This document shows, piece by piece, positions 1 through 64,000 of a DNA stretch of 64,000 nt; the stretch's first letter is position 1, and each line of letters starts with the position of its first letter. Location of the stretch: the NCBI RefSeq assembly GCF_004006295.1, contig NZ_CP026095.1:3086001-3150000 (forward strand). Direction: 5' to 3'. The notes under the pieces were generated by a model. The model was given only the letters and a program-made list of their open reading frames with translations. It was not told the DNA's origin and ran no database searches. The DNA comes from Peribacillus asahii (GTDB lineage: Bacteria; Bacillota; Bacilli; Bacillales; DSM-1321). The position numbers and the translations under genes were made by a program.

Positions 1-259
1 ATAGTGTACCGAAAATCGTCACTAAGGCAATAAGTAAGGCGTAATATATATTCGCGAAAATAGATTTGCTATCATCTGTTTCACGAGCATGCATAAACAC
101 AACGAGTTGAACAGATGCTTGTATAAATGCTGTCACGATAAAAATCGTCATGCCTATCGTTCTCGACATATTGAAGAAATAAACTAGAAGGGCCGCTGCC
201 GTCAAGACCAGTGACAATATAAAGCCCCATACCTGTTTGGCTGGAAATAATTCTCTCAT
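1..259 (-). CDS. qoxD: Quinol oxidase subunit IV, QoxD (C-terminus cut by window edge)
   Basis: Subunit IV of the cytochrome aa3-type menaquinol oxidase, a small membrane protein that supports assembly of the terminal oxidase. The reading frame starts [13 protein letters not shown], then shows two hydrophobic helices and the FIQASVQLVVFMH stretch typical of QoxD/CyoD proteins. The start ATG overlaps the qoxC stop as ATGA (257-259), so translation is coupled. Eighty-six codons are present; the last helix lies beyond base 1. It is the last visible gene of the qoxABCD operon. Confidence 0.88.
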   Translation of the reverse strand, partial: MRELFPAKQVWGFILSLVLTAAALLVYFFNMSRTIGMTIFIVTAFIQASVQLVVFMHARETDDSKSIFANIYYALLIALVTIFGTL

Positions 260-858
260 ACTCGTGTCATCCCTTCCAAGTAGATAAAGGTAAAAATAAA
301 AATCCAGACAACATCCAGGAAATGCCAGTAAAGAGAGAAAATAAATGATTTATTGGCCGTCTCAGGCGTTAACCCGCGCTTTGCCACCTGGATGATAATA
401 AATAATCCCCAGAAAAATCCTAGTGTAACGTGAGCCCCATGCGTTCCTAATGTTGTAAAGAGCATCGATGTAAAGGCACTAGTTTGCAGGGTAGCTCCTT
501 CGTGATAATAAACAATGAACTCATCAATTTCAAAGCCTAAAAATCCTAGTCCAAGGAGAAGGGTAATGGCAAAGAACGTTAACATAGCCTTCTTGTTTCC
601 AAGTCGCATAGCATGAATGCCGAGTCCAATGACAAAGCTACTTGTTAAGAGCAAGAAAGTTTCCATAAGTACGGGGAAGATTTCAAAAATTTCTACCCCG
701 GTAGGACCGTCACCTGTACGGTCCACTAATGTGAAATAAGATGTAAAAAGTGTTCCAAAGAGCATAATTTCAGCACCAAGAAAAATCCAGAAGCCTAAAA
801 TATTCAAACGATTTTGTTCCGTACTATATTCAAGAGGCTGCGAGTGATCTACTTTCAT
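256..858 (-). CDS. qoxC: Quinol oxidase subunit III, QoxC
   Basis: Membrane subunit III of the aa3-type quinol oxidase (heme-copper oxidase subunit III family). The 200-residue protein has five predicted membrane helices, the usual number for QoxC/CyoC, and family-typical segments such as [17 protein letters not shown] near the N-terminus and [13 protein letters not shown] near the C-terminus. Its start overlaps the end of qoxB by four bases (855-858) and its stop overlaps the qoxD start, which fits a tightly coupled operon. Full length. Confidence 0.94.
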
Positions 859-2804
859 TTATGATTACCTCCCATTTTCACTTCTGTTTCTTTAATTTCT
901 TCTACAGAAATATAATGTCCATGATCAATCTCAAATGAACGATGGGCCATACAAACAAAGATACCGATTAACGAAATAACTGCCAGAATCCACATACTGA
1001 ATACTAACGCAAATCCAAACACAAAGAAGATAGCAGACATGATAAACGGTACGCCACTATTATTAGGCATATGAATTTTCTTATAGTCACCTTTGAATAA
1101 TTCATGTCCTTTGTATTTAGCATCCCAAAATGGTTCCCTTGAATCCACTTGCGGAATAATAGCAAAGTTATACTCAGGTACTGGATTATGAGTAGCCCAT
1201 TCAAGAGAACGTGCATCCCATGGATCACCGCCAACATGTCTTGGAGCATGACGAATGCTGTAGTAAATGGTATACACGATTAATACAAAGCTGATGGCCA
1301 TAAAAGCCGCCCCTATAAAGGAAACAAAATTTAATGGTCCATATCCAGTTGCTTCAGAATACGTATACATCCGACGTGCTTGTCCATCTAAACCAGTGAT
1401 ATACATAGGGAAGAAAGCTAAGGAAAAACCAATAGTTTGAAACCAAAACGCCCATTTCCCAATCCTTTCATTTAACATAAAACCAAAAATTTTCGGCCAG
1501 TAGTAAGTGCTGCCAGCAAGCACGGCAAATGCTACACCTGGAATGATGACATTATGGAAGTGAGCTACTAAAAACATTGTATTATGGTATTGATAATCCG
1601 CTGCCGACATCGCAAGCATAACCCCAGTCACTCCACCGATTGTAAAAAGTGGGATGAAAGCGATTGAATAAAGCATAGGCACGGTAAACCTAATTCGTCC
1701 TTTCCACATCGTGAACAACCAGTTAAAAATCTTAATACCGGTTGGAATAGCAATAACCATCGTTGTGATGGAGAAAATACTATTAACATATGCCGTTTGG
1801 CCCATTGTGAAAAAGTGATGAGTCCAAACAAAAAATGAATAGAGAGAGATTACAACCATTGAGATAACCATGGATTTGTAGCCATATATGTTGCGTCGCG
1901 AAAAAGTTGGGATAATCTCACTGAAAATACCGAATGCAGGAAGTATTAGGATATATACTTCAGGATGACCCCAAACCCAGAATAGGTTCGCCCATAACAT
2001 ATCCATACCACCATCAGTCGTTGCGAAAAACTTGGTTTCGAATAGACGATCCATTGTTCCCATAAGCAGCGCTATTGTTAATACAGGGAAGGCAAAAATG
2101 ATAATAATACTTGTAACGAAAGCAGACCATGTAAACATTGGCATTCTCATTAATGTCATACCAGGTGCTCTCATTCTAAGAATAGTCGTGATAAAGTTAA
2201 TCCCTGTCATTAATGTACCTATTCCAGCTATCTGAATAGCAATCATATAATAGTTCGTCCCAACACTCGGGCTAAATTCATTATCTGCAAGCGGAAAATA
2301 GGATGACCACCCTGCATCAGGCGAACCACCAATTACAAAGGAGATGTTAAATAGCATCGCACCCATAAAAAACAACCAAAAACTGATAGCATTTAGACGT
2401 GGAAATGCTACATCTCGAGCTCCAATCTGTAAGGGTACTACAATGTTCATAAAAGCCATAATGTACGGCATGGCCATAAAGATAATCATAATAACCCCAT
2501 GTGCTGAAAAAACTTCATTATAGTGTTGTGAATCTAATAATTTATTATCTGGTACGGCAGTTTGTGTGCGCATCATCAGAGCATCTACCCCACCACGAAA
2601 TAACATCAACAAAGCAGATATTAGATACATAGTACCAATTTTTTTATGATCGACAGTTGTTATCCATTCACTCCACAAGTAGATCCATTTTTTAAAGTAA
2701 GTCAGACCAAAAATAACCAAAAACACTGTCACACCAATGGCTATCATTGATGCATAAATTGCGGGACTAGGATGAGGTACAGCAAATTTAGCGAAATAAC
2801 CCAT
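855..2804 (-). CDS. qoxB: Quinol oxidase subunit I, QoxB
   Basis: Catalytic subunit I of the proton-pumping aa3 quinol oxidase; it holds low-spin heme a and the heme a3-CuB centre and reduces O2 to water. The 649-residue length is that of quinol-oxidase type subunit I. Visible signatures are GHPEVYI (CuB histidine and cross-linked tyrosine), [10 protein letters not shown] (CuB His pair) and [13 protein letters not shown] (heme ligands). The gene lies 50 bases downstream of qoxA and overlaps qoxC by 4 bases. Nothing looks damaged. Confidence 0.96.
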
Positions 2805-2854
2805 ACTTTTGTGTTTCCTTTCTAAACATATTTTTCTTGCGGTAAGCCAAGAAA

Positions 2855-3772
2855 CTATTCATAATTGTGTGCTGATTCATTACTTGACTCATGATCATGC
2901 TCCATATATTCATCATTTACATCTTCATTAGAATCTTTTGAACCGTGGTGATGTTCAGGAGCTGGTGAAAAGCCTAAATGTGTTCCGGTAAACGTTAATT
3001 GTCCCGTATAACCAGGTTTCAATAATTCATTAAACTTTGCTTCCGTAATAGGCTCTGCTGTGTCTTTAACTTCCTTTACCCAGTCATCAAACTCAGCTTG
3101 TGACATAGCTTCGACATGAAACATATTTTGCGCAAATCCTTTTCCACTAAAGTTTGCATTCCTCCCCATCATTTCACCTTCTTCGTCAGCAGCTAAATGC
3201 AATGTAGTTACCATATCGGCCATGGCATATTTTTGGCCGCCTAGCTGCGGAACCCAGAAAGCCGTGATAGGCCCAAATGAATACAGTTTAAATTCAAGTG
3301 GTCGTTTTGTCGGAATATACAGGTAGTTCACAGTTTCTATCCCATTCTCCGGATAACTAAAATGCCACTTCCAATCAGATGTTGAAGCGTAAATTACTAA
3401 TGGATCTTGCCCTTTGTATTTCTCTGGAGTGGCTTCTACTTTATTGTTGGAAATGATAGTAACTACCGAGAAGAAAATGACAATTAAAATTGGAACCCCA
3501 ACAATAATTGACTCAACAAGGTGATTCCCTTCAATGTAAGGAGGTTCATAATCTTTAGGTAGTTTAGAGTCACGATATTTTACCAACACAAAAACCAAAA
3601 ATGCACAAACAACAATAGTAATAACTGACATTATTGCAATAGATATCCAAATCACATTAGCTTGCGTTTGGGCTTGAGGTCCTTTAGGATCTAGAACCAT
3701 TAGTGGGTCACAGCCAGTCAGTACAGTGACTATGACAAAGAAAATAACTAATAAAGACCATTTTATGTTCAT
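2855..3772 (-). CDS. qoxA: Quinol oxidase subunit II, QoxA
   Basis: Subunit II of the aa3 quinol oxidase, a lipoprotein with two membrane helices and an extracellular cupredoxin-like domain. A lipobox (VTVLTGC) sits near residue 21, helices lie near 38-65 and 85-107, and the C-terminal domain follows. The CuA-binding Cys/His/Met motif of cytochrome c oxidases is absent, which marks it as quinol-dependent. The C-terminus is unusually acidic and His-rich (EHHHG, EHDHE). First gene of the operon, with a GGAGT ribosome site before ATG. Confidence 0.95.
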
Positions 3773-3810
3773 ACATGTACTCCTCTCTTGTTTAAGATTT
3801 TATTTCTAAG

Positions 3811-3858
3811 TTATCCTGAAAAAATGAAGTTATCCCAAAAAATGAAGTTATCTGTGTT
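3811..3858. repeat. Short tandem direct repeat upstream of qoxA
   Basis: Three consecutive copies of a unit beginning AAGTTATC, the first two followed by a short linker and an A-run ending ATG, repeat every 18-19 bases about 40-85 bases before the qoxA start. The spacing is close to two helical turns, so it could be a binding array for a regulator of qox, or a simple tandem duplication. No known box was recognised. Confidence 0.5.
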
Positions 3859-3892
3859 TATATTGGAAAATAAGCCAATATCAAAAAAGAAA

Positions 3893-3955
3893 ACAAAAAA
3901 AAGACTGAACCTTTATGCCATCACTATTCGATGACTATTAGGGACAGTCTTTTTC
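3893..3955. terminator. Hairpin with A/T flanks in the qoxA-exporter gap
   Basis: AAAAAGACTG pairs with CAGTCTTTTT across about 30 bases. It looks like an intrinsic terminator, but the flanking genes diverge from this point (qoxA leftward, exporter pseudogene rightward), so it terminates nothing obvious. It may be left from a lost gene. The rest of the 3773-4135 gap holds the direct repeats and no ORF. Confidence 0.45.
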
Positions 3956-4135
3956 ATTTGAGCTACATCTATTTCTTCTATTTCGTATCCATTAAAAACA
4001 CACATTACCAAAAAAGGAAATATTAATCCAAAATTAATAAAAAAATTGATGTTAAGACGTATATTGGAAATGACAATTTATAAAGTCAAGAAGATTTGAA
4101 TTAGACTTTCGTCTGAAACGGAGGATTTGAGCATT

Positions 4136-4885
4136 GTGAAGTTAGACCCACGAGTTATTAAAACAGGAATTGCTGTTACACTCGCTTTATATATTTGTTC
4201 TTTATTTAATCTTGAATCAGCGGTGTTTGCTGGAATAGCTGCTATTTTTACTATCCAACCGTCGATTTACCGAACATGGAAACATATCTAGAATCAAGTA
4301 CAAACTAATACCTTAGGTGCCATTATTGCATTAATCGCTTTGCACTTTCTCGGAAATGATCTGTTTGCCATGGGTCTTGTTATGATTATTGTCATTTTAA
4401 TAAGTTTAAAATTAAAAATGGAGGAGACCAATTCACTTACATTAGTTACCGTACTCGCAATTATGAGTGCACACGGAAATGAGGATTTAATCTATGCTCT
4501 GTATCGCTTTGGAATTATTTTAATTGGTATAACGTCCGCCCTATTAGTGAATATTTTCATTCTCCCATCGAATTACAAGAAACATTATATAGAGAAAGTT
4601 CATACTGTTTTTCAAAATATGTCGCTTCTCATGCGAACGGCTATTTCTAATGAGATGATAGAAAAGTCATTTCAGGATCAACCAAAACAATTAGAAAGCG
4701 ATATTTTAAGATTAGAAGAACAATACAAGCTATTTGATGAAGAACGTGAAATAAGAAAGCATATATTCCTACGGAATTCAGATGTAACCGAATACGTTTT
4801 TTGGTATTTGATTTGTCTTTACAAAAAATATAAAAAGGAGAACCTAGATAAAATGAGGAAAAAGAGAATGCTTGGGATTAAATAG
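4136..4885 (+). pseudogene. Aromatic acid exporter (ArAE_1/FUSC-like) pseudogene with in-frame TAG
   Basis: The frame from GTG at 4136 (GGAGG at 4120-4124) encodes a protein like the small aromatic-acid/FUSC-type exporters of Bacillus: KTGIAVTLALYICSLF, FAGIAAIFTIQPSIYRTW, later ALYRFGIILIGITSALLVN. A TAG at 4289-4291 (codon 52) interrupts it where the family would be expected to have a coding residue, possibly Trp. After the stop the same frame continues for about 197 codons to 4885, and the C-terminus looks shorter than the family's usual 300-plus residues. Translation could restart at ATG 4340 or upstream, but the first helices would be lost. Most likely a recent nonsense pseudogene. Confidence 0.75.
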
Positions 4886-4924
4886 TTGAGGAAAAACATA
4901 GATAACTAGAAGGTAAATGGATGT

Positions 4925-4970
4925 AAAAGCAGTGGATTTCACAATTCGAAATTACACTGCTTTTATCTTT
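4925..4970 (+). terminator. Intrinsic terminator after exporter pseudogene
   Basis: AAAAGCAGTG (4925-4934) pairs with CACTGCTTTT (4955-4964), followed by a T-rich tail. It can also serve the minus-strand ferredoxin pair ending at 5004. Confidence 0.75.
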
Positions 4971-5003
4971 ATCCTTTTCATCTTCATCAATCTCTTATTA
5001 AAA

Positions 5004-5201
5004 CTAAATACCTAGTCTGACAAATTCCTCCTCAAGAGTGCTCAACCATTCGTCCATAGTAATACCTTCAGGATTCTGAGAAGTTGGCTTTTGGTGCCAG
5101 TCTGCATCAGGGAAGAATCCCTGACGAATGTTCCATTTTAATTGAACTAAATCTTCAAGATCTAAATCATGTAAATCTTTGAACCAAATTTGTTTATCCA
5201 T
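5004..5201 (-). CDS. Small 65-residue protein paired with a Rieske ferredoxin
   Basis: Unknown function. The ATG at 5201 is chosen because a strong GGTGGAGG ribosome site lies just upstream; an upstream GTG in frame falls inside that site. The product starts MDKQIWFKDLHDLDLEDL, is acidic, has no membrane segment or cysteine motif, and carries two Trp-rich stretches (DWHQKP, MDEWLSTLEEEF). It follows the ferredoxin by only 24 bases, so the two are probably co-transcribed and functionally linked. It could be an accessory or docking subunit of an oxygenase whose catalytic genes are not in this window. Confidence 0.65.
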   Translation of the reverse strand: MDKQIWFKDLHDLDLEDLVQLKWNIRQGFFPDADWHQKPTSQNPEGITMDEWLSTLEEEFVRLGI

Positions 5202-5225
5202 CGTTACGATTACCTCCACCTAGTT

Positions 5226-5534
5226 TTATATATTAATCCACACTTCGTCATCTCGAATATCAACAGGGTAAGTCTCTAAAGCTGTATAACATGGACCAGC
5301 CAATGGCTCCCCTGTTTTGATATCAAATTTTCCGCCATGCCTTGGACAATTCACTGCACTTCCATCTACTGAACCATCTGTTAAATACTGTTTTCTATGC
5401 GTACAAAGATTAGAAGTAACAAAATGACCTTCCTCTATCTTAAATAGAACTAGACTTTGTTCGCTTACATTAATCTCCTTCATGTCGCCAACCTGTTTAA
5501 CATCATCCGTATTAGCTACTTTTATCCAAGCCAT
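5226..5534 (-). CDS. Rieske-type [2Fe-2S] ferredoxin
   Basis: A soluble single-domain Rieske protein of 102 residues, like the ferredoxin components of ring-hydroxylating or other multicomponent oxygenases. The cluster ligands are visible as CTH (C44, H46) and CPRH (C63, H66), followed by the GGKFD motif. No signal peptide or membrane anchor, so it is a cytoplasmic electron carrier. No oxygenase or reductase gene is adjacent, and a TnpB insertion sequence lies about 200 bases upstream, so this may be a surviving piece of a larger cluster. The specific redox partner cannot be assigned. Confidence 0.85.
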   Translation of the reverse strand: MAWIKVANTDDVKQVGDMKEINVSEQSLVLFKIEEGHFVTSNLCTHRKQYLTDGSVDGSAVNCPRHGGKFDIKTGEPLAGPCYTALETYPVDIRDDEVWINI

Positions 5535-5926
5535 TATCCACCTCTTAATTGGTTCTGTTCTTCCAAAACAATTGGTTATTACAGTATTAAAAAAGTTTTA
5601 AATACATTAAATCCTTTGTTCCCAACTTTAATCGTTCCCTTTACAAAACACCTATTCTGCTCTTTAATATTCCATTTAAAACAATAAATACTCGCAAATT
5701 TTGCAACTATCCATAAAAGAAATTACTCAGAACTCGTTGCCCATTTACAGATTTCCCGAACGAGAAAGCCCACTTCTTTAGAGGTGGGATGATAGAGAGG
5801 TCGAACCAGGCGTGTCTCGTGACACGTTAATGGTTCGATTTTTTCGTGTTGTGGGTGTATTTCTTGTAATAAGAACTGGTGTTCTTGTAAAATGGTTGTA
5901 TAGAAAACAAGAGAGGAGGAAAAAAC

Positions 5927-7174
5927 ATGTTTGTCACACATTCATTTCGTATTCCCTATGAGCAATATCTATATGAAGAATTAAGAATGATGCAGAGAGA
6001 AGCAGCTTCTGTATGGAATGATATCGTTCGAGAAGCGACTTCTTATTATGTTTCTCGTAAAAAGTGGTTAAGTAAAACAGAGATTCAATCTGTTCGAAAA
6101 ACGGATAAAAAAGCGAAGTATCCGTGGAGAAGAAAATACTATTATTGCATCCCATTAAAAAAAGCATCGATGGATATAACCAAAGATACCATCTCGATAA
6201 AAAAGGCATCCTACGGATTTTCACTTCCTGAATTGTTGACTAAAAAGAAAAAGAAGAATTGGAACGAAAAATTCCCAAAGAAAAATGAGGCTATTCTTCT
6301 TCCTAATCTTTCGGAGGAACCGTTAGACGAATGTAACTACGCAGAAATTGTATGGAGAGACGGTGCCTATTGGTTTTGTTATACTGTGCAAGTCCCTGAA
6401 AGGGATCTATCATCGTTTGATAAAAAAGTGGCTGGTGCTGATTTAGGAGAAATTCATGCCGTGGCAGTCGCGACAGAAAACAAGGCTCTTCTTGTTTCAG
6501 GACGAGCCATGCGTAGTATCTCTCAATTCCGAGCGAAAGTATTGGCGGAGTTAAGTAAAAAGATGTCTCGTTGTAAAAAAGGCTCTAATCAATGGAAAAA
6601 GTATAAACAAGCCAAACACCGCATTCGTCAAACTAGTAAAAATCAACTCAAAGAGTTGGAACATAAAACTACAAAAGAAGTCGTTTCTTTTTTAGTCGAA
6701 GAACAAGTTACACATTTCGTGATAGGCAATGTATCAGGCATTGAAAAATGGACAAAGAAGAACGAGAAAAAGAAACAAAAAACGAGTAAAGTCAGAAGGC
6801 AACAACTGTCGTTGTGGAACCAAGGGAAAATGAAACAAAAACTCACCTATAAAGCTGCATGGATGGGGATAAAAGTAGAGGAAACAGAAGAAAGCTACAC
6901 CTCTCAAGATTGTCCGTTTTGTAACGGACGACATCAAGCGAAAGGAAGACACTTTATTTGTTCTGTTCATAAAACAGAAATCCATCGTGATGTAAACGGA
7001 GCACAAAATATTGCCCGTAAAAAACATACGATGGCAGTCCAATCTCTTTATTCGGTCCTATTCAAACAACCGATTTGGTACAAACGCTTTTTGTCTGAAG
7101 AAATCAGACAAAAAACGAAACATCCAAAGGATAAACCGAAGAAAGAACCAAGTATCGCCAGTCGAATGGCGTAG
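5927..7174 (+). CDS. tnpB: TnpB family RNA-guided nuclease
   Basis: A 415-residue TnpB. The RuvC-I aspartate is seen in GADLGEIHAVAV (D172), the RuvC-III aspartate in HRDVNGAQNI (D355), and a zinc-finger-like CPFC...C..H lies at C329, C332, C345 and H348. At the usual RuvC-II position, where most members have Val-Ile-Glu-Asp, this protein reads VIGNVSG (around 265-271), so the canonical glutamate is missing. This could be the rearranged RuvC-II class of TnpB, with Glu elsewhere, or an inactive enzyme. Start chosen by AGAGGAGG eight bases upstream. The N-terminus is Lys-rich, as expected for RNA binding. It lies within clear IS ends. Confidence 0.9.
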   Translation: MFVTHSFRIPYEQYLYEELRMMQREAASVWNDIVREATSYYVSRKKWLSKTEIQSVRKTDKKAKYPWRRKYYYCIPLKKASMDITKDTISIKKASYGFSLPELLTKKKKKNWNEKFPKKNEAILLPNLSEEPLDECNYAEIVWRDGAYWFCYTVQVPERDLSSFDKKVAGADLGEIHAVAVATENKALLVSGRAMRSISQFRAKVLAELSKKMSRCKKGSNQWKKYKQAKHRIRQTSKNQLKELEHKTTKEVVSFLVEEQVTHFVIGNVSGIEKWTKKNEKKKQKTSKVRRQQLSLWNQGKMKQKLTYKAAWMGIKVEETEESYTSQDCPFCNGRHQAKGRHFICSVHKTEIHRDVNGAQNIARKKHTMAVQSLYSVLFKQPIWYKRFLSEEIRQKTKHPKDKPKKEPSIASRMA

Positions 7175-7318
7175 TGGCACCGACCTTGCCCTTTTGAAAG
7201 ACTGTTTTTCTCTCAAAAGTTGCTCGCCCAAGTTTCACCCCTGCACCTTCCTGTGGAAGTTTGCAAGTGGAATGTTTGCGAGAAAGAACCCCACTGTCTT
7301 CAGCCGTGGGAGTGGTCA
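7175..7318 (+). ncRNA. Putative omegaRNA scaffold (right-end guide RNA) of the TnpB element
   Basis: In IS605-type systems the region from the 3' end of tnpB to the right end is transcribed as the guide scaffold, with the guide copied from the flank just after the right end. Here the tnpB stop is followed by a structured stretch (paired CTTTTGAAAG/CTCAAAAG segments, then the 7290-7310 hairpin). If so, the guide would begin near 7319. This is inferred from known systems; the boundaries are approximate. Confidence 0.4.
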
Positions 7319-7384
7319 GGAAGTAATTGTATGGTTTTGGATAATTAACAGATGCGGATTCATATAAAATTATCTAAATCAAAA

Positions 7385-7435
7385 AGAAGAGAATCGCTAT
7401 TCCCTAATATTAGGAATAGATTCTCTTCTCTTTAT
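7385..7435 (-). terminator. Strong intrinsic terminator at end of the decayed BKACE operon
   Basis: AGAAGAGAATC (7385-7395) pairs perfectly with GATTCTCTTCT (7419-7429), with an inner CTATTCC/GGAATAG arm and T-runs on both sides. It lies just beyond the thiolase fragment, so it was probably the terminator of the minus-strand operon, and could equally stop transcription leaving tnpB. Confidence 0.75.
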
Positions 7436-7458
7436 AACAATTCTCTTATCCTCCAAAA

Positions 7459-7533
7459 TCAAATTGACGATAGTGCTACTCCAAACTTACGAAATGGAGT
7501 TCGTGCACCATCTAAAATAACTGTTCTTATCAT
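7459..7533 (-). pseudogene. Acetyl-CoA acetyltransferase (thiolase) N-terminal remnant
   Basis: From ATG at 7533 the minus strand reads MIRTVILDGARTPFRKFG and stops after 24 codons. This matches the highly conserved beginning of type II thiolases, where TPFGKFGG is usual. A GGAAGAG ribosome site remains upstream. The other ~370 residues are missing, and the terminator hairpin follows within 25 bases. The fragment shows that the operon upstream once ended in a thiolase gene, which makes sense for acetoacetyl-CoA cleavage. Confidence 0.72.
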
Positions 7534-7592
7534 AATATAATCTCTTCCAGTTGCTCTTAGTTTACAACTATCAGTTCAGAAGAACCTAAAAA

Positions 7593-7691
7593 TTACACTT
7601 CCGTTTTTTCTCGTACTTTCTCAACAGTTACATTCCCCTGTATTTCAACGAGCATCATTCCGCTCTAGGTAAAGGCGAAAACCTCATGATC
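7593..7691 (-). pseudogene. CoA-transferase subunit B C-terminal remnant
   Basis: The minus strand reads DHEVFAFT, a TAG stop (7665-7667), then SGMMLVEIQGNVTVEKVREK and a few more residues to TAA. This resembles the C-terminal end of 3-oxoacid CoA-transferase subunit B (usually like DLAVF...GMTLVE...VTVEEVKEKTEA). Further upstream the similarity dissolves into other frames. It sits directly before the thiolase remnant, in the order expected for an acetoacetate-activation module. Confidence 0.6.
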
Positions 7692-7956
7692 TTTTTATTG
7701 ACTTCCTTACATAAAATAGCTGTTAAACGTTTTACAAAATTTACAGACTATTCCTGCGTCATTCCACTCTCTTCAATTAAAGCTATTTAAACTTAATGAG
7801 AACTTGAGATTCTATTTATTATTTTAAAAAGAATGTCCACAAATTAATGCTAGACATCCCTTCCCTTTGTTTATCTTATAAAAATGTAATCATAAAAGAA
7901 ATGATACGATCTGAAAATACCTTTACCTTGCTTCTAACATGGCTTCAACGTATGCT

Positions 7957-8379
7957 TTAACCCTGCACTATCTCAGCATTTTCAGGCATCATTTTTTCTC
8001 GTACTTCATTTGGAATTGGACAAGCCTTTGGCTTTTCTTTAAACGATGTCCAAGCGCGAACTTCATACCCTTCCGCGACGATTTTTTCCTCTTTAAAAAA
8101 CGTATGGCTTATTTTGAACACTTTTTGGTGCAATTCCACGACTTTACTGTGAACGGTCACATTATCTTCAAACAATAACGGACTCTTAAACTGGCAATTT
8201 GCTTCAAGCAGCGGGACACTGACTTGCTGTTCAGCGTATAAGGTAGAAGTTCGATAACCGATAGCGGCTAAAAACTCATGCGTGGCTTCATCCATCCATT
8301 TGTAAAAATTAGGATAAAACACAATTCCCGCAGCATCCGTATCTCCCCACCTTACTCTAAATGAATACTCTACGACCAT
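7957..8379 (-). CDS. Acyl-CoA thioesterase, hot-dog fold (4-hydroxybenzoyl-CoA thioesterase/YbgC-like)
   Basis: A 140-residue hot-dog thioesterase that hydrolyses an acyl-CoA to acid and CoA. The family motif RWGDTDAAGIVFYPNF near residues 9-24 contains the active-site Asp of the YbgC/4HBT group, followed by the long hot-dog helix (KWMDEATHEFL). It is the fourth gene of the BKACE operon, 166 bases after the MFS gene. A thioesterase is what a BKACE pathway needs to release the acid from the acyl-CoA product. After the TAA the next frame encodes about a dozen more family-like residues, so a small C-terminal frameshift is possible. Confidence 0.85.
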   Translation of the reverse strand: MVVEYSFRVRWGDTDAAGIVFYPNFYKWMDEATHEFLAAIGYRTSTLYAEQQVSVPLLEANCQFKSPLLFEDNVTVHSKVVELHQKVFKISHTFFKEEKIVAEGYEVRAWTSFKEKPKACPIPNEVREKMMPENAEIVQG

Positions 8380-8545
8380 TCTTCAACATCTCCTCTATAC
8401 TTTAAGTCATCATCTCTACTGTAAAAATTCCTCTATTTAAGATTTGGTAATATTCTTACATTTTAAATGTCTATCAATTCTCTAGCTTCATTTCGCGTTG
8501 CCGCTTCTCAATCTAGTGTTTTAGTTAATTCTACATAACTATTAT

Positions 8546-9856
8546 TTAAGAAATAGTTTTTACCTCAGCCTCTTTTTCACTTACAACACTTAATCCTTTT
8601 TTCTTCAACGTTAGAATAACCGCACCACCAAGAATAATTAACGTACCAAGCGTGAACATCCCGGTTGAAATAGCTAACTGTCCAAAGATCATTGGGCCAA
8701 CAAAGCCCCCCAAACTCGCAAATGCATTAACCATTGCGATACCGGCTGGTGCAGTCGATTCTGTAAAAAATAGCGTCATAAAGGAGAAAAAGGTGCCTAT
8801 AAACCCGTACAGTCCAATGGCCGCAAAGGCAATCAAGGTAATGGTCATCGTTGCACTATCTGCAAAACCAGACAGGATAAAACACACTCCTGCAATAAGA
8901 AGACTTCCAATCAAATGTTTCCGATGTTCCTTTCTTTTGTCTGAACTCCATGCGAAGAGTAACATAGAAGGAATCCCAACTAGTGCCGGTATAATGGTCA
9001 ACCAACCAATTTCCATATTACTAGAACTAGCAGCAAATGATTTAACGATGCTAGGAAGCCAAAAGCCAAGGCCGTACATCGATGTATAATGCGCAAAGTA
9101 AATAAACGCTAACTTCCATACCTTTGAATCTTTAATCATGTCTAATTTCGTTGCTTTATTTACCGCAAGGCTTTGACGTCTTTCTCTATCTAGTTCATTT
9201 TCCAGCCAATTTTTTTCTTCATCTGTTAACCATTTAGCATCTTTCGGACGATTCGTTAAGTAAAATAATACGATAACCCCCAAAATAATGGCCGGAATTC
9301 CTTCAAGAATAAACATCCATCTCCAACCCGCCATCCCATTCCATGCAATATTGTCCATAATCCAAGTTGAAAGGGGGGCCCCTATAATAGTACCAATTGG
9401 TAAAGCCAACGTAAGAATTGCAGAAGCACGCCCTCTTTCTTGGCTTCGGAACCAATAAGTAAAATATAAAATAATCCCTGGGAAGAAGCCTGCCTCAGCA
9501 ATTCCCATTAAAAAACGGACAATATACAAATGTGTAGCCGATTGCACAAATGCTGTGAGAATCGTGATAAGACCCCATGTAATCATAATTCGGGCAATCC
9601 AGACTTTCGCTCCGACTTTGTGCATAATCAAATTACTTGGTATTTCAAATAAGAAATAGCCAATAAAGAAAATACCTGACAATAAACCAAAAACTTCTGC
9701 GGATAGTGCCAGGTCTGCGTTCATTTCTAAAGCAGCAAACCCTAAATTCACACGGTCTAAATACGCAATGATATAACATATCAAGACAAATGGTAGTATG
9801 CGTGTCATTGTCTTTTTAATTGTTGTACGCTCAATGGATTGACTTATTGAATTCAT
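8546..9856 (-). CDS. MFS transporter, anion:cation symporter (ACS) type
   Basis: A 436-residue permease with about 12 membrane helices, of the ACS family that imports organic anions by proton symport (hexuronate, tartrate, phthalate or 4-hydroxyphenylacetate type members). Signatures include YLDRVNLGFA in the first loop and GWRWMFILEGIPAIILG before helix 6. The ATG at 9856 is preferred over the longer frame to 9901 because AAGGGGGAT lies 10-12 bases before it. It lies 74 bases after the BKACE gene, so it probably imports the pathway substrate, a hydroxy or keto acid. Confidence 0.88.
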   Translation of the reverse strand: MNSISQSIERTTIKKTMTRILPFVLICYIIAYLDRVNLGFAALEMNADLALSAEVFGLLSGIFFIGYFLFEIPSNLIMHKVGAKVWIARIMITWGLITILTAFVQSATHLYIVRFLMGIAEAGFFPGIILYFTYWFRSQERGRASAILTLALPIGTIIGAPLSTWIMDNIAWNGMAGWRWMFILEGIPAIILGVIVLFYLTNRPKDAKWLTDEEKNWLENELDRERRQSLAVNKATKLDMIKDSKVWKLAFIYFAHYTSMYGLGFWLPSIVKSFAASSSNMEIGWLTIIPALVGIPSMLLFAWSSDKRKEHRKHLIGSLLIAGVCFILSGFADSATMTITLIAFAAIGLYGFIGTFFSFMTLFFTESTAPAGIAMVNAFASLGGFVGPMIFGQLAISTGMFTLGTLIILGGAVILTLKKKGLSVVSEKEAEVKTIS

Positions 9857-9930
9857 CTTATGGAAATCCCCCTTATCATTCTTCCTAAACAAAACTTGCA
9901 CACGGCGTAATCAAGAACAAGTGTGATCCC

Positions 9931-10767
9931 TTAAGAATTTGCAGGCTTCTTTACTTTTAACCCTAGAATCTCTCTAGCCTCATCAGGTGTTGCCACTTCG
10001 CGACCTAGTGTTTCAGCTAATTCTACAATTCTCTTTACAAATTGAGCGTTAGTTTTTGCTAATTCCCCCTTGCGGAAATACACAGCATCTTCCATACCTA
10101 CACGAACATGTCCGCCAAGTAGAATAGTCATGGTGTTAATCATTAGCTGATCTTTACTCGCTCCAATAGCCGACCAGATAGCGTCTTCTGGAATACTATC
10201 TCTCATAAACATTAGAGTTTCAGGTGTAGCAGGAATTCCACCTTGTGCCCCTAATACAAATTGGAAAAAGTAAGGCGGTTTAATTAGTCCTTTTTTAGCG
10301 ACGCGTAAGGCATTATGAATCATCCCAACATCGAACACTTCAAGTTCTGGTTTCACATTGTTTTCCAACATTTTCTCTGCTAATTGCTCTAGCATGGCAG
10401 GCGTATGGATAAATACATTTGGTCCGATATTGAAAGACCCTGCATCATAGGAAGCAATCTCAGGTTGCAATTCAACAACTGGAAATCTTTTTGTTACATC
10501 TTTCAGTTCTCCACCAGCAGTTGTAAAGTTGATAATAATATCACAATTCTTTTCTTCTAATAGTCTTCTTACTTCACGATACTTATCTAAATCTAAAGTC
10601 GGAATTCCGTCTTCGTCACGAACATGAATATGAGCAATCGCTGCACCTGCTTGCCATGATTCATAAATAGAATCAGCAATTTCCTGTGGTGTCGTTGGTA
10701 AATAAGGAGTGTGATCCTTCGTTGCAAAATCTCCTGTTGTAGCTACCGTAATAATTAATTTTTCCAT
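9931..10767 (-). CDS. BKACE family beta-keto acid cleavage enzyme (3-keto-5-aminohexanoate cleavage protein-like)
   Basis: A 278-residue TIM-barrel enzyme of the former DUF849 family. These Zn-dependent enzymes condense a beta-keto acid with acetyl-CoA and release acetoacetate plus an acyl-CoA. The metal-site HIH (H46, H48) in GAAIAHIHVRDEDG and the C-terminal GGHVRVGMED (H220, E226) are present. The founding reaction is 3-keto-5-aminohexanoate cleavage in lysine fermentation, but the family acts on many beta-keto acids, including dehydrocarnitine. Context here (dehydrogenase, MFS importer, thioesterase) suggests catabolism of an imported beta-hydroxy acid. Specificity cannot be read from sequence. 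Confidence 0.9.
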   Translation of the reverse strand: MEKLIITVATTGDFATKDHTPYLPTTPQEIADSIYESWQAGAAIAHIHVRDEDGIPTLDLDKYREVRRLLEEKNCDIIINFTTAGGELKDVTKRFPVVELQPEIASYDAGSFNIGPNVFIHTPAMLEQLAEKMLENNVKPELEVFDVGMIHNALRVAKKGLIKPPYFFQFVLGAQGGIPATPETLMFMRDSIPEDAIWSAIGASKDQLMINTMTILLGGHVRVGMEDAVYFRKGELAKTNAQFVKRIVELAETLGREVATPDEAREILGLKVKKPANS

Positions 10768-10840
10768 TATAATCCCGCCTTTTTATTAGTTATTTTTTTA
10801 ATATTCGGACTTTTATGTCTAAAAAAACTGTTTTATGTTT

Positions 10841-11596
10841 TTAGCTACCGCCTGTAACACCGATTCCTTCACCAGTGATGGCTGCCGCGCCATCTGAAGC
10901 TAAGAATACAGCTATAGCGCCTATTTCTGAAGGTTCAAGAAGACGTTTCATCCATTGTTTGCCTAGGATGTGATGATTTAGAGCTTCTTCTACAGTAGTT
11001 CCATCTTGTTCTGCAAGTTTTGGCAATTGTTTTTCGATTAATTCTGTACGTACTGGTCCAGGCATAATCGCATTGCAAGTAATACCAAATTTAGCAGTTT
11101 CTAATGCTGTCACCTGAGTGAAACCAACTTGTCCATATTTCGCTGCACAATAGGCAGATTTATAAGCATCAGGCATTCTGCCGTGAGCCGAAGAAATATT
11201 GATAATACGACCTTTATTTTGTTTTTTCATTGCAGGAATCACGTATTTTGTTGTTAAGAATGTTCCTTTCAACATAACGTCTATTAAAAGATCCCATTTT
11301 TCTACCGGAAAGTCTTCGATTGGAGAAATATGTTGAACTCCTGCATTGTTAACTAATACGTCGACCGTTCCACGTTCAGCAATGACTTGTTCAATAGCCA
11401 TTTTTACGCTTTCTTCGTCTGCTACGTTTACTTTATAGCCCTTTGCATTTCCTAATCTTTCAGCCCCGCTTTTAGCTGCTTCTTCATTTAAATCAAAGAT
11501 AGCAACAAAATCTCCATTGTTAATAAAGGATTCTGCGATTGCATATCCAATGCCCTGTGCTGCACCGGTAACAATTACTGTACGATTTTGTACCAT
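10841..11596 (-). CDS. SDR dehydrogenase, 3-hydroxybutyrate dehydrogenase-like
   Basis: A 251-residue classical short-chain dehydrogenase. TGAAQGIG (10-17) binds NAD(P), NNAG lies at 83-86, and the catalytic Ser135/136, Tyr149 and Lys153 are in place. The overall sequence is close to D-3-hydroxybutyrate dehydrogenases. First gene of the operon; it would either oxidise the substrate to the beta-keto acid used by the BKACE enzyme or interconvert acetoacetate and 3-hydroxybutyrate. The leader carries a consensus -35 and a large palindrome, suggesting control by the divergent TetR protein. The C-terminus (TGGS) stops a few residues early for the family. Confidence 0.85.
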   Translation of the reverse strand: MVQNRTVIVTGAAQGIGYAIAESFINNGDFVAIFDLNEEAAKSGAERLGNAKGYKVNVADEESVKMAIEQVIAERGTVDVLVNNAGVQHISPIEDFPVEKWDLLIDVMLKGTFLTTKYVIPAMKKQNKGRIINISSAHGRMPDAYKSAYCAAKYGQVGFTQVTALETAKFGITCNAIMPGPVRTELIEKQLPKLAEQDGTTVEEALNHHILGKQWMKRLLEPSEIGAIAVFLASDGAAAITGEGIGVTGGS

Positions 11597-11646
11597 GATT
11601 ATAATCTCCTTCTGTTTTGATCATTCACCAATACAACAATATTTTC

Positions 11647-11677
11647 AACAGAATCAATTCACCGAATACGTTCTGTT
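11647..11677 (-). promoter_or_regulatory. Palindromic operator overlapping the BKACE operon start
   Basis: A 31-bp imperfect palindrome with outer arms AACAGAA/TTCTGTT and inner arms ATTC/GAAT, 11 of 14 positions paired. It begins just 6 bases downstream of the predicted -10, an ideal repressor site. The nearest candidate repressor is the TetR protein encoded divergently at 12198. Confidence 0.6.
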
Positions 11678-11683
11678 AAATAT

Positions 11684-11712
11684 AATTTAAAGCGTTTTCA
11701 TTTAACTGTCAA
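11684..11712 (-). promoter_or_regulatory. SigA-type promoter of the BKACE operon
   Basis: On the minus strand a perfect -35 TTGACA (11707-11712), 17-base spacer and TAAATT (11684-11689) as -10, about 90 bases upstream of the dehydrogenase start. Confidence 0.65.
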
Positions 11713-12083
11713 CCTTTTTTTGGTATAATTGGGATATAAACAAAGGATTCACTTATTATTACAATCAATTGTATTCCATACATATTTTCGCTAATAAATA
11801 GACTATTTAAATAAAAAGTTTTCGAAGTAGATTTAAATCCTACTCTTTAAAACTAGGGATATTACTTGGGTTTGTTAGCGTCCCTCTCTTAAATAACCAT
11901 TCTCAACACTTGTCCAATAAAAATACCCGATTCCGCTTTAAGTTAGAATCAAGCATTCTTTGGTTTATTTAAAATCAGTTATACGACTTGATTCCCTAAA
12001 CGGTTTTACTGTCTATAATTGATGCTTACAGGATTGTGTTGGTACATTTGTCTGTAACAAGAATTTCAGTCCTTTTACAATCG
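11713..12083. other. Long intergenic region between operon promoter and tetR
   Basis: AT-rich stretch of about 370 bases with no convincing ORF, RNA or repeat in either strand. The tetR promoter presumably lies near its right end, but no clear -35/-10 pair was found. Confidence 0.5.
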
Positions 12084-12101
12084 TTTTACTAAATAGTAAA
12101 A
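12084..12101 (+). promoter_or_regulatory. Perfect inverted repeat upstream of tetR
   Basis: TTTTACT AAAT AGTAAAA, 7-base perfect arms, about 100 bases before the TetR start. Possibly an autoregulatory site; its half-sites do not match the operator in front of the dehydrogenase. Confidence 0.4.
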
Positions 12102-12197
12102 TACATGATAATAGCCTTATAAATGTTTCTCAAAATAAGTTATTACATAGCAGTTACATTAAAATACATAGAAATTAAATGACATGAGGAGAATAAA

Positions 12198-12812
12198 ATG
12201 TCTAAATCAAAATTAACAAGTCGTGACATTAAAGCAGTTGAAACTAAATCACGTATTTTTCAAACTGCATACAAGCTCATTTCAGAAAAAGAATATGAAA
12301 ACGTTTCTATTTCTGATATTTGTAAGAGTGCAGATGTCTCCATTGGAGCTTTCTATCATCATTACAAAGGAAAAGATGATATATTATTAGAAATCTATAG
12401 CCAAGCAGATAAACATTACAACGAATCACTAAGCGGAAAAAAATTCCACAACTATACGACGAAATTGGAAACCTATATTACATCATATTTCGAGTACAGT
12501 GCTAATACTACAGGATATAACATACTCAAACATATATTCCGCTCTGATAACAGATTATTCCAAATGGAAGATCGACCTTTAATGAAAAACCTTCTTAATA
12601 TTATTGAAGCTGGTCAAAAAAGTTCAGAATTCCGCACAGATAAATCAGCTAATGAACTATTTGAATTTGTCTTAGTAACAATAAGGGGAGTTATTTTCAA
12701 CTGGTGCGTGAATGAAGGAACAGAAGATTTATTGCAGAAGCAAAAGCTATTTACGGAATTTATTCTTCTATGTCTCAAAAATAATAGCACAGAGCAAAAC
12801 GATGAGTTATAG
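12198..12812 (+). CDS. TetR/AcrR family transcriptional regulator
   Basis: A 204-residue one-component regulator. The N-terminal 65 residues hold the TetR DNA-binding domain, with the helix-turn-helix ISDICKSADVSIGAFYHHYK being a textbook match; the rest is the ligand-binding domain. It is divergent from the BKACE operon, whose start site carries a large palindrome, so it is the likely repressor, with a substrate or acyl-CoA as effector. GAGGAG ribosome site before ATG. A terminator follows at 12974. Confidence 0.9.
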   Translation: MSKSKLTSRDIKAVETKSRIFQTAYKLISEKEYENVSISDICKSADVSIGAFYHHYKGKDDILLEIYSQADKHYNESLSGKKFHNYTTKLETYITSYFEYSANTTGYNILKHIFRSDNRLFQMEDRPLMKNLLNIIEAGQKSSEFRTDKSANELFEFVLVTIRGVIFNWCVNEGTEDLLQKQKLFTEFILLCLKNNSTEQNDEL

Positions 12813-12973
12813 AAGAAATGCGACTTTACTTTAGATGAAGTGTCTACTGATAATCATCGTTCCTATATCATACACACATAATTTATATGATTAAAATAAT
12901 TCAATCATATCCTTGAAAACAACCCTTATCTCATCCATCAAAGTTTATATAATCATGCATGAACAAAGAAAAG

Positions 12974-13012
12974 AATGGCGAAAAACTAATGTTGATTTCC
13001 CGCCATTTTTTA
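12974..13012 (+). terminator. Terminator of tetR
   Basis: AATGGCG (12974-12980) pairs with CGCCATT (13001-13007), followed by T-rich sequence. Confidence 0.75.
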
Positions 13013-13110
13013 TACATATTGAACTTTTGCCAGCGCCGTAAAATAACCTACTAGCAATACTGTTTAACAATTAAGTTAAGAAACCCAGGGTGTTCTAAAT
13101 TATACCAGAT

Positions 13111-13156
13111 AAAAAGATGACTCAATATTCAAAAACGAATATGAGTCATCTTTTTT
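13111..13156. terminator. Bidirectional terminator between tetR and nitroreductase
   Basis: AAAAAGATGACTCA (13111-13124) pairs perfectly with TGAGTCATCTTTTT (13142-13155). It can end the minus-strand nitroreductase transcript as well as read-through from tetR. The remainder of 12813-13272 holds no gene. Confidence 0.8.
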
Positions 13157-13272
13157 GATGAGTTATTTTATTGAAATGAAAAATAACCGTCAGTTTTTCA
13201 GCGACCTTGAAATCCTCACGAGACTTTTACATCTAAGGGGGAGATTATTAGGCATTTCTCTTCCTGTTCATA

Positions 13273-13872
13273 TTATTTATAGAATTTAACACGATCTTCA
13301 AGCGGTTGGAATTCTTTTTCACCCGCTGGAGAAGTTGGATTACCAAATGGCATTTGGGCAATTAATTTATATTCCCCAGGGATATTCCATTCCTTTTTCA
13401 CTTCTTCATCAATTAGCGGATTATAATGTTGTAAAGAAGCTCCTAATCCTTCTGCTTCCAATGCTGTCCATACAACTAATTGGTGCATACCTGATGCTTG
13501 GTTTGACCAGATTGGGAAATTGTCAGCGTATGTAGCGAATTGTTCTTGAAGAGATTTAACTACTGCTTCATCTTCAAAGAATAATACTGTTCCGTATCCA
13601 GCTTTAAAGGAATCCATTTTTTGCTGAGTAGCTGTGAAATCGGCTTCTCCGACTACTTTTCTTAACGTTTCAGTTGTAATGTCCCATAATTTATCATGCG
13701 CTTCTCCTGTTAATACAACAAGACGTGCAGTTTGGGAGTTGAAAGCAGATGGAGTATATTTTACAGCAAATTCAACAATTTCTTTGATTCTTTCATCAGA
13801 TACTTGTATCTCTTTATTGATTCCATAGTAAGAACGTCTTTCTTTCAATGCAGTGTAAAAATCTTTCGTCAT
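13273..13872 (-). CDS. Nitroreductase family FMN oxidoreductase
   Basis: A 199-residue flavoprotein of the nitroreductase superfamily, in the subgroup often annotated as fatty-acid-repression-mutant or HBN1-like nitroreductases. The N-terminal ALKERRSYYGI gives the FMN phosphate-binding RRS, and YTPSAFNSQTARLVVL and GLGASLQHYNPL are typical. In Bacillus, enzymes of this kind are induced by quinones and other electrophiles and reduce them with NAD(P)H. Its neighbours (VOC dioxygenase, FMN reductase) fit that role. It is separated from them by a terminator, so it is probably its own unit. Confidence 0.85.
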   Translation of the reverse strand: MTKDFYTALKERRSYYGINKEIQVSDERIKEIVEFAVKYTPSAFNSQTARLVVLTGEAHDKLWDITTETLRKVVGEADFTATQQKMDSFKAGYGTVLFFEDEAVVKSLQEQFATYADNFPIWSNQASGMHQLVVWTALEAEGLGASLQHYNPLIDEEVKKEWNIPGEYKLIAQMPFGNPTSPAGEKEFQPLEDRVKFYK

Positions 13873-14061
13873 AATAATTATTCCTCCTAAAAGCCCATTT
13901 CAATACACGACCTATTATCTTCGTCATTTGAAGTCTATATTCATTGCTAAGCAACATTTGCTACATCTTTTGAATCCTTTTGAAAAATTAATCGACCTAC
14001 TGAAAGTAACTTGCTTCCATTTGCTTGATAACGATTTGCTCAAACTTCATATTCATTTTTT

Positions 14062-14094
14062 AATTACAACATGTGCATGGCACATGTTGTAATT
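14062..14094 (-). terminator. Terminator after FMN reductase gene
   Basis: A perfect hairpin, ACAACATGTG/CACATGTTGT with a five-base loop and A/T flanks, just downstream of the minus-strand gene ending at 14118. Confidence 0.75.
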
Positions 14095-14117
14095 TGCAGT
14101 GATTTACTTCTGTATAA

Positions 14118-14711
14118 TTAGCGAATTGTAAATAATGCTTTTGACCAAGGAATTAATTGATCTAACATTTGATTTACTGAATCTTCTTGAACTGCTTTTG
14201 GTTTAAAGTCAGTACCGTTTTCAAAATCAGTGAATAAAGATAATGCTGGATGTACGCGAACATCTGCAACTAACAATTCACCTAAAATACCACGTAAGTG
14301 TTCTGCCGCACGAGCACCGCCTACCGAACCGTAAGATACAATGCCAGCCGCTTTGTTGTTCCACTCTTCACGTAAATAATCTAATGCATTTTTAAGTGCC
14401 CCTGTAATTGAGTGGTTATATTCTTGAACGATAAATACGAAGCCGTCTTGAGCTGCGATAATTTCAGACCATGCTGCTGCGCCTGAAGTATCTCCGCCTT
14501 CTTCACCTAGTAATGGTAATTTGTAATCTGCGATATCGATAATTGTGTAGTTTGCGTCACCGCGTTTGTCTGCTAATTCTTTTACCCATGCACCAACTTG
14601 TGGACTTACGCGCCCTTCACGTGTAGATCCTAAAATAATACCAATGTTTAATTTTGTCATTGTTTCTTCCTCCTTTTGTCCAGCTCCAAATAATTTATTT
14701 AAAAATCCCAT
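14118..14711 (-). CDS. NADPH-dependent FMN reductase (flavodoxin-like fold)
   Basis: A flavodoxin-like NAD(P)H:FMN/quinone reductase. The FMN phosphate loop GSTREGRVSPQVG lies near residues 28-40 and the conserved EYNHSITGALKNALDYL near 98-114. Two starts have good ribosome sites: ATG at 14711 (197 residues, used here) and ATG at 14660 (MTKLNIG, AGGAGG eight bases upstream, 180 residues); the shorter form matches the usual family length. It lies 17 bases after the VOC dioxygenase, so the two form an operon under MhqR-like control. Likely role: reduction of quinones or azo compounds. Confidence 0.87.
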   Translation of the reverse strand: MGFLNKLFGAGQKEEETMTKLNIGIILGSTREGRVSPQVGAWVKELADKRGDANYTIIDIADYKLPLLGEEGGDTSGAAAWSEIIAAQDGFVFIVQEYNHSITGALKNALDYLREEWNNKAAGIVSYGSVGGARAAEHLRGILGELLVADVRVHPALSLFTDFENGTDFKPKAVQEDSVNQMLDQLIPWSKALFTIR

Positions 14712-14728
14712 TTTATTGTTTCACCCCC

Positions 14729-15712
14729 TTACAAGTATTCTTTTTCAATCGTCAGCGTACTTCGTACAGTATCAATTGGTCTCACTATTTTTTCGATTTG
14801 TTCACGTTTTGGTTCAAAGAATGGCGGTAAAGATAATTTTTCACCAAGTGTTTCGTATCGTTCATCCTCCATAAATCCAGGACCATCCGTTGCCAATTCA
14901 AATAAGATGGAAGGGGCAACATTTGTATATAAAGATCCAAAATAATAACGCTCTACATAACCTGAGTTTCGTAATTGGAATTCATGTAAACGTTGTTGCC
15001 ATGCATCTAAATCTGTACGTTCATCCACTCGGAATGCTGTATGATGAACTGTACCAAAGCCTTGTCGAGCTTGCGGAAGAATTGTATTATATTCGACGAT
15101 TACTTGTGCACCGTTTCCGCCTTCACCCATCTCAAATAAGTGGAAGGAACCTTCCCCGGCAACTTCTCTCATGAAGAACACTTTCTCCAGCACTTCTTTA
15201 AAATAATCATAATAAGAGGTACGAACGAAAATTGGTCCTAACCCTGTAATCGCATATTCTAACGGAATCGGTCCTTTTTGCCATGGTGTTCCAGAAGCGA
15301 CACCTTGATTATGTTCATCTGAAATGAGTTGATACTGTTGATCATCAAAATCAACAAAAGATAATGTCTTCTTACCAAATTGCTCTTTAATGCCTGTATG
15401 TTTTACTTCGTATTTATCAAAACGTTTTACCCAATAATCTAATGCTGCATCAGTTGGTACACGGAAAGACGTTTTTGAAATTTCGTTCGTGCCATGTACC
15501 CCTTTCGGAATGCCAGGAAAATCGAAGAATGTCATATCTGTTCCTGGACTACCAACATCATCTGTGAAATATAAGTGATATGTTTTGATATCATCTTGGT
15601 TCACCGTTTTCTTTACTAAACGCATACCTAATACATAAGTAAAAAATTCATAAATCCTTTCTGCACTGCTTGTAATTGCTGTTACGTGATGAAGTCCTTT
15701 TAATTCGTTCAT
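14729..15712 (-). CDS. VOC-family ring-cleaving dioxygenase (MhqO/MhqA-like)
   Basis: A 327-residue extradiol-type dioxygenase with two vicinal-oxygen-chelate domains. The first starts at MNELKGLHHVTAIT with the metal His in GLHHVT, the second is around residues 150-270 (TVHHTAFRV). The MhqR-regulated members in B. subtilis cleave hydroquinone-type rings and protect against quinone stress. An 18-bp box matching the MhqR operator lies 23 bases upstream of the start. Co-transcribed with the FMN reductase. Confidence 0.88.
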   Translation of the reverse strand: MNELKGLHHVTAITSSAERIYEFFTYVLGMRLVKKTVNQDDIKTYHLYFTDDVGSPGTDMTFFDFPGIPKGVHGTNEISKTSFRVPTDAALDYWVKRFDKYEVKHTGIKEQFGKKTLSFVDFDDQQYQLISDEHNQGVASGTPWQKGPIPLEYAITGLGPIFVRTSYYDYFKEVLEKVFFMREVAGEGSFHLFEMGEGGNGAQVIVEYNTILPQARQGFGTVHHTAFRVDERTDLDAWQQRLHEFQLRNSGYVERYYFGSLYTNVAPSILFELATDGPGFMEDERYETLGEKLSLPPFFEPKREQIEKIVRPIDTVRSTLTIEKEYL

Positions 15713-15734
15713 CTTTATTCCTCCGTTTTACAAA

Positions 15735-15752
15735 TATCTCGAATTCAAGATA
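15735..15752 (-). promoter_or_regulatory. MhqR-like operator in front of the dioxygenase
   Basis: TATCTCGAATTCAAGATA, an 18-bp palindrome with one mismatched pair, which matches the B. subtilis MhqR box as I recall it (TATCTCGAATTCGAGATA). It sits in the leader of the dioxygenase-FMN reductase operon. Confidence 0.75.
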
Positions 15753-15798
15753 TATACATAAAAATTAACTTCTTGTTGTTCTGTAACCAATTTGTTTT

Positions 15799-15845
15799 AA
15801 TAAACCAATTCGGACACTAATGAAAAATGTACGAATTGGTTTATT
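15799..15845 (-). terminator. Terminator after yceI-like gene
   Basis: AATAAACCAATTCG (15799-15812) pairs perfectly with CGAATTGGTTTATT (15832-15845), 28 bases beyond the YceI stop on the minus strand. Confidence 0.75.
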
Positions 15846-15872
15846 ATTAGCATAATATTTTATAGCCTAAAA

Positions 15873-16400
15873 TTATGCTGCTGGGTTGATTTCTAATTCA
15901 ACTTTGATTCTAATGTCTTTCCCTACAAGTACGCCACCTGTTTCAAGTGCTGCATTCCAAGTAAGATCGAACTCTTCACGGTTAATTTTAGCTGTTGCTT
16001 CAAATCCGTACACTTCTACACCCCATGGGTTCGTACCTTTACCACCAAATTCAACATCAAAAGTTACTGGTTTTGTTACACCTTTAATAGTTAAGTCACC
16101 AGTTACTTTGTAATCATCTCCAGCTTTTGTAATGTTTGTTGATTTAAAATCAATTGTTGGATATGTTTCTACATCAAAAAAGTCTGCTGATTTTAAGTGG
16201 TTATCACGATCTTCGCTGCGTGTGTTGATGCTTGCAACGTCAAATTTGAATGCAATTGAAGCTGTAGTTAAATCTGCTAAATCTGCAGCTTCTACGTCTG
16301 CTGTATAAGAATCGAATTGTCCTTTTACTTTTGATACCATCATATGTTTTACTTCAAACCCTACGCTTGAGTGTGATTGGTCTACTGTCCATTTTGCCAT
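15873..16400 (-). CDS. YceI family lipid/isoprenoid-binding protein
   Basis: A 175-residue lipocalin-like YceI-domain protein without a signal peptide, so cytoplasmic. Family hallmarks are WTVDQSHSSVGFEVKHMMVSKVKG at the start (first 20 residues), DVETYPTIDFKST in the middle and GFEATAKINREEFDL near the end. YceI domains bind long polyisoprenoid or quinone-like lipids. Two MhqR-like boxes in its promoter region put it in the same quinone/electrophile stress response as the adjacent dioxygenase. Good GGGAGG site before ATG. Confidence 0.92.
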   Translation of the reverse strand: MAKWTVDQSHSSVGFEVKHMMVSKVKGQFDSYTADVEAADLADLTTASIAFKFDVASINTRSEDRDNHLKSADFFDVETYPTIDFKSTNITKAGDDYKVTGDLTIKGVTKPVTFDVEFGGKGTNPWGVEVYGFEATAKINREEFDLTWNAALETGGVLVGKDIRIKVELEINPAA

Positions 16401-16423
16401 TTTAAAATTCCTCCCATTTGTTT

Positions 16424-16441
16424 TATCTCGAAACTGAGATA
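16424..16441 (-). promoter_or_regulatory. Second MhqR-like box in the yceI leader
   Basis: TATCTCGAAACTGAGATA: outer TATCTC/GAGATA arms intact, centre less symmetric than the dioxygenase box. It lies between promoter and ribosome site. Confidence 0.6.
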
Positions 16442-16506
16442 TATATTTAAAAAAATTTAAAAGCTGTACATTCCATCATTTTTAAATAAATTATTATGAA
16501 ATCAAT

Positions 16507-16554
16507 TATCTCTAACCTGAGATAAATTTAACATACATCAATTCGTATTGTCAA
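16507..16554 (-). promoter_or_regulatory. yceI promoter with MhqR-like box at the start site
   Basis: On the minus strand -35 TTGACA (16549-16554), 17-base spacer, -10 TTAAAT (16526-16531), immediately followed by TATCTCTAACCTGAGATA (16507-16524), whose 6-base arms are perfect. A repressor at this place would block initiation. Confidence 0.65.
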
Positions 16555-16596
16555 TACTTTTACATTCTGTTATAAAAAATATTCCATAACGTACAG

Positions 16597-16634
16597 AAAG
16601 ACCTGTCTTGAAATTTTATTGAGACAGGTCTTTT
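16597..16634 (-). terminator. Hairpin between hydroxyacyl-CoA dehydrogenase and yceI
   Basis: AAAGACCTGTCT (16597-16608) pairs with AGACAGGTCTTT (16622-16633); it probably ends the minus-strand dehydrogenase transcript. Confidence 0.65.
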
Positions 16635-16690
16635 GCAACAAGAAATATATTTTCTTTTCAATTCATACACGCCATCAGATTTATCCAACT

Positions 16691-16733
16691 CTTAACAAGC
16701 AATAAGACCCCACTGATGGAAGTTTCACTTTAT
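16691..16733 (+). repeat. 43-bp remnant of the palindrome-ended repeat (both termini fused)
   Basis: The left 21 bases resemble the left end of the family (CTTAAC...TAAGACCCC) and the right 22 bases match the right end exactly (ACTGATGGAAGTTTCACTTT and AT). The join falls at the CCCCAC shared by both ends, so it looks like a deletion by recombination between the two terminal hairpins. It confirms the outer limits of the element. Confidence 0.7.
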
Positions 16734-16776
16734 CATTTCTTTTAAACTTTATGCTCTAGTCGGTTGTAGAATGACT

Positions 16777-17706
16777 TCAAGCTTTCATTTTTCCCAGTTT
16801 AATAAAATTGCGGTCTCTTTCATTAAGCTTTTGGGAAACGAGCATATCGTCATATTGATAAATGCCTTCCCCTGATTTTGTTCCTAGCTTTCCTTGCTCA
16901 ACCAACTCTCGAATGATTTCAGGGGCTTCCACACTTTGATCTAAATCAGGAGCTACATTTTCAAACACTCGCTGCCACGTATCCAGTCCGCCAAAGTCTG
17001 CAATTTCAATCGGCCCTGTAAACGCCCAACGAAACCCTGGTCCAGCCGTTATTGCTGTATCAATATCCCGTGCACTGGCTACATCTTCTTTTAACAAATA
17101 AAATGCTTCGCGCATTAAGGCTGTCTGCAAACGATTAGCAATAAATCCAGGAATTTCTTTCTTTAGAAGAATTGGCGATTTCCCAATCCTGCGAATAAGA
17201 TCCAGTGTCGCATCAACAACCGTCTCTTTTGTTTGAGGATGCTTCACAATTTCAACTAACGGGACTAAATGGCCAGGATTAAAGAAATGCGTAATTATCA
17301 TCCGATCTGGAAAAGAAGCCTTTTCCATTAAACGTGAGATTGGAAACGTGGATGTATTGGAAGCCACGATGGCATCCGCATTCATTATTCGTTCCAATTT
17401 TTCATAAAGCTCCCACTTCCACTCAATGACTTCCGGAATAGCTTCAATGATAAAATCAGCTTCCTTAACAGCTTCTTCTAAATCTGTAGTATAGTAAATA
17501 TTCGCTAAATCAGATTGCTTTTGTTCCTCATCTAGTCCTACTTCTTCCACAGTCAGTGACAAATTTTCCGAAATCCGATTTTTTGATTTTTGTAACAACT
17601 CTTCATTTAAATCATTTATCGTGACAGAATAACCACTAGCTGCAAAAGATTGGGCAATGCTGCTCCCCATTACACCCGAACCAATAATGGCAATATTGTT
17701 AATCAT
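16777..17706 (-). CDS. 3-hydroxyacyl-CoA dehydrogenase family protein
   Basis: A 309-residue NAD-dependent dehydrogenase. The Rossmann motif GSGVMGSS lies at 9-16, NTSTFPIS and HFFNPGHLVPLVEIV (catalytic His) follow, and the C-terminal helical domain contains GFRWAFTGPIEIADFGGLD. The family includes 3-hydroxybutyryl-CoA dehydrogenase, L-gulonate dehydrogenase and L-carnitine dehydrogenase; the length is longer than Hbd (about 282) and near carnitine dehydrogenase, but the substrate is not assignable. ATG 17706 chosen for GGGAGGAAAG upstream; the longer frame to 17787 lacks one. A perfect palindrome lies about 130 bases upstream. Confidence 0.85.
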   Translation of the reverse strand: MINNIAIIGSGVMGSSIAQSFAASGYSVTINDLNEELLQKSKNRISENLSLTVEEVGLDEEQKQSDLANIYYTTDLEEAVKEADFIIEAIPEVIEWKWELYEKLERIMNADAIVASNTSTFPISRLMEKASFPDRMIITHFFNPGHLVPLVEIVKHPQTKETVVDATLDLIRRIGKSPILLKKEIPGFIANRLQTALMREAFYLLKEDVASARDIDTAITAGPGFRWAFTGPIEIADFGGLDTWQRVFENVAPDLDQSVEAPEIIRELVEQGKLGTKSGEGIYQYDDMLVSQKLNERDRNFIKLGKMKA

Positions 17707-17831
17707 TTTTTTACTTTCCTCCCTAGGTCTTTTCCTTCTAAGACGATTGCTTTGCATATTTCTATTTTTTTCATATGTAACCGCCAATACATTTTGAATG
17801 GCTTGTTTTTCAATTAAGGTTAAGGTTTCTT

Positions 17832-17860
17832 TTAATAGAACATTCTATAGGTTCTATTAA
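17832..17860 (-). promoter_or_regulatory. Perfect 29-bp operator-like palindrome upstream of the dehydrogenase
   Basis: TTAATAGAAC (17832-17841), 9-base spacer, GTTCTATTAA (17851-17860). The arm AATAGAAC resembles the AACAGAA arm of the BKACE operon operator, though the spacing differs. The rest of 17707-18026 has no ORF. Confidence 0.55.
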
Positions 17861-18026
17861 CATATATCCCCTAAAATTATAAATATATTAAATTTTACCA
17901 TATTAAGACGGTTCTGGCGCAAAAACTTCAGAGTAACTATAAGTAATCTTCCAAACTTGAACACACTGATACTAGTACTCTAAAAAGGGCGTAACCAGTA
18001 TGGAAAAAGGAAGTATATCCAAATGG

Positions 18027-18527
18027 TTATTTATGACTTTCTAGAAATTGCAAAACTTCCGCTGAATTGGATGTGACAACAAATGGTTGTCGCATAGCCT
18101 TCTTCGTACTGGCACTCCCATTACCTGAAATCACTAAGAATGTTGGATCTTGAGAAATATGAACTACTTCTTTCCTCTCGTTCCAATCTGCAAGAGTGTA
18201 TGCAAAGGTCGCTGATACTTTCCCTGTATCAAAAAATGTAATCACTTCGTTTTCAAAAGGCTGCACATTCGACTCTTGTTCGCCATCAAATTGATTAGAA
18301 TCCATCCATTCATTTGAAATAATGACAATCTCATAATCCTTTTGATGTATATTATAAGCTCTTTTCTCGATATACCTTGTTAATAGGAATGCTATGAACA
18401 GAATGACTAAAGCGCAAATAAACATATCGGTAGTATCTGAATACCTTCCATTAAACAACATTAGAATAAAGCCAAATAAACACATTAACCCTAGTACACC
18501 TATTAAATCCCTTATAATTCGAACCAT
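18027..18527 (-). CDS. Hypothetical membrane protein with two N-terminal helices
   Basis: Unrecognised 166-residue protein. Two helices (about residues 8-26 and 34-50) are followed by a basic turn and a soluble domain rich in beta-type sequence (EIVIISNEW, EVITFFDTGKVSATFAYT, TFLVISGNGSAS). AAAGGAGAG lies before the ATG, so it is a real gene. It stands alone between the dehydrogenase and the toxin-immunity array. It could be an accessory immunity or stress protein, but nothing shows this. Confidence 0.7.
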   Translation of the reverse strand: MVRIIRDLIGVLGLMCLFGFILMLFNGRYSDTTDMFICALVILFIAFLLTRYIEKRAYNIHQKDYEIVIISNEWMDSNQFDGEQESNVQPFENEVITFFDTGKVSATFAYTLADWNERKEVVHISQDPTFLVISGNGSASTKKAMRQPFVVTSNSAEVLQFLESHK

Positions 18528-18734
18528 TCTATTTCTCTCCTTTAGTTCAAAGGCTCTTTTGTACTGTTCAGTTTTGAATCACTCTACAAAGGCCGGTAAC
18601 TTATCTTCTTCTGTTTTGATTAATATCCTTATAAAAAATATCCCAACTTAAGGAATATATATTTTTAGATACAAGTTATCCAAAACATAAATATCTCATA
18701 AAAAAAACAAAGGTATGAGTTTTATTATCGTTCT

Positions 18735-18881
18735 TTAATCAGCTAGTAACTCCAAATAATATTTATCATTTTCTTCTATCTTTCTTAAAAATTCTTCAAG
18801 AGAAGTCGCAATTTGAATATCATAATAGTAAACTGGACTTCTATTATTTTCATTCAATTCTCCATGCTTGTAATTGTTTTC
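18735..18881 (-). pseudogene. Immunity-type fragment in frame after the Imm22-like stop
   Basis: Forty-eight codons directly after the TAA of the Imm22-like gene and in the same frame encode ENNYKHGELNENNRSPVYYY and then DIQIATSLEEFLRKIEEND. SPVYYYD followed by an acidic helix with SLEEFL is typical of the C-terminal end of SUKH/SMI1-type immunity proteins. Either it is the tail of a second immunity gene fused by deletion, or the Imm22-like gene was once longer and has acquired a nonsense codon. No start or ribosome site of its own. Confidence 0.55.
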
Positions 18882-19256
18882 TTACTCATAATTTGTAGAA
18901 GTAATAAAGTCAAAAGCATCAGTTGAGGTAATTTCATTGTTATACTCAAAGTTATATATCAGAATTACTGCATTATATGATTTTTTTAAGTCAATACTTT
19001 TCTTAATTTTTGGGATTATAATTTCTTCATACGAACACCCATCTAATAATGTGGAAATATCACTACTACTATTCTTATAGACCGCTTTTTCTATAGTATC
19101 CTCATCTGTTTCATCCATATCAATATTAAAATCGATGAAAAATTTGGAAGGTACAGACTCGCCATCCTCATCATACGTTAAATCTACATACTCTCCTATA
19201 GAGTCCTCTTCTTTAATATTACCTAACCAAATAGAAACCCATCCTTGTTTTTCCAC
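18882..19256 (-). CDS. Imm22-like immunity protein
   Basis: A 124-residue acidic cytoplasmic protein, MEKQGWVSIWLGNIKEED, with DEDGESVPSKFFIDFNID and a LLDGCSYEEIIIPK segment; this pattern is that of the Immunity protein 22 family from polymorphic toxin loci. It follows a toxin-tip remnant (19269-19457) by 12 bases, the usual toxin-immunity order. AGGAGG precedes the start. The acidic composition fits an inhibitor that masks a basic nuclease tip. The family name is from memory and not verified. Confidence 0.65.
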   Translation of the reverse strand: MEKQGWVSIWLGNIKEEDSIGEYVDLTYDEDGESVPSKFFIDFNIDMDETDEDTIEKAVYKNSSSDISTLLDGCSYEEIIIPKIKKSIDLKKSYNAVILIYNFEYNNEITSTDAFDFITSTNYE

Positions 19257-19268
19257 TATAGTATCCTC

Positions 19269-19457
19269 CTACTTTAATCTAAGACCCTCCGGTAAAGATG
19301 AAACCCCACCCTCTAGTCTATAATTAGCCCAATTATTAAGTCGTCTCACAAATATATTATAGTCACTAGAAGTATCTATTAATGCTAACAATTCATTATA
19401 TGCTTTAGTTGGGCCTAAACCTCCATGAACACCGTTTGAATTGACAAATTGTACACT
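19269..19457 (-). pseudogene. Orphan toxin C-terminal tip (62 codons)
   Basis: An open frame bounded upstream by TGA at 19458-19460 and without a start codon encodes VQFVNSNGVHGGLGPTKAYN, then RLNNWANYRLEGGVSSLPEG near its end. It lies just before the Imm22-like gene and has the position and length of a truncated toxin tip. The tip family is not recognised. In silent cassettes such tips can be recombined onto the full toxin. Confidence 0.55.
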
Positions 19458-19510
19458 TCACATATGCTTTATGTGTCATTCATAATTAGTAAAAACAATA
19501 TCAATCTCTC

Positions 19511-20023
19511 TTACTTATTCTTTTTATCCATCTTCATCTTTAGATATTCAGCAATTTCTGTTTGTCCAAATTCTCTAGCATATTCATATGCATCCATATC
19601 CTTAATACTCTCTCCAGTATATCTGATTGAAATATCTATACCTTTTTCAACTAGAAACTCCACTACTTCTTTATGACCACCATAAATCGCTCCAAATAAT
19701 GGATTCCTTTTTGCTAAACTCACATCTAATTCTGCGCCAGCCTCTATTAAATACTTTACTATCTCCAAATGCCCCGCTCCTGCTGCCAAATTTAATGCAG
19801 AAGCATCAAATGTACCACCTCTAGCATCAATATCTATACCTTCATCAATTAAATACTGAACTATTTCAAAACATCCTTTCTTTGCAGCTACATGTAACCA
19901 TGTACCAAATGCAGTCATTGTGTCCAAAATTTCTTTATCACTACCTATTAATTGTTTTACCTCTTTAATATCACCAAGTTTAATTGCATTCCTTATTGCT
20001 TTGTTTACACTCTTTTTATCCAA
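19511..20023 (-). CDS. Ankyrin-repeat immunity protein 1
   Basis: A 170-residue ankyrin protein with about four repeats; clear units are GTWLHVAAKKGCFEIVQYLI, ALNLAAGAGHLEIVKYLIEA and NPLFGAIYGGHKEVVEFLVE. It is a close paralogue of the ankyrin protein at 22651-23160 (shared FGTWLHVAA, NRNPLFxAIYGGH, EIAEYLK). It directly follows a toxin linker fragment, mirroring the toxin-ankyrin pair upstream, so it is probably the immunity protein for a lost or silent AHH-type toxin. Good AGGAGG before ATG. Confidence 0.82.
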   Translation of the reverse strand: MDKKSVNKAIRNAIKLGDIKEVKQLIGSDKEILDTMTAFGTWLHVAAKKGCFEIVQYLIDEGIDIDARGGTFDASALNLAAGAGHLEIVKYLIEAGAELDVSLAKRNPLFGAIYGGHKEVVEFLVEKGIDISIRYTGESIKDMDAYEYAREFGQTEIAEYLKMKMDKKNK

Positions 20024-20045
20024 ACCATATCCTCCTTAACTTCAA

Positions 20046-20414
20046 TTATCTTCTACTCGCTAATTCACCTAATTCTTCAAGAGCTTCCACAATATCATCA
20101 AGATAATCGCTTACAGTGTTACCCGTATCCTTACCACTAACCCCTGTCTCCACTTTTGCCATAGACAGTAACTGATCTCTCAACCCTATACTATTCACTG
20201 TATTATACGGCACATGATTTACACCCGCTAATGTCATTTGGTGGTGTGGGGCATATGGCAATAATCTAGAGAAAAGGGTTTCTTTTATCACGGTCTCGGT
20301 CTTATCTACACCTGTTTTGACAGTGGCTTTTGTTGACACCATTCCTGTCTTCGTTACAGAGCCAACGCCTTTTGTGCCCAATATGGAAGGCGCCACGAGT
20401 TTATAGGATTTCAT
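20046..20414 (-). pseudogene. LXG-toxin linker fragment (partial duplicate)
   Basis: The frame encodes GTKGVGSVTKTG...KATVKTGVDKTETVIKE, LPYAPHHQMTLAGVNHVP and GNTVSDYLDDIVEA, nearly the same as the region before the nuclease tip of the full toxin at 23181-25085. It then diverges to EALEELGELASRR and stops. No N-terminal LXG domain and no tip survive, so it is a remnant left by recombination between toxin cassettes. Confidence 0.8.
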
Positions 20415-20429
20415 TTGTTTGTTATCTAT

Positions 20430-20650
20430 GCCATGTCATAAGCCCTCTTCCCATATAAAATGTCATCTCGCCTATTTATCATGCTTTTCTCACAGACACT
20501 GTATTAAAACAATATGCCTTGATGGTACAACCATCATGAGTTATGAATTTCACGAAGCACTTTTTATGTCGTCCAAAGTATAAATTACTCACAAAAAAAC
20601 ACTTGTTGTCTATTTGACAATCAAGTGCTTTATAGTTAACTAAATGTAAT
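20430..20650. repeat. Duplicated spacer, copy 1
   Basis: Roughly 70 percent similar over 220 bases to 22340-22570. Shared landmarks include CCATGTCAT, AAAATGTCATCTC, GTATTAAAACAATA, TGATGGTAC, ATGAGYTATGAATTTCA and a terminator followed by GTGCTTTATAGTTA. It marks the edge of a duplicated toxin-immunity cassette. No ORF. Confidence 0.65.
20592..20631 (-). terminator. Terminator between toxin cassettes
   Basis: CACTTGTTGTC and GACAATCAAGTG form a hairpin with a T-run on the minus strand; it ends transcription from the 20.9 kb gene before the linker fragment. Confidence 0.65.
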
Positions 20651-20798
20651 TAATTACTAATACTTCTTTTTATTCTTCAGTTAAAAAATGTTGTACGTAC
20701 TAAAAAATCTGTTAAAACATCATATAAAGATTAAAAGCGTTATCTCTATTCTGTAAATAAACAGTGATTCATTCGGCACTAGGTAGCCCACAAAAAAT

Positions 20799-20836
20799 GA
20801 AAACCTTGAAAGGCGTATAGCCACTCAAGGTTTTTT
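20799..20836 (-). terminator. Terminator after the 96-codon immunity candidate
   Basis: AAAACCTTGA (20800-20809) pairs with TCAAGGTTTT (20825-20834), with A/T-runs either side. Confidence 0.65.
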
Positions 20837-20874
20837 ATAATCTCTAAATATAATTCATGCTGTCTATCTATAAA

Positions 20875-21156
20875 TCATCTCCACCTCCAGTTAATTTCTT
20901 TATCAGGATAAACTGCAGGTATGTATATACCCTTTTTCCTATTTTCATTATCAATAATATACCAATTGCTATCATCTAACCATTCTTCGTTATAATTAGT
21001 TTCTTCAAAATCATTTTCCTCATCAACAATCGCTGCAAAAAAATCGTTAAATTTTTCTATATTTTTCGAAGGGGTAATCCGAGCATTAATCCACATTCCT
21101 TCAACACTAATATTGCGTATATCTCCTAAAAACTCGTTTAAAAAGTATAGTTTCAA
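20875..21156 (-). CDS. Putative immunity protein, unknown family
   Basis: A roughly 93-residue acidic protein beginning LKLYFLNEFLGDIRNISVEG, with a Trp-rich C-terminus (INWRWR). Start set at TTG 21156 because AAGGAG lies eight bases before it; GTG 21165 overlaps that site. It starts only five bases after the stop of a toxin-tip remnant (21162-21251), the arrangement of a toxin-immunity pair. The family is not recognised. No membrane segment. Confidence 0.6.
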   Translation of the reverse strand: MKLYFLNEFLGDIRNISVEGMWINARITPSKNIEKFNDFFAAIVDEENDFEETNYNEEWLDDSNWYIIDNENRKKGIYIPAVYPDKEINWRWR

Positions 21157-21161
21157 AATTC

Positions 21162-21251
21162 TCACTCCTTAGGCGAAACCTTAATATATTGGCTAGGAAC
21201 TTCCCCTTTAATCAAATACTCATTATCCCTTTTAGTCCAGTTAAGTTTAAA
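21162..21251 (-). pseudogene. Orphan toxin C-terminal tip (29 codons)
   Basis: The frame reads FKLNWTKRDNEYLIKGEVPS and a further nine residues to TGA, bounded upstream by TAG at 21252-21254. WTKRDNEYL...GEVPSQYI has the look of the extreme C-terminus of a secreted toxin tip. It sits immediately before the 93-residue immunity candidate. Confidence 0.5.
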
Positions 21252-21375
21252 CTAAATCTTTGCTTTTATCTGTGTATTACTCTTTTATGACTGCGAGTAA
21301 TTGGCACCCCATCATAATACCCCCCAAAAAAACAACCCACCAAAAGGATTGAACTCCTCGGCAGGTTACCTCGTT

Positions 21376-21834
21376 TCACCAATCTTCTTCATCTTCTTCC
21401 CAGTTTTCCTTTTTTTCATTTAAATACTCCCAAAGGAATTCTAAAAAATTATTAGCTTCTTGGGAATCATAGCTACCGCTATCCATATCCCATGATATAA
21501 CTGGACATTCGCCGTTATTCATCTTATTTGTATCTAAACAATATGCAAAGGCATCTACATGAATGATTACTACAATTCCATCTTCTAATCCATAATACTT
21601 TTTATAATCATTAGTGGTTTCTACTACTGTTGCACTTACTAAACCATGACCTAGAATATTTATACCAAATATACCGCCTGATCCGTATTTTCTTAAAAAC
21701 CACTTGTAACTCTCAGGTAGCAATACATGAAGTTGCTCCTCAATGTCGTTAATTTTTTCTTCGCTTATACCACCAGTGAAATCATCATCCTCCTCATATT
21801 TCTTAATAAATTTCTCAACCGTCACAAAGCCCAT
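21376..21834 (-). CDS. SMI1/KNR4 (SUKH) family immunity protein
   Basis: A 152-residue SUKH-domain protein, common as the antidote to nuclease tips of polymorphic toxins. Family features are EEKINDIEEQLHVLLPESYK, WFLRKYGSGGIFG and a C-terminal SQEANNFLEFLWEYL. Strongly acidic C-terminus (ENWEEDEEDW). GAGGTGAT ribosome site before ATG. It follows a toxin-tip remnant (21844-21981) by nine bases, so it was acquired with that tip. Confidence 0.88.
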   Translation of the reverse strand: MGFVTVEKFIKKYEEDDDFTGGISEEKINDIEEQLHVLLPESYKWFLRKYGSGGIFGINILGHGLVSATVVETTNDYKKYYGLEDGIVVIIHVDAFAYCLDTNKMNNGECPVISWDMDSGSYDSQEANNFLEFLWEYLNEKKENWEEDEEDW

Positions 21835-21843
21835 TGTATCACC

Positions 21844-21981
21844 TCATTTATTTTCTATTTCAAATTGCTTTGCTCTCCATTTCCAATACCTTAATCGAAA
21901 ATTGTCGTATTGGGCTTTTAATACTGGATCATTCCTAAAACTTTCTCCATTTTCTTTTAGTCCATGTAGTATCTTAGCTTA
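21844..21981 (-). pseudogene. Orphan toxin C-terminal tip (about 45 codons)
   Basis: The frame encodes KILHGLKENGESFRNDPVLK, then a basic aromatic segment FRLRYWKWRAKQFE, then TGA. An in-frame TAA bounds it upstream and there is no start. It is the last part of a nuclease-like toxin tip whose immunity partner is the SUKH gene that follows. Confidence 0.55.
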
Positions 21982-22340
21982 GTCCGTTAGCCGAGACTAA
22001 ACCGTAGATCCCCATCTCGCTTTTTTGTAGAATAGATTGAAAGTTTTTTAACCATGATCAAATCCAAAATAAGTGTGTTGTTCCAGCCCTTTGTTTTTTC
22101 ACCTATGCGGCTTGAGCACCCTACCCTAACTTCACAGATGTAAAATTTAACACTTATTACACTAATTAAATAATCACATTTTTCAATTTGTTTATGCTAA
22201 ATTGCAAAAAAACACTTGTCACCTGTAATAGACAAGTGCTTTAAGTTCATATATTTTCTATGTTTCTTTAAATTTATAAGTTTTATTGCATTATAGTAGC
22301 AATATGACCTCTTTTATATGTCTTGACTAGTTTTATGTCC
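21982..22340. other. Gene-free stretch inside the toxin locus
   Basis: No open frame of note. It holds one terminator-like hairpin (22213-22238, CACTTGTC/GACAAGTG). Probably decayed toxin DNA. Confidence 0.4.
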
Positions 22341-22570
22341 ATTCCATGTCATTATAGTTATCGCTCAATAAAATGTCATCTCACCTAATTATTGTACTCT
22401 ACATACTAACTATGTATTAAAACAATACTCCATGATGGTACCACCTTCATGAGCTATGAATTTCAGTAAAGCATCATTCATGTTATCCAAAGCTATAAAT
22501 ATCTCATAAAAAACAAAAAACACCTGTTACCTAATAGGCAATCAGGTGCTTTATAGTTAGCTAGATAAAA
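22340..22570. repeat. Duplicated spacer, copy 2, with terminator
   Basis: Partner of 20430-20650. It contains a CACCTG/CAGGTG hairpin at 22521-22548 that ends the transcript of the ankyrin gene. A shorter related piece (TTATCCAAA...ATAAATATCTCATAAAAA) is also found at 18675-18705. Confidence 0.65.
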
Positions 22571-22650
22571 TATTTCATTACTATTTCTAGCTTTAAACCA
22601 ACGAGCCTGTTTAATTTCGTAATTTTTCGACTTATTCCCTGTAACACTTT

Positions 22651-23160
22651 TTATTCTTTTTCATCCATCTTCTGTTTTAAATATTCAGCAATTTCTATTT
22701 GCCCTCTTTCAACAGCAAATTCATAAGCTCCCATATCTTTCATTGTATCCCCTGTATACTTAACCGTAATATCAATCCCATTCTGAACAAGATACTTTAC
22801 AATATCAAGGTGCCCACCATAAATCGCCGAGAATAGTGGATTTCTATTTGGGTCACTAACATCTAATATTGCACCATTATCAAATAAGTACTCTACAATA
22901 CTAAACTCACCCTCACTAGCTGCATGTGCAATAGGCGCTGACTTTGGTACACCTTCATTTATGTTAATATCCATACCAGATTCAACTAGAAATTTTATCA
23001 TATCAAGTTTACCACCTCTAGCTGCAACATGTAGCCATGTTCCAAATGGTGTTACAAAATCAAGCAAACTATTATCAGTAATAATTATCTCTTTCGCTTG
23101 TTCTATATCACCATTCTTAATTAAATCATAGATTTTTATTGCCTTTTCCTTATTATCCAT
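22651..23160 (-). CDS. Ankyrin-repeat immunity protein 2
   Basis: A 169-residue ankyrin protein with about four repeats (GTWLHVAARGGKLDMIKFLV, APIAHAASEGEFSIVEYLFD, NPLFSAIYGGHLDIVKYLVQ). It starts 20 bases after the toxin stop, in the immunity position, and is the cognate antidote candidate for the AHH nuclease tip. Close relative of the ankyrin gene at 19511-20023. AGGAGG precedes ATG. Confidence 0.82.
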   Translation of the reverse strand: MDNKEKAIKIYDLIKNGDIEQAKEIIITDNSLLDFVTPFGTWLHVAARGGKLDMIKFLVESGMDININEGVPKSAPIAHAASEGEFSIVEYLFDNGAILDVSDPNRNPLFSAIYGGHLDIVKYLVQNGIDITVKYTGDTMKDMGAYEFAVERGQIEIAEYLKQKMDEKE

Positions 23161-23180
23161 AGAATCCTCCTAAAATATCT

Positions 23181-25085
23181 TCATTTCATCGATGCTGCTT
23201 CTTCTCCTAGTAGCTTAAGCATTTCAACAATTTTTTCTCGAGTTCCACCAAAACTATCTACTTCTTTCAACTTATCAACAATATGTTGAAGACGTTCTAT
23301 ACTGTGTTGGCCTGCAATTCTATTTGGTGCCCAAACAAGATTTTCTTCACCAATTATCGGTTCTATTCCATATTTTTTTAATATTGCTTGTCCTTCTCGA
23401 ACAAGTTCTTGTTGCTTTTGGCCAAGACCTTTTTTAAATAGAATATGATGTGCATGTGGATCTATCATAGCAGTAGGTGGGGCACCTATTAGTCCTCTAA
23501 GATACTTACCAAAATCTATTTTAATTAACACTTCATCATATTCTTTAGTAATGCCTAATTCGGACATTTTTTTACTAATTTCAGAAAGCTCATCTACACT
23601 GAATGTATTATTTTGAATAGCATTTTTAAGCTTGTTCATCTTAGTGACATTGACACTACCAGCCTCGACTATATCATCAAGATAATCGCTTACAGTGTTA
23701 CCCGTACCCTTTGTCTCCACTTTTGCCATAGAGAGTAACTGATCTCTCAACCCTACACTATTCACCGTATTATACGGCACATGATTTACACCCGCTAATG
23801 CCATTTGGTGGTGTGGGGCATACGGTAATAATCTAGAGAAAGGGGTTTCTTTTATCACGGTCTTGGTCTTATCTACACCTGTTTTGACAGTGGCTTTTGT
23901 TGATGCAATTCCTGTCTTCGTTACCGAGCCCACTCCCTTTGTACCTATCAGGGAAGTCGCCACGGTTCCTACTGCATATGTCACCCAATATGCTCGGGAA
24001 TAGGCATCACCATTCACCATATCTCGTTCATACGAGTCGGATATCGCTTTGGATAAATAGTTGTACGTCTCCTTTGGATGAGTTACCGCGTGAACTACAC
24101 TTTCTATTGTTTCTTTTGGATGAGTGACAAAATCATATATCCCTGTCACCAAATCTTTTCCCACTTCATAGAGGCCTTTTCCGATTCCTTTTACTACTTC
24201 TCCGTTTTGCTTGGCGGTTTCTAATTCGATAACGATTTGTTGCTGGGTAGGGTCAAGGTTTTCCAACCCTATTTCGTTGGCAATTTTCAAGTATTCCTCT
24301 GGGGTGGATACGTTGCCAAGCTGCTTTTGCAGTTCTTCGATTCTCTTTTTCTCGATTTCTTCTAATTCTTCTCTTGAACAGCTATTGGTTTCTACTTTCT
24401 CTTCGATATTTTCTTGGATCTCTTCCTTCTTAATCAGCTTATCGATTTTATACTGACCTAAGGTGCCGCTTTTGTAATTCGCTACTTGTAGTTCGCCGCT
24501 TCGAAAAAGAGATTCGATGCTTTTTATGTATTGCTGCATGTTCAAAACGTTATCATATAATTGCTCTAGTGCTATACATTGATTGTAATCAAATTGATTC
24601 AATTCATCTACTGTATCATGTATATGTTTTTTTGCGATATTGACCTCTTAAAGAAATTCGGAGTCATTTAAGTGCGGTACTGAAACAATGTCTTGTACAG
24701 AAAAAATGATGCTATTGGCTTCGTCTGTAAGCGTAGCCGTTTGGTCGGCCACATGTTGTAATCTATGTTGAAGCTCTCCTGTTAAAAATGGTTCTACAAT
24801 TACCCCGTTAATCGCTGGTTCTACATTGAATAATTCAGCCTTCATAATCTGAAGCCTGCTCTGATAGTCTTCTAAAAAGCTCTGATAATAAGAGATAAAT
24901 GGCACATGTACTTCTTCATAAAATCCCCGTATCGCTTCGCCTCCTTTCCCTTTAAAGGAATCTTCTAGTTCAATAAATCCTTGAATCGCCGCTTCAACCT
25001 CAGACATTTCATTTTGTTGCCTTTTCAATGATTCGAGCGTTTGATCCAACCCAATCTGTAAGTCAGCAACATCTAATACCTTCAT
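23181..25085 (-). pseudogene. LXG polymorphic toxin with AHH nuclease tip, split by one in-frame TAA
   Basis: One continuous frame of 634 codons. Residues 1-145 form the LXG domain (MKVLDVADLQIGLDQTLESL at the start) that targets type VII secretion. TAA at 24648-24650 follows SVPHLNDSEFL; after it the frame resumes with EVNIAKKHIHDTVDELNQFD, just as an intact LXG domain would. Then come helical and linker regions (ETIESVVHAVTHPKETYNYL) and a tip with the AHH nuclease motif DPHAHHILFKKGLGQKQQEL and WAPNRIAGQHS. No ribosome site supports restart after the TAA. Either a nonsense mutation, a sequencing error or read-through. YwqJ-type toxins are the nearest known relatives. Confidence 0.82.
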
Positions 25086-25124
25086 TATATCTACCTCACT
25101 TAAAGTAAGATTCCTGATTATTTC

Positions 25125-25403
25125 TTATCTCATTATCTTATGAGATGAAAGCTGCTTGTCTGAATCCGCCATAAACTGAACAGATTGACGAGTTGCTTCT
25201 CCGTTTTGCCGTAATAAGCCTTTATAGGATTCTACCACTTGTTCTAAAGCCTGATTTAGGTCGTTCCATTTCAGGACTGCTGTTAGAACGTTATTGCCAC
25301 CGATTGAGGAAGAAAAAGAAGTATGAAGAGCATTTGTAGAGGACTCCAGCTTAGAAATTGCTTGTGCTATCTCATCTTGCTTGATTTTAATTTCATTACT
25401 CAT
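25125..25403 (-). CDS. YwqI-like LXG-partner protein (DUF5344)
   Basis: A 92-residue helical protein, MSNEIKIKQDEIAQAISKLE, in the position and size of B. subtilis YwqI. Such small alpha-helical partners bind the LXG helix bundle and help deliver the toxin to the type VII machinery. The ATG at 25403 is used because GGGGAGAGG lies upstream; the frame also opens three codons earlier at a GTG. Second gene of the ywqH-ywqI-toxin operon. No WXG motif. Confidence 0.8.
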   Translation of the reverse strand: MSNEIKIKQDEIAQAISKLESSTNALHTSFSSSIGGNNVLTAVLKWNDLNQALEQVVESYKGLLRQNGEATRQSVQFMADSDKQLSSHKIMR

Positions 25404-25482
25404 AAAAGACACCTCTCCCCATTACTTGAAGGTTTCTAGAAAAACTTATTGTACATATACGAAGTCAAAAAAGACTATTACT

Positions 25483-25842
25483 TTATTTACTTTTTGTCCG
25501 TTCAGCAGCGAGCTCTGCTTCTAGGGTTGCAATAATCTGTTTGATAGCACTTATTTCATTTTCTATGATTTGCATTTTGTCACTTAATACCGTAAAAGCT
25601 GCACTGAATTGTTGATTTTCCATATCACGGTATCTAGCAAGCATCCCTTCCATTCGGATAGTATCAAACTTGGCTGCTAACATTCCTTGCCAAGTTTCTC
25701 TAGAGAGTTCAGGTTTTGTAATCGTTCTTTCATAATAAATAAATTCTTGTTGGCATTCCTGCAACTGACTATTACAAGTCTGAAGTCTCTGAAGTTGATG
25801 CTGCTTTTCACCTAAAAGTTGATAGTAATAAGCTAAAGACAT
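25483..25842 (-). CDS. YwqH-like LXG-partner protein (DUF5082)
   Basis: A 119-residue coiled-coil protein, MSLAYYYQLLGEKQHQLQRL, matching YwqH (DUF5082), first gene of the LXG operon. It should pair with the YwqI-like protein and the toxin's LXG domain as a secretion chaperone complex. The ATG at 25842 has AGAAGGGGGG upstream; the longer frame to 25893 has none. The type VII core genes (yuk/ess) are not in this window, so the machinery must be encoded elsewhere. Confidence 0.8.
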   Translation of the reverse strand: MSLAYYYQLLGEKQHQLQRLQTCNSQLQECQQEFIYYERTITKPELSRETWQGMLAAKFDTIRMEGMLARYRDMENQQFSAAFTVLSDKMQIIENEISAIKQIIATLEAELAAERTKSK

Positions 25843-26065
25843 ATATTTGTCCCCCCTTCTTATTAACCTAAAAATAAAATAGAGAACAATCATGAAAATC
25901 CCTATAAATTATACCATGTGAAAAAATTACCAATGCGATGATTTTTACCCATTTCTCCAAAAAGCCCATAGGTAATAAACCCTGAATTTGATTAAAGGTG
26001 TAATGGAAGAAATAAAAATTTATGTATCAACAAAACAGTAAATTGCATTACTTTATTATAAATAA

Positions 26066-26112
26066 AATAAAGCATCTATTTGTCTTGTGTATACAGGACA
26101 AATAGATGCTCT
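26066..26112 (-). terminator. Terminator of the kamA-yokU operon
   Basis: GCATCTATTTGTC (26072-26084) pairs perfectly with GACAAATAGATGC (26097-26109), with a T-rich tail on the minus strand. Confidence 0.85.
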
Positions 26113-26131
26113 TCTTTTAAAATCTATAAAT

Positions 26132-26413
26132 TCACTCACTAAAATCAAAATAATTCCGCTTCAACAACCTCTTCATCTTCAATAAGTCTTCATACTTCGT
26201 CTGCTTCCCTAACTGCTTCGTATCAATTAAAAACAATTGATCTTCAATTTCCTTTACCGTTTCATCGCTTTGGAACAACGCCTGACAGTGGTCGCAAAGA
26301 ACGGACGGTGTTTCCGTAATTTCGACCGCTCGTGTTCCATCCGGCAATTCCCAGTAGACTGTATCGGCGACAGAGGAAAGAGTGCCTTCCTCACACCAAG
26401 GGCAAGTTTCCAT
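26132..26413 (-). CDS. yokU: YokU family zinc-finger protein
   Basis: A 93-residue protein with two CxxC pairs, CPWC (4-7) and CDHC (39-42), giving a YgiT/MqsA-like zinc site; the sequence around ELPDGTRAVEITETPSVLCD is typical. YokU lies next to kamA in Bacillus and its role is unknown. Its ATG directly follows the kamA stop (TAAATG), so it is translationally coupled. It may bind metal or act as a regulator or assembly factor for the radical-SAM enzyme; this is a guess from position. Confidence 0.85.
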   Translation of the reverse strand: METCPWCEEGTLSSVADTVYWELPDGTRAVEITETPSVLCDHCQALFQSDETVKEIEDQLFLIDTKQLGKQTKYEDLLKMKRLLKRNYFDFSE

Positions 26414-27811
26414 TTACTTCTCCCCTTTGTTCTTTTTTTGCTGTGCTTGGAATTTCTTTTCTTTTAATTGGTCGCGTTTTTCGCGTTGGTCTTTGAGGGA
26501 CGTATGTGTTGGATTTGTTTCGTATGCTTCACGACGATCCAGACGTTTTAATCCTTTTGGAACTAAGTTAAATTCGGTATCATTCATCAATCCTGAGATG
26601 CCAATATCCGAACGCTTCTCCTCTGCATTTGGATAAACGCCTTTAAAATAATCATCAGCAAGACCTGGGGTATAATTCTCTGGCTCTGGGTACGTCGTGA
26701 TGACTCCTTCAAAATTACGTAGAACCGTTTTGGTAGGAGATTGAGAGAGAATGTAATTCGGTTGTAAAGTAATTTTCCCGCCACCTCCTGGAGCGTCTAC
26801 AACAAAGGTTGGAACTGCATAACCGGAAGTGTGCCCGCGCAATCCTTCGATAATTTCAATACCTTTAGAAATCGGTGCACGGAAATGGCCGATTCCTTCT
26901 GATAAATCACATTGATAAATATAGTAAGGGCGAACGCGGATTTTCACTAAATCATGCATCAACTTTTTCATAATCGCCACACTGTCATTAATGCCTGCTA
27001 AAATAACGGCTTGATTGCCAACCGGTACTCCAGCATTTGCCAGCATTTCACAGGCTAGCTTCGATTCCTCCGTAATTTCAATTGACGTATTAAAATGAGT
27101 ATTCAACCAAACAGGATGATATTTCTTTAAAATATTACATAAATTCTCTGTAATTCGTTGTGGAAAAACAACTGGAGCACGCGTACCGATACGAATAATT
27201 TCAACGTGAGGAATATCGCGCAAATTTTTCAAAATGTATTCAAGGATTGTGTCATTAATAAGCAGTCCATCTCCACCTGATAAAAGAACATCGCGAACAG
27301 CCGGTGTGTCACGGATATATTGAATCGCCGCATCTAACTGCTTCTTCGGCACTCCCATCCCAATTTGGCCGGAGAAACGCCTTCTTGTGCAATAGCGGCA
27401 ATACATTGAACATTGATTCGTTACTAAAAACAATACGCGATCTGGATAACGATGAGTCAGTCCCGCTACAGGCGAATCTTCATCTTCATGAAGCGGATCT
27501 TCCATATCATATTTTGTTTTATGCATTTCTGCTGAAATCGGCACGGATTGCATGCGAATTGGACAACGCGAATCGTCAGGATTCATTAAAGATGCATAAT
27601 ATGGCGTAATATTAAGCGGAATCGTCTTTGTCGAAATCCGTACCCCCTCTTCCTCATCCGGTGTCAAATGAACGACCTTCTTTAAATCATCAACGGTTCT
27701 AATTGTATTCGTTAACTGCCAGAGCCAGTTATTCCATTGCTCGTCAGTGACATCTTTCCATAGTTCAATATCCTTCCAATGACGCTTTGGCTTATATAAG
27801 TCATGTAGCAT
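26414..27811 (-). CDS. kamA: Lysine 2,3-aminomutase (KamA/AblA)
   Basis: Radical-SAM, PLP-dependent enzyme converting L-lysine to L-beta-lysine. The [4Fe-4S] motif CSMYCRYC lies at C134, C138 and C141, and the PLP lysine is in DAPGGGGK. Length 465, like Bacillus KamA. ATG 27811 (MLHDLYKPKRHWK) is chosen because GGGGGG lies seven bases upstream; the frame extends to 27988 over the kamR end and promoter, which cannot be coding. A -24/-12 promoter lies 37 bases upstream, so expression should need sigma-54 and KamR. The C-terminus is Lys/Gln-rich. Confidence 0.95.
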   Translation of the reverse strand: MLHDLYKPKRHWKDIELWKDVTDEQWNNWLWQLTNTIRTVDDLKKVVHLTPDEEEGVRISTKTIPLNITPYYASLMNPDDSRCPIRMQSVPISAEMHKTKYDMEDPLHEDEDSPVAGLTHRYPDRVLFLVTNQCSMYCRYCTRRRFSGQIGMGVPKKQLDAAIQYIRDTPAVRDVLLSGGDGLLINDTILEYILKNLRDIPHVEIIRIGTRAPVVFPQRITENLCNILKKYHPVWLNTHFNTSIEITEESKLACEMLANAGVPVGNQAVILAGINDSVAIMKKLMHDLVKIRVRPYYIYQCDLSEGIGHFRAPISKGIEIIEGLRGHTSGYAVPTFVVDAPGGGGKITLQPNYILSQSPTKTVLRNFEGVITTYPEPENYTPGLADDYFKGVYPNAEEKRSDIGISGLMNDTEFNLVPKGLKRLDRREAYETNPTHTSLKDQREKRDQLKEKKFQAQQKKNKGEK

Positions 27812-27847
27812 GCTCATTCCCCCCGAAGTGTTGATACTGATAGTAAA

Positions 27848-27863
27848 TGCAAGAAGCATGCCC
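27848..27863 (-). promoter_or_regulatory. Sigma-54 (-24/-12) promoter of kamA
   Basis: On the minus strand GGGCATGCTTCTTGCA. The GG(C) and GC elements are correctly spaced against the consensus TGGCACGNNNNTTGCA; only the first T and the C at position 6 differ. It lies between the kamR terminator and kamA. Confidence 0.82.
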
Positions 27864-27870
27864 AAATGAC

Positions 27871-27900
27871 CAAAAAACCCAGAATCATTTTGATCTGGGT
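27871..27900 (-). terminator. Terminator of kamR
   Basis: ACCCAGA (27894-27900 on minus) pairs with TCTGGGT, followed by TTTTTTGG. It overlaps the last codons of kamR and isolates kamA from upstream transcription, making the sigma-54 promoter decisive. Confidence 0.78.
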
Positions 27901-29270
27901 TCAGAAACATTCCTATATTTTTGTATTTTATATTGAAGCGTTTGACGAGGCACGTTGAGAAGCTTGGATGCTTGCAGCACATTCCCATTCGTTTGCAGCA
28001 ACGCTTCTGTAATGAGCTTTGACTCCGTTTCCTTTAACGCTTCTCGCAATGGAAGTAACTTCGCCGCTTCAGGGGAATGATTTTGTAAAAAGAGCGGGAC
28101 ATCTGCAATCGTTAGCTCTTTCGTCTCAGCTGTATTAATCATATATTCAATTGCATGCTTTAACTCGCGTACATTTCCAGGCCAGTGATAGTGCAATAAC
28201 AGATTAAGTACGTCATTGCTTATTCCTTCAATATGGCGACGGAGCTTTCGATTAAACTCCTCGATAAAGTGCTCACCAAGAAGAACAATATCTTCCGGGC
28301 GCTTTCTTAATGGCGGTAGTTCATAGCTTAATATATTTAGGCGGTAATATAAATCCGGTCGCAGCTGACTCGCTTCAATGGCCTTCTTTGGTGGAACATT
28401 CATGGCCGCAATTACACGTACATCCACAACTGTGCTTTTGGTACCGCCAATTCTCCGAACGACCCCATCTTCTAATACGCGCAATAGCTTAGCTTGTAAT
28501 TCGATTGGCATCGACTGAAGCTCATCTAAAAATAACGTTCCTCCATTCGCTAATTCAAATAAACCTTGTCGTTCAACAGCTCCTGTATAGCTTCCTTTCG
28601 CTGTGCCGAATAATAAAGATTCCAGCAGCGATTCCGGGAGTGCAGCACAATTTTGTGCGATAAATGGTGACGTTCTTCGAGGCGAAGCATGATGAATGCT
28701 TTGAACAAACAGCTCCTTCCCAACCCCGCTTTCGCCATACACCAATATGGATGAGGAAGATTGTGCCGCTTTTTTCCCTTGCGAAATAATTTGTTGAAAA
28801 TCAGGATTATTCGTTAATAAATCAGAAAATGTATATACCGTACTATTCGCTTGTGCTTTCTTGGGCTTTCCTGATGCTTGAATATCTATTAAGCGCTGCG
28901 ACAGCTCCTTTAAACTTGAATAGTCTTTCGCAATTTCAACGGCACCAATAAGCATATCATCGACATAAATAGGTAATGTCGAACTAACCGTTTCAATTTT
29001 TTTACCATGAATATTCATATAAGACTGCTCTTTGTGATAAATTGGTTTTCCTGTTTGAATCACCTGAAGTAACGTAGAGGATTTTTCCGTTAACGATGGA
29101 AAGGCTTGCAGTAATGGAACGTTCAGTACTTCAGAAACTTTCATTCCATCATTCGCTGCAGCGACTTCATTATAAAAAATGGTGTTCCCTTCTAAATCAA
29201 TTACATGAATACCTTCATCAATACTTGCCAAAATGGCTTCTAAAATTTTTTCTGAATAAGATGCTGACAA
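27885..29270 (-). CDS. kamR: Sigma-54-dependent activator with PAS domain (KamR-like)
   Basis: A 461-residue enhancer-binding protein: PAS sensor (about 5-120), AAA+ domain with Walker A GESGVGKE (near 183), a GSYTGA version of the sigma-54-contacting GAFTGA loop, and a C-terminal Fis-type helix-turn-helix (NGNVLQASKLLNVPRQTLQY). The layout is that of RocR-type activators. It starts at TTG 29270 behind GGAGGGGGA. Position between the acetyltransferase and kamA, with a -24/-12 element before kamA, identifies its target. As I recall, a homologous KamR-sigma-54 circuit has been described for the kam locus of B. thuringiensis. Its ligand may be lysine or a derivative. Confidence 0.88.
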   Translation of the reverse strand: MSASYSEKILEAILASIDEGIHVIDLEGNTIFYNEVAAANDGMKVSEVLNVPLLQAFPSLTEKSSTLLQVIQTGKPIYHKEQSYMNIHGKKIETVSSTLPIYVDDMLIGAVEIAKDYSSLKELSQRLIDIQASGKPKKAQANSTVYTFSDLLTNNPDFQQIISQGKKAAQSSSSILVYGESGVGKELFVQSIHHASPRRTSPFIAQNCAALPESLLESLLFGTAKGSYTGAVERQGLFELANGGTLFLDELQSMPIELQAKLLRVLEDGVVRRIGGTKSTVVDVRVIAAMNVPPKKAIEASQLRPDLYYRLNILSYELPPLRKRPEDIVLLGEHFIEEFNRKLRRHIEGISNDVLNLLLHYHWPGNVRELKHAIEYMINTAETKELTIADVPLFLQNHSPEAAKLLPLREALKETESKLITEALLQTNGNVLQASKLLNVPRQTLQYKIQKYRNVSEPRSK

Positions 29271-29353
29271 GGTCCCCCTCCTTCATACGTTCTTACTAGA
29301 TATATATGAAGAAATGCTGAAAACTTGTCAAAAAGCTGCCGATATTTCAGCAC

Positions 29354-30202
29354 TCAAACACTGGACTTTACCCACATATTCATGTCCTCCAGCTTGTCAA
29401 AAATATAACAGTTATTCGCAAGGCGCCCGCGGTATTCATAGCCTTGTTGATGAAGCGCAGCATTCATCCCAAATGAAAGCGCTCTAGCAATCGAATATAC
29501 GCAATATATTTCCTGGGCAAGTAACTCCTCTTCTAATTTGACAATCAAATGCTTCATCAAGCCAAACTGCCGATGTTCGGGCAATGTCGCACAGTCGGTA
29601 ATTTCCGCATTATGATAAAAACGGTTTATTTCAGCCGAAGCAGCACTTATAATTTTCCCTTCATACGTATACACATAAAAAACTGTATCGCCTTTTATAC
29701 ATTTTTGAATATATTCCGGATCATTCATCGGCGTTGGATACACTTCGAATACCGCCCGATACAGCTCAGCAAGCTTCGTTGCATCTGTTACTATCGCCTT
29801 CCGTACTTCATATTCTCGCGGAGGGCTTGATAATGTGACATGCTTTGGTAACGCAGCTACATTTTGAATGATTTCATCTTCTTTTATCCAATGTTCATTC
29901 GCTCTTCTCTCAGCGGAAAAGTATTTCACAAGAAAATGACAATCGCTGCCCAGATAAAACTTATCAATCATTGCTTCATATACAAAACCCTGCATCATTA
30001 AGTCGATTATATTTTCCTTACGTATCTTAAAAATCAGTTTTTCGGCAGAAATCTCAGCTACTGCAAGAAGGGCTTCCTCTACACAGCTAGCGAAATGACC
30101 AAGGTAGTCTTCTACACGCACCCGCTTATTAAACCAATCCATTGTCAAAGTAATGGAATAGCCTCGTTTCTGGATTTTTTTTTCGAATATATCTAGATTC
30201 AT
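29354..30202 (-). CDS. ablB: Beta-lysine N-acetyltransferase, AblB/YodP-like
   Basis: A 282-residue GNAT-family protein related to YodP and archaeal AblB, which acetylate beta-lysine to N-epsilon-acetyl-beta-lysine. The GNAT domain occupies roughly residues 135-275, with the acetyl-CoA loop region LPEHRQFGLMKHLIVKLEEE. Start at ATG 30202 (MNLDIFEKKI) behind GAGGAAA. Its partner kamA is two genes downstream. It may feed degradation (with the neighbouring deacylase and CoA-transferase) rather than osmolyte synthesis. Confidence 0.88.
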   Translation of the reverse strand: MNLDIFEKKIQKRGYSITLTMDWFNKRVRVEDYLGHFASCVEEALLAVAEISAEKLIFKIRKENIIDLMMQGFVYEAMIDKFYLGSDCHFLVKYFSAERRANEHWIKEDEIIQNVAALPKHVTLSSPPREYEVRKAIVTDATKLAELYRAVFEVYPTPMNDPEYIQKCIKGDTVFYVYTYEGKIISAASAEINRFYHNAEITDCATLPEHRQFGLMKHLIVKLEEELLAQEIYCVYSIARALSFGMNAALHQQGYEYRGRLANNCYIFDKLEDMNMWVKSSV

Positions 30203-30276
30203 GATTGTTTCCTCTTTTCCTATCAAAAGCTTCTCTTTCACTAAAGAATCAAATTCTCATAACCTCTGCTATATCA

Positions 30277-31551
30277 TTACACATTTTCTGCAACTTCGCA
30301 CCACTCTAGAATGGTGAGCGCAATAATTTCAGCGGCGGCCATCATTTTATCGACTTCAATATATTCATTCGTATCATGCGCCAGCTTCGTTTCTCCTGGT
30401 CCGAACACTAGCGTCGGAATGTTTCCTACTGTTGATAAATACCCGCCATCGGTTCCCCATGGTGATGCTTCAACAATCGGCTCCACTCCTTGCACGTTCT
30501 TAAAAGCGTCAGCAACCGTTTTTAAAAGGGCATGCTCTAGGTCCATGCTTCCCGGAAGCCACCTCGCTCCAAACCATTCGATTTCTATTGGCTTTGTGCG
30601 AAACCAAGAATCTGTTTGATTGAGCCTTTCAATCATCGTCTCCAGTGAGTCTTTCGCTGCCTCCATCGTTTCCGTTGGGGCAATACCAAATCGTCCTTCG
30701 ACAATAGCTGTCTCTGGAACCGAAGATGGCCAATTCCCACTTTCCATTTTTCCAATATTAATGGGAATCGGAATCGGTATTTTTTGATAAAGAGGATGCT
30801 GCTTCCATTGCTGATTGCGTTCATTCTCTAGCTTTTTAATCTCATGTAAAACATTCGTCATAAGATCGATCGAACTCTCTCCTTCATATCTTGTACCGCC
30901 ATGGGCAGACTTTCCTTTCACAATGAGTCGAAACCACATCGATCCTTGTTGAACAGGAAATAACTTTAAATTGGTAGGCTCTGGGATAATGGCTCCATCT
31001 GCCTTATACCCTCGTAAAATCGCTGCTAATGTCCCAGCCCCTCCACTTTCTTCTTCAATCACACTTTGAAATATAAGATCACCCTTTAACGGAATATCTA
31101 AAGCCGTAATTGCCTCAATAGCTAATAATAAAGCAACATTTCCGCCTTTCATATCAGTCGTTCCTCGCCCGTATACTTTGTTTTCTCTTAAAATCCCGCT
31201 ATACGGATCATCATCCCAACGCGCATGATCTCCTTCTGGAACAACATCAATATGACCATTTAAAATCAGAGATTTGCCGCCGCCTCTGCCTTTCTTAACA
31301 GCAACAAGATTTGGATTTCCTTGAAAATTATGACGATCACAATAAAAATGGCGATGACTGCGTAACGTTTCATCACCAATTTCCCATAAATCTATAGCTA
31401 AGCCCAATTCACGGCATTTTTCAACAACGATGGCTTGGGCACCTTCTTCCTGATAACGTTTACTAGGCTCTTGAACAAGCTTTTGTAATAGTTGAATCCC
31501 ATTTTTTCGATGCTCTTGTAACCACGTTGAGATTTGCTGCTGATAGGCCAT
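30277..31551 (-). CDS. yodQ: M20 family deacylase (ArgE/DapE-like, YodQ)
   Basis: A 424-residue zinc peptidase-fold amidohydrolase. Metal-site motifs are NGHIDVVPEGD (near 105), TTDMKGG (near 133) and EEESGGAG (near 170). YodQ homologues lie in the beta-lysine cluster of Bacillus and probably remove the acetyl group from a pathway intermediate. It is 14 bases downstream of the CoA-transferase B gene and 74 bases before ablB, in one operon. Exact substrate is inferred from context. Confidence 0.88.
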   Translation of the reverse strand: MAYQQQISTWLQEHRKNGIQLLQKLVQEPSKRYQEEGAQAIVVEKCRELGLAIDLWEIGDETLRSHRHFYCDRHNFQGNPNLVAVKKGRGGGKSLILNGHIDVVPEGDHARWDDDPYSGILRENKVYGRGTTDMKGGNVALLLAIEAITALDIPLKGDLIFQSVIEEESGGAGTLAAILRGYKADGAIIPEPTNLKLFPVQQGSMWFRLIVKGKSAHGGTRYEGESSIDLMTNVLHEIKKLENERNQQWKQHPLYQKIPIPIPINIGKMESGNWPSSVPETAIVEGRFGIAPTETMEAAKDSLETMIERLNQTDSWFRTKPIEIEWFGARWLPGSMDLEHALLKTVADAFKNVQGVEPIVEASPWGTDGGYLSTVGNIPTLVFGPGETKLAHDTNEYIEVDKMMAAAEIIALTILEWCEVAENV

Positions 31552-31565
31552 TTACATCACACTCC

Positions 31566-32231
31566 TTATTTTTGTAGGATACGGAGCTGTTCGGCAACAT
31601 CAAATGAGGCTTCTGTTCGCTTTCGTACTTCCTCTACCGTATATGGTTCATACAAATCAGTTAAGATTAATCCTGTTTCCCTTACCGAAAAAACACCTAA
31701 ATCGGTAATGACCATATGGACACATCGTTTTGCTGTTAACGGTAACGTGCATGTTTTAAGTAATTTCGATTGACCGTTTTTATCCGTATGATTCATCAAT
31801 ACAATCACTTTGTTCGCTTTTGCTGCGAGTTCCATTGCGCCCCCCATCCCTGGAACCCTTTTCCCCGGAACAATCCAATTCGCTAAATCACCTGCCTCAC
31901 TTACTTGTAGCGCCCCTAAAATCGTTACATCAACAAGTCCACGTCGAATCATTCCAAATGCAACAGCACTATCACAATAAGATGCCCCGCTTTTCACCGT
32001 AATCGGATAACCTCCAGCGTTACATAAATGCTCATCCGCCTCTTCATACGGTGGGGAATGGCTGATTCCAACAATTCCATTCTCTGCATGAAACATGACG
32101 TTATGACTTTTGGGCAAATAATCTGGAACGAGTGATGGAATGCCAATCCCTAAATTGACAAGCATACCATCAGAAATTTCCTCAGCAGCACGTTTGGCTA
32201 ATGTTTGTCGAATACCGTCTCCCATGCCCAT
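31566..32231 (-). CDS. yodR: 3-oxoacid-type CoA-transferase subunit B (YodR)
   Basis: A 221-residue beta subunit of a family I CoA-transferase. The catalytic glutamate lies in FHAENGIVGIS (near residue 49) and LVNLGIGIPSLVP is typical. It should activate the keto acid made from beta-lysine by moving CoA. It overlaps the end of subunit A; ATG 32231 is used because AAGGAG lies ten bases upstream, though a TTG at 32237 is also open. The C-terminus (TVEEVRKRTEASFDV) is the pattern also seen in the decayed copy at 7.6 kb. Confidence 0.9.
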   Translation of the reverse strand: MGMGDGIRQTLAKRAAEEISDGMLVNLGIGIPSLVPDYLPKSHNVMFHAENGIVGISHSPPYEEADEHLCNAGGYPITVKSGASYCDSAVAFGMIRRGLVDVTILGALQVSEAGDLANWIVPGKRVPGMGGAMELAAKANKVIVLMNHTDKNGQSKLLKTCTLPLTAKRCVHMVITDLGVFSVRETGLILTDLYEPYTVEEVRKRTEASFDVAEQLRILQK

Positions 32232-32911
32232 TTCCAATCCACTCCTTTCGATGGAACGATATAATCAACAAATGCCCCCGGAGTCACAATATGATCTGGA
32301 TTTAAAGCACCCAGCGGTACAATTTCATCCACTTCAACAATCGTGATGGCTCCTGCCATTGCAATAAGAGGATTCGTATTGCGGGCACTTTTATCAAACA
32401 CTAAATTGCCATACGGGTCACATCGTTTCGCATACACAATTGCAATTTCAGCCGTTAATGCGGGTTCAACAAGATACTTCTTGTTATCTAGTGCTACTAC
32501 TTGTTTCCCTTGATTAACAAATTCTGCATCTAATCCGATATCTGTTAACACCCCGCCAAGCCCCATCCCCCCTGCTCTAATTCGTTCAACAAGCGTGCCT
32601 TGTGGCGAAAACTCAATCTCTAGTTCACCATTCTGCATAAATGCACCGGCGTTTGGATTCGAGCCAATATGAGATACTATCATTTTGCGTGCCCTTTTTG
32701 CCGTAACAATTTTTCCTATTCCTATATTCGGAAATCCTGCATCATTGCCGATAAGAAGTAAGTTTTGAACGTTTGTTTCTAAAATCAAATTTACTAGCCC
32801 TGGCGGCGTGCCGACCCCGCCAAATCCACCGAATAAAATGGATTGATTATCTTTAAATAACGGCTTAACTTGATTATATGTACAGATTTTCCCGAACGTA
32901 TTTTCTACCAT
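32198..32911 (-). CDS. yodS: 3-oxoacid-type CoA-transferase subunit A (YodS)
   Basis: A 237-residue alpha subunit of a family I CoA-transferase, with the CoA-binding loop GGFGGVGTPPGL near residue 28 and GNDAGFPNIGIGKIV. First gene of the yodS-yodR-yodQ-ablB-kamR stretch. ATG 32911 follows AGGGGTGAT. In B. subtilis, from memory, the order of these genes is the reverse (kamA first). Together with YodR it would form the heteromeric transferase. A possible SigE-like promoter is just upstream. Confidence 0.9.
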   Translation of the reverse strand: MVENTFGKICTYNQVKPLFKDNQSILFGGFGGVGTPPGLVNLILETNVQNLLLIGNDAGFPNIGIGKIVTAKRARKMIVSHIGSNPNAGAFMQNGELEIEFSPQGTLVERIRAGGMGLGGVLTDIGLDAEFVNQGKQVVALDNKKYLVEPALTAEIAIVYAKRCDPYGNLVFDKSARNTNPLIAMAGAITIVEVDEIVPLGALNPDHIVTPGAFVDYIVPSKGVDWKWAWETVFDKH

Positions 32912-32926
32912 CACATCACCCCTATT

Positions 32927-32955
32927 AGAATATGAGCCTACTACTGAAAAAATCC
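32927..32955 (-). promoter_or_regulatory. Possible SigE-type promoter of yodS
   Basis: Minus strand GGATTTT, 14-base spacer, CATATTCT, compared with the SigE consensus KMATATT-N14-CATACAMT: 5 of 7 and 6 of 8 matches. The kam/yod genes of B. subtilis are expressed in the mother cell, which makes it plausible, but it is weak evidence. Confidence 0.35.
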
Positions 32956-32984
32956 TAATACTTTAACAGATTTTTTCCCTCACA

Positions 32985-33193
32985 CTTAACGGGCAGTAAG
33001 ACCCCCACCTCAAGCGTATGGAAAACAAACAAGATAGGCGGGGGACGACTGCCCTCATCTAGCTACGACTGCTAGCCCCTCGAGGTCATAAGATGAAATA
33101 CTTGTCTAAACTGAACAGTCGCCTCGCTTTTGTAGTAAAGATTCGATTAGTCAACTAACCATCAATGACAATGAAGGAACCCCCTCACTTTAT
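32985..33193 (+). repeat. Palindrome-ended repeat, shortened copy (C)
   Basis: Starts CTTAACGGGCAGTAAGACCC and ends CACTTTAT like the full copies. The left hairpin is kept. Two internal blocks are missing (after GGTCATAAG and after GTAGTAAAG) and the right hairpin is degenerate (CCATCAATG...). It lies between yodS and the TPP riboswitch and separates the two divergent units. Confidence 0.85.
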
Positions 33194-33327
33194 TAAACAA
33201 TATTATTGATAACGTAATTTGGGCTCACACATCTTTCAGAAAAGATGCATAGAGAAAAACTTAATTTATTAAAAGAAGAATACTCTATATCAAGAAATAT
33301 GCTAAAATAATAGATAGAATGTAAATA

Positions 33328-33418
33328 GTAGGGGAGCTTGCACATGTGGGCTGAGAGTAAGCGAAATGTAGCTTTAACCCTTTAACCTGATTTGGATAAT
33401 GCCAACGTAGGGAATCGA
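33328..33418 (+). promoter_or_regulatory. TPP (THI-box) riboswitch
   Basis: Conserved TPP aptamer elements in order: GGGGAGC, GGCTGAGAGTAAGCG, ACCCTTTAACCTGAT, GGATAATGCCAACGTAGGGA. It is followed by a terminator and the thi genes, so thiamine pyrophosphate turns the operon off by premature termination. Confidence 0.96.
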
Positions 33419-33440
33419 ATGTCATAAATGGTAGTCTATG

Positions 33441-33480
33441 AATGCGATGCACCTTTTTGGTATATCGCATTTTTTCATTT
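33441..33480 (+). terminator. Riboswitch expression-platform terminator
   Basis: AATGCGAT (33441-33448) pairs with ATCGCATT (33464-33471), followed by TTTTCATTT. Confidence 0.85.
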
Positions 33481-33522
33481 CAATTAGTTAGTAGATAAAT
33501 CAACCAACGGAGGAGTATCTAT

Positions 33523-34341
33523 ATGTTTGAAAATATTTTAGAAAATGTAGCTATGCAAACACCTTTAGTACATAATATTACCAATTATGTAACGGTCAAC
33601 GATGTGGCTAATATTGTCTTGGCCTGCGGCGGATCTCCTATTATGGCAGATGATTTAACCGAAGTAGAGGAAATTACGAGTATTTGCAGCAGTCTCGTCC
33701 TTAATATTGGTACGCTCAATGCACGAACCATTCTCTCGATGATTAAAGCAGGGAAAAAAGCAAATGAACTCGGTCTTCCTGTTATTTTAGACCCTGTCGG
33801 TGCTGGTGCTTCTAAACTAAGAACAAATATGACGTTTAAACTACTAGAAGAAGTGAAGTTTTCCGTTATTAGAGGCAATATTTCTGAAATTAAAACGATT
33901 TACGCAGGAAGTGGATTAACAAAAGGTGTCGATGCGGCTGAAAGTATTGAAGATGAAAATATAAATGAAATTATTCAACTTACAAAAGATTTAAGCATTG
34001 GAACAGGTGCTGTTATTGCTACAACAGGCGCTACCGACCTAGTTGTTCACCACGAAAAAGCGTACATCATTAAAAATGGGCACCCAATGATGTCGAAAAT
34101 CACCGGATCAGGTTGTATGCTCTCTGCTGTAATCGGTGCTTATTGTGGAGCCAATCCAGAGCAACTAATAGATAGCACAGCCGCAGCTGTCTGTGTAATG
34201 GGACTTAGCGGCGAACTTGCTTATCAAAAAACAATAGCTACAGGTGGAGGCACTTCAAGCTTTAGAACGCACTTCATTGATTATGTAAGTAAACTTGATT
34301 CTTCTCTATTAAAGGAGGGCATGAAAATTGAAAGTAGATAA
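33523..34341 (+). CDS. thiM: Hydroxyethylthiazole kinase, ThiM
   Basis: A 272-residue kinase that salvages 4-methyl-5-(2-hydroxyethyl)thiazole to its phosphate. Signatures are VHNITNYVTVNDVANIVLAC near the N-terminus, VILDPVGAGAS (near 87) and the ribokinase-like KITGSGCMLSAVIGAY (near 192) with the catalytic Cys. First gene of the riboswitch-controlled operon; AACGGAGGAG precedes ATG. It overlaps thiE by 14 bases. Confidence 0.95.
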   Translation: MFENILENVAMQTPLVHNITNYVTVNDVANIVLACGGSPIMADDLTEVEEITSICSSLVLNIGTLNARTILSMIKAGKKANELGLPVILDPVGAGASKLRTNMTFKLLEEVKFSVIRGNISEIKTIYAGSGLTKGVDAAESIEDENINEIIQLTKDLSIGTGAVIATTGATDLVVHHEKAYIIKNGHPMMSKITGSGCMLSAVIGAYCGANPEQLIDSTAAAVCVMGLSGELAYQKTIATGGGTSSFRTHFIDYVSKLDSSLLKEGMKIESR

Positions 34342-34978
34342 ACAATCTATGCTTTTGTATGCCGTAACAGATAGAGCTTGGCTTGGAGAACAGTCTTTAG
34401 CTGAACAAGTAGAACAAACGATTCAGGGCGGGGCAACATTTATTCAGTTACGTGAAAAGAATCTACCTTATGAGGACTTTTTAAAAGAAGCACAGCAGAT
34501 AAAAAAAATAACAGAGGCTTATAACGTTCCATTTGTCATCAATGATAATGTAGAAGTCGCCATTGCATGCGCTGCTGATGGGATTCACATTGGACAAGAC
34601 GATATGGATCTATCAACAGCAAGAAATATGATTGGTGGTGACAAAATACTTGGTGTATCGGTTCAAACCGTTGAACAAGCCCGTCTAGCTGAAAAAGGTG
34701 GAGCAGATTATGTAGGTGTAGGTGCTGTTTTTACGACTTCAACGAAACTCGATGCTACTGCACTACCCTTGCGTACTTTAGAGGCTATTTGTCAAAGTGT
34801 TTCCATTCCTGTCGTTGCAATTGGTGGAATTAATGAAAAAAACATTTTACAACTAAGCGGCAGCGGTATTGATGGAGTTGCTGTTGTTTCAGCGATTTTT
34901 GCTAAACAAGATATCAAAAAAGCAAGTCAGGAACTGCTTGCTCTCTCAAAGCAAATAGTCAATCACGAAAATAACTAG
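34328..34978 (+). CDS. thiE: Thiamine-phosphate synthase, ThiE
   Basis: A 216-residue TIM-barrel enzyme joining HMP-pyrophosphate and thiazole phosphate to thiamine phosphate. FIQLREKNL (near 38), VINDNVEVAIACAADGIHIG and GADYVGVGAVFTTSTK are the classic motifs. Starts inside the thiM end (overlap), with AAAGGAGGG upstream. Full length. Confidence 0.96.
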   Translation: MKVDKQSMLLYAVTDRAWLGEQSLAEQVEQTIQGGATFIQLREKNLPYEDFLKEAQQIKKITEAYNVPFVINDNVEVAIACAADGIHIGQDDMDLSTARNMIGGDKILGVSVQTVEQARLAEKGGADYVGVGAVFTTSTKLDATALPLRTLEAICQSVSIPVVAIGGINEKNILQLSGSGIDGVAVVSAIFAKQDIKKASQELLALSKQIVNHENN

Positions 34979-34994
34979 ATTAGAGGGATGGATA

Positions 34995-35777
34995 ATGAAA
35001 AAAGTATTAAGTATTGCTGGTTCCGATAGCAGCGGCGGAGCAGGCATTCAAGCTGATATTAAAACGATTACCGCTCACAAAATGTACGCGATGACTGCTA
35101 TTACAGCGCTTACTGCTCAAAACACAACAGGAGTAGATAGTGTACTAGAGGCAACACCTGAGTTTGTAGGACAACAACTAGACAGCATTATGAACGATAT
35201 CTTTCCAGACAGTGTGAAAATAGGTATGGTGTCTTCCCCGCACATTATTGAAGTGATTGTCGAAAAACTAAAAGAATACAAACCGAAGCATATTGTTGTC
35301 GATCCTGTCATGATTTCAACAAGCGGCAGCCCATTATTAAGTAAGGATGCAATGGATGTTCTTATTACAAAGCTTCTCCCGCTTGCAACTCTGATTACAC
35401 CAAATATTCCCGAAGCCGAATGTTTATGCGGCGGGATGAGGATTGAAACAAAAGAGGATATGCAAAAAGCCGCTATTCAAATAGCCAAACATTATCAAGG
35501 AAATATCCTTATTAAAGGCGGCCATCTCCTAGATAGTGCCGATGACTTACTGTATAGTAATGGCCAGTTCACCTGGTTTACAGGTGTTAAAATTGAAAAT
35601 CCTAATACACACGGAACAGGTTGTACTCTTTCCTCCGCCATTGCTTGTAACTTAGCAGATGGACACGATGTCAACATGAGTATTCAGTATGCGAAAGATT
35701 ATTTAACTGGAGCTCTTCAGGATCAGCTGAATCTTGGAAAAGGAAATGGCCCGCTCAATCATTGTTATAAGATTTAA
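34995..35777 (+). CDS. thiD: Hydroxymethylpyrimidine (phosphate) kinase, ThiD
   Basis: A 260-residue ribokinase-fold enzyme phosphorylating HMP and HMP-P. Motifs: SIAGSDSSGGAGIQADIKT at the start, VVDPVMISTSG (near 101), and THGTGCTLSSAIACNLADGH (near 206) with the GTGC active site. Last gene of the salvage operon, 16 bases after thiE. No thiC or thiazole synthesis genes are here, so the operon covers salvage and joining. The hairpin of the divergent repeat at 35.8 kb may terminate it. Confidence 0.95.
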   Translation: MKKVLSIAGSDSSGGAGIQADIKTITAHKMYAMTAITALTAQNTTGVDSVLEATPEFVGQQLDSIMNDIFPDSVKIGMVSSPHIIEVIVEKLKEYKPKHIVVDPVMISTSGSPLLSKDAMDVLITKLLPLATLITPNIPEAECLCGGMRIETKEDMQKAAIQIAKHYQGNILIKGGHLLDSADDLLYSNGQFTWFTGVKIENPNTHGTGCTLSSAIACNLADGHDVNMSIQYAKDYLTGALQDQLNLGKGNGPLNHCYKI

Positions 35778-35810
35778 TATAAGTACTTACTGTTTAGATG
35801 TTTAGCATTT

Positions 35811-35932
35811 CCCGACAGAAGACTCCCACTTCACGCATTAGCTAAGGACTTGGGAGTTGAAAGAAGGTAGTAGATTAAGATAAGCGATACAGACAAAATC
35901 TACACTAAGCTCAACGCTCGTTTGTAGAAAGG
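35811..35932 (+). repeat. Divergent relative of the palindrome-ended repeat (E)
   Basis: GACAGAAGACTCCCACTTC resembles the family's GGCAGTAAGACCCCCACCTC, with its own CTCCCA...TGGGAG hairpin. Further on, CTCAACGCTCGTTTGTAGAAAG parallels CAGTCGCCTCGCTTTTGTAGTAAAG (described in part). The terminal CTTAAC is absent. It is either an old copy or a second subfamily. Confidence 0.5.
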
Positions 35933-35945
35933 GAAGGAAATGAGC

Positions 35946-36003
35946 AAAAATAAAAAGGTTGCCAGTCAATTAGTTTTCACTAATTTTCTGGACAACCTTT
36001 TCT
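35946..36003 (-). terminator. Terminator of the catalase gene
   Basis: AAAAGGTTGCCAG and CTGGACAACCTTTT form a long stem with one bulge, with an inner AATTAG arm and a T-run on the minus strand. Confidence 0.8.
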
Positions 36004-36009
36004 TCATAA

Positions 36010-37650
36010 TTAATAGGGATCCGCTTCGTGGCTTTTCTTTACAGCATCCTCTGTTGCTTCGTTCGCAGCTAATGAACCTTGACCAAATTTCGAGCTGCCT
36101 GCTTCTCGGCCTGGAACTTTGTTTTCCTTCCTCAATTCTTTCATTTTCTCTGCGATACCATCCTTTACACGGCGACCATAGTCTTCATCGGCTTGTGTAA
36201 AATGCTCAATCATGGCATCTTGAATTCGTTTGTCACATACGGCAAGTGCTTCGGATAGGTTTTTAATCAGTTCATCACGCTCCCAATCCTCAAAGCTGCG
36301 ATACGTGTGACCCGCCTGACCATAGTTGTTAGGACGATCAATTGGTGCACTCATTGCTGCCGCATTATACACCGGTTGATGCGGTGCACGTTTTTCTTTA
36401 CTTGCTTCTTGATACCCGCCGAGCATCGATGGCTCATAGTTAATATGTGGATTTTCTCCAGATTCTTTTGGGTCACGGATATCCATTTGGCCGCGATGTT
36501 GATTCGTGCGAACAGGTACTTTCGGTGCGTTTGAAGGCAATTTTAGATAGTTCGCACCTATACGATATCGCTGCGTATCGGAATAAGAGAATGTACGGCC
36601 TTGCAGCATTTTATCATCTGAGAAGTCCATTCCATCGACAAGAACCCCTGTACCGAAGGCAGCTTGTTCAATCTCCGCATGAAAATCGACTGGATTTCGA
36701 TCAAGGACCATCCGCCCCACCGTCAACCATGGAAACTTATCCTCTGGCCAAAGTTTCGTATCATCGAGCGGATCAAAATCGAGTTCCGGATGATAGTCAT
36801 CCTCCATAATCTGCACAAAGAGCTCCCATTCTGGATAATCTCCTTGCTCAATTGCTTCATATAAATCTTGTGTCGCATGACCGACGTTCTTCGCTTGAAT
36901 CTCGTTTGCCTCTTCTTGTGTTAAGTTACGAATCCCTTGCTTCGGCTCCCAGTGATACTTCACCAACACAGCCTCGCCTTTTTCATTTACCCATTTATAG
37001 GTGTTTACACCAGAACCCTGCATGTGGCGGTATGTCGCAGGAATCCCCCATGGCGAGAATAAGAATGTAATCATATGCGTTGCCTCAGGTGTACGGGAAA
37101 CGAAGTCAAACATCCGCTGAGGATTTGACACGTTCGAAGCCGGATCCGCTTTAAACGCATGAATCATATCAGGGAACTTCATCGCATCACGGATAAAGAA
37201 AATTTTCAAGTTATTCCCAACTAGATCCCAGTTGCCATCTTCCGTATACATTTTTACCGCAAAGCCGCGCGGATCTCGTGCTGTTTCTGGCGAATCTTTC
37301 GCTCCAGCTACTGTAGAAAAGCGAACCATTAGCGGCGTTTTCTTCCCGACACCCGAAAATACTTTTGCGCGAGTATACTTCTCTACTGGTTCATCTCCGA
37401 CCTTTCCGTATGTTTCAAAATATCCAAATGCGCCCGTCCCTCGTGCGTGTACTACACGCTCTGGTATCTCTTCACGATCAAAGTGGGAAATCTTTTCAAT
37501 GAAATGGTAATTTTCAAGCGTAGCTGGACCGCGATCACCAATGGTACGGATGTTTTGATTATCCATCACAGGATGGCCTTGGCGCGTTGTCAGCGTCTCA
37601 CGATTCACGTCTTGTTCATGTGAAGCATTCATGTCTTTGTTCTCTGCCAA
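36010..37650 (-). CDS. Heme catalase, KatX/KatA group
   Basis: A 546-residue monofunctional catalase that breaks down H2O2. Distal His68 lies in [12 protein letters not shown], the conserved [16 protein letters not shown] block follows, and the heme-ligand tyrosine is in [10 protein letters not shown] (around 350). The length is that of B. subtilis KatX (547), longer than vegetative KatA (483), with an added C-terminal tail ([17 protein letters not shown]). A spore/germination catalase is therefore likely, but vegetative use cannot be excluded. GGAGG before ATG. Confidence 0.9.
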
Positions 37651-38105
37651 AATGAAAACCTCCTTAGAATAATTACCTTTATCTTTTTCCCTTTGTTGGA
37701 AAATTTATACGAAATAGGGATTTTGTATAACTAAACTGCTTATGATAGCTGAATAGTCTCTTCGGTTTCAATTTTCTCAATCAAGTCAATAATCCTGTTA
37801 AAAAGAAATGTATCAAAAATTTTAATTCATACCCAAAACTTGTCTAATATATATGGATAATCGACTTGAATTTTTAATAAGGAGGATGTTTTCAACGTGT
37901 ACCTGGAAAAGCTCTACATGTAGATATAGAAATTCCTTATCTATGTCTTCCAAAAACACAAAAAAACCCACCTTTAATATGAATTTCTCATACAAAAGTG
38001 AGCTAAACGTTTGTCACTGTATTTTACAGTTGTTTTTGTAAATATATCACCATTCATTAAACTTTCTAGGTTTCATAATCGCCCTCAAACGCTTGATACG
38101 ACTGA
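37651..38105. other. Gene-free region upstream of the catalase
   Basis: About 450 AT-rich bases. A GGAGG on the plus strand at 37881 is followed only by short frames without family features. No repeat, RNA or clear promoter pair was recognised; catalase control elements should lie in the left part. Confidence 0.4.
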
Positions 38106-38825
38106 TTATTCTCCTAAATCTACGTTATGGTACACTTGCTGCACATCTTCTAAATCTTCTAATGCGTCAATCATTTTTTCAAATTGTGCTTGTGCATCCG
38201 CGTCAAGTGTTACGTCATTTTGTGCCAGCATTGTTAATTCAGCTACTGTAAATTCAGTGATGCCAACATTTTTAAATGCTTCTTGTACAGCATGGAACTG
38301 ATCAGGTTCAGCGTAAACAATGACTGATTCCTCTTCTTCTATAATATCACGTACATCTACATCGGCTTCCATTAATAATTCAAGTGTCTCATCTGCTGTT
38401 TTTCCCTCAATACCGAAAACAGCTGTGCTATCAAACATATAGGCAACAGAACCACTTACACCCATGTTTCCGCCATTTTTACCGAATGCAGCACGTACGT
38501 CTGATGCAGTTCGGTTTACGTTATTTGTTAATGCATCCACGATAACCATTGATCCGTTTGGCCCGAAACCTTCATAACGAAGCTCGTCATATGTTTCATC
38601 TGAACCGCCTTTTGCTTTTTCAATTGCACGTTCGATAATCGTTTTTGGTACGTTATACGTTTTTGCACGTTCAAGTACAACTTTTAAAGCACCATTTGAT
38701 TCTGGATCTGGTTCACCTTGCTTCGCAGCTACATAAATTTCACGGCCAAATTTTGCATAAATCCGACTTGTATTAGCATCTTTTGACGCTTTTTTTTCTT
38801 TAATATTGTTCCACTTACGACCCAT
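38106..38825 (-). CDS. yeeI: YebC/PmpR family protein (YeeI-like, YebC2)
   Basis: A 239-residue YebC-family protein, nearly identical in pattern to B. subtilis Yee[21 protein letters not shown], then [20 protein letters not shown] and [12 protein letters not shown]. Once annotated as a transcription regulator; recent work ties YebC2-type proteins to ribosome rescue at proline stretches. Stand-alone gene, full length with the acidic C-terminal domain. Confidence 0.95.
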
Positions 38826-39047
38826 AATGTCCCACTCTCTTTCAACTTTGAATCTAAATACGATTATATATCATAAAATAAACTGCTTCTTCAACCCTTT
38901 TTAAGATAACGAGCAAGAGTTCGTTATGGTTCCATATTGTTGCATTACAATACGTATTAAAGATGAAGACTGATTTATTCCACTATATTATACATCAATT
39001 ATACAATGGATTTCGAGATTATCATGAAAAAAAAAGACAGTTGCCCC

Positions 39048-40397
39048 TCATTCCCTTGCTAATTTCGCTCGAAAAGCATAAAATACTTGATCCAATCGAG
39101 ATAACAACTCATCGCATTCTCCAAGTGAAATCGTTAATGGTGGAGCAATAATAATGGCTGCTCCTGTGACCCCGTCTAATCCTGCAGCAGCTGGATAAAC
39201 AATAATTCCATGCTGCATACCAAGCTTAATTATTTCGTTTGTCGCATCTATATGTTTAGGCAACGGCTCCTTCGTTTGTTGATTTTGAACAAATTCTATT
39301 CCGATTAACAGTCCCTTCCCTCGAACATCCCCAATGAAGGAAAAGCGTTCTTGTCGTGCCTGTATCTGCTTCATTAAATAAGCGCCTGTTTCAGCTGTCC
39401 GATCTGCAAGATTATGCTTTTCTACATAATTAAGTACTGCCAAAGAGACCGCACAAGAAAGGGGATTCGCACTCAATGTATGACCGCCAATAATCAATTT
39501 TGAGCCTGTCATAATCGGCTCCATTACTTTATCCGTCATTACCGTAGCAGCAATCGGTGTGTATCCACCGCTCATCCCCTTTCCAAATGTCACAATATCC
39601 GGCTCCACTCCCCAATGTTCAGACGCAAGCATTTTTCCTGTCCGACCAAAGCCTGTCATCACTTCATCTGCAATAAATAAAATATCATGTTCTACGCAAA
39701 TCTGTTTTAATCTCTCCCAATAGCCATCCGGCGGCACAATGGCCGCACCAGCTGCACCGATAATCGGTTCAGCAATAAAAGCAGCAATTTGATCAGCTCC
39801 AATGCGGCGTATAGCCGTCTCTAATTCATTGGCGCACATTTGACCATACGTATAATTATCAACATTGTATGGACAACGATAATAATATGGAGGAGATATG
39901 GTTGGATAAGATTCTAATAACGTCGAAAAGCGTTCACGACGAATAGGATGACCAGACATCGATAACGCACCTAGCGTAATACCGTGATAGCTCATCCATC
40001 TCGAAATAATTTTTTGTTTTTGCGGTTTATTTTGCTCCTGCCAATATTGAATCGCAATTTTTAAAGCCGTTTCCGTTGCCTCAGAGCCACTATTGACAAA
40101 AAAACTGTATTGTAAATCCCCTTTTGTTAACGAGGCAATTTTATCTGCCAACTGCTCAGCCGCTTCACTCGTAAACTGCGAACGATACACATAAGAAACC
40201 TCGCTCGCTTGCTTCATCATCGCCTCATTAATTTCTTGTACGCCGTGACCGATATTCGCAGTTACTGCACCTGAAGAAGCATCTAAATAATCCTTGCCTG
40301 TTTGATCATACAAAAAAATACCCTTTCCATGACTAATCATTGGATAAACACCGCCAAGGACAGGCTTAATTAAGGAAGACTGTTTCACACACTTCAC
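39048..40397 (-). CDS. yodT: Class III aminotransferase, YodT-like
   Basis: A 449-residue PLP enzyme of the omega-amino acid aminotransferase group. FVNSGSEATETALKIA (near 107), ADEVMTGFGRTGKM (near 250) and the PLP lysine in IVTFGKGMSGGYTPIAA are present. It resembles YodT, which in B. subtilis closes the kamA-yodPQRST operon; here it is about 6 kb from yodS with thi, catalase and yeeI in between. It would deaminate a beta-lysine derivative. The leader has a palindrome TACTGTACAGTA (40420-40431) and CATATACT, one base off the SigE -10. Confidence 0.85.
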   Translation of the reverse strand: MKCVKQSSLIKPVLGGVYPMISHGKGIFLYDQTGKDYLDASSGAVTANIGHGVQEINEAMMKQASEVSYVYRSQFTSEAAEQLADKIASLTKGDLQYSFFVNSGSEATETALKIAIQYWQEQNKPQKQKIISRWMSYHGITLGALSMSGHPIRRERFSTLLESYPTISPPYYYRCPYNVDNYTYGQMCANELETAIRRIGADQIAAFIAEPIIGAAGAAIVPPDGYWERLKQICVEHDILFIADEVMTGFGRTGKMLASEHWGVEPDIVTFGKGMSGGYTPIAATVMTDKVMEPIMTGSKLIIGGHTLSANPLSCAVSLAVLNYVEKHNLADRTAETGAYLMKQIQARQERFSFIGDVRGKGLLIGIEFVQNQQTKEPLPKHIDATNEIIKLGMQHGIIVYPAAAGLDGVTGAAIIIAPPLTISLGECDELLSRLDQVFYAFRAKLARE

Positions 40398-40504
40398 CCC
40401 CGCTTAGAGAATGATTGGTTACTGTACAGTATATGAACAGTCTCTTTAAATCTTACAAAAAAGTGGAAGGTTTAAGATTTTAAAAATAGATATAGATATG
40501 GTTG

Positions 40505-40882
40505 ATAAAGTGAAACTTCCATCAGTGGGGGTTTTTCTTCATCCCCCACTGATGGTTAGTCACGTTCTACGGTCACTAAGATTTCCGCTTCGCTTCAATC
40601 AAGTGACCGTACGAACCTGATTGGTGAAAGCTTACCTTTGAAAATCGCAAAGGTAAGTTTCACTGTATCTCACCAATCGGACCTTTACTACAAAAGCGAG
40701 GCGACTGTTCAGCCCCGACAAGCATAAGATGAAATGCGGTGTGGCGCAGTTTGCCACAGAGCATTACAGCTTATGACCTTGAGGGGCTAGGAGCCGCAAC
40801 TAGATGAGGGCAGTTGTCCCCCACCTATCTATCTTCCTTGTTCACTCTGAATCTTGAGGTGGGGGTCTTACTGCCCGTTAAG
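40505..40882 (-). repeat. Palindrome-ended repeat, full copy (B), inverted relative to copy A
   Basis: 378 bases, ends ATAAAGTGAAACTTCCATC (40505 side) and GGTCTTACTGCCCGTTAAG (40882 side). Outside the left-hairpin loop it differs from copy A at only about seven positions. Both end hairpins are intact (CCATCAGTGGGGG/CCCCCACTGATGG; GGGCAGT...CCCCCACCT/AGGTGGGGG...ACTGCCC). Several internal stems are also kept. No ORF. It lies between the ABC operon terminator and yodT. Confidence 0.95.
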
Positions 40883-40897
40883 AGTGGGATAAAACGA

Positions 40898-40937
40898 TTT
40901 TCGGCTCATTTCAGTTATACTGAAATGAGCCGAAAAT
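40898..40937 (-). terminator. Terminator of the ABC transporter operon
   Basis: TTTTCGGCTCATTTCAG (40898-40914) pairs perfectly with CTGAAATGAGCCGAAAA (40920-40936). Confidence 0.88.
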
Positions 40938-40955
40938 TAACAGATTTCTATAACT

Positions 40956-42053
40956 CTACTTTTTCACTAATGTTCCTAACTGTGGTGTGACTTCCTTAGA
41001 CCAACGATCCGTCCATTCAGCACGAGATTCTGCTAGCTTCTTAATATCAAATGTATATATTTTATCAGTATCTTTTAATCCTATTACTTCTTCATATTTT
41101 TCTGGAATACTTATTCCTTGAACAACTGGATAGAATCCTTGATCAGCAGTCGCTTTTTGAGCTTCTTCACTAATTAAGTAGTTAATAAATTCGATGGCAG
41201 CTTCTTTATTAGGTGTGTTCTTCACCAATCCTGCATTAAATGCATTCATATATACGCCTTCTTTTGGTACAACCATTTTTAACGGCACACCTGAATTCAC
41301 AGCCAAATCAGCCGTTACATAACTTCCCATTACTGTCACATCAGCCGCTCCCTGCTGTAAAGCTGGCATCATTTGTGTTGAATTTTTATAAAAAGTAGCC
41401 GAATATCCAGCTAGTTCCTTTGCCTTTTTTAATCCTGGTTCAAGATTATCCTCGTTACCTCCGTTTGCTAAAGCAAGCGAATATAAACTATTAAAGCCCC
41501 AGTCATTTGAAATATCAGCAAAAGCTGTTTTTCCTTTATAATCAGCTCGAGCTAAATCATTCCATGATTCAATTGGTTTGATTCCATTCTGTTCAAACGT
41601 CTTCGTATTATAAGCAGGAGCAATAACAAGTCCAAATACCGGAGTAGTCAGATTCTCAAATGCTACATATTTAGAATCTAAATTTTTCAGATTAGGAACA
41701 CTTGTTTCATCAACTGAATCAATCAAACCTTTTTCATTAGCACGGTATACATCAAGTGGCACAAATAACGCAATATCAATCTTTGGAGCGTTTTTCTGTA
41801 ATTCTAGTTTAGATAAAATTTCACCTGATAAACCTGCCAGATAATTCACTTTAATCCCTGTTTCTGCTTCAAACTTAGGAGCAATTTCCTCACGAATGAC
41901 TTTTTCAATTTTCCCGCCATTTCCTGCTATCGTGATCTGTTTATTGCTCTCCTTGCTAGATGTACTTGCTTGATTAGATTTCGGTGCACTAGGTGAACAA
42001 GCAGTCATTGCAAGTAGCAGCAGAACAATACATAAGCTCATTATTTTTTTCAT
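40956..42053 (-). CDS. ABC transporter solute-binding lipoprotein (PotD-like)
   Basis: A 365-residue extracellular binding protein. Lipobox LAMTAC puts the lipidated Cys at residue 19, and a Ser/Lys-rich linker follows. The fold-type sequence (ITIAGNGGKIEKVIREEIAPKFEAE truncated here to its first part, then INYLISEEAQKATADQGFYP near 290) is that of PotD/AfuA-type proteins for polyamines, iron, phosphonates or small organic ions. Last gene of the sigma-54-controlled operon, 130 bases after the second permease. Ligand not assignable. Confidence 0.88.
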   Translation of the reverse strand: MKKIMSLCIVLLLLAMTACSPSAPKSNQASTSSKESNKQITIAGNGGKIEKVIREEIAPKFEAETGIKVNYLAGLSGEILSKLELQKNAPKIDIALFVPLDVYRANEKGLIDSVDETSVPNLKNLDSKYVAFENLTTPVFGLVIAPAYNTKTFEQNGIKPIESWNDLARADYKGKTAFADISNDWGFNSLYSLALANGGNEDNLEPGLKKAKELAGYSATFYKNSTQMMPALQQGAADVTVMGSYVTADLAVNSGVPLKMVVPKEGVYMNAFNAGLVKNTPNKEAAIEFINYLISEEAQKATADQGFYPVVQGISIPEKYEEVIGLKDTDKIYTFDIKKLAESRAEWTDRWSKEVTPQLGTLVKK

Positions 42054-42182
42054 GTTTAATAATCCTCCTGATTTTCATATTCATTTTGAACATCCTGTCT
42101 TTTTTATGATTGGAGCTATATGAAACAGCGCTGTTCATTCGCCATTTTCACCTAAACTAATACATGCCTTCTCATCACAAAA

Positions 42183-42977
42183 TTAATGAGAACCGCCAAA
42201 TGCTTTTCCTACTCCTTGTAATTTTTCTAAAATCACAATCAAAATCACAGAGATAAAGATAACGACACTAGAAACTGATGCCACCAATGGATTATAGGAA
42301 TCTTGCATCTGAGAGAAAATTTCAATCGGAAGTGTACGCATATCAGATGAAACCATAAATAGAGAGATTGTTACATTATCAAATGATGTTAAAAAAGCAA
42401 ATAGTCCACCTGAGATAATAGCTGGGCGAATTAATGGCAGCGTTACTTTCCAAAATACCGTAGCAGGGCCCGCCCCTAGAATGGCAGCCGCCCGTTCAAG
42501 ATTGTAATCAAACCCGCTCAATCCTGTTAGAACAAGGCGAATCACATACGGAATACAAATGACAGTATGGGCGATTAGAAAGCCTGTTGATGTACCAGAT
42601 AACATCATCGGTGTAAAGTAAATCAGCAAAGCAATCCCTAACACTAACTGCGGCACACTTAGTGGTGCAGTCAAAATGGATGTAATATACGATTTTCCTG
42701 GAATATCATACTTCGCAAGAGCTAGTGCACCCAATGTTCCGAATAAAACAGAGAAAAAAGCAGCTAATACGGCAAATTTCACACTATTCCATAATGCTTC
42801 GATAAACTCTGGACGATCTAAAAGCATCGTGTACCACTGAAACGAAAATCCTTGTGCTGGAAAGCTTGGATAGTTCGCACTTGTAAAGGAGGCTGGGATA
42901 ATAACAATGAGTGGAATAAGTATATAAATAATACTGATGACAGCCACTCCTAAACGAATTTTCCCTAAATACTTCAT
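42183..42977 (-). CDS. ABC transporter permease (PotC-like)
   Basis: A 264-residue permease with six helices and the EAA-loop that contacts the ATPase (LERAAAILGAGPATVFWKVT near 157-176). Typical of PotC/second permease of the spermidine-putrescine class. Its start shares base 42977 with the end of the first permease, so translation is coupled. Cytoplasmic membrane. Confidence 0.9.
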   Translation of the reverse strand: MKYLGKIRLGVAVISIIYILIPLIVIIPASFTSANYPSFPAQGFSFQWYTMLLDRPEFIEALWNSVKFAVLAAFFSVLFGTLGALALAKYDIPGKSYITSILTAPLSVPQLVLGIALLIYFTPMMLSGTSTGFLIAHTVICIPYVIRLVLTGLSGFDYNLERAAAILGAGPATVFWKVTLPLIRPAIISGGLFAFLTSFDNVTISLFMVSSDMRTLPIEIFSQMQDSYNPLVASVSSVVIFISVILIVILEKLQGVGKAFGGSH

Positions 42978-43924
42978 TATCGGAATACCTCCTTAAACTT
43001 ACTTAATTCAAAACCACGTGTAACTGCAATAACCGTAATCAATGTTGTTGCTAATAACACATACGAAATGGCTGAACCAAACGTCCATCGAAGTAAATTA
43101 TTAATTTGATCATAGGCAACAACTGGCATCATTGGAACATTAGCGCCTCCCATAAGAGCCGGCGTCACATAAGAACTCATTGACAAGCTAAATACTAATA
43201 CACAACCGGAAACGATTCCCGGCAAGCTTAATGGAAGTGTAACAGAAAAGAAGTTACGTAATGGGCTTGCTCCAAGAATGGCACTCGCCTTCTCTAAAGA
43301 TGGATCAATATTATATAAACTTGTCGCAATGGCTAAAATCATAAATGGTAAATACGCATTAGATAAACCAATGATAACACCTATCTCAGAAAACAGGAGC
43401 TCAAGCGGCGCAGTAATGAGTCCAAGGTCAATCAGTAATTGATTAATCGTTCCATTTGGCAGTAATAACAAATACCAACCAAAATTACGTACAACAATAC
43501 TTACTAACAAAGGAGAAGCTATTAATAAAGCAATATAACCACGCACACGCGGTGAACTTTTCGCCATTGTTAATGCTACTGGATAAGCAAGGAATAAACA
43601 AAGTCCTACTGTATATAAACTGATTTTCACCGTTATCCATAAAGAAGATAAATAATAGCTATCCGTAAAGAATTGAATATAATTTTGAAAACTATACACA
43701 GCGTCTGTAGCTCCCATATCATCCGTTACAATAAAACTCAAATATAAAATATACAGCATTGGAACAATAAAGAAACCAAAGACAAACAATAGGATAGGGG
43801 TAAGAAGAAGAAGACCTGGCATCCAAGTTTTCTTTTTCTTTCTCTTTTTCACTCTTTTTGGTACATCCGCAATAGGTGGCTGATTTTTTACTTCTTCATT
43901 AACATAATTTCTGATGGGTTCCAT
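42977..43924 (-). CDS. ABC transporter permease (PotB-like)
   Basis: A 315-residue permease with a basic cytoplasmic N-terminal tail (VPKRVKKRKKKKTWMPG), six helices and the EAA loop LEKASAILGASPLRNFFSVT. PotB class. The start ATG lies inside the end of the ATPase gene (37-base overlap), with GAGGTG some 12 bases before. Forms the channel together with the next permease. Confidence 0.9.
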   Translation of the reverse strand: MEPIRNYVNEEVKNQPPIADVPKRVKKRKKKKTWMPGLLLLTPILLFVFGFFIVPMLYILYLSFIVTDDMGATDAVYSFQNYIQFFTDSYYLSSLWITVKISLYTVGLCLFLAYPVALTMAKSSPRVRGYIALLIASPLLVSIVVRNFGWYLLLLPNGTINQLLIDLGLITAPLELLFSEIGVIIGLSNAYLPFMILAIATSLYNIDPSLEKASAILGASPLRNFFSVTLPLSLPGIVSGCVLVFSLSMSSYVTPALMGGANVPMMPVVAYDQINNLLRWTFGSAISYVLLATTLITVIAVTRGFELSKFKEVFR

Positions 43925-44988
43925 CCAACATACACCTCACTTCCTACTTGCCATGTAGAATTGTAATCAGATGTCAAAATTTGAATTGATTTTCCCAACA
44001 TATTCACATCAACTTCCCACGACGTGCCCAAGTAGTTAATTTGTGTTACTTTCGCTTTATGAAGTTCGATGAAGGCTTGTCCCACTTCTTCTTTTGAAAC
44101 GATATGAATCTTTTCTGGTCGAATATATAATTTTACTTCATCCCCAACAGCACATGCACGATCGATACCCATTATATTTTTCACATCAACATGTGTAATA
44201 TCTTGACCCATCTGTACAGTGATTCGTTGACGATCTACGTCTGTCACTTTCCCTTCAAAAGAATTTGCTTTTCCAATAAAATTGAAGACAAACTCTGTAT
44301 TTGGATGATTATAAATATCGGTTGGAGAGCTAATTTGCTCTATTTTCCCGCCATTCATTACAACTACTCGATCAGACATCGAAAGCGCTTCCTCTTGATC
44401 ATGTGTAACAAAGATGGTCGTGACACCGATTTCTTTTTGTAAACGCTTTATCTCTACACGTAATTCGTGGCGTAATTTCGCATCTAAGTTAGACAGAGGC
44501 TCATCTAACAATAACAATTCAGGCTCAACCACCAGTGCACGGGCAATAGCTACACGTTGACGTTGTCCACCTGATAATTCACGCGGATAACGATGTTCTA
44601 ACCCCAACATTTTCACAAGCTTCAGCGCACGAGAAATCTTTGCTTCTTGATCTGCCTTTGGAACTTTACGCAGCTTTAAACCGAAGCTAAGATTTTCATA
44701 AACAGTCATATGAGGAAAAAGAGAATACGTTTGAAAAACCATTCCTAAATCACGTTTGTAAGGCGGCACTTTTGTTACATTTTTTCCTTTAATAAACACC
44801 TCACCGGCATCGGCTTCAAGAAATCCTGCGATTAAATTTAAAGTCGTTGTTTTTCCACAACCAGAAGGTCCTAAAAGTGTCAGTAATTCACCCTGTTTTA
44901 CCTCTAAATCGATTCCATTTAGCACAACACTTGATCCGAACTGTTTAAAAGCTCCTTTAATTTGTACATCATTTTGGGTGGCCTGCAT
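43888..44988 (-). CDS. ABC transporter ATPase (PotA-like)
   Basis: A 366-residue ATPase with Walker A GPSGCGKTT (near 40), signature LSGGQRQRVAIARAL (near 138), Walker B LLLLDEPLSNLD and an H-loop FVTHDQEEAL; the C-terminal third is the TOBE regulatory domain (VKLYIRPEKIHIV). First gene of the four-gene operon, 50 bases downstream of a sigma-54 promoter. AAAGGAGG before ATG. Confidence 0.93.
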   Translation of the reverse strand: MQATQNDVQIKGAFKQFGSSVVLNGIDLEVKQGELLTLLGPSGCGKTTTLNLIAGFLEADAGEVFIKGKNVTKVPPYKRDLGMVFQTYSLFPHMTVYENLSFGLKLRKVPKADQEAKISRALKLVKMLGLEHRYPRELSGGQRQRVAIARALVVEPELLLLDEPLSNLDAKLRHELRVEIKRLQKEIGVTTIFVTHDQEEALSMSDRVVVMNGGKIEQISSPTDIYNHPNTEFVFNFIGKANSFEGKVTDVDRQRITVQMGQDITHVDVKNIMGIDRACAVGDEVKLYIRPEKIHIVSKEEVGQAFIELHKAKVTQINYLGTSWEVDVNMLGKSIQILTSDYNSTWQVGSEVYVGWNPSEIMLMKK

Positions 44989-45037
44989 AAACTGTACCTC
45001 CTTTTTAAAATAACAGCTTTTGTTTAACTATTATTAA

Positions 45038-45053
45038 TGCAAGACTTGTGCCA
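45038..45053 (-). promoter_or_regulatory. Sigma-54 (-24/-12) promoter of the ABC operon
   Basis: On the minus strand TGGCACAAGTCTTGCA, matching TGGCACGNNNNTTGCA in every position but one. The only upstream genes encode an NtrC-type response regulator and its sensor, so the circuit is complete within the locus. Confidence 0.93.
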
Positions 45054-45104
45054 ACTTTAAAATAACGCCATTGTATACGTTTTCAACATAATTAAGCATA
45101 TACC

Positions 45105-45155
45105 AAAATAAAAACAGGAAAAATTTGCCGATTTATAGGCAAATTTTTCCTGTTA
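45105..45155 (-). terminator. Terminator of the kinase-regulator operon
   Basis: AACAGGAAAAATTTGCC (45113-45129) pairs perfectly with GGCAAATTTTTCCTGTT (45138-45154), T-run on the minus strand. It keeps read-through from the regulator out of the ABC operon. Confidence 0.88.
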
Positions 45156-45156
45156 G

Positions 45157-46533
45157 CTACTTTTTCTCCTTAAGATTATAAGCATTAATTTTATCTCGTA
45201 AGCTTCTTTCGGAAATTTGAAGAACTTGCGCTGTTTTTTGTCGATGCCCTCCACAATGCTGAAGCGTTGCAGCAATCACTTCTTTCTCTACTTCCTTCAT
45301 CGTCATACCAATGGGAAGTTGTAATTGATTGTCACGATTAGACGGTGTAGCAAACGCAGAACGTTGTGTTTGAACAGAAAGCGGTAGCTCCATTTCCGTG
45401 ATTTCATCATTTATCGATAAAGCAACCGAATATTCGATAATATTTCCAAGCTCTCGTACATTTCCGGGATACCCATACTCTAGCAATAATTGATAAGCCG
45501 CTCTAGAAAATGTTTTCTTTGCACGATTCATTTCCAGACAATATTTTTCCAAAAAGTGCTCAATCAGTAATGATAGGTCTTCCTTTCTTTCACGTAAAGG
45601 TGGAATAGATAAAGGAATAACATTAAGACGAAAATATAAATCTTCACGAAATTTTCCTTCCTGCACCATCTGTTCTAAATTTTTATTAGCTGCACTTACA
45701 ATTCGTACATCCAATGCAATTTTTTTATTAGAACCTAAGGGGGTCAGTTCGCGCTCTTGAAGAACACGTAATAATTTCACTTGAAGCGGAAGCGGCATCT
45801 CACTAATTTCATCTAAAAAAAGCGTTCCTCCATTTGCCGCTACCCATTTTCCTTCTTTTCGTTGTGTAGCTCCCGTAAATGCGCCTTTTTCATATCCAAA
45901 CAATTCTGATTCAAGCAGCGCTTCAGGAATCGCACCACAATTGACAATTTCAAGTGGACCGTTTTTACGCTTCCCTGTATTATGAATACTTCTAGCAACA
46001 AGCTCTTTTCCTGTGCCGCTTTCTCCTAAAATAAGTACGCTCGAATCAATATCTTTTATACGATCAATGATTGAAAAAACATGTTGCATCGCTTTACTCT
46101 TACCCAAAAATTGATTATAACCGCGCCGCTGTTCCAACTCTTCATGCAACGTTTCTACCTTATTAGATAGCTGCTTATATTCAACAGCCCTGCTCAGTAA
46201 TAAATAAAGTTCCTCTATATTAATAGGCTTTTCGATATAGTAATAGGCTCCTTGTTTAATCGCCTCAATCGAAGATTCAATCGAAGCATAGGCAGTCATC
46301 ATAATCACTGTAGTAGACGGTGCTTGTTGCTTAATTTCTTTCAAAATGTCCAACCCATTTATACTGCCTATCCGAAGATCTAATAGAACAATATCAATCA
46401 TATCTTGTTGAACTTTCGCTAAGCCTTCTTGTGGATTCGTTGTCGTTTGAATATAATAATCATCTTCTAATGCAAATCGAAGTGAATCGCATATAGCCAA
46501 TTCATCATCAATAATAAGTACAGTAGGTTTCAT
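45157..46533 (-). CDS. NtrC/DctD-type sigma-54 response regulator
   Basis: A 458-residue regulator: receiver domain (phospho-acceptor Asp in [10 protein letters not shown], near 53), AAA+ domain with Walker A GESGTGKE and an intact sigma-54 loop GAFTGA, and a Fis-type helix-turn-helix ([20 protein letters not shown]). Its ATG follows the kinase stop directly (TAAATG), with GGAGG inside the kinase end. It should activate the ABC operon promoter at 45038-45053, and possibly other genes. Confidence 0.93.
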
Positions 46534-48495
46534 TTAGGAGGCCTCCTTTTGATACAGCGGTAACAATATAGTAAATGTCGATCCTTTATTCGGCTGGCTC
46601 GCGATATGCAGTTCTCCTTTATTCTCTTTTATAAGATTGTAAGTTAAAGTTAATCCTAAGCCTACGCCCTTTTCTTTGCTCGTATAAAAAGGTTCTAAAA
46701 TATGATGTAATTCTTCTGAGCTCATTCCTTTTCCTGTATCGGAAATCATCACGCTGCCGATTTCCTCATTTATCTTTTTCACGGTAATCGTAATCTTCTT
46801 TTCCTCTTTCTCTGCTACAGCATCCACTGCATTTAATAGTAAATTAATCATGACTTGACGAATTTGTTGTGGATCGATATAAAAAACTAAATTATCTTCC
46901 ACCTTTTTCTCAAGACTAATTTGATTTTTATCCATCGTAACTTGAATAAATGATAATAAAGAAGCCATTTCCTTTAGCGTATACTTCTGTTTATTAGAAG
47001 GCCGTGGACGTGCGTATTCAACCAGATCCGTTACGATTGTATTTAATCGATTTACTTCAGAAGGTACATGTTCCGTTATTAACCTTCTAAATTCAGGGAG
47101 GTGATATTTACTTGGAAGCATATCAATAAACATTTTAATCGACGTTAAAGGGTTGCGAATTTCATGAGCAACTCCAGCAACAAGCTGACCAAGTGCATGC
47201 AGTTTTTCTTGTGTGAACAATTTTTGTTCTAGATTCTTCTTTTCCGTTTCATCATTCATGGACAATAAATAACCTGTCTGTTGTTCCTGAGAATTATATA
47301 TTTGCAGTATGCGATAATAGATCACTTTTTTTTGACCTTGCTCATTCCATTCAAATACCTGAACACCTGATTCTTTTGAATGATAATGATCAAATAACTG
47401 TTTTAGAAGCGGTGGGTTTTGAAGACCAAAAGGTGTATCATGCGATAGGTTTAACATATGTAAAGCGCTTGCATTACAACTCGTAATCGTTAAGTCAACA
47501 TTAAAGGTCACAATACCTGTATCAATATTATTTAAAATTAAGTCTTTAAAGGCGTTACTATCAGCTATAATTTGTTGTGTTTCTTGTAAGTGTTCATTGA
47601 GTTGACGAAGCTTACTCGTTTGTATATGTACAGCTGCTTTCAATCTCTGATTCCACATATAAATGATGAATAGAACAAGAGCTACAATAATCAACACGCT
47701 CATTAACAAATAAATAAAGGTTTCTAGCCTAGCAATTTCCGTTAAATCCTTTGGCACCGTCCATTTATTAATAAGCTTATTAAGCTCTCCTTTTGCCTCT
47801 AGCATAGTAATACTTTGGTTAAAGGCAAGTAACAAAGAATCATTTCCCTCTTGTACAACTACAGCATAATCTGAACTATTCATGACATCATCCAGAATAA
47901 TAAAGGACTCTTCTTTTCCTAATTCCTTCAAATAAGCAGTTGCTGTCCACTTATTTCCTATAAAAATATCAGCTCTTCCCTCAATCAAACTCTGAAGAGC
48001 TGTATACTGATTGTCCTCCAATAATACATTAGTGGTTCTCATATTTAGAATGTTTTCATACATAGATGTATGACCCTCTACTACAACTTGACGATTTCCT
48101 AAATCTTCAATCCCTTTAATTTGATTTTTCCTTTCTTTCGAAATTACAATAGAGTCAGACATTGTAAAATAGGAAGTAGAAAAATCAAATTTCCAATCTT
48201 TATCAGGCCTGTACACCATACCTGCAATCGCATCAACCTTGCCTTCCTCTAGAGCTTTTTCAGCATCTTCTATATTCATAGGAATATATTCAAAAGAAAG
48301 CCCATGCTGTTCCGCTATTTCCCCCATTAAATCAATGCTCATTCCCGTTAGTACTCCATCTTCATTGATATATGAGAAAGGAGGCAGTTTTGGTTCCGCT
48401 GCAATTTTATACACTTTCTCTTCTGCAAATCCTGATGAGATACTACCTACCCCTGGCAAAAAAATAACTAATAAACAAAGAATGACTATGTTCAA
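46534..48495 (-). CDS. Sensor histidine kinase with extracytoplasmic SBP_bac_3 domain
   Basis: A 653-residue hybrid of binding protein and kinase. Signal peptide (1-24), a solute-binding domain of the amino-acid type (about 28-248: AEPKLPPFSYINEDGVLTGM, GHTSMYENILNM), one membrane helix (about 260-280), PAS-like domain (about 315-420), HisKA with GVAHEIRNPLTS (His444) and HATPase (DTGKGMSSEELHHILEPFY, GLGLTLTYNLI). It senses a small extracellular ligand directly, independent of the transporter. Operon partner is the response regulator immediately downstream. Confidence 0.92.
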   Translation of the reverse strand: MNIVILCLLVIFLPGVGSISSGFAEEKVYKIAAEPKLPPFSYINEDGVLTGMSIDLMGEIAEQHGLSFEYIPMNIEDAEKALEEGKVDAIAGMVYRPDKDWKFDFSTSYFTMSDSIVISKERKNQIKGIEDLGNRQVVVEGHTSMYENILNMRTTNVLLEDNQYTALQSLIEGRADIFIGNKWTATAYLKELGKEESFIILDDVMNSSDYAVVVQEGNDSLLLAFNQSITMLEAKGELNKLINKWTVPKDLTEIARLETFIYLLMSVLIIVALVLFIIYMWNQRLKAAVHIQTSKLRQLNEHLQETQQIIADSNAFKDLILNNIDTGIVTFNVDLTITSCNASALHMLNLSHDTPFGLQNPPLLKQLFDHYHSKESGVQVFEWNEQGQKKVIYYRILQIYNSQEQQTGYLLSMNDETEKKNLEQKLFTQEKLHALGQLVAGVAHEIRNPLTSIKMFIDMLPSKYHLPEFRRLITEHVPSEVNRLNTIVTDLVEYARPRPSNKQKYTLKEMASLLSFIQVTMDKNQISLEKKVEDNLVFYIDPQQIRQVMINLLLNAVDAVAEKEEKKITITVKKINEEIGSVMISDTGKGMSSEELHHILEPFYTSKEKGVGLGLTLTYNLIKENKGELHIASQPNKGSTFTILLPLYQKEAS

Positions 48496-48572
48496 TACGT
48501 AATTTCTAATCCCCGCTCTCTCCTTTCTGTTTTAATGATTAGGCTCTGTTATACGACGTTGTTTAACAAAAC

Positions 48573-48707
48573 CTATTTAAAAAAATCTAATAGATTCTCT
48601 TCATCAAAATATCTATGACTAGATGGAAGTGTATGACATTTGATTACGGTTGTTTGAGCAATGCCTAAATATTTAGCAACTTCACCTAAACATAGTTGTC
48701 TGTCCAA
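48573..48707 (-). CDS. Small helix-turn-helix protein (44 residues)
   Basis: Begins at TTG 48707 behind AAGGTGG: LDRQLCLGEVAKYLGIAQTT and ends FDEENLLDFFK. The order (start strand, GEVAKYLGIAQTTV helix-turn-helix, then RYFDEENLLDF) matches the excisionase/MerR-like DNA-binding domain, but the family's usual length is 60 or more, so it may be truncated. No phage gene lies nearby. Alternative: a non-coding chance frame, though the ribosome site argues against it. Confidence 0.45.
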   Translation of the reverse strand: MDRQLCLGEVAKYLGIAQTTVIKCHTLPSSHRYFDEENLLDFFK

Positions 48708-48933
48708 AATAAAAACCACCTTTTTGTTAATTATTGTAATATTATAACATTGAAAGGCGGTTTTCCATAATTTCAAAATAATTTTAATAGGTTTTTATAA
48801 ACCGTTATAACTTGCTATATAATATAAATTCAGAATGGTAAATTCCACTTTATGAGAATTTTTACAGAAAAATATCAGTTTGCTTATGAATGTAATAAAC
48901 TTGCTTGGAACACAGAGTTGTTCTTGCAAACAA

Positions 48934-49000
48934 AAAACGGCTTGTAGCCCATCTTATTTCATTATCGACAATAATGAAATAAGCAAGCTACAAGCCGCTT
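48934..49000 (-). terminator. Long hairpin (terminator) downstream of the S66/zinc-finger genes
   Basis: CGGCTTGTAGC (48938-48948) pairs with GCTACAAGCCG (48987-48997), with a second inner arm CTTATTTCATTAT/ATAATGAAATAAG. A 60-base near-perfect stem, unusually long for a terminator. Confidence 0.65.
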
Positions 49001-49058
49001 TGCATATTCATGAAGTAGGTTCACCATTATAAAGTTTAAAACAGTCTTTATATAGCAA

Positions 49059-49385
49059 TTATTCTTCAGTCAATTTGTTTTCACGAACAGTACTTAAAAA
49101 CTGCTCATCTTTTAAAACAGCCAATACTTTTTTATAAAAAGTAGGTTGATCAATGACAGCTGTATGTACATATTCATACTCTTTTAAAGATGAATGACGC
49201 AACACTTTTGGAAGGCATGATAAGCAAACGTTTTTCGTACCTAATTTGTAATAATTCATATTTGTTTCATCACCATTAGAAGTATCTTGTTGACATACGA
49301 AACAAGTATGAGTCACTCGACCTTTTTTATTGTATTCCGCCAAAGCTTTTTCTAAACGTTTCGACGCAGGAACTGTTAATAACAC
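49059..49385 (-). CDS. Hypothetical protein with two CxxC motifs
   Basis: Unrecognised 108-residue protein. CFVC (28-31) and CLSC (54-57) could bind zinc or form a redox site; the rest is helical and charged. GTG start at 49385 with AAGGTGA five bases upstream. It lies about 95 bases downstream of the S66 peptidase gene and before the long hairpin, so may be co-transcribed with it. No membrane segment. Confidence 0.7.
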   Translation of the reverse strand: MLLTVPASKRLEKALAEYNKKGRVTHTCFVCQQDTSNGDETNMNYYKLGTKNVCLSCLPKVLRHSSLKEYEYVHTAVIDQPTFYKKVLAVLKDEQFLSTVRENKLTEE

Positions 49386-49481
49386 ATAATCACCTTTTCT
49401 AATTTAAAATCTCTTTGTATTATAGCAGAAAAACCTAACAATAGGACAGTAAGCTTTTCATTACCTAATTATTCCTACTAT

Positions 49482-50456
49482 TTAAGCAAATACTTTTACA
49501 ATTGCAGAACCATTTTTAACAGATAATGAGACTTTAGCCCCGATTGGAATCGTAGCAAACGGAGTAGTATGTCCAAAGTTCGCATTAGCAATTACCGGAA
49601 TACCCTTTAATTCTTGTTTCGTTGCAATGATTTCATGAAGCGCATAATCCGTCATACCGGATTCTTTTTGAAAACGCCCAATAATAATCCCTTTGATTCC
49701 TGCTGCGCCCGGTTGATGCAGCAAGGACTGTAAATGGCGATCAAAGCTAAATGGATGGCTTTCCTCATCATCTTCAATAAAGAGAATACGATTTTCTAAT
49801 GATGGCATATATTCCGTACCTTGCAGAAGATTGATTGTACATAAGTTCCCACCGATTATGGAGCCTTCTGCTTCTCCTTCTTGAATGATCATGTAGCCGT
49901 GATTTGGATAAAAATTACGATCTTCTTGTTCGAGATGCCAAGAATCATCGCTCCATGTTTCACTTTGCTTTAACTCGAAATCACCGTCTTCCATGACTGC
50001 CTTTTTAAAATAATCCATCGTATAATCAAGACCCACTCGCATGCCAAATGAAGAGAAATAAGGGCCCACGTAAGTCGTTAGACCTGTCTTCTCATAAATA
50101 GCAAGCAAGATTGCTGTAATATCACTATACCCACAAATCACTTTTGGATTAGATTTAATTAAATCATAATCTAAATACCTAAGCAATTGATTTGCATTAT
50201 AGCCACCGATTCCTGCAAAAATCCCTTTTACATTCGGGTCTTTAAAGGCCGCATGTAAATCTGCCACACGGTCTTCGATAGAATTGGAGAAAAAATCATC
50301 ATGCACGAGCGCTGTATCTCCATATGTAACTCGAAATCCAAGTTCTGTTAATCGTTCCTCAGCCAGCTTTCGTTGATCTCCTTTCACAATCGCTAGACTG
50401 CGAGAAGGGGCTATCACACGAATTTCATCCCCAGCTTGTAAACGTGAAGGTTTCAT
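49482..50456 (-). CDS. S66 peptidase, LD-carboxypeptidase/MccF-like
   Basis: A 324-residue serine carboxypeptidase-fold enzyme. The nucleophile Ser lies in VICGYSDITAI (near 112), the Glu in FIEDDEESH (near 225) and the His in ANFGHTTPF (near 293), the Ser-Glu-His triad of family S66. Members trim murein tetrapeptides or, for MccF, cleave microcin C and related toxic nucleotide-peptides. The MccF-like branch is suggested by the size and the GHTTP pattern. GGGAGGAAAAAG before ATG. Confidence 0.88.
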   Translation of the reverse strand: MKPSRLQAGDEIRVIAPSRSLAIVKGDQRKLAEERLTELGFRVTYGDTALVHDDFFSNSIEDRVADLHAAFKDPNVKGIFAGIGGYNANQLLRYLDYDLIKSNPKVICGYSDITAILLAIYEKTGLTTYVGPYFSSFGMRVGLDYTMDYFKKAVMEDGDFELKQSETWSDDSWHLEQEDRNFYPNHGYMIIQEGEAEGSIIGGNLCTINLLQGTEYMPSLENRILFIEDDEESHPFSFDRHLQSLLHQPGAAGIKGIIIGRFQKESGMTDYALHEIIATKQELKGIPVIANANFGHTTPFATIPIGAKVSLSVKNGSAIVKVFA

Positions 50457-50549
50457 TTCTTTTTCCTCCCTAGTAAATCACATCATTACGTTATTGTAGC
50501 AGAAAGCGCTTATCTGAACAAATCATATAGGAAAATAAAAAAACAGTAG

Positions 50550-50580
50550 AAAACCAGCCTTCGTGTGAAGACTGGTTTTA
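50550..50580 (-). terminator. Terminator of the yjcZ-like gene
   Basis: AAAACCAG (50550-50557) pairs with CTGGTTTT (50572-50579), with inner CTTC/GAAG, and a long T-run on the minus strand side. Confidence 0.75.
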
Positions 50581-50588
50581 GTTTTACC

Positions 50589-50744
50589 TTAGCAGCAAGT
50601 AAATGAAGCTCCGATGATAATTAATAGAATAAATAAAACGACGATTAACGCGAATCCGCCGCCAAAACCACAACCAACACCACCATAACCGTATCCACCG
50701 CAGCCGCCGTGTCCACCATATCCATATCCTCCGTACATAAACAT
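50589..50744 (-). CDS. YjcZ family small sporulation protein
   Basis: A 51-residue protein, [20 protein letters not shown], followed by a glycine-rich stretch, one hydrophobic segment [18 protein letters not shown] and a CC end. Gly/Tyr/Cys-rich head plus single helix is the pattern of the YjcZ/YczN family found in spores of Bacillus. AGGAGTGAA precedes ATG. Stand-alone gene with its own terminator. Confidence 0.9.
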
Positions 50745-50978
50745 TTCACTCCTATCCTTTTTTCGAATTCACTGTACACCTTACAATATGTAATATCGCC
50801 CGCCTCGGTCTGTGCAAACGCCCATTTTTTTTATTTTCCTGCGCTGATTGAAAAAGTCCCCTGTACAAAACGAATAAAAAACGCCCTTTAAGTAACAGAA
50901 CGACTAAGCTTCCAGATACACTTTCTTTACAAATCTGATACCAAAACTGGTTTAAAAATATAGCTGAACATGTCCGCT

Positions 50979-51025
50979 GCATAAAGAAAAGAAGATCATG
51001 AACGATGACCTTCTTTTCTTTATGC
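50979..51025 (-). terminator. Terminator of msrA-msrB
   Basis: GCATAAAGAAAAGAAGATCA and TGACCTTCTTTTCTTTATGC form a near-perfect 21-bp stem just beyond the MsrB stop. The rest of 50745-51062 contains no gene. Confidence 0.82.
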
Positions 51026-51062
51026 AATATAGTCAATTTCCTTACCGATGCCCTCTTTTATC

Positions 51063-51488
51063 TCACTCAAAATACTTTTTATAAGAGCCGTACCCTTCTT
51101 TCTCTAAATCAGCAACGGGAATAAATTTAAGTGCTGCTGAATTAATACAATATCTCAAACCTCTTGGTCCAGGTCCATCAGGAAACACATGTCCAAGATG
51201 AGAATCAGCCGTTTTCGAACGTACTTCTACGCGGCGCATTCCGTAGCTTGTATCCAACCTCTCCTCAACTTCTTCTTCCTCAATTGGTTTTGTAAAGCTT
51301 GGCCAGCCGCAACCAGAATCGTATTTATCTTTTGACGTAAACAATGGCTTTCCGGAGACAATATCAACATACAATCCTTCTTCTTTTACATTCCAATATT
51401 CATTATGAAAAGCCGGTTCTGTGCCATTATTTTGTGTCACTTCATACTGCATTGGTGTTAATCTTTTCTTCAAATCTTCTTGATTCAT
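51063..51488 (-). CDS. msrB: Peptide methionine-R-sulfoxide reductase, MsrB
   Basis: A 141-residue SelR-domain enzyme reducing Met-R-sulfoxide with thioredoxin. [10 protein letters not shown] (near 57-65), [20 protein letters not shown] and the catalytic Cys114 in [11 protein letters not shown] are present. Like other Bacillus MsrB it lacks the zinc CxxC pairs. It overlaps msrA by the ATGA at 51485-51488. Confidence 0.96.
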
Positions 51489-52021
51489 TTTTTATCCCTC
51501 CAATATCGCTCTTGAAATGCTTTACGACCAGATCCGATTTGATAAGCCTGATATCTTTGCGGTTCCTTTTTATAATAATGCTGATGATATTCTTCCGCTG
51601 GATAAAATTCTTTTGCTGGCAAAATCGGTGTAACAATCGGCAATGGGAAACGTCCGCTTTCATTCAAGCGCTCTTTTGAAGCTTGTGCAATACGCCGTTG
51701 TTCCTCAGTATGATAAAAAATAGCTGTCTGATATGATGAACCACGATCATAAAATTGACCGCCTGCATCCGTTGGATCAATTTGCTGCCAAAACAGTTCC
51801 ACTAGTCTTTCATACGGAAAAACAGATGGATCATATGTAATTTGTACAGCTTCATAATGTCCTGTCGTTTCACTACATACTTCTTGATAGGTTGGACTTT
51901 CCGTTATGCCCCCGGTATACCCAGATAAGACAGAAACAATCCCTGGCTGCTCATCAAATGGCTTCACCATACACCAAAAACAGCCGCCTGCAAACGCCGC
52001 CTTCTCCAAATTTTCTTCCAT
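51485..52021 (-). CDS. msrA: Peptide methionine-S-sulfoxide reductase, MsrA
   Basis: A 178-residue reductase of Met-S-sulfoxide. GGCFWC (catalytic Cys near residue 14) and [16 protein letters not shown] are characteristic. The ATG at 52021 is preferred (GGAGG eight bases before); the frame opens five codons earlier at an ATG that overlaps the ribosome site. Operon with msrB. Confidence 0.95.
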
Positions 52022-52132
52022 TTCATTGTCCTCCATCCTTTAAACATTCCCCTATAGTTCGAAACTAGACACCTGCCCGAGCATCTTGCCATATGCTAAT
52101 AGCATGATGAGCAAAACTAAGAGGTGATTGGC

Positions 52133-52882
52133 ATGAGCTATGAATCCCACAATCATTACTTACAAAAAGCTACGAAATACGATCTCTTATCCCACTTTTA
52201 TAAATATAGCAACCCAACGCTTCATGATTATTATTATCATAAGCATTTGCAAAGTATTACAAAAGCAATATCACTCATACATGTTAGACAAACGAAAAAG
52301 TTTGCACACCTTCGACTGTTCCATGTCTCTCCCAATATACCTGCTGTTGATGTATATGTAAATGAAATGCGGATTCTACAAAACTTCACTTACAAAAACG
52401 CGAGTGACTATTTGTCCTTGCCAGCCGGAACGTATCAAATTGATATATATCCTGAGGGAACAACAACCTCCACCATTGCTAGCCAAAAGCTAAAACTAGA
52501 AGCCAATCAATATTATACCGGGGCAATTGCTAAAAGACCAAAAGAAGTAAAACTTGTTACGCTAAAAGATTCCCCAGCTGTCCCTAATGGTGAAGCAGCG
52601 TTTCGCTTTGTTCATCTAGCCTCTGATATCGAAGCAGTAGATATTGCTGTGAAAAACGGTGATATTGTTTTCGATCAACTTACACCCGAACACGCAAGCT
52701 CATACTTACCTGTCTATCCTATCAAAGTCAATCTTGAAATTCGACCAACTGGAACAAAAGAGCTCATTCGTTCCTTGCCAAAGACTCACTTTCTAGTCAA
52801 TCAAGCCACATCTTTCTATATTGTCAGTACAAATACAAATAATGAAACGACTGAATTAGCAGTCCTCTCTCTTACACCTTAG
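52133..52882 (+). CDS. DUF4397 domain protein
   Basis: A 249-residue protein with two tandem beta-sandwich DUF4397 units: LRLFHVSPNIPAVDVYVNEM (near 60) and FRFVHLASDIEAVDIAVKNG (near 160). No signal peptide; the N-terminus is His/Tyr-rich (HDYYYHKHLQ). ATG 52133 chosen with AGAGGTGAT in front. Families of this type are cell-surface or spore-associated in Bacilli, but the function is unknown. Divergent from msrA. Confidence 0.87.
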   Translation: MSYESHNHYLQKATKYDLLSHFYKYSNPTLHDYYYHKHLQSITKAISLIHVRQTKKFAHLRLFHVSPNIPAVDVYVNEMRILQNFTYKNASDYLSLPAGTYQIDIYPEGTTTSTIASQKLKLEANQYYTGAIAKRPKEVKLVTLKDSPAVPNGEAAFRFVHLASDIEAVDIAVKNGDIVFDQLTPEHASSYLPVYPIKVNLEIRPTGTKELIRSLPKTHFLVNQATSFYIVSTNTNNETTELAVLSLTP

Positions 52883-52940
52883 AAAACGAAACATAGCAAC
52901 ACTCTCTTTATCCGCAAACTCCAAGCTACCTATCGTTTCA

Positions 52941-52980
52941 CCATAACAAAAAACCGGGATATCCCGGTTTTTTGTTATGG
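52941..52980. terminator. Perfect 40-bp palindromic bidirectional terminator
   Basis: The stretch reads the same on both strands: CCATAACAAAAAACCGGGAT then its exact reverse complement. It ends both the DUF4397 gene (plus) and ypmS (minus), and contains the ypmS stop codon. Confidence 0.9.
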
Positions 52981-53559
52981 CTGAACAGAAGGCACTGTCA
53001 ATAAAAATGAAATGTCATTGTGTTCTAAATCAAATTTTTTGGCCTTTACACGTACATCGCTTTTCAATTTCATTTCTTGTAGCGAGACATAAATCCTTTG
53101 CTCCTTCGGCTGAATGGTAACCCAATCAGGCGTTTTATAACGCTTATTAATAAAGTTCATTACATAGGATACAGGAAGGTTCATCTCACCAACAGAAATT
53201 GACTCTTGCTTGAGAACCAAATCGCCATTTTCTTGAGCAATCGGCTTAAACGTTAATTTCAAATCTACTTCACGATTAAAGAAAGGCATCTTTCCATACA
53301 ATTCAACTTCATCGGTTAAATATACTTCATAATGAAATCCTCCAGTTAGCCCTTCCTTATCTAAATATTGATTGATTAATTGATTCAAATCATCTCGTGT
53401 TGTGTGTACTTGAAATTGAATATCCTCTTCCTTACTTGACTTATTGCTAATCTCTTCACCTTTAATGGGCCAATTAATTAAAATCAACATAAAGCTAATG
53501 ACAAGGATATTACAGGCTAATAAAACAATAAATAACTTTTTCCATTTCTCACCTGTCAT
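52975..53559 (-). CDS. ypmS: YpmS family protein (DUF2140)
   Basis: A 194-residue single-pass membrane protein with N-terminal anchor (about 8-30) and an extracellular beta-rich domain. DDLNQLINQYLDKEG and GGFHYEVYLTDEVELYGKMP match YpmS. Function unknown. Its start shares a base with the ypmR stop region, preserving the ypmR-ypmS pair of Bacillus. Confidence 0.9.
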   Translation of the reverse strand: MTGEKWKKLFIVLLACNILVISFMLILINWPIKGEEISNKSSKEEDIQFQVHTTRDDLNQLINQYLDKEGLTGGFHYEVYLTDEVELYGKMPFFNREVDLKLTFKPIAQENGDLVLKQESISVGEMNLPVSYVMNFINKRYKTPDWVTIQPKEQRIYVSLQEMKLKSDVRVKAKKFDLEHNDISFLLTVPSVQP

Positions 53560-54401
53560 TATTGTGGTTCATCCCCTCTAATGCTTGCTGCTTCTAGGGT
53601 CTCTCTTCCCAATGTGGCAACTTCCATATTGTTATATATTCTCGTCGCAATTAATTCATAACCGCGGTCGTTTGGATGAAAGTAATCCTCCGTATAGAGC
53701 AAATCTTCTGTTGTATTTTGAAAAATGTCTTCTATCGAAATAAAGTAAGCCGAATCATACTTAGATACAATTTTTTCACCGCTATTATTCCAATCGGCAA
53801 TAATCATATCAAGCTCATATAAATCTGCAAATATCTTCGTATATGGGTTATACACTCCAACTAAATATATTTGTGCTGACTTATTATACGTCCGTATTTT
53901 ATCAAAAATTTTCCTCAAACGATCTTCATAACCGATTTTAGCGGTTTCAAACTGCTCCATTTCTAAATTGGTGAAATTTTGTTTAAATACCTTCATAATA
54001 TCATTCCCACCAATCGTTACGACAATGGAATCAGCCTGCTCAATATGTTCACGAATCTCTTTTTTATCCAATCGCTTCAACAATTGATCCGTTCGGTTAC
54101 CTCGTACACCATAATTGATCATCTCTACAGCTGTAATAGTCGGCTCTTTTTCTAACTTCTTTTTTAGATAGGGTAAGTAGCCTCCATTATCTTTGCTATC
54201 TCCAACCCCTTGTGTTAATGAATCACCTACCGACACAATTTGAATCGGATCAGGGAAAAACCGTGAAGGAATCTCTTGCTTCTTACTTAATTCCGTCAGA
54301 TGCTGGTACTGTTCCAAAGGTTGCGTTGAGACCGTTTGACTTTGACTGCATCCACTGATTAAGAATAGACATATAAGAAGACAGGTGATGATATATTTCA
54401 T
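53559..54401 (-). CDS. ypmR: SGNH/GDSL hydrolase lipoprotein, YpmR
   Basis: A 280-residue lipoprotein (lipobox LISGC, Cys18) with an SGNH esterase domain: GDSLTQGVGD (near 60, nucleophile Ser), GVRGN, TIGGNDIMK and the C-terminal DYFHPNDRGY (Asp/His). Likely an extracytoplasmic lipase or esterase acting near the membrane. ATG 54401 with AAGGAAGGTGAG before it. Confidence 0.92.
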   Translation of the reverse strand: MKYIITCLLICLFLISGCSQSQTVSTQPLEQYQHLTELSKKQEIPSRFFPDPIQIVSVGDSLTQGVGDSKDNGGYLPYLKKKLEKEPTITAVEMINYGVRGNRTDQLLKRLDKKEIREHIEQADSIVVTIGGNDIMKVFKQNFTNLEMEQFETAKIGYEDRLRKIFDKIRTYNKSAQIYLVGVYNPYTKIFADLYELDMIIADWNNSGEKIVSKYDSAYFISIEDIFQNTTEDLLYTEDYFHPNDRGYELIATRIYNNMEVATLGRETLEAASIRGDEPQ

Positions 54402-54534
54402 CGCTCTCACCTTCCTTTAAAATATTATATCATGAAAAAAACGGGATTTTATAAAGAAAAAACCTTGTTTCAAAATGAAAATTTTTGTATAACTTTAGCT
54501 TTTACTAGGCTTTTTCAAAACATGCTTCTAAACA

Positions 54535-54568
54535 TAAAAAAAAACAGGTCCGCATGTGGACCTGTTTA
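54535..54568 (-). terminator. Terminator of the sco gene
   Basis: AAACAGGTCC (54542-54551) pairs with GGACCTGTTT (54558-54567), A/T-run on the minus-strand exit. Confidence 0.88.
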
Positions 54569-55150
54569 ACGACTTTGTAGTATTTTAATATGCTGTATAA
54601 TATCTTCAAACGGAATGTCCTCAAGACCTGTATACTCTTGAACAATTTTCCCCTCTTGATTCAGTAAATAAAAAGAGGTGCCATGAATAACTTGATCTTC
54701 ACCTTTTGGCTTTACTGCTAACGTCCCAAAGCCTGTCTTCGCAAATTGAATAATCTCATCTTGTTGATACCCCGTCAAGAAATGCCAATTTGAATAATCT
54801 ACACCGAATTGATCAGCGTACTTTTTTAACACATCTGGCTTATCTACTTCTGGGTCAACGGAAAAAGAAACGAATTCAACATCCTTTATACCCTCATCCT
54901 TGAGCATCTTCTGCAGCTTGACCATATTGGATGTCATCGGAAAACAAACCGTCTCACACGATGTAAAAATAAAATCAGCCATCCATACTTTCCCTTTTAA
55001 ATCACTTTTCTCCAGACTCTTTCCTTCTTGAGTTGTAAAACTGAAATCCTGAATATCTCGGTTCTGTTCATTTGGTATTTCATTAGAGCTACAGGCTGAT
55101 AACGTCAACAAAACTATGACCAGCATAATAAATAGTTGCTGTCTCCCCAT
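54566..55150 (-). CDS. ypmQ: SCO1/SenC copper chaperone, YpmQ
   Basis: A 194-residue thioredoxin-fold lipoprotein (lipobox LTLSAC, Cys20) that delivers copper to the CuA or CuB sites of terminal oxidases. The copper ligands are CETVC (C65, C69) and a His in DQVIHGTSF (near 153). It is encoded in the ypm cluster, far from the qox operon at 1-3.8 kb, for whose relatives it may act. ATG with a normal ribosome site. Confidence 0.92.
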   Translation of the reverse strand: MGRQQLFIMLVIVLLTLSACSSNEIPNEQNRDIQDFSFTTQEGKSLEKSDLKGKVWMADFIFTSCETVCFPMTSNMVKLQKMLKDEGIKDVEFVSFSVDPEVDKPDVLKKYADQFGVDYSNWHFLTGYQQDEIIQFAKTGFGTLAVKPKGEDQVIHGTSFYLLNQEGKIVQEYTGLEDIPFEDIIQHIKILQSR

Positions 55151-55178
55151 CTTTTCTCCGCCCTTTCAGCTTGTCTAA

Positions 55179-56021
55179 TCAATCCCAATAATACATAATG
55201 GCTAATGCACCTTCCCCAGCATGGGTACTAATGACCGGAGTTGTGTCGTCCATCGTAATAGTCTGAAGCCCAGTCAATTCCATAATTGCTTTTCCAATTT
55301 TATCGCCAAGCTCCCTATTATTTGCGTGGGCAATCCCAATTCCTGTTAGTTGTTTCCCTTCCATATCTTGTTTAAATTGATTCACAACGTACTTAACAAT
55401 TTGTGAATGACTTCTTGCCTTTGAAACCGGATGAAGTACACCGTCTTCTAAAACAGCAATCGGTTTAATATTTAACAAAGAACCAATTAAGCCTGTCATC
55501 TTGCCAATTCGTCCGCCTTTAATTAAGTTTTCCAGCGTATCAATACTAATCGTTAATCTCGTATTACTGCGAATCGTCTCCAAACGTTCGATAATTTCTG
55601 CTACTGATTTACCCTCTTTAGCCATTTTTGCTGCTTCAATTACCTGAAAACTTAACGCTTTTGAAATAAATTTCGAATCAATAACCGTTACCTTCGCATC
55701 TGTCATACTTGCAGCACTTTCCGCTGAACGCACTGTCCCGCTCATACCACCAGTCATATGGATCGAAATAATTTCACTCCCATCTGCTCCTAATTCATCA
55801 TATATTTGAGCAAATGTACCAACAGCTGGCTGAGAACTCTTTGGTAATTCTTTTGATTTTCTCATCCGGGCTAGAAATTCATTGGATCCTATTTCCACTT
55901 TATCTAAAAACGTTTCTCCATCAATAGAAATAGATAGCGGGACCATTGTAATATCATACTTCTCTAATTCTTCTAATGTCATATCTGTTGTTGAATCTGT
56001 TACTATTTTTACTTTTTTCAT
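55179..56021 (-). CDS. DegV family fatty acid-binding protein
   Basis: A 280-residue two-domain DegV/FakB protein that binds a fatty acid for phosphorylation by FakA. KIVTDSTTDMTLEELEKYDI at the N-terminus, SSQPAVGTFAQIYDEL (near 80) and IHMTGGMSGTVRSAESAASM hold the lipid-contacting residues. Soluble, cytoplasmic. FakA is not in the window. Confidence 0.92.
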   Translation of the reverse strand: MKKVKIVTDSTTDMTLEELEKYDITMVPLSISIDGETFLDKVEIGSNEFLARMRKSKELPKSSQPAVGTFAQIYDELGADGSEIISIHMTGGMSGTVRSAESAASMTDAKVTVIDSKFISKALSFQVIEAAKMAKEGKSVAEIIERLETIRSNTRLTISIDTLENLIKGGRIGKMTGLIGSLLNIKPIAVLEDGVLHPVSKARSHSQIVKYVVNQFKQDMEGKQLTGIGIAHANNRELGDKIGKAIMELTGLQTITMDDTTPVISTHAGEGALAIMYYWD

Positions 56022-56140
56022 TAAAACACATCCTAGTTCACATTTCTGTCTAGACCATTCAAATCAATCACTAGCATGTAGATTCTATCTATTAAGCCTA
56101 TTCATTTTTTCTATGATAACGATTACAAAACACATGTAAA

Positions 56141-56218
56141 GACTGTCCATCCCCAGTTATAAAAGAACCTTTACTTAGGCTCTTCTAAACCACTGACTGT
56201 GAATAGACAGTCCTTGTT
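56141..56218 (-). terminator. Hairpin after ypmP
   Basis: GACTGTC (56142-56148) pairs with GACAGTC (56207-56213) across a long loop with a further CAG...CTG arm; likely ends the minus-strand ypmP transcript. Confidence 0.5.
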
Positions 56219-56466
56219 TAAGCATTATTAATCAAATCCTCAGCGAAAAGCTTACGATAAACCGGCCACTTAAGAACGGTTGCTAAATACTGTTTGAAGG
56301 AATATATTACTATACTTTCATTCTTCTTAAAAACTTGCTCTGTGAAAACCTTTAACCTGATATGTACCATAAAATAATTAGGATCGTCAGGTAATAAAAC
56401 TGATATATCCGTAATCATCACCTTTTGTCCAAGATAATTTTTGAACTCTAGGGATTTAAGCAACAA
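56218..56466 (-). CDS. ypmP: YpmP family protein (DUF2535)
   Basis: An 82-residue protein beginning at TTG 56466 (LLLKSLEFKNYLGQKVMITD) behind AAGAGG. Conserved features are DDPNYFMVHIRL and SFKQYLATVLKWPVYRKLF. The longer frame to 56583 has no ribosome site and its extra 39 residues are not family-like. YpmP lies next to ypmQ in B. subtilis; here degV is between them. Function unknown. Confidence 0.85.
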   Translation of the reverse strand: MLLKSLEFKNYLGQKVMITDISVLLPDDPNYFMVHIRLKVFTEQVFKKNESIVIYSFKQYLATVLKWPVYRKLFAEDLINNA

Positions 56467-56667
56467 ACTATCAATCCTCTTTTTTATCCGATTGTCTTCA
56501 TTATACACAAAATAAATAAAAGGATAAAATATTGTGTATTTAAACGTAGAAGAAATCAATTTAGCACTTCTAAATCCGTACACCCCAAGATACTAAAAAT
56601 GTTGGAAGATTGATTAGGGCAGTCTCCTCGCTTATAAATCTAGGGGGGCAATCAATTGATAGACATA

Positions 56668-57041
56668 CTTAACGGGCAGTAAGACCCCCACCTCAAGCTT
56701 ATGAGAAAACAAAGAAGATAGGTGGGGGACAACTGCCCTCATCTAGTTGCGGCTCCTAGCCCCTCGAGGTCATAAGCTGTCATGCTCTGTGGCAAACTGC
56801 GCCACGCCGCATTTCATCTTATGCTTGTCGGGGCTGAACAGTCGCCTCACTTTTGTAGTAAAGGTCCGATTGGTGAGATATAGTGAAACTTACCTTTGCG
56901 ATTTTCAAAGGTAAGCTTTCACCAATCAGGTTCGTACGGTCACTTGATTGAAGCGAAGCGGAGATCTTAGTGACCGTAGAACGTGACTAACCATCAGTGG
57001 GGGATAAAGAAAAACCCCCACTGATGGAAGTTTCACTTTAT
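56668..57041 (+). repeat. Palindrome-ended repeat, full copy (A)
   Basis: 374 bases from CTTAACGGGCAGTAAG to AGTTTCACTTTAT. Left hairpin: GGGCAGT..CCCCCACCT with AGGTGGGGG..ACTGCCC (56674-56738). Internal stems include GGCAAACTGCGCC, CTTACCTTTG...CAAAGGTAAG nested in GATTGGTGA...TCACCAATC, and CGGTCACT...AGTGACCG. Right hairpin: CCATCAGTGGGGG/CCCCCACTGATGG (56991-57027). No ORF of interest. The right end abuts the tatC stop codon. Confidence 0.95.
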
Positions 57042-57796
57042 TGCATATCTTCTCCCTGACTATATTCTGCTTCAGCCGCTGCTTCCCTTTTTTGACGCCG
57101 CTTAAAGACAATTTTAGACAGCGATATACTAATTTCATATAGAAGTAACAACGGTACAATCACAACGAAGTCTGACATAAAATCTGGAGGGGTTATACAA
57201 ACAGCAATGACTACAAGAACAAAATAAGCATATTTTCTAATTTTATGAAGCACATAAGGATTTAAAATTCCGATAGAGGTTAAAAACATAATGACAACAG
57301 GGAGCTCGAATAATACAGCAAAAGGAATGGTCATGTGAAAAACAAACTTAAAATACTTCTCAGCCGTGAAGTTCGTTAAAAACATGTCTCCACCTAAATC
57401 AAGTAAGAACTGATAAATCATCGGAAAAATAATAAAGTATCCGAAGGCAAGTCCCGCTACAAACAATATAAATAAAGCTGGTATGTACGCTAATGTTGCC
57501 TTTATTTCATGCGGTCGTAAAGCTGGTTTAACAAAGAGCCATATTTGCAATGCTAGAATTGGAATCGTCGCTGCTACAGCAATCACTGATGCGAGCATGA
57601 AGTAAATCCAAATAATCTCACTCGGTCCTAACACCATTAAGGTAACATCTAACCCCTTCACAAACCACTTATAAACATCTTCAACAAATATAAAGCCAAT
57701 AATAAAAAAAAGAAAAAAACTAACGACAACAATAATTAATCGTTTCCGCAACTCATCAAGATGTTCAATGACATTGAGTTCTTTATCTTCCAACAT
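57038..57796 (-). CDS. tatC: Twin-arginine translocase subunit TatC
   Basis: A 252-residue six-helix protein, the signal-peptide receptor of the Tat export system. N-terminal HLDELRKRLIIVVVSFF and the conserved FxxxP/ELP region (AVLFELPVVIMFLTSIGI) are present. The last codons and the stop TAA (57038-57040) lie inside the terminal bases of repeat copy A, so that insertion may have set the C-terminus. Pairs with tatA upstream. Confidence 0.94.
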   Translation of the reverse strand: MLEDKELNVIEHLDELRKRLIIVVVSFFLFFIIGFIFVEDVYKWFVKGLDVTLMVLGPSEIIWIYFMLASVIAVAATIPILALQIWLFVKPALRPHEIKATLAYIPALFILFVAGLAFGYFIIFPMIYQFLLDLGGDMFLTNFTAEKYFKFVFHMTIPFAVLFELPVVIMFLTSIGILNPYVLHKIRKYAYFVLVVIAVCITPPDFMSDFVVIVPLLLLYEISISLSKIVFKRRQKREAAAEAEYSQGEDMQ

Positions 57797-57837
57797 CCAT
57801 CACGCCTTTTTTTGAAAAATCCAATAATGTTTCGTCA

Positions 57838-57873
57838 ACAAAAAGGCGCAAGACAACTCTATCTTACGCCTTC
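57838..57873 (-). terminator. Terminator-like hairpin between tatA and tatC
   Basis: AAGGCGCAAGAC (57843-57854) pairs with a partly complementary ATCTTACGCCTT (57861-57872), T-rich exit. It probably lets part of the transcripts through, giving more TatA than TatC. Confidence 0.7.
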
Positions 57874-57883
57874 ATCCATCTGT

Positions 57884-58066
57884 TTATTTAGTCGTTTTCT
57901 TCTCGTGATCTTCGAAGTCGTCACTCGTTAATTCGCGCGTTGATTTTTTAAATTCCCGTAACGTTTGTCCAAACGCACGCCCAATTTCAGGAAGCTTCTT
58001 AGGACCAAAAACTATTAACGCTAACAGTATGATTAAGATTAAACCAGGTACTCCAATATTCGGCAT
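57884..58066 (-). CDS. tatA: Twin-arginine translocase subunit TatA
   Basis: A 60-residue protein with one N-terminal helix, the [14 protein letters not shown] hinge and amphipathic helix, and a charged tail. Forms the Tat pore. First gene of the tatAC pair, GGGGATG ribosome region. Confidence 0.94.
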
Positions 58067-58269
58067 GGATACATCCCCTTTAATGTTGACATCAACTTAT
58101 AGCCATTATAATACTTTTTAGTTTTAAAGAAAAGCAATCTCCATTTCCATTTAAAAATGATAACTATTCAAAATAACTTGTATTAAATCTATTTTTCAGC
58201 CCATTTCACGTGAATGATAATCATATGAAACGAGCTAAAAACCGTTTAATAAATACTAGTTAACAGCTT

Positions 58270-59538
58270 CTAAATTAAAAGGTGGAATAAATTGCTATCT
58301 TTATTCACTTCCACAAATGTAAAGCCTTTTTTATTCATACGATCAATCAATCCAGCATAGTCGTTTTTATATTTTAATTCGATACCAACTAATGCCGGGC
58401 CGCTTTCTTTATTATTCTTCTTCGTATATTCAAAACGGCTAATATCATCGTTTGGCCCTAATACTTCATCTAGAAACTCTCTTAAAGCTCCAGCACGTTG
58501 TGGGAAGTTAACGATGAAGTAATATAACAATCCTTCATATAACAGTGATTTCTCTTTAATTTCCTGCATTCTGCCGATATCATTATTTCCACCGCTAATC
58601 ATACAAACGACTGTTTTCCCTTTAATTTGATCTTTATATAAATCGAGCGCTGCTACAGAAATCGCTCCGGCCGGCTCAGCAACAATCGCATGCTCGTTAT
58701 ATAAATCAAGAATGGTCGTACAAATTTTCCCTTCTGGTACAGGAATAATGTCTTCTAAATTCTCATGACAAATTTCATACGTCTTTTGCCCAACACATTT
58801 CACAGCAGCTCCATCAACAAACGTATCAATCGTCTCGAGCTCTGTAACCTCTTCCTTTTCAAAGGAATATTTCATCGAAGCGGCTCCTAATGGCTCAACT
58901 CCAATACATTTCGTCTCTGGAGAAACGGATTTGAAATAGGTGGATAAACCAGCCATTAATCCGCCGCCGCCAATTGCAGCAAACACATAATCAATTTTCT
59001 CATCACAGTCATTAAGAATTTCCACGGCCGCTGTCCCTTGTCCTGCAATCACCAGTTCATCATCAAATGGATGGATAAAAGTCCGCCCCTCATCCTTCGC
59101 ACAAATCATCGCATTAGCAAACGAGTCATCAAACGTATCTCCAACTAACACAATTTCAATGTTATCTCTCCCAAATAATTGAACTTGATCGACCTTTTGT
59201 CTCGGAGTAGTAGCAGGCATGAAGATTTTTCCATTGATGCCTAAATGGTTACATGCAAACGCTACACCTTGTGCGTGATTCCCAGCACTTGCACATACGA
59301 CTCCATTTTGCGTTTCTTCCTCTGTTAATGTACTCATCTTATAGTAAGCCCCGCGTAATTTGAAGGAACGTACATGCTGTAAATCTTCTCTTTTTAAATA
59401 CACATTACAATTATATTTCTCAGATAACCGTGCATTTTTTTGTAAAGGAGTGTGAGCAACGATTTCTTTCAAATCTCGATAAGCAATTAGAATATCTTCC
59501 AATTGAATTCCCCTTTTCATAGATGCTGTCTGACTCAT
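58270..59538 (-). CDS. ilvA: Threonine dehydratase, biosynthetic IlvA
   Basis: A 422-residue PLP enzyme making 2-oxobutyrate from threonine for isoleucine synthesis. PLP lysine K60 in VRSFKLRGAYYK, the glycine loop VCASAGNHAQG (near 85) and the SGGNND phosphate site are clear. The C-terminal domain (about 330-422) is a single ACT-like regulatory module (LYYFIVNFPQRAGALREFL). Same length as B. subtilis IlvA. No T-box leader was seen. Confidence 0.95.
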   Translation of the reverse strand: MSQTASMKRGIQLEDILIAYRDLKEIVAHTPLQKNARLSEKYNCNVYLKREDLQHVRSFKLRGAYYKMSTLTEEETQNGVVCASAGNHAQGVAFACNHLGINGKIFMPATTPRQKVDQVQLFGRDNIEIVLVGDTFDDSFANAMICAKDEGRTFIHPFDDELVIAGQGTAAVEILNDCDEKIDYVFAAIGGGGLMAGLSTYFKSVSPETKCIGVEPLGAASMKYSFEKEEVTELETIDTFVDGAAVKCVGQKTYEICHENLEDIIPVPEGKICTTILDLYNEHAIVAEPAGAISVAALDLYKDQIKGKTVVCMISGGNNDIGRMQEIKEKSLLYEGLLYYFIVNFPQRAGALREFLDEVLGPNDDISRFEYTKKNNKESGPALVGIELKYKNDYAGLIDRMNKKGFTFVEVNKDSNLFHLLI

Positions 59539-59716
59539 AACAATTCCTCATATCCTTTCCCTTTTAATAATCCAATATTTAATCTAATAATTATAACACT
59601 TTCACCAAAGGATGTAACTGACTTTTCGAAAAATTCTTTATTTAGTAATTGGATTAAACCTCTATCTAACATGAGATAAACAGACAGTCAACAGCAGTCT
59701 ATAACATAGTTAATTT

Positions 59717-59756
59717 AATAAAACTGATGATCGAACAACAATCACCAGTTTTATTC
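59717..59756 (-). terminator. Terminator of thyA-dfrA
   Basis: AATAAAACTGATGAT (59717-59731) pairs with ATCACCAGTTTTATT (59741-59755) with one mismatch; it lies at the dfrA end. Confidence 0.8.
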
Positions 59757-59761
59757 CAGTT

Positions 59762-60247
59762 TTATTTTCTTTCTAGTACAACAAAGCGATGAGCGTATAC
59801 ATTTTTCTCGTCAACGATTCCTGGTGTAGATGAACGTGTAGTCCACTCATTTTCATCTAAACTCGGAAAATACGTATCCCCTTCAAAGCTCGCCTCAATT
59901 TCGGTAATATATATTCGATCGGTAACAGGTAAAATCTCTTTAAAAATCTCTGCTCCACCAATAACAAAAACCTCTTGCTCACTTTGATCAGCATATTGCT
60001 TAATCTCATCAATAGTATGCAATATCGTACAATCCGAATTCGTATAAGATTGATTACGTGTAACGATAATATTTTCACGACCAGGCAGCACCCGGCCGAT
60101 TGATTCAAACGTTTTACGCCCCATAATAATCGGCTTTCCCATCGTCACTTTTTTAAAATATTGAAGATCAGCCGGCAAATACCATGGCAATTGATTGTCC
60201 TTTCCGATGACCCAATTTTGATCCATCGCAACAATTAATGAAATCAT
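59762..60247 (-). CDS. dfrA: Dihydrofolate reductase
   Basis: A 161-residue enzyme reducing dihydrofolate to tetrahydrofolate with NADPH. ISLIVAMDQNWVIGKDNQLPW at the start (first 20 residues typical), GRKTFESIGRVLPGRENIIVT, and EVFVIGGAEIF. Follows thyA by 42 bases, the classic thymidylate-folate operon. Confidence 0.95.
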   Translation of the reverse strand: MISLIVAMDQNWVIGKDNQLPWYLPADLQYFKKVTMGKPIIMGRKTFESIGRVLPGRENIIVTRNQSYTNSDCTILHTIDEIKQYADQSEQEVFVIGGAEIFKEILPVTDRIYITEIEASFEGDTYFPSLDENEWTTRSSTPGIVDEKNVYAHRFVVLERK

Positions 60248-60289
60248 ACGCTTACTTCTCCTTTAATATAATGTAGGTTTCCATTTATA

Positions 60290-61270
60290 TTAGACTGCAA
60301 TTGGTGCCTTAATAGAAGGATGTGGATTATATCCTTCAATCGTTAAATCTTCTAATTCAATATCAAAAATCGATTTCTTTTCTGAATTGATTTTTAATGT
60401 TGGTAAATCACGCAATTCACGTGATAGTTGTTCTTTGACTTGTTCAATATGATTTAAGTAAATATGAGCATCACCAATTGTGTGTACAAAATCTCCTACT
60501 TCTAAATCGCATTCATGTGCAATCAAATGAGTAAGTAAAGCATAAGACGGTATATTAAAATTTATTCCTAGGAAAGAATCTCCGCTACGCTGATACAACT
60601 GGCAAGAGAGTTTTCCATTCGCTACATAGAATTGAAACATTGCGTGACATGGAGGTAAAGCAGCTTTACTTCCCTTTGCACCTGCATTTACGACATCTTC
60701 TGGATTCCATGCATTTACGATAATACGACGGGAATCGGGATTATTTTTAATTTGGTTAATGACATCTTGTAACTGATCAATTTTATTTCCTTCGGAGTCT
60801 GTCCAGCGACGCCATTGCTTACCGTACACGTTACCAAGATCACCATATTTTTCAGCAAAAGCATCATCTTCAAGTACACGTTCACAAAAAGCGTTCATTT
60901 CCTCTTGGTATACTTTATTAAATTCTTCATCCACTAAACAACGATTGCCGAAGTCTGTCATATCTGGGCCTGTATATTCGTCTGATTCAACCCATTTTTT
61001 AAATGCCCACTCGTCCCAAATATGATTATTATTTTGAAGCAAATAGCGGATATTTGTATCCCCTTTAATAAACCATAATAACTCACTTGCAATTAAACGA
61101 AATGGGGTACGCTTCGTTGTAAATAAAGGAAAGCCTTTTGATAAGTCAAAGCGCATTTGATAACCAAATACACTAATTGTTCCTGTTCCTGTACGGTCTT
61201 CTTTTTTCACACCGTTATTTAAAATATACTGTAAAAAATCCAAGTATGTTTTTTCTAACTCATTCGTCAA
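60290..61270 (-). CDS. thyA: Thymidylate synthase ThyA (long form)
   Basis: A 326-residue ThyA methylating dUMP to dTMP. The catalytic Cys is in [12 protein letters not shown] and [27 protein letters not shown] follow. It has the roughly 50-residue insertion (about 90-140) typical of the Lactobacillus/B. subtilis ThyB-unlike long forms. Start TTG 61270 behind GAGGTGA. Co-transcribed with dfrA. Confidence 0.95.
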
Positions 61271-61460
61271 TTTACTTCACCTCAGTATGTTTTCACCTTA
61301 TACATTATATCTAAAAAATTCAACTTTTGTAGAATCTACGGTAGTTTTTTATTTTCTCTCTTAAAGTAGATACTTGTTCATTTAAAGCGCTATTCATAGT
61401 TATCTGTCTTTCTAATCATCACGATTATAAGATTCTTTTGACAAGCTGTTCAACAAAAAA

Positions 61461-62171
61461 CTAATCTAATTGCTTAATATACATATAAGTTTGTGGAGCT
61501 GATCCTTCCAAACGATGACGTTGCTCCGAATTTACATAATACATGGCAAATGCTTCAGCAAAGTATTCCTCGGGATAGTCATTGAAATACGTTTGATTTG
61601 GAAATAGTGTACCTACTTCTTTTTTCCAAATACCTAAAAATTCAATATCATCTCGAATACCATTATAAACAATTTTATCAATGGAATGCGCTAACTCATG
61701 AAGCTCTAAATTCACGGAGCCATGTCCATTTCCTTGATCACTTGCTCCAATTTTGACAAACACCGTATGTGAACCGCCCATTCCTGGCACATCATCCCAC
61801 GTTGTCTCTTCATTCTTATATCCTCTTGGTTGAACTCCTTTTAAATAGGCTGCACTAGGATTCTCCGTTAAGCGGCCATTAAACAATTTCACTTTCACTT
61901 CTTCATCTACCAATTTATCTAACAGTGAGGGGGGTAATCTATAAATTGACTTAACGATTGAGAGCGCCTCTCCTGTATCAAATGAACCTTCTGGAAATAA
62001 AAATAACTGCTGCAAATTCTGATGATTTGTGAAGATTTTTTCTTGCTTCAAAGGGTGTTTTTCCGATAATTCATCCCAGCTCACCCCGTCTTCTTTAGCC
62101 TGAGATAATGTATAAAAAGAAAACAATCCAATACATATCATAATTAGCATAATCCAATATTTAAATCGCAT
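61461..62171 (-). CDS. Secreted zinc metalloprotease of the ATLF/Pro-Pro endopeptidase type
   Basis: A 236-residue secreted protein. Signal peptide MRFKYWIMLIMICIGLFSFY with cleavage after the SQA region near residue 25. A zinc site HELAH (H158, E159, H162) and downstream EEYFAEAFAMYY supply the ligands typical of anthrax lethal factor-like/PPEP proteins. GGSHTVFVKIGASDQGNGHG resembles the substrate cleft region. Such enzymes cut Pro-Pro bonds in surface proteins. Substrate unknown; no obvious Pro-Pro adhesin is in the window. Confidence 0.82.
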   Translation of the reverse strand: MRFKYWIMLIMICIGLFSFYTLSQAKEDGVSWDELSEKHPLKQEKIFTNHQNLQQLFLFPEGSFDTGEALSIVKSIYRLPPSLLDKLVDEEVKVKLFNGRLTENPSAAYLKGVQPRGYKNEETTWDDVPGMGGSHTVFVKIGASDQGNGHGSVNLELHELAHSIDKIVYNGIRDDIEFLGIWKKEVGTLFPNQTYFNDYPEEYFAEAFAMYYVNSEQRHRLEGSAPQTYMYIKQLD

Positions 62172-62340
62172 AGACTATACTCCTTCCCCACTATGTATAA
62201 TAGATTACAAAAAACAAGTTATTATTCTATTATAACATAATGAGAATCATAGCTTATGGAACTAAATTTTGGAAACTACTTTCAATAGAATGACGCACAT
62301 TTCTTCTGTCGATACATATATTAAATATAGGTGATCCATT

Positions 62341-62583
62341 ATGAGACGTTATGGCAGACGACCAATAACACAAGAAGAACGAGAACTGGTTGAGGAAATT
62401 TTCAATATTTATTCTCTACAAATTTTTTTATTATTCGACCTTTGCTTGTTCACTCTTTTTCTAGGCATTTTATTATTTCCTCTTGTTCCATCACTTTGGC
62501 TACTATTCTTTATTCTTTTCCTCTTTTTTATAACTTTTTTTCTTCTTTTAAAACGCCTCAATCATTTCGACAAAAAAAGCTGA
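62341..62583 (+). CDS. Small membrane protein with two helices
   Basis: An 80-residue hypothetical protein, RRYGRRPITQEERELVEE followed by two hydrophobic helices (about 27-48 and 52-70) and a basic tail. AGGTGAT precedes ATG. Resembles the YrhC type of small two-helix proteins, but that is not certain. Its own terminator follows. Confidence 0.72.
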   Translation: MRRYGRRPITQEERELVEEIFNIYSLQIFLLFDLCLFTLFLGILLFPLVPSLWLLFFILFLFFITFFLLLKRLNHFDKKS

Positions 62584-62603
62584 CCTAGTTGTCAGCTTTT
62601 TAC
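62573..62603. terminator. Bidirectional terminator between small membrane protein and terC
   Basis: AAAAAGCTGAC (62574-62584) pairs with GTCAGCTTTTT (62591-62601). The convergent genes both end here. Confidence 0.88.
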
Positions 62604-62604
62604 A

Positions 62605-63366
62605 TTACGAATGAGTATATTTTTGGTTTTTTCGAAAATGAATAAGAATTGTTCCAGCAAAAATAAGGAAAATAATCACAAAGAACAACGTATGAGAAAT
62701 GTGAATATTAAATACCGTTAAAAGCATTTTAACAGCAATGAAAGCAATCAATACATAAGCAGCAGATTCAAGCTCGGGAATGCGATCAATGAGCTTTAAG
62801 AACACACTTGCCACACCTCGCATCATCAATACACCAAGCATGCCGCCAATTAACAGCACCCACACTTTATCACTTACACCAAAAGCCGCGATGACACTGT
62901 CCACTGAAAAAGCAATATCCATTAATTCAACTGCTACAACTGTTCCCCATAATGGACCAAATAGGTGGATAAGGATACTATTTTGATTTAAGCCCTGCTC
63001 TTCCTCTTCACCCGTTTCTCTTCTTTTATCACGGAAATATTTATAAGATAACCAAGCTAAGTAAGCCGCTCCTAGTACTTTCACCCACCACAATTTAATT
63101 AAGAATACACCGATGCCAATCGCAACGAAACGGAAGAGATACGCACCAAGAAGTCCATAAAACAAAGCTTTTCTTCGTTGTTTTTCAGGTAAATGACGCA
63201 CCATCACAGCTAATACTAACGCATTATCTGCAGACAACAACCCTTCCATTAACACAAGTGTACCAATTAATCCCCAGCTAACAGGATCTGTTAAAACCTC
63301 CACCCACATTTGTCCATCAAAGAATAAAGCATAAGTGCTCATGATGTTATGAAACAATTCCGACAT
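62605..63366 (-). CDS. TerC family integral membrane protein (YkoY/YceF-like)
   Basis: A 253-residue protein with seven helices. GTLVLMEGLLSADNALVLAV (near 37) and VAVELMDIAFSVDSVIAAFG (near 150) carry the acidic residues typical of TerC. Bacillus members export Mn2+ at the membrane and help metalate secreted enzymes. ATG 63366 behind AAAGGAGCG. No yybP-ykoY manganese riboswitch was recognised upstream. Confidence 0.9.
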   Translation of the reverse strand: MSELFHNIMSTYALFFDGQMWVEVLTDPVSWGLIGTLVLMEGLLSADNALVLAVMVRHLPEKQRRKALFYGLLGAYLFRFVAIGIGVFLIKLWWVKVLGAAYLAWLSYKYFRDKRRETGEEEEQGLNQNSILIHLFGPLWGTVVAVELMDIAFSVDSVIAAFGVSDKVWVLLIGGMLGVLMMRGVASVFLKLIDRIPELESAAYVLIAFIAVKMLLTVFNIHISHTLFFVIIFLIFAGTILIHFRKNQKYTHS

Positions 63367-63496
63367 GTTAAACGCTCCTTTTACTCTAAACAAAAAGAAA
63401 CCTTCACCAGAGAATATTGTATTCGTTCACTGATGAATAGTTAGATTAAGCAAGTATTTATTCGTTAGGCTATACGACTCGTGAAGAACTTTTAAA

Positions 63497-63534
63497 AAAG
63501 CTGAAAGGCGTGTAAAACGACAGTTTCACACGCA
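63497..63534 (-). terminator. Terminator of ypjP
   Basis: GCGTGTAAAAC and GTTTCACACGC form a hairpin with a mismatch, followed on the minus strand by CTTTCAGCTTTTTT. Confidence 0.65.
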
Positions 63535-63620
63535 CAATCAACAATCTCCATTAACATAACCATTCCTTACATTTTTCTATACTAGTATATCACTTTTTAC
63601 ATTTATATACACTAAAATAA

Positions 63621-64000
63621 TCAAGATACTACCTTGGCACTTCCCCATTTAGGCGGTGTATTCGTATCCCAATAAATAGACCCTAATTCGTAGTGCGTCA
63701 TAAATGAATCATGATATGTATGATAATGAAAATTAAACCAATACCCCTCTAATGGGATACGATCTTGGCGAACATGAAAACGAATAAGATCTTCTCCACT
63801 TTCTGTATTCAAAATATGAAAAATCTTTTCGCTTCTGCCACCAGTCGGATTTTTACTAATCGTTAATTGCTGCAATTGTTCATCAGGGAACTGATTAGCG
63901 ATTTCAACAATTGCTTCTTCTATTTTCGGTAAAATCACCGCTTGAAATTCATCATTAATTTTTGGTTGAATCTTTTCTCCAAATTTTTGATAAGCATTTG
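63621..64000 (-). CDS. ypjP: YpjP-like protein (N-terminus beyond window)
   Basis: The frame is open to the window edge and gives 126 codons of the C-terminal part. QKFGEKIQPKINDEFQAVIL, PTGGRSEKIFHILN, GEDLIRFHVRQDRIP, GYWFNFHYHTYHDSF and LGSIYWDTNTPP match YpjP. The GTG at 63938 is internal. YpjP lies near thyA/dfrA in other Bacilli, which supports the synteny. Function unknown. Confidence 0.85.
   Translation of the reverse strand, partial: NAYQKFGEKIQPKINDEFQAVILPKIEEAIVEIANQFPDEQLQQLTISKNPTGGRSEKIFHILNTESGEDLIRFHVRQDRIPLEGYWFNFHYHTYHDSFMTHYELGSIYWDTNTPPKWGSAKVVS

What the first reader, a model, noticed from the sequence alone, without database searches (positions are those of the whole stretch)
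56668..57041. Palindrome-ended 375-bp repeat family without ORF (full copies at 56.7 and 40.5 kb)
Two copies in opposite orientation, 16 kb apart, agree except for about seven bases and the left-hairpin loop. Each has a large hairpin at both ends and several internal stems, and no coding frame. Limits are sharp: CTTAAC at one end, CTTTAT at the other. Such conservation without coding suggests a MITE-like element moved by a transposase elsewhere, a structured RNA, or both. The subterminal hairpins recall single-strand (IS200/IS605-type) transposition. I do not recognise the family.
Basis: partly seen in the sequence, partly recalled or inferred. Interest (0 to 1): 0.75.

Follow-up and report, generated by a model that had tools for sequence, protein, structure and literature searches.

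The report
Transposase-less mobile repeat of Bacillales
A short stretch of DNA without genes has copied itself dozens of times into genomes of Bacillus relatives, apparently by slipping as a folded single strand into DNA that is being replicated, and in this bacterium it has grown by taking in other repeats.

Summary
Two near-identical copies lie at 56668-57041 (+) and 40505-40893 (-), a decayed third at 32974-33193 (+); the host, a Peribacillus close to P. asahii, carries about 40 sites. The true left end is TTTATCCCAC(A/T)CTTAAC, lost in the 56.7-kb copy. The 375-bp form is a composite: a ~155-bp core (hairpins A and D) plus an independent repeat (B) and a two-hairpin block (C); several module combinations coexist. 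Against P. asahii MA001, 16 of 27 sites lack the element, with one TTTAT or a near variant in its place: it moves and inserts at TTTAT without a longer duplication. The core occurs in 78 of 299 genomes of the order (44 genera, 30 families), its stems covary, and its top strand lies on the lagging-strand template at 110 of 147 sites in six genomes, also between genes that are not co-directional. This fits IS200/IS605-like single-strand transposition of a non-autonomous element, PATE-like and TTTAT-specific like bcr1 of the Bacillus cereus group. No partner transposase was found; order-wide, copies do not track IS200 or REP-type Y1 genes. Best read as a new, composite, order-wide variant of a known kind.

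The parts
56668..57041 (+). Copy 1, composite A-B-C-D form; its left terminus TTTATCCCAC is missing
56674..56738 (+). Module A, left hairpin (GGGCAGT...ACTGCCC); putative guide TTAAC just 5' of it (56669-56673)
56739..56857 (+). Module B, a repeat that also stands alone in other Bacillales genomes; absent from core and A-C-D copies
56858..56874 (+). Core linker GTAAAGGTCCGATTGGT, conserved in 25 best-scoring copies from 14 families
56875..56986 (+). Module C, two further hairpins; absent from core and A-B-D copies
56987..57041 (+). Module D: putative guide CTAAC (56987-56991), right hairpin, tail GAAGTTTCAC and terminal TTTAT (57037-57041)
40505..40893 (-). Copy 2, complete A-B-C-D form bounded by TTTAT at both ends; site empty in P. 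asahii MA001
32974..33193 (+). Copy 3, decayed and internally shortened, upstream of a TPP riboswitch (33320-33430)
57038..57796 (-). tatC; its TAA stop codon (57038-57040) lies inside the element's terminal TTTAT, read as ATAAA on the coding strand

Best explanation
It is a non-autonomous mobile DNA element that transposes as folded single-stranded DNA in the manner of the IS200/IS605 family. Shown: it inserts at TTTAT or a near variant, with no longer duplication; both ends carry covarying subterminal hairpins, preceded in most copies by (T/C)TAAC; copies can chain head to tail sharing one TTTAT; the strand that bears TTTAT lies mostly on the lagging-strand template. Inferred: a Y1 (HUH) transposase supplied in trans binds both hairpins, uses the TAAC guides to choose TTTAT, excises the top strand as a single-stranded circle and inserts it 3' of another TTTAT exposed at a replication fork. 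The 375-bp form arose when the ~155-bp core took up a second repeat (B) and a hairpin block (C), and this form then spread as a unit. Later recombination or deletion between copies changes the modules in place.
For: Mobility and target: the joined flanks of 27 G000 sites were searched in P. asahii MA001 (G021); 16 lack the element, 9 are filled (some by partial copies), 2 undecided. Eight of the 16 read TTTAT there, eight a near variant. At L045 and L046, whose targets are not TTTAT, the left flank keeps a host-like pentamer while the right end is TTTAT. Tandem copies share one TTTAT. Structure: right stem 95.3% of cells paired, 5 of 13 pairs changed on both sides; left stems 91.8%, 7 of 15. 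Strand: top strand on the lagging template 37:16, 16:0, 10:1, 7:2, 14:4 and 26:14 in six genomes, 110:37 in all, p 1.3e-9, and p 5e-4 against a 61% baseline. Where the flanking genes are not co-directional: 21:3. Distribution: 78 of 299 genomes. An IS605 whose left flank reads TTTAT (by eye, two copies) occurs in G246 and G269, which also carry the element. Within the genus, 7 of 7 genomes shown to carry the core have a Y1 match against 5 of 18 others, p 0.0016.
Against: None of the 30 Y1 loci held has convincing core ends within about 1.5 kb; the one hit was weak (L163, E 0.04). Across the order, element presence does not track RAYT (p 0.43), IS200 (p 0.10) or either (p 0.56); 10 of 47 element-rich genomes have neither at E<=1e-8. 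Several Y1 matches in the genus are fragments. The right-hand CTAAC is replaced by CTTTC in four copies of G246 and G269. G000 alone is only weakly biased (26:14, p 0.08). Where transcription and replication disagree the count is 7:1, p 0.07. One covariation measure of the left stems was reached by 52 of 500 shuffles. Single-stranded circles cannot be seen in genomes.
Confidence: 0.72

Rival explanations
1. A single-strand element as above, but moved by an enzyme other than the IS200 and REP-type Y1 transposases tested, for example another HUH enzyme or a host enzyme that acts on single-stranded DNA.
For: No order-wide association with either Y1 family; 10 of 47 element-rich genomes lack both at E<=1e-8. 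No copy that I examined encloses a transposase gene.
Against: Three of those ten genomes (G005, G031, G045) hold Y1 fragments, so the enzyme may have been lost after spreading copies; the other seven were not searched with the broader Y1 family. A TTTAT-flanked IS605 occurs in G246 and G269.
Confidence: 0.2
2. A classical MITE moved by a double-strand (DDE) transposase that duplicates a 5-bp TTTAT target.
For: TTTAT stands on both sides of most copies, which a fixed 5-bp duplication would also give.
Against: The two ends are not inverted repeats of each other. At two non-TTTAT targets the right end is still TTTAT (L045, L046), though later mutation is possible. DDE insertion gives no reason for the lagging-strand bias.
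Confidence: 0.1
3. A structured RNA or transcript-end element kept for function at the RNA level, whose spread is secondary.
For: Very stable fold, covarying stems, strong conservation of linker and right end between families. In two B. cereus strains 51% and 40% of bcr copies are part of an mRNA (PMC3446304, passages).
Against: Sites are often unshared between close relatives (16 of 27). All four gene contexts occur. G-T to A-C counts 23:17 give no clear strand. No Rfam match. Promoter-like sites nearby at chance level.
Confidence: 0.1
4. An RNA-mediated element, reverse-transcribed into lagging-strand gaps like some group II introns (analogy recalled, from no call).
For: Lagging-strand bias and strong RNA fold.
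Against: No intron-like match in Rfam; the ends and the single TTTAT fit IS605-type anatomy without it.
Confidence: 0.03

Closest known systems
bcr1 (group A BCR, Bacillus cereus group repeats)
   Same: Short intergenic mobile repeat with conserved stem-loops (147 or 167 bp in PMC2267715, passages), a TTTAT motif linked to mobility and on average 39 copies per strain (PMC6542083, passages).
   Different: BCRs are described as specific to the B. cereus group (PMC6542083). The present core spans 30 families, and the composites with B and C are not described in the passages read. Sequence relationship untested: no bcr1 sequence was at hand.
PATE (palindrome-associated transposable elements, Haloquadratum)
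   Same: No terminal inverted repeats, near-terminal palindromes, short targeting oligonucleotide, repeat-mediated core deletions, frequent targets of other small repeats (PMC3119063, passages).
   Different: PATE palindromes resemble those of local IS605 transposons; here no parent transposon was found. Different domain of life.
IS200/IS605 insertion sequences
   Same: Subterminal hairpins, guide bases just 5' of each hairpin, fixed target, lagging-strand template preference (PMC6006769, passages).
   Different: No tnpA or tnpB; both ends abut the same TTTAT.
REP/REPIN elements with RAYT
   Same: Palindromic and non-coding, thought to be mobilised in trans.
   Different: REPs are 21-65 nt, typically with GTAG-type guides (PMC6006769, passages); here a ~155-bp two-hairpin unit. 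The RAYT-like gene of this genome is flanked by another palindrome, GTCACTGTGAC.
BOX elements (Streptococcus pneumoniae)
   Same: Modular: fixed end modules with optional middle modules (PMC3049150, passages).
   Different: BOX has terminal inverted repeats and target duplications; 60.8% lie on the leading strand, mirroring the coding bias (same passages).

Membership tests
IS200/IS605-type non-autonomous element (PATE-like) | Subterminal hairpins at both ends, no terminal inverted repeats | tested here: met
IS200/IS605-type non-autonomous element (PATE-like) | Fixed short target, inserted without a longer duplication | tested here: met
   16 of 27 sites lack the element in G021, with TTTAT (8) or a near variant (8) in its place
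IS200/IS605-type non-autonomous element (PATE-like) | Lagging-strand template preference | tested here: met
   110:37 over six genomes; 21:3 where flanking genes are not co-directional
IS200/IS605-type non-autonomous element (PATE-like) | Guide bases 5' of each hairpin that pair with the cleavage site | tested here: inconclusive
   (T/C)TAAC at both ends of most copies, but CTTTC at the right end of four copies
IS200/IS605-type non-autonomous element (PATE-like) | Ends shared with a TnpA-coding parent | tested here: not met
   no convincing core ends in the 30 Y1 loci held; Y1 genes not fetched were not examined
bcr1 / group A BCR | TTTAT-associated mobile repeat in tens of copies | tested here: met
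   description from PMC6542083
bcr1 / group A BCR | Sequence homology to the bcr1 consensus | not tested
   defining papers not held; two accession numbers for one plasmid not found
bcr1 / group A BCR | Restriction to the B. cereus group | tested here: not met
   nearest named relative is Peribacillus asahii; core in 44 genera of 30 families
Classical MITE | Terminal inverted repeats | tested here: not met
   ends TTTATCCCAC... and ...TTTCACTTTAT are not inverted repeats
REP/REPIN-RAYT | Co-occurrence with a RAYT | tested here: not met
   48 of 78 element genomes against 124 of 221 others, p 0.43
Known structured RNA | Rfam match | tested here: not met
   only a TPP riboswitch in the window at gathering thresholds

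The most novel reading that the evidence does not exclude
One noncoding ~155-bp element has spread through at least 30 families of the order by single-strand insertion at the replication fork without an obligate IS200- or REP-type partner; it is driven by an unrecognised enzyme and builds larger composite elements by nesting with other repeats. bcr1 would then be only its Bacillus cereus branch.
Probability: 0.2. Interest if true: 0.85.

Novelty: new variant of a known kind. Interest (0 to 1): 0.6.

Why it matters
BCR repeats have been treated as private to the B. cereus group, with an unexplained TTTAT-linked mobility. An order-wide element of similar habit, with empty sites, covarying hairpins and a replication-strand bias, turns the question of what moves such orphan repeats into a testable one: does a TTTAT-type Y1 transposase excise it, and only from the lagging strand? 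The 375-bp composites built from two repeat families also show how larger structured noncoding elements can arise and spread as one unit.

Tried and rejected
Structured RNA as sole explanation: Rfam negative, sites often unshared, wobble counts without clear strand (the first count, 34 G-T against 44 A-C, included badly aligned pairs). RAYT or IS200 as obligate partner: an association inside the genus (9 of 9 against 3 of 16; 7 of 7 against 5 of 18 when only genomes shown to carry the core are counted, because G002 showed only module B and G023 was not shown to carry the core) disappears order-wide. Ends next to Y1 genes: nothing convincing. Phage or viral vehicle: no match in phages or viral contigs (one exact 27-base pattern only). 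Plasmid vehicle: one full-length match, on a Pseudalkalibacillus plasmid, and partial matches. bcr1 sequence: papers not held. Other stem-loop families such as Bhal-1 of B. halodurans (PMC2267715, passages) were not compared. Five of the element's own sequence strings: 0 papers, open PMC library only.

Limits of the counts: one search scored 40 of 106 first-look candidates and missed at least one core (1867359). One search used the listed matches: 55 of 63 in G104, 16 of 32 in G192, 17 of 32 in G263, 18 of 34 in G010, 18 of 20 in G091 (one row typed twice), with same-strand copies within 2 kb merged. Six further genomes were not tested there; G000 was counted, where its 40 sites include truncated copies. 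Six G263 copies share both flanks and were left out of the final counts. Replichores came from sampled skew windows, genes from a simple ORF caller. Covariation used 47 of the 71 right-end segments and 49 picked from the 118 rows, many of which were duplicates or chance. 20 of the 27 sites were fetched and aligned, the rest judged from hit spacing; at L010 and L017 the flanks differ by further indels, so loss by deletion is not excluded there.

Full report
1. What is there. A third, decayed copy lies at 32974-33193. The window is part of a 4.89-Mb genome in two contigs. Its TatC is 100% identical to that of Peribacillus asahii MA001, whose contig has the length of G021:C12; G010 matches P. loiseleuriae FJAT-27997 and G009 strain FJAT-29882 in the same way. 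The element gives 63 matching pieces in the own genome, which I merged to 40 sites; at least one more core was seen later.

2. True ends and modules. Aligned copies run from TTTATCCCAC(A/T)CTTAAC to GAAGTTTCACTTTAT. Four segments combine: A (left hairpin), B, C and D (right hairpin). Core copies are A, a linker GTAAAGGTCCGATTGGTTCAACTAAC and D, about 155 bp; A-C-D, A-B-D and A-B-C-D copies also occur. B stands alone as an independent repeat at loci of G002, G003 and G028, so the 375-bp form is a composite. In G263 six copies show a core set inside a larger repeat, with both flanks shared.

3. It moves. Joined 140-base flanks of 27 G000 sites were searched in G021. Sixteen sites lack the element there: L004 to L012, L016, L017, L018, L043, L045, L046 and L048. 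Nine are filled, some by partial copies, and two are undecided. Twenty were aligned base by base. The copy at 40505-40893 (L005) is among the empty ones. At the 16 sites G021 reads TTTAT eight times and a near variant eight times. At L010 and L017 the flanks also differ by small indels, so loss by deletion is possible there. At L045 and L046, where the target is not TTTAT, the left flank keeps a host-like pentamer and the right end is TTTAT; a 5-bp duplication would make both alike, though later mutation cannot be excluded for two cases. In the 27 G000 rows TTTAT was printed at 20 left and 23 right ends (one left and one right end were misparsed). Elsewhere: G192 16 of 17 left and 15 of 17 right, G104 31 of 32 and 31 of 32, G263 7 of 17 and 14 of 17, where six of the 17 are the shared-flank copies with left TTTTC. 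Tandem copies share one TTTAT in G014, G091 and G287.

4. Modules change in place. At the sites of L002 and L003, G000 has A-B-C-D while G021 has A-B-D. The tatC-side site of copy 1 is occupied in G021 (L055) by a partial element. Recombination or deletion in place is inferred from this, not shown.

5. Structure is kept by paired changes. Right stem, 46 distinct sequences: 95.3% of cells paired, 5 of 13 pairs with changes on both sides, covariation score reached by 0 of 500 shuffles. Left stems, 49 sequences: 91.8%, 7 of 15, 0 of 500, but the number of pair types was reached by 52 of 500. Rows are related and not independent. After dropping badly aligned pairs, 23 G-T stand against 17 A-C mismatches: no clear sign of which strand folds.

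6. Distribution. A covariance model of the core matched 99 of 299 genomes of the order at E<=1e-4. Because palindromes give weak opposite-strand matches, I count only E<=1e-12: 78 genomes, 44 genera, 30 families (labels are the tool's). Linker and right end are nearly invariant in 25 best-scoring copies, a selected set. An exact right-end pattern alone matched 8 of 299.

7. Strand bias. In the own genome dnaA lies at 1.2 kb of contig 1, and GC skew is positive to 1.76 Mb and negative from 2.77 Mb; 26 of 40 copies have their top strand on the lagging-strand template (p 0.08). Elsewhere: G104 37:16, G192 16:0, G263 16:1, G091 7:2, G010 14:4. Six G263 copies with shared flanks were removed (10:1), giving 110:37, p 1.3e-9. 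Pneumococcal BOX and RUP repeats lie at about 61% on the leading strand, mirroring the coding bias (PMC3049150, passages); 110 of 147 differs from 61% with p 5e-4. Among 60 copies with flanking genes examined, 49:11 follow replication; where the neighbours are not co-directional the count is 21:3, and where transcription and replication disagree 7:1, p 0.07. Replication therefore explains the orientation better than transcription does.

8. Mechanism. Subterminal hairpins, a fixed AT-rich target, no longer duplication, a guide-like TAAC 5' of both hairpins in most copies, and lagging-strand preference are the signs of IS200/IS605 single-strand transposition as described in PMC6006769 (passages). 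PATEs in Haloquadratum are the closest analogue I found (PMC3119063, passages). TTTAT is also the left-end motif of solo-tnpB elements in Sulfolobus islandicus (PMC10640517, passages).

9. The missing enzyme. The own genome has an IS200/IS605 transposase (L041) and a REP-type one (L042) by NCBIfam (L042 scores 70.9 bits, under the 80-bit cut-off). Among 30 Y1 loci held, only L163 gave a core match, at E 0.04. L042 is flanked by a different palindrome, GTCACTGTGAC. In the genus, 9 of 9 genomes with 17 or more element matches have a Y1 match against 3 of 16 others; since G002 showed only module B and G023 was not shown to carry the core, the safer count is 7 of 7 against 5 of 18, p 0.0016. Some Y1 matches are fragments and relatedness is not corrected. 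Order-wide there is no association, and 10 of 47 element-rich genomes lack both families. An IS605 whose left flank reads TTTAT in G246 and G269 is a candidate partner (judged by eye); its right end is not held.

10. What is known. bcr1-bcr18 of the B. cereus group are mobile or structured repeats linked to TTTAT, stated in 2019 not to have been found in other species (PMC6542083, passages). B. cytotoxicus has 57-63 bcr1 copies (PMC8725734, passages). The defining papers are not held, so homology to bcr1 is untested. Literature searches; among the rows listed I saw no paper on this element outside the BCR work, within open PMC papers only.

Noticed in passing
window 57036-57041: The tatC stop codon TAA lies within the element's terminal TTTAT (ATAAA on the coding strand), so insertion at TTTAT can sit exactly at a gene end without changing the protein.
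   Followed up: no
L042 (G000:C1:4467766-4471098): A REP-type Y1 transposase gene with the palindrome GTCACTGTGAC on both sides (three copies seen); possibly this genome's own REP family.
   Followed up: partly
L039, L040, L088, L089: Module B is itself a stand-alone repeat in several Bacillales genomes (TCTAGCTCCAGCGCCTAGCCCCTCGAGGTCATAAGC...GCTTATGCTTGTCGGGGCTGAACAAGGCGC). Not identified.
   Followed up: partly
L317, L318, L319, L321, L322, L323 (G263): Six copies of the core lie inside a larger repeat with shared flanks on both sides, whose ends resemble module B by eye; a second kind of composite.
   Followed up: partly
L237 (Klebsiella grimontii plasmid pNY3A, CP079755.1, 221561-221652): A partial match to this Bacillales core in a record labelled Klebsiella; possible mis-assembly or contamination.
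   Followed up: no
L087, L034, L082, L100-L102: Other hairpin-rich blocks than B and C occupy the middle of the core in G003, G010 and G031.
   Followed up: no
window 33320-33430: TPP riboswitch downstream of the decayed third copy.
   Followed up: no
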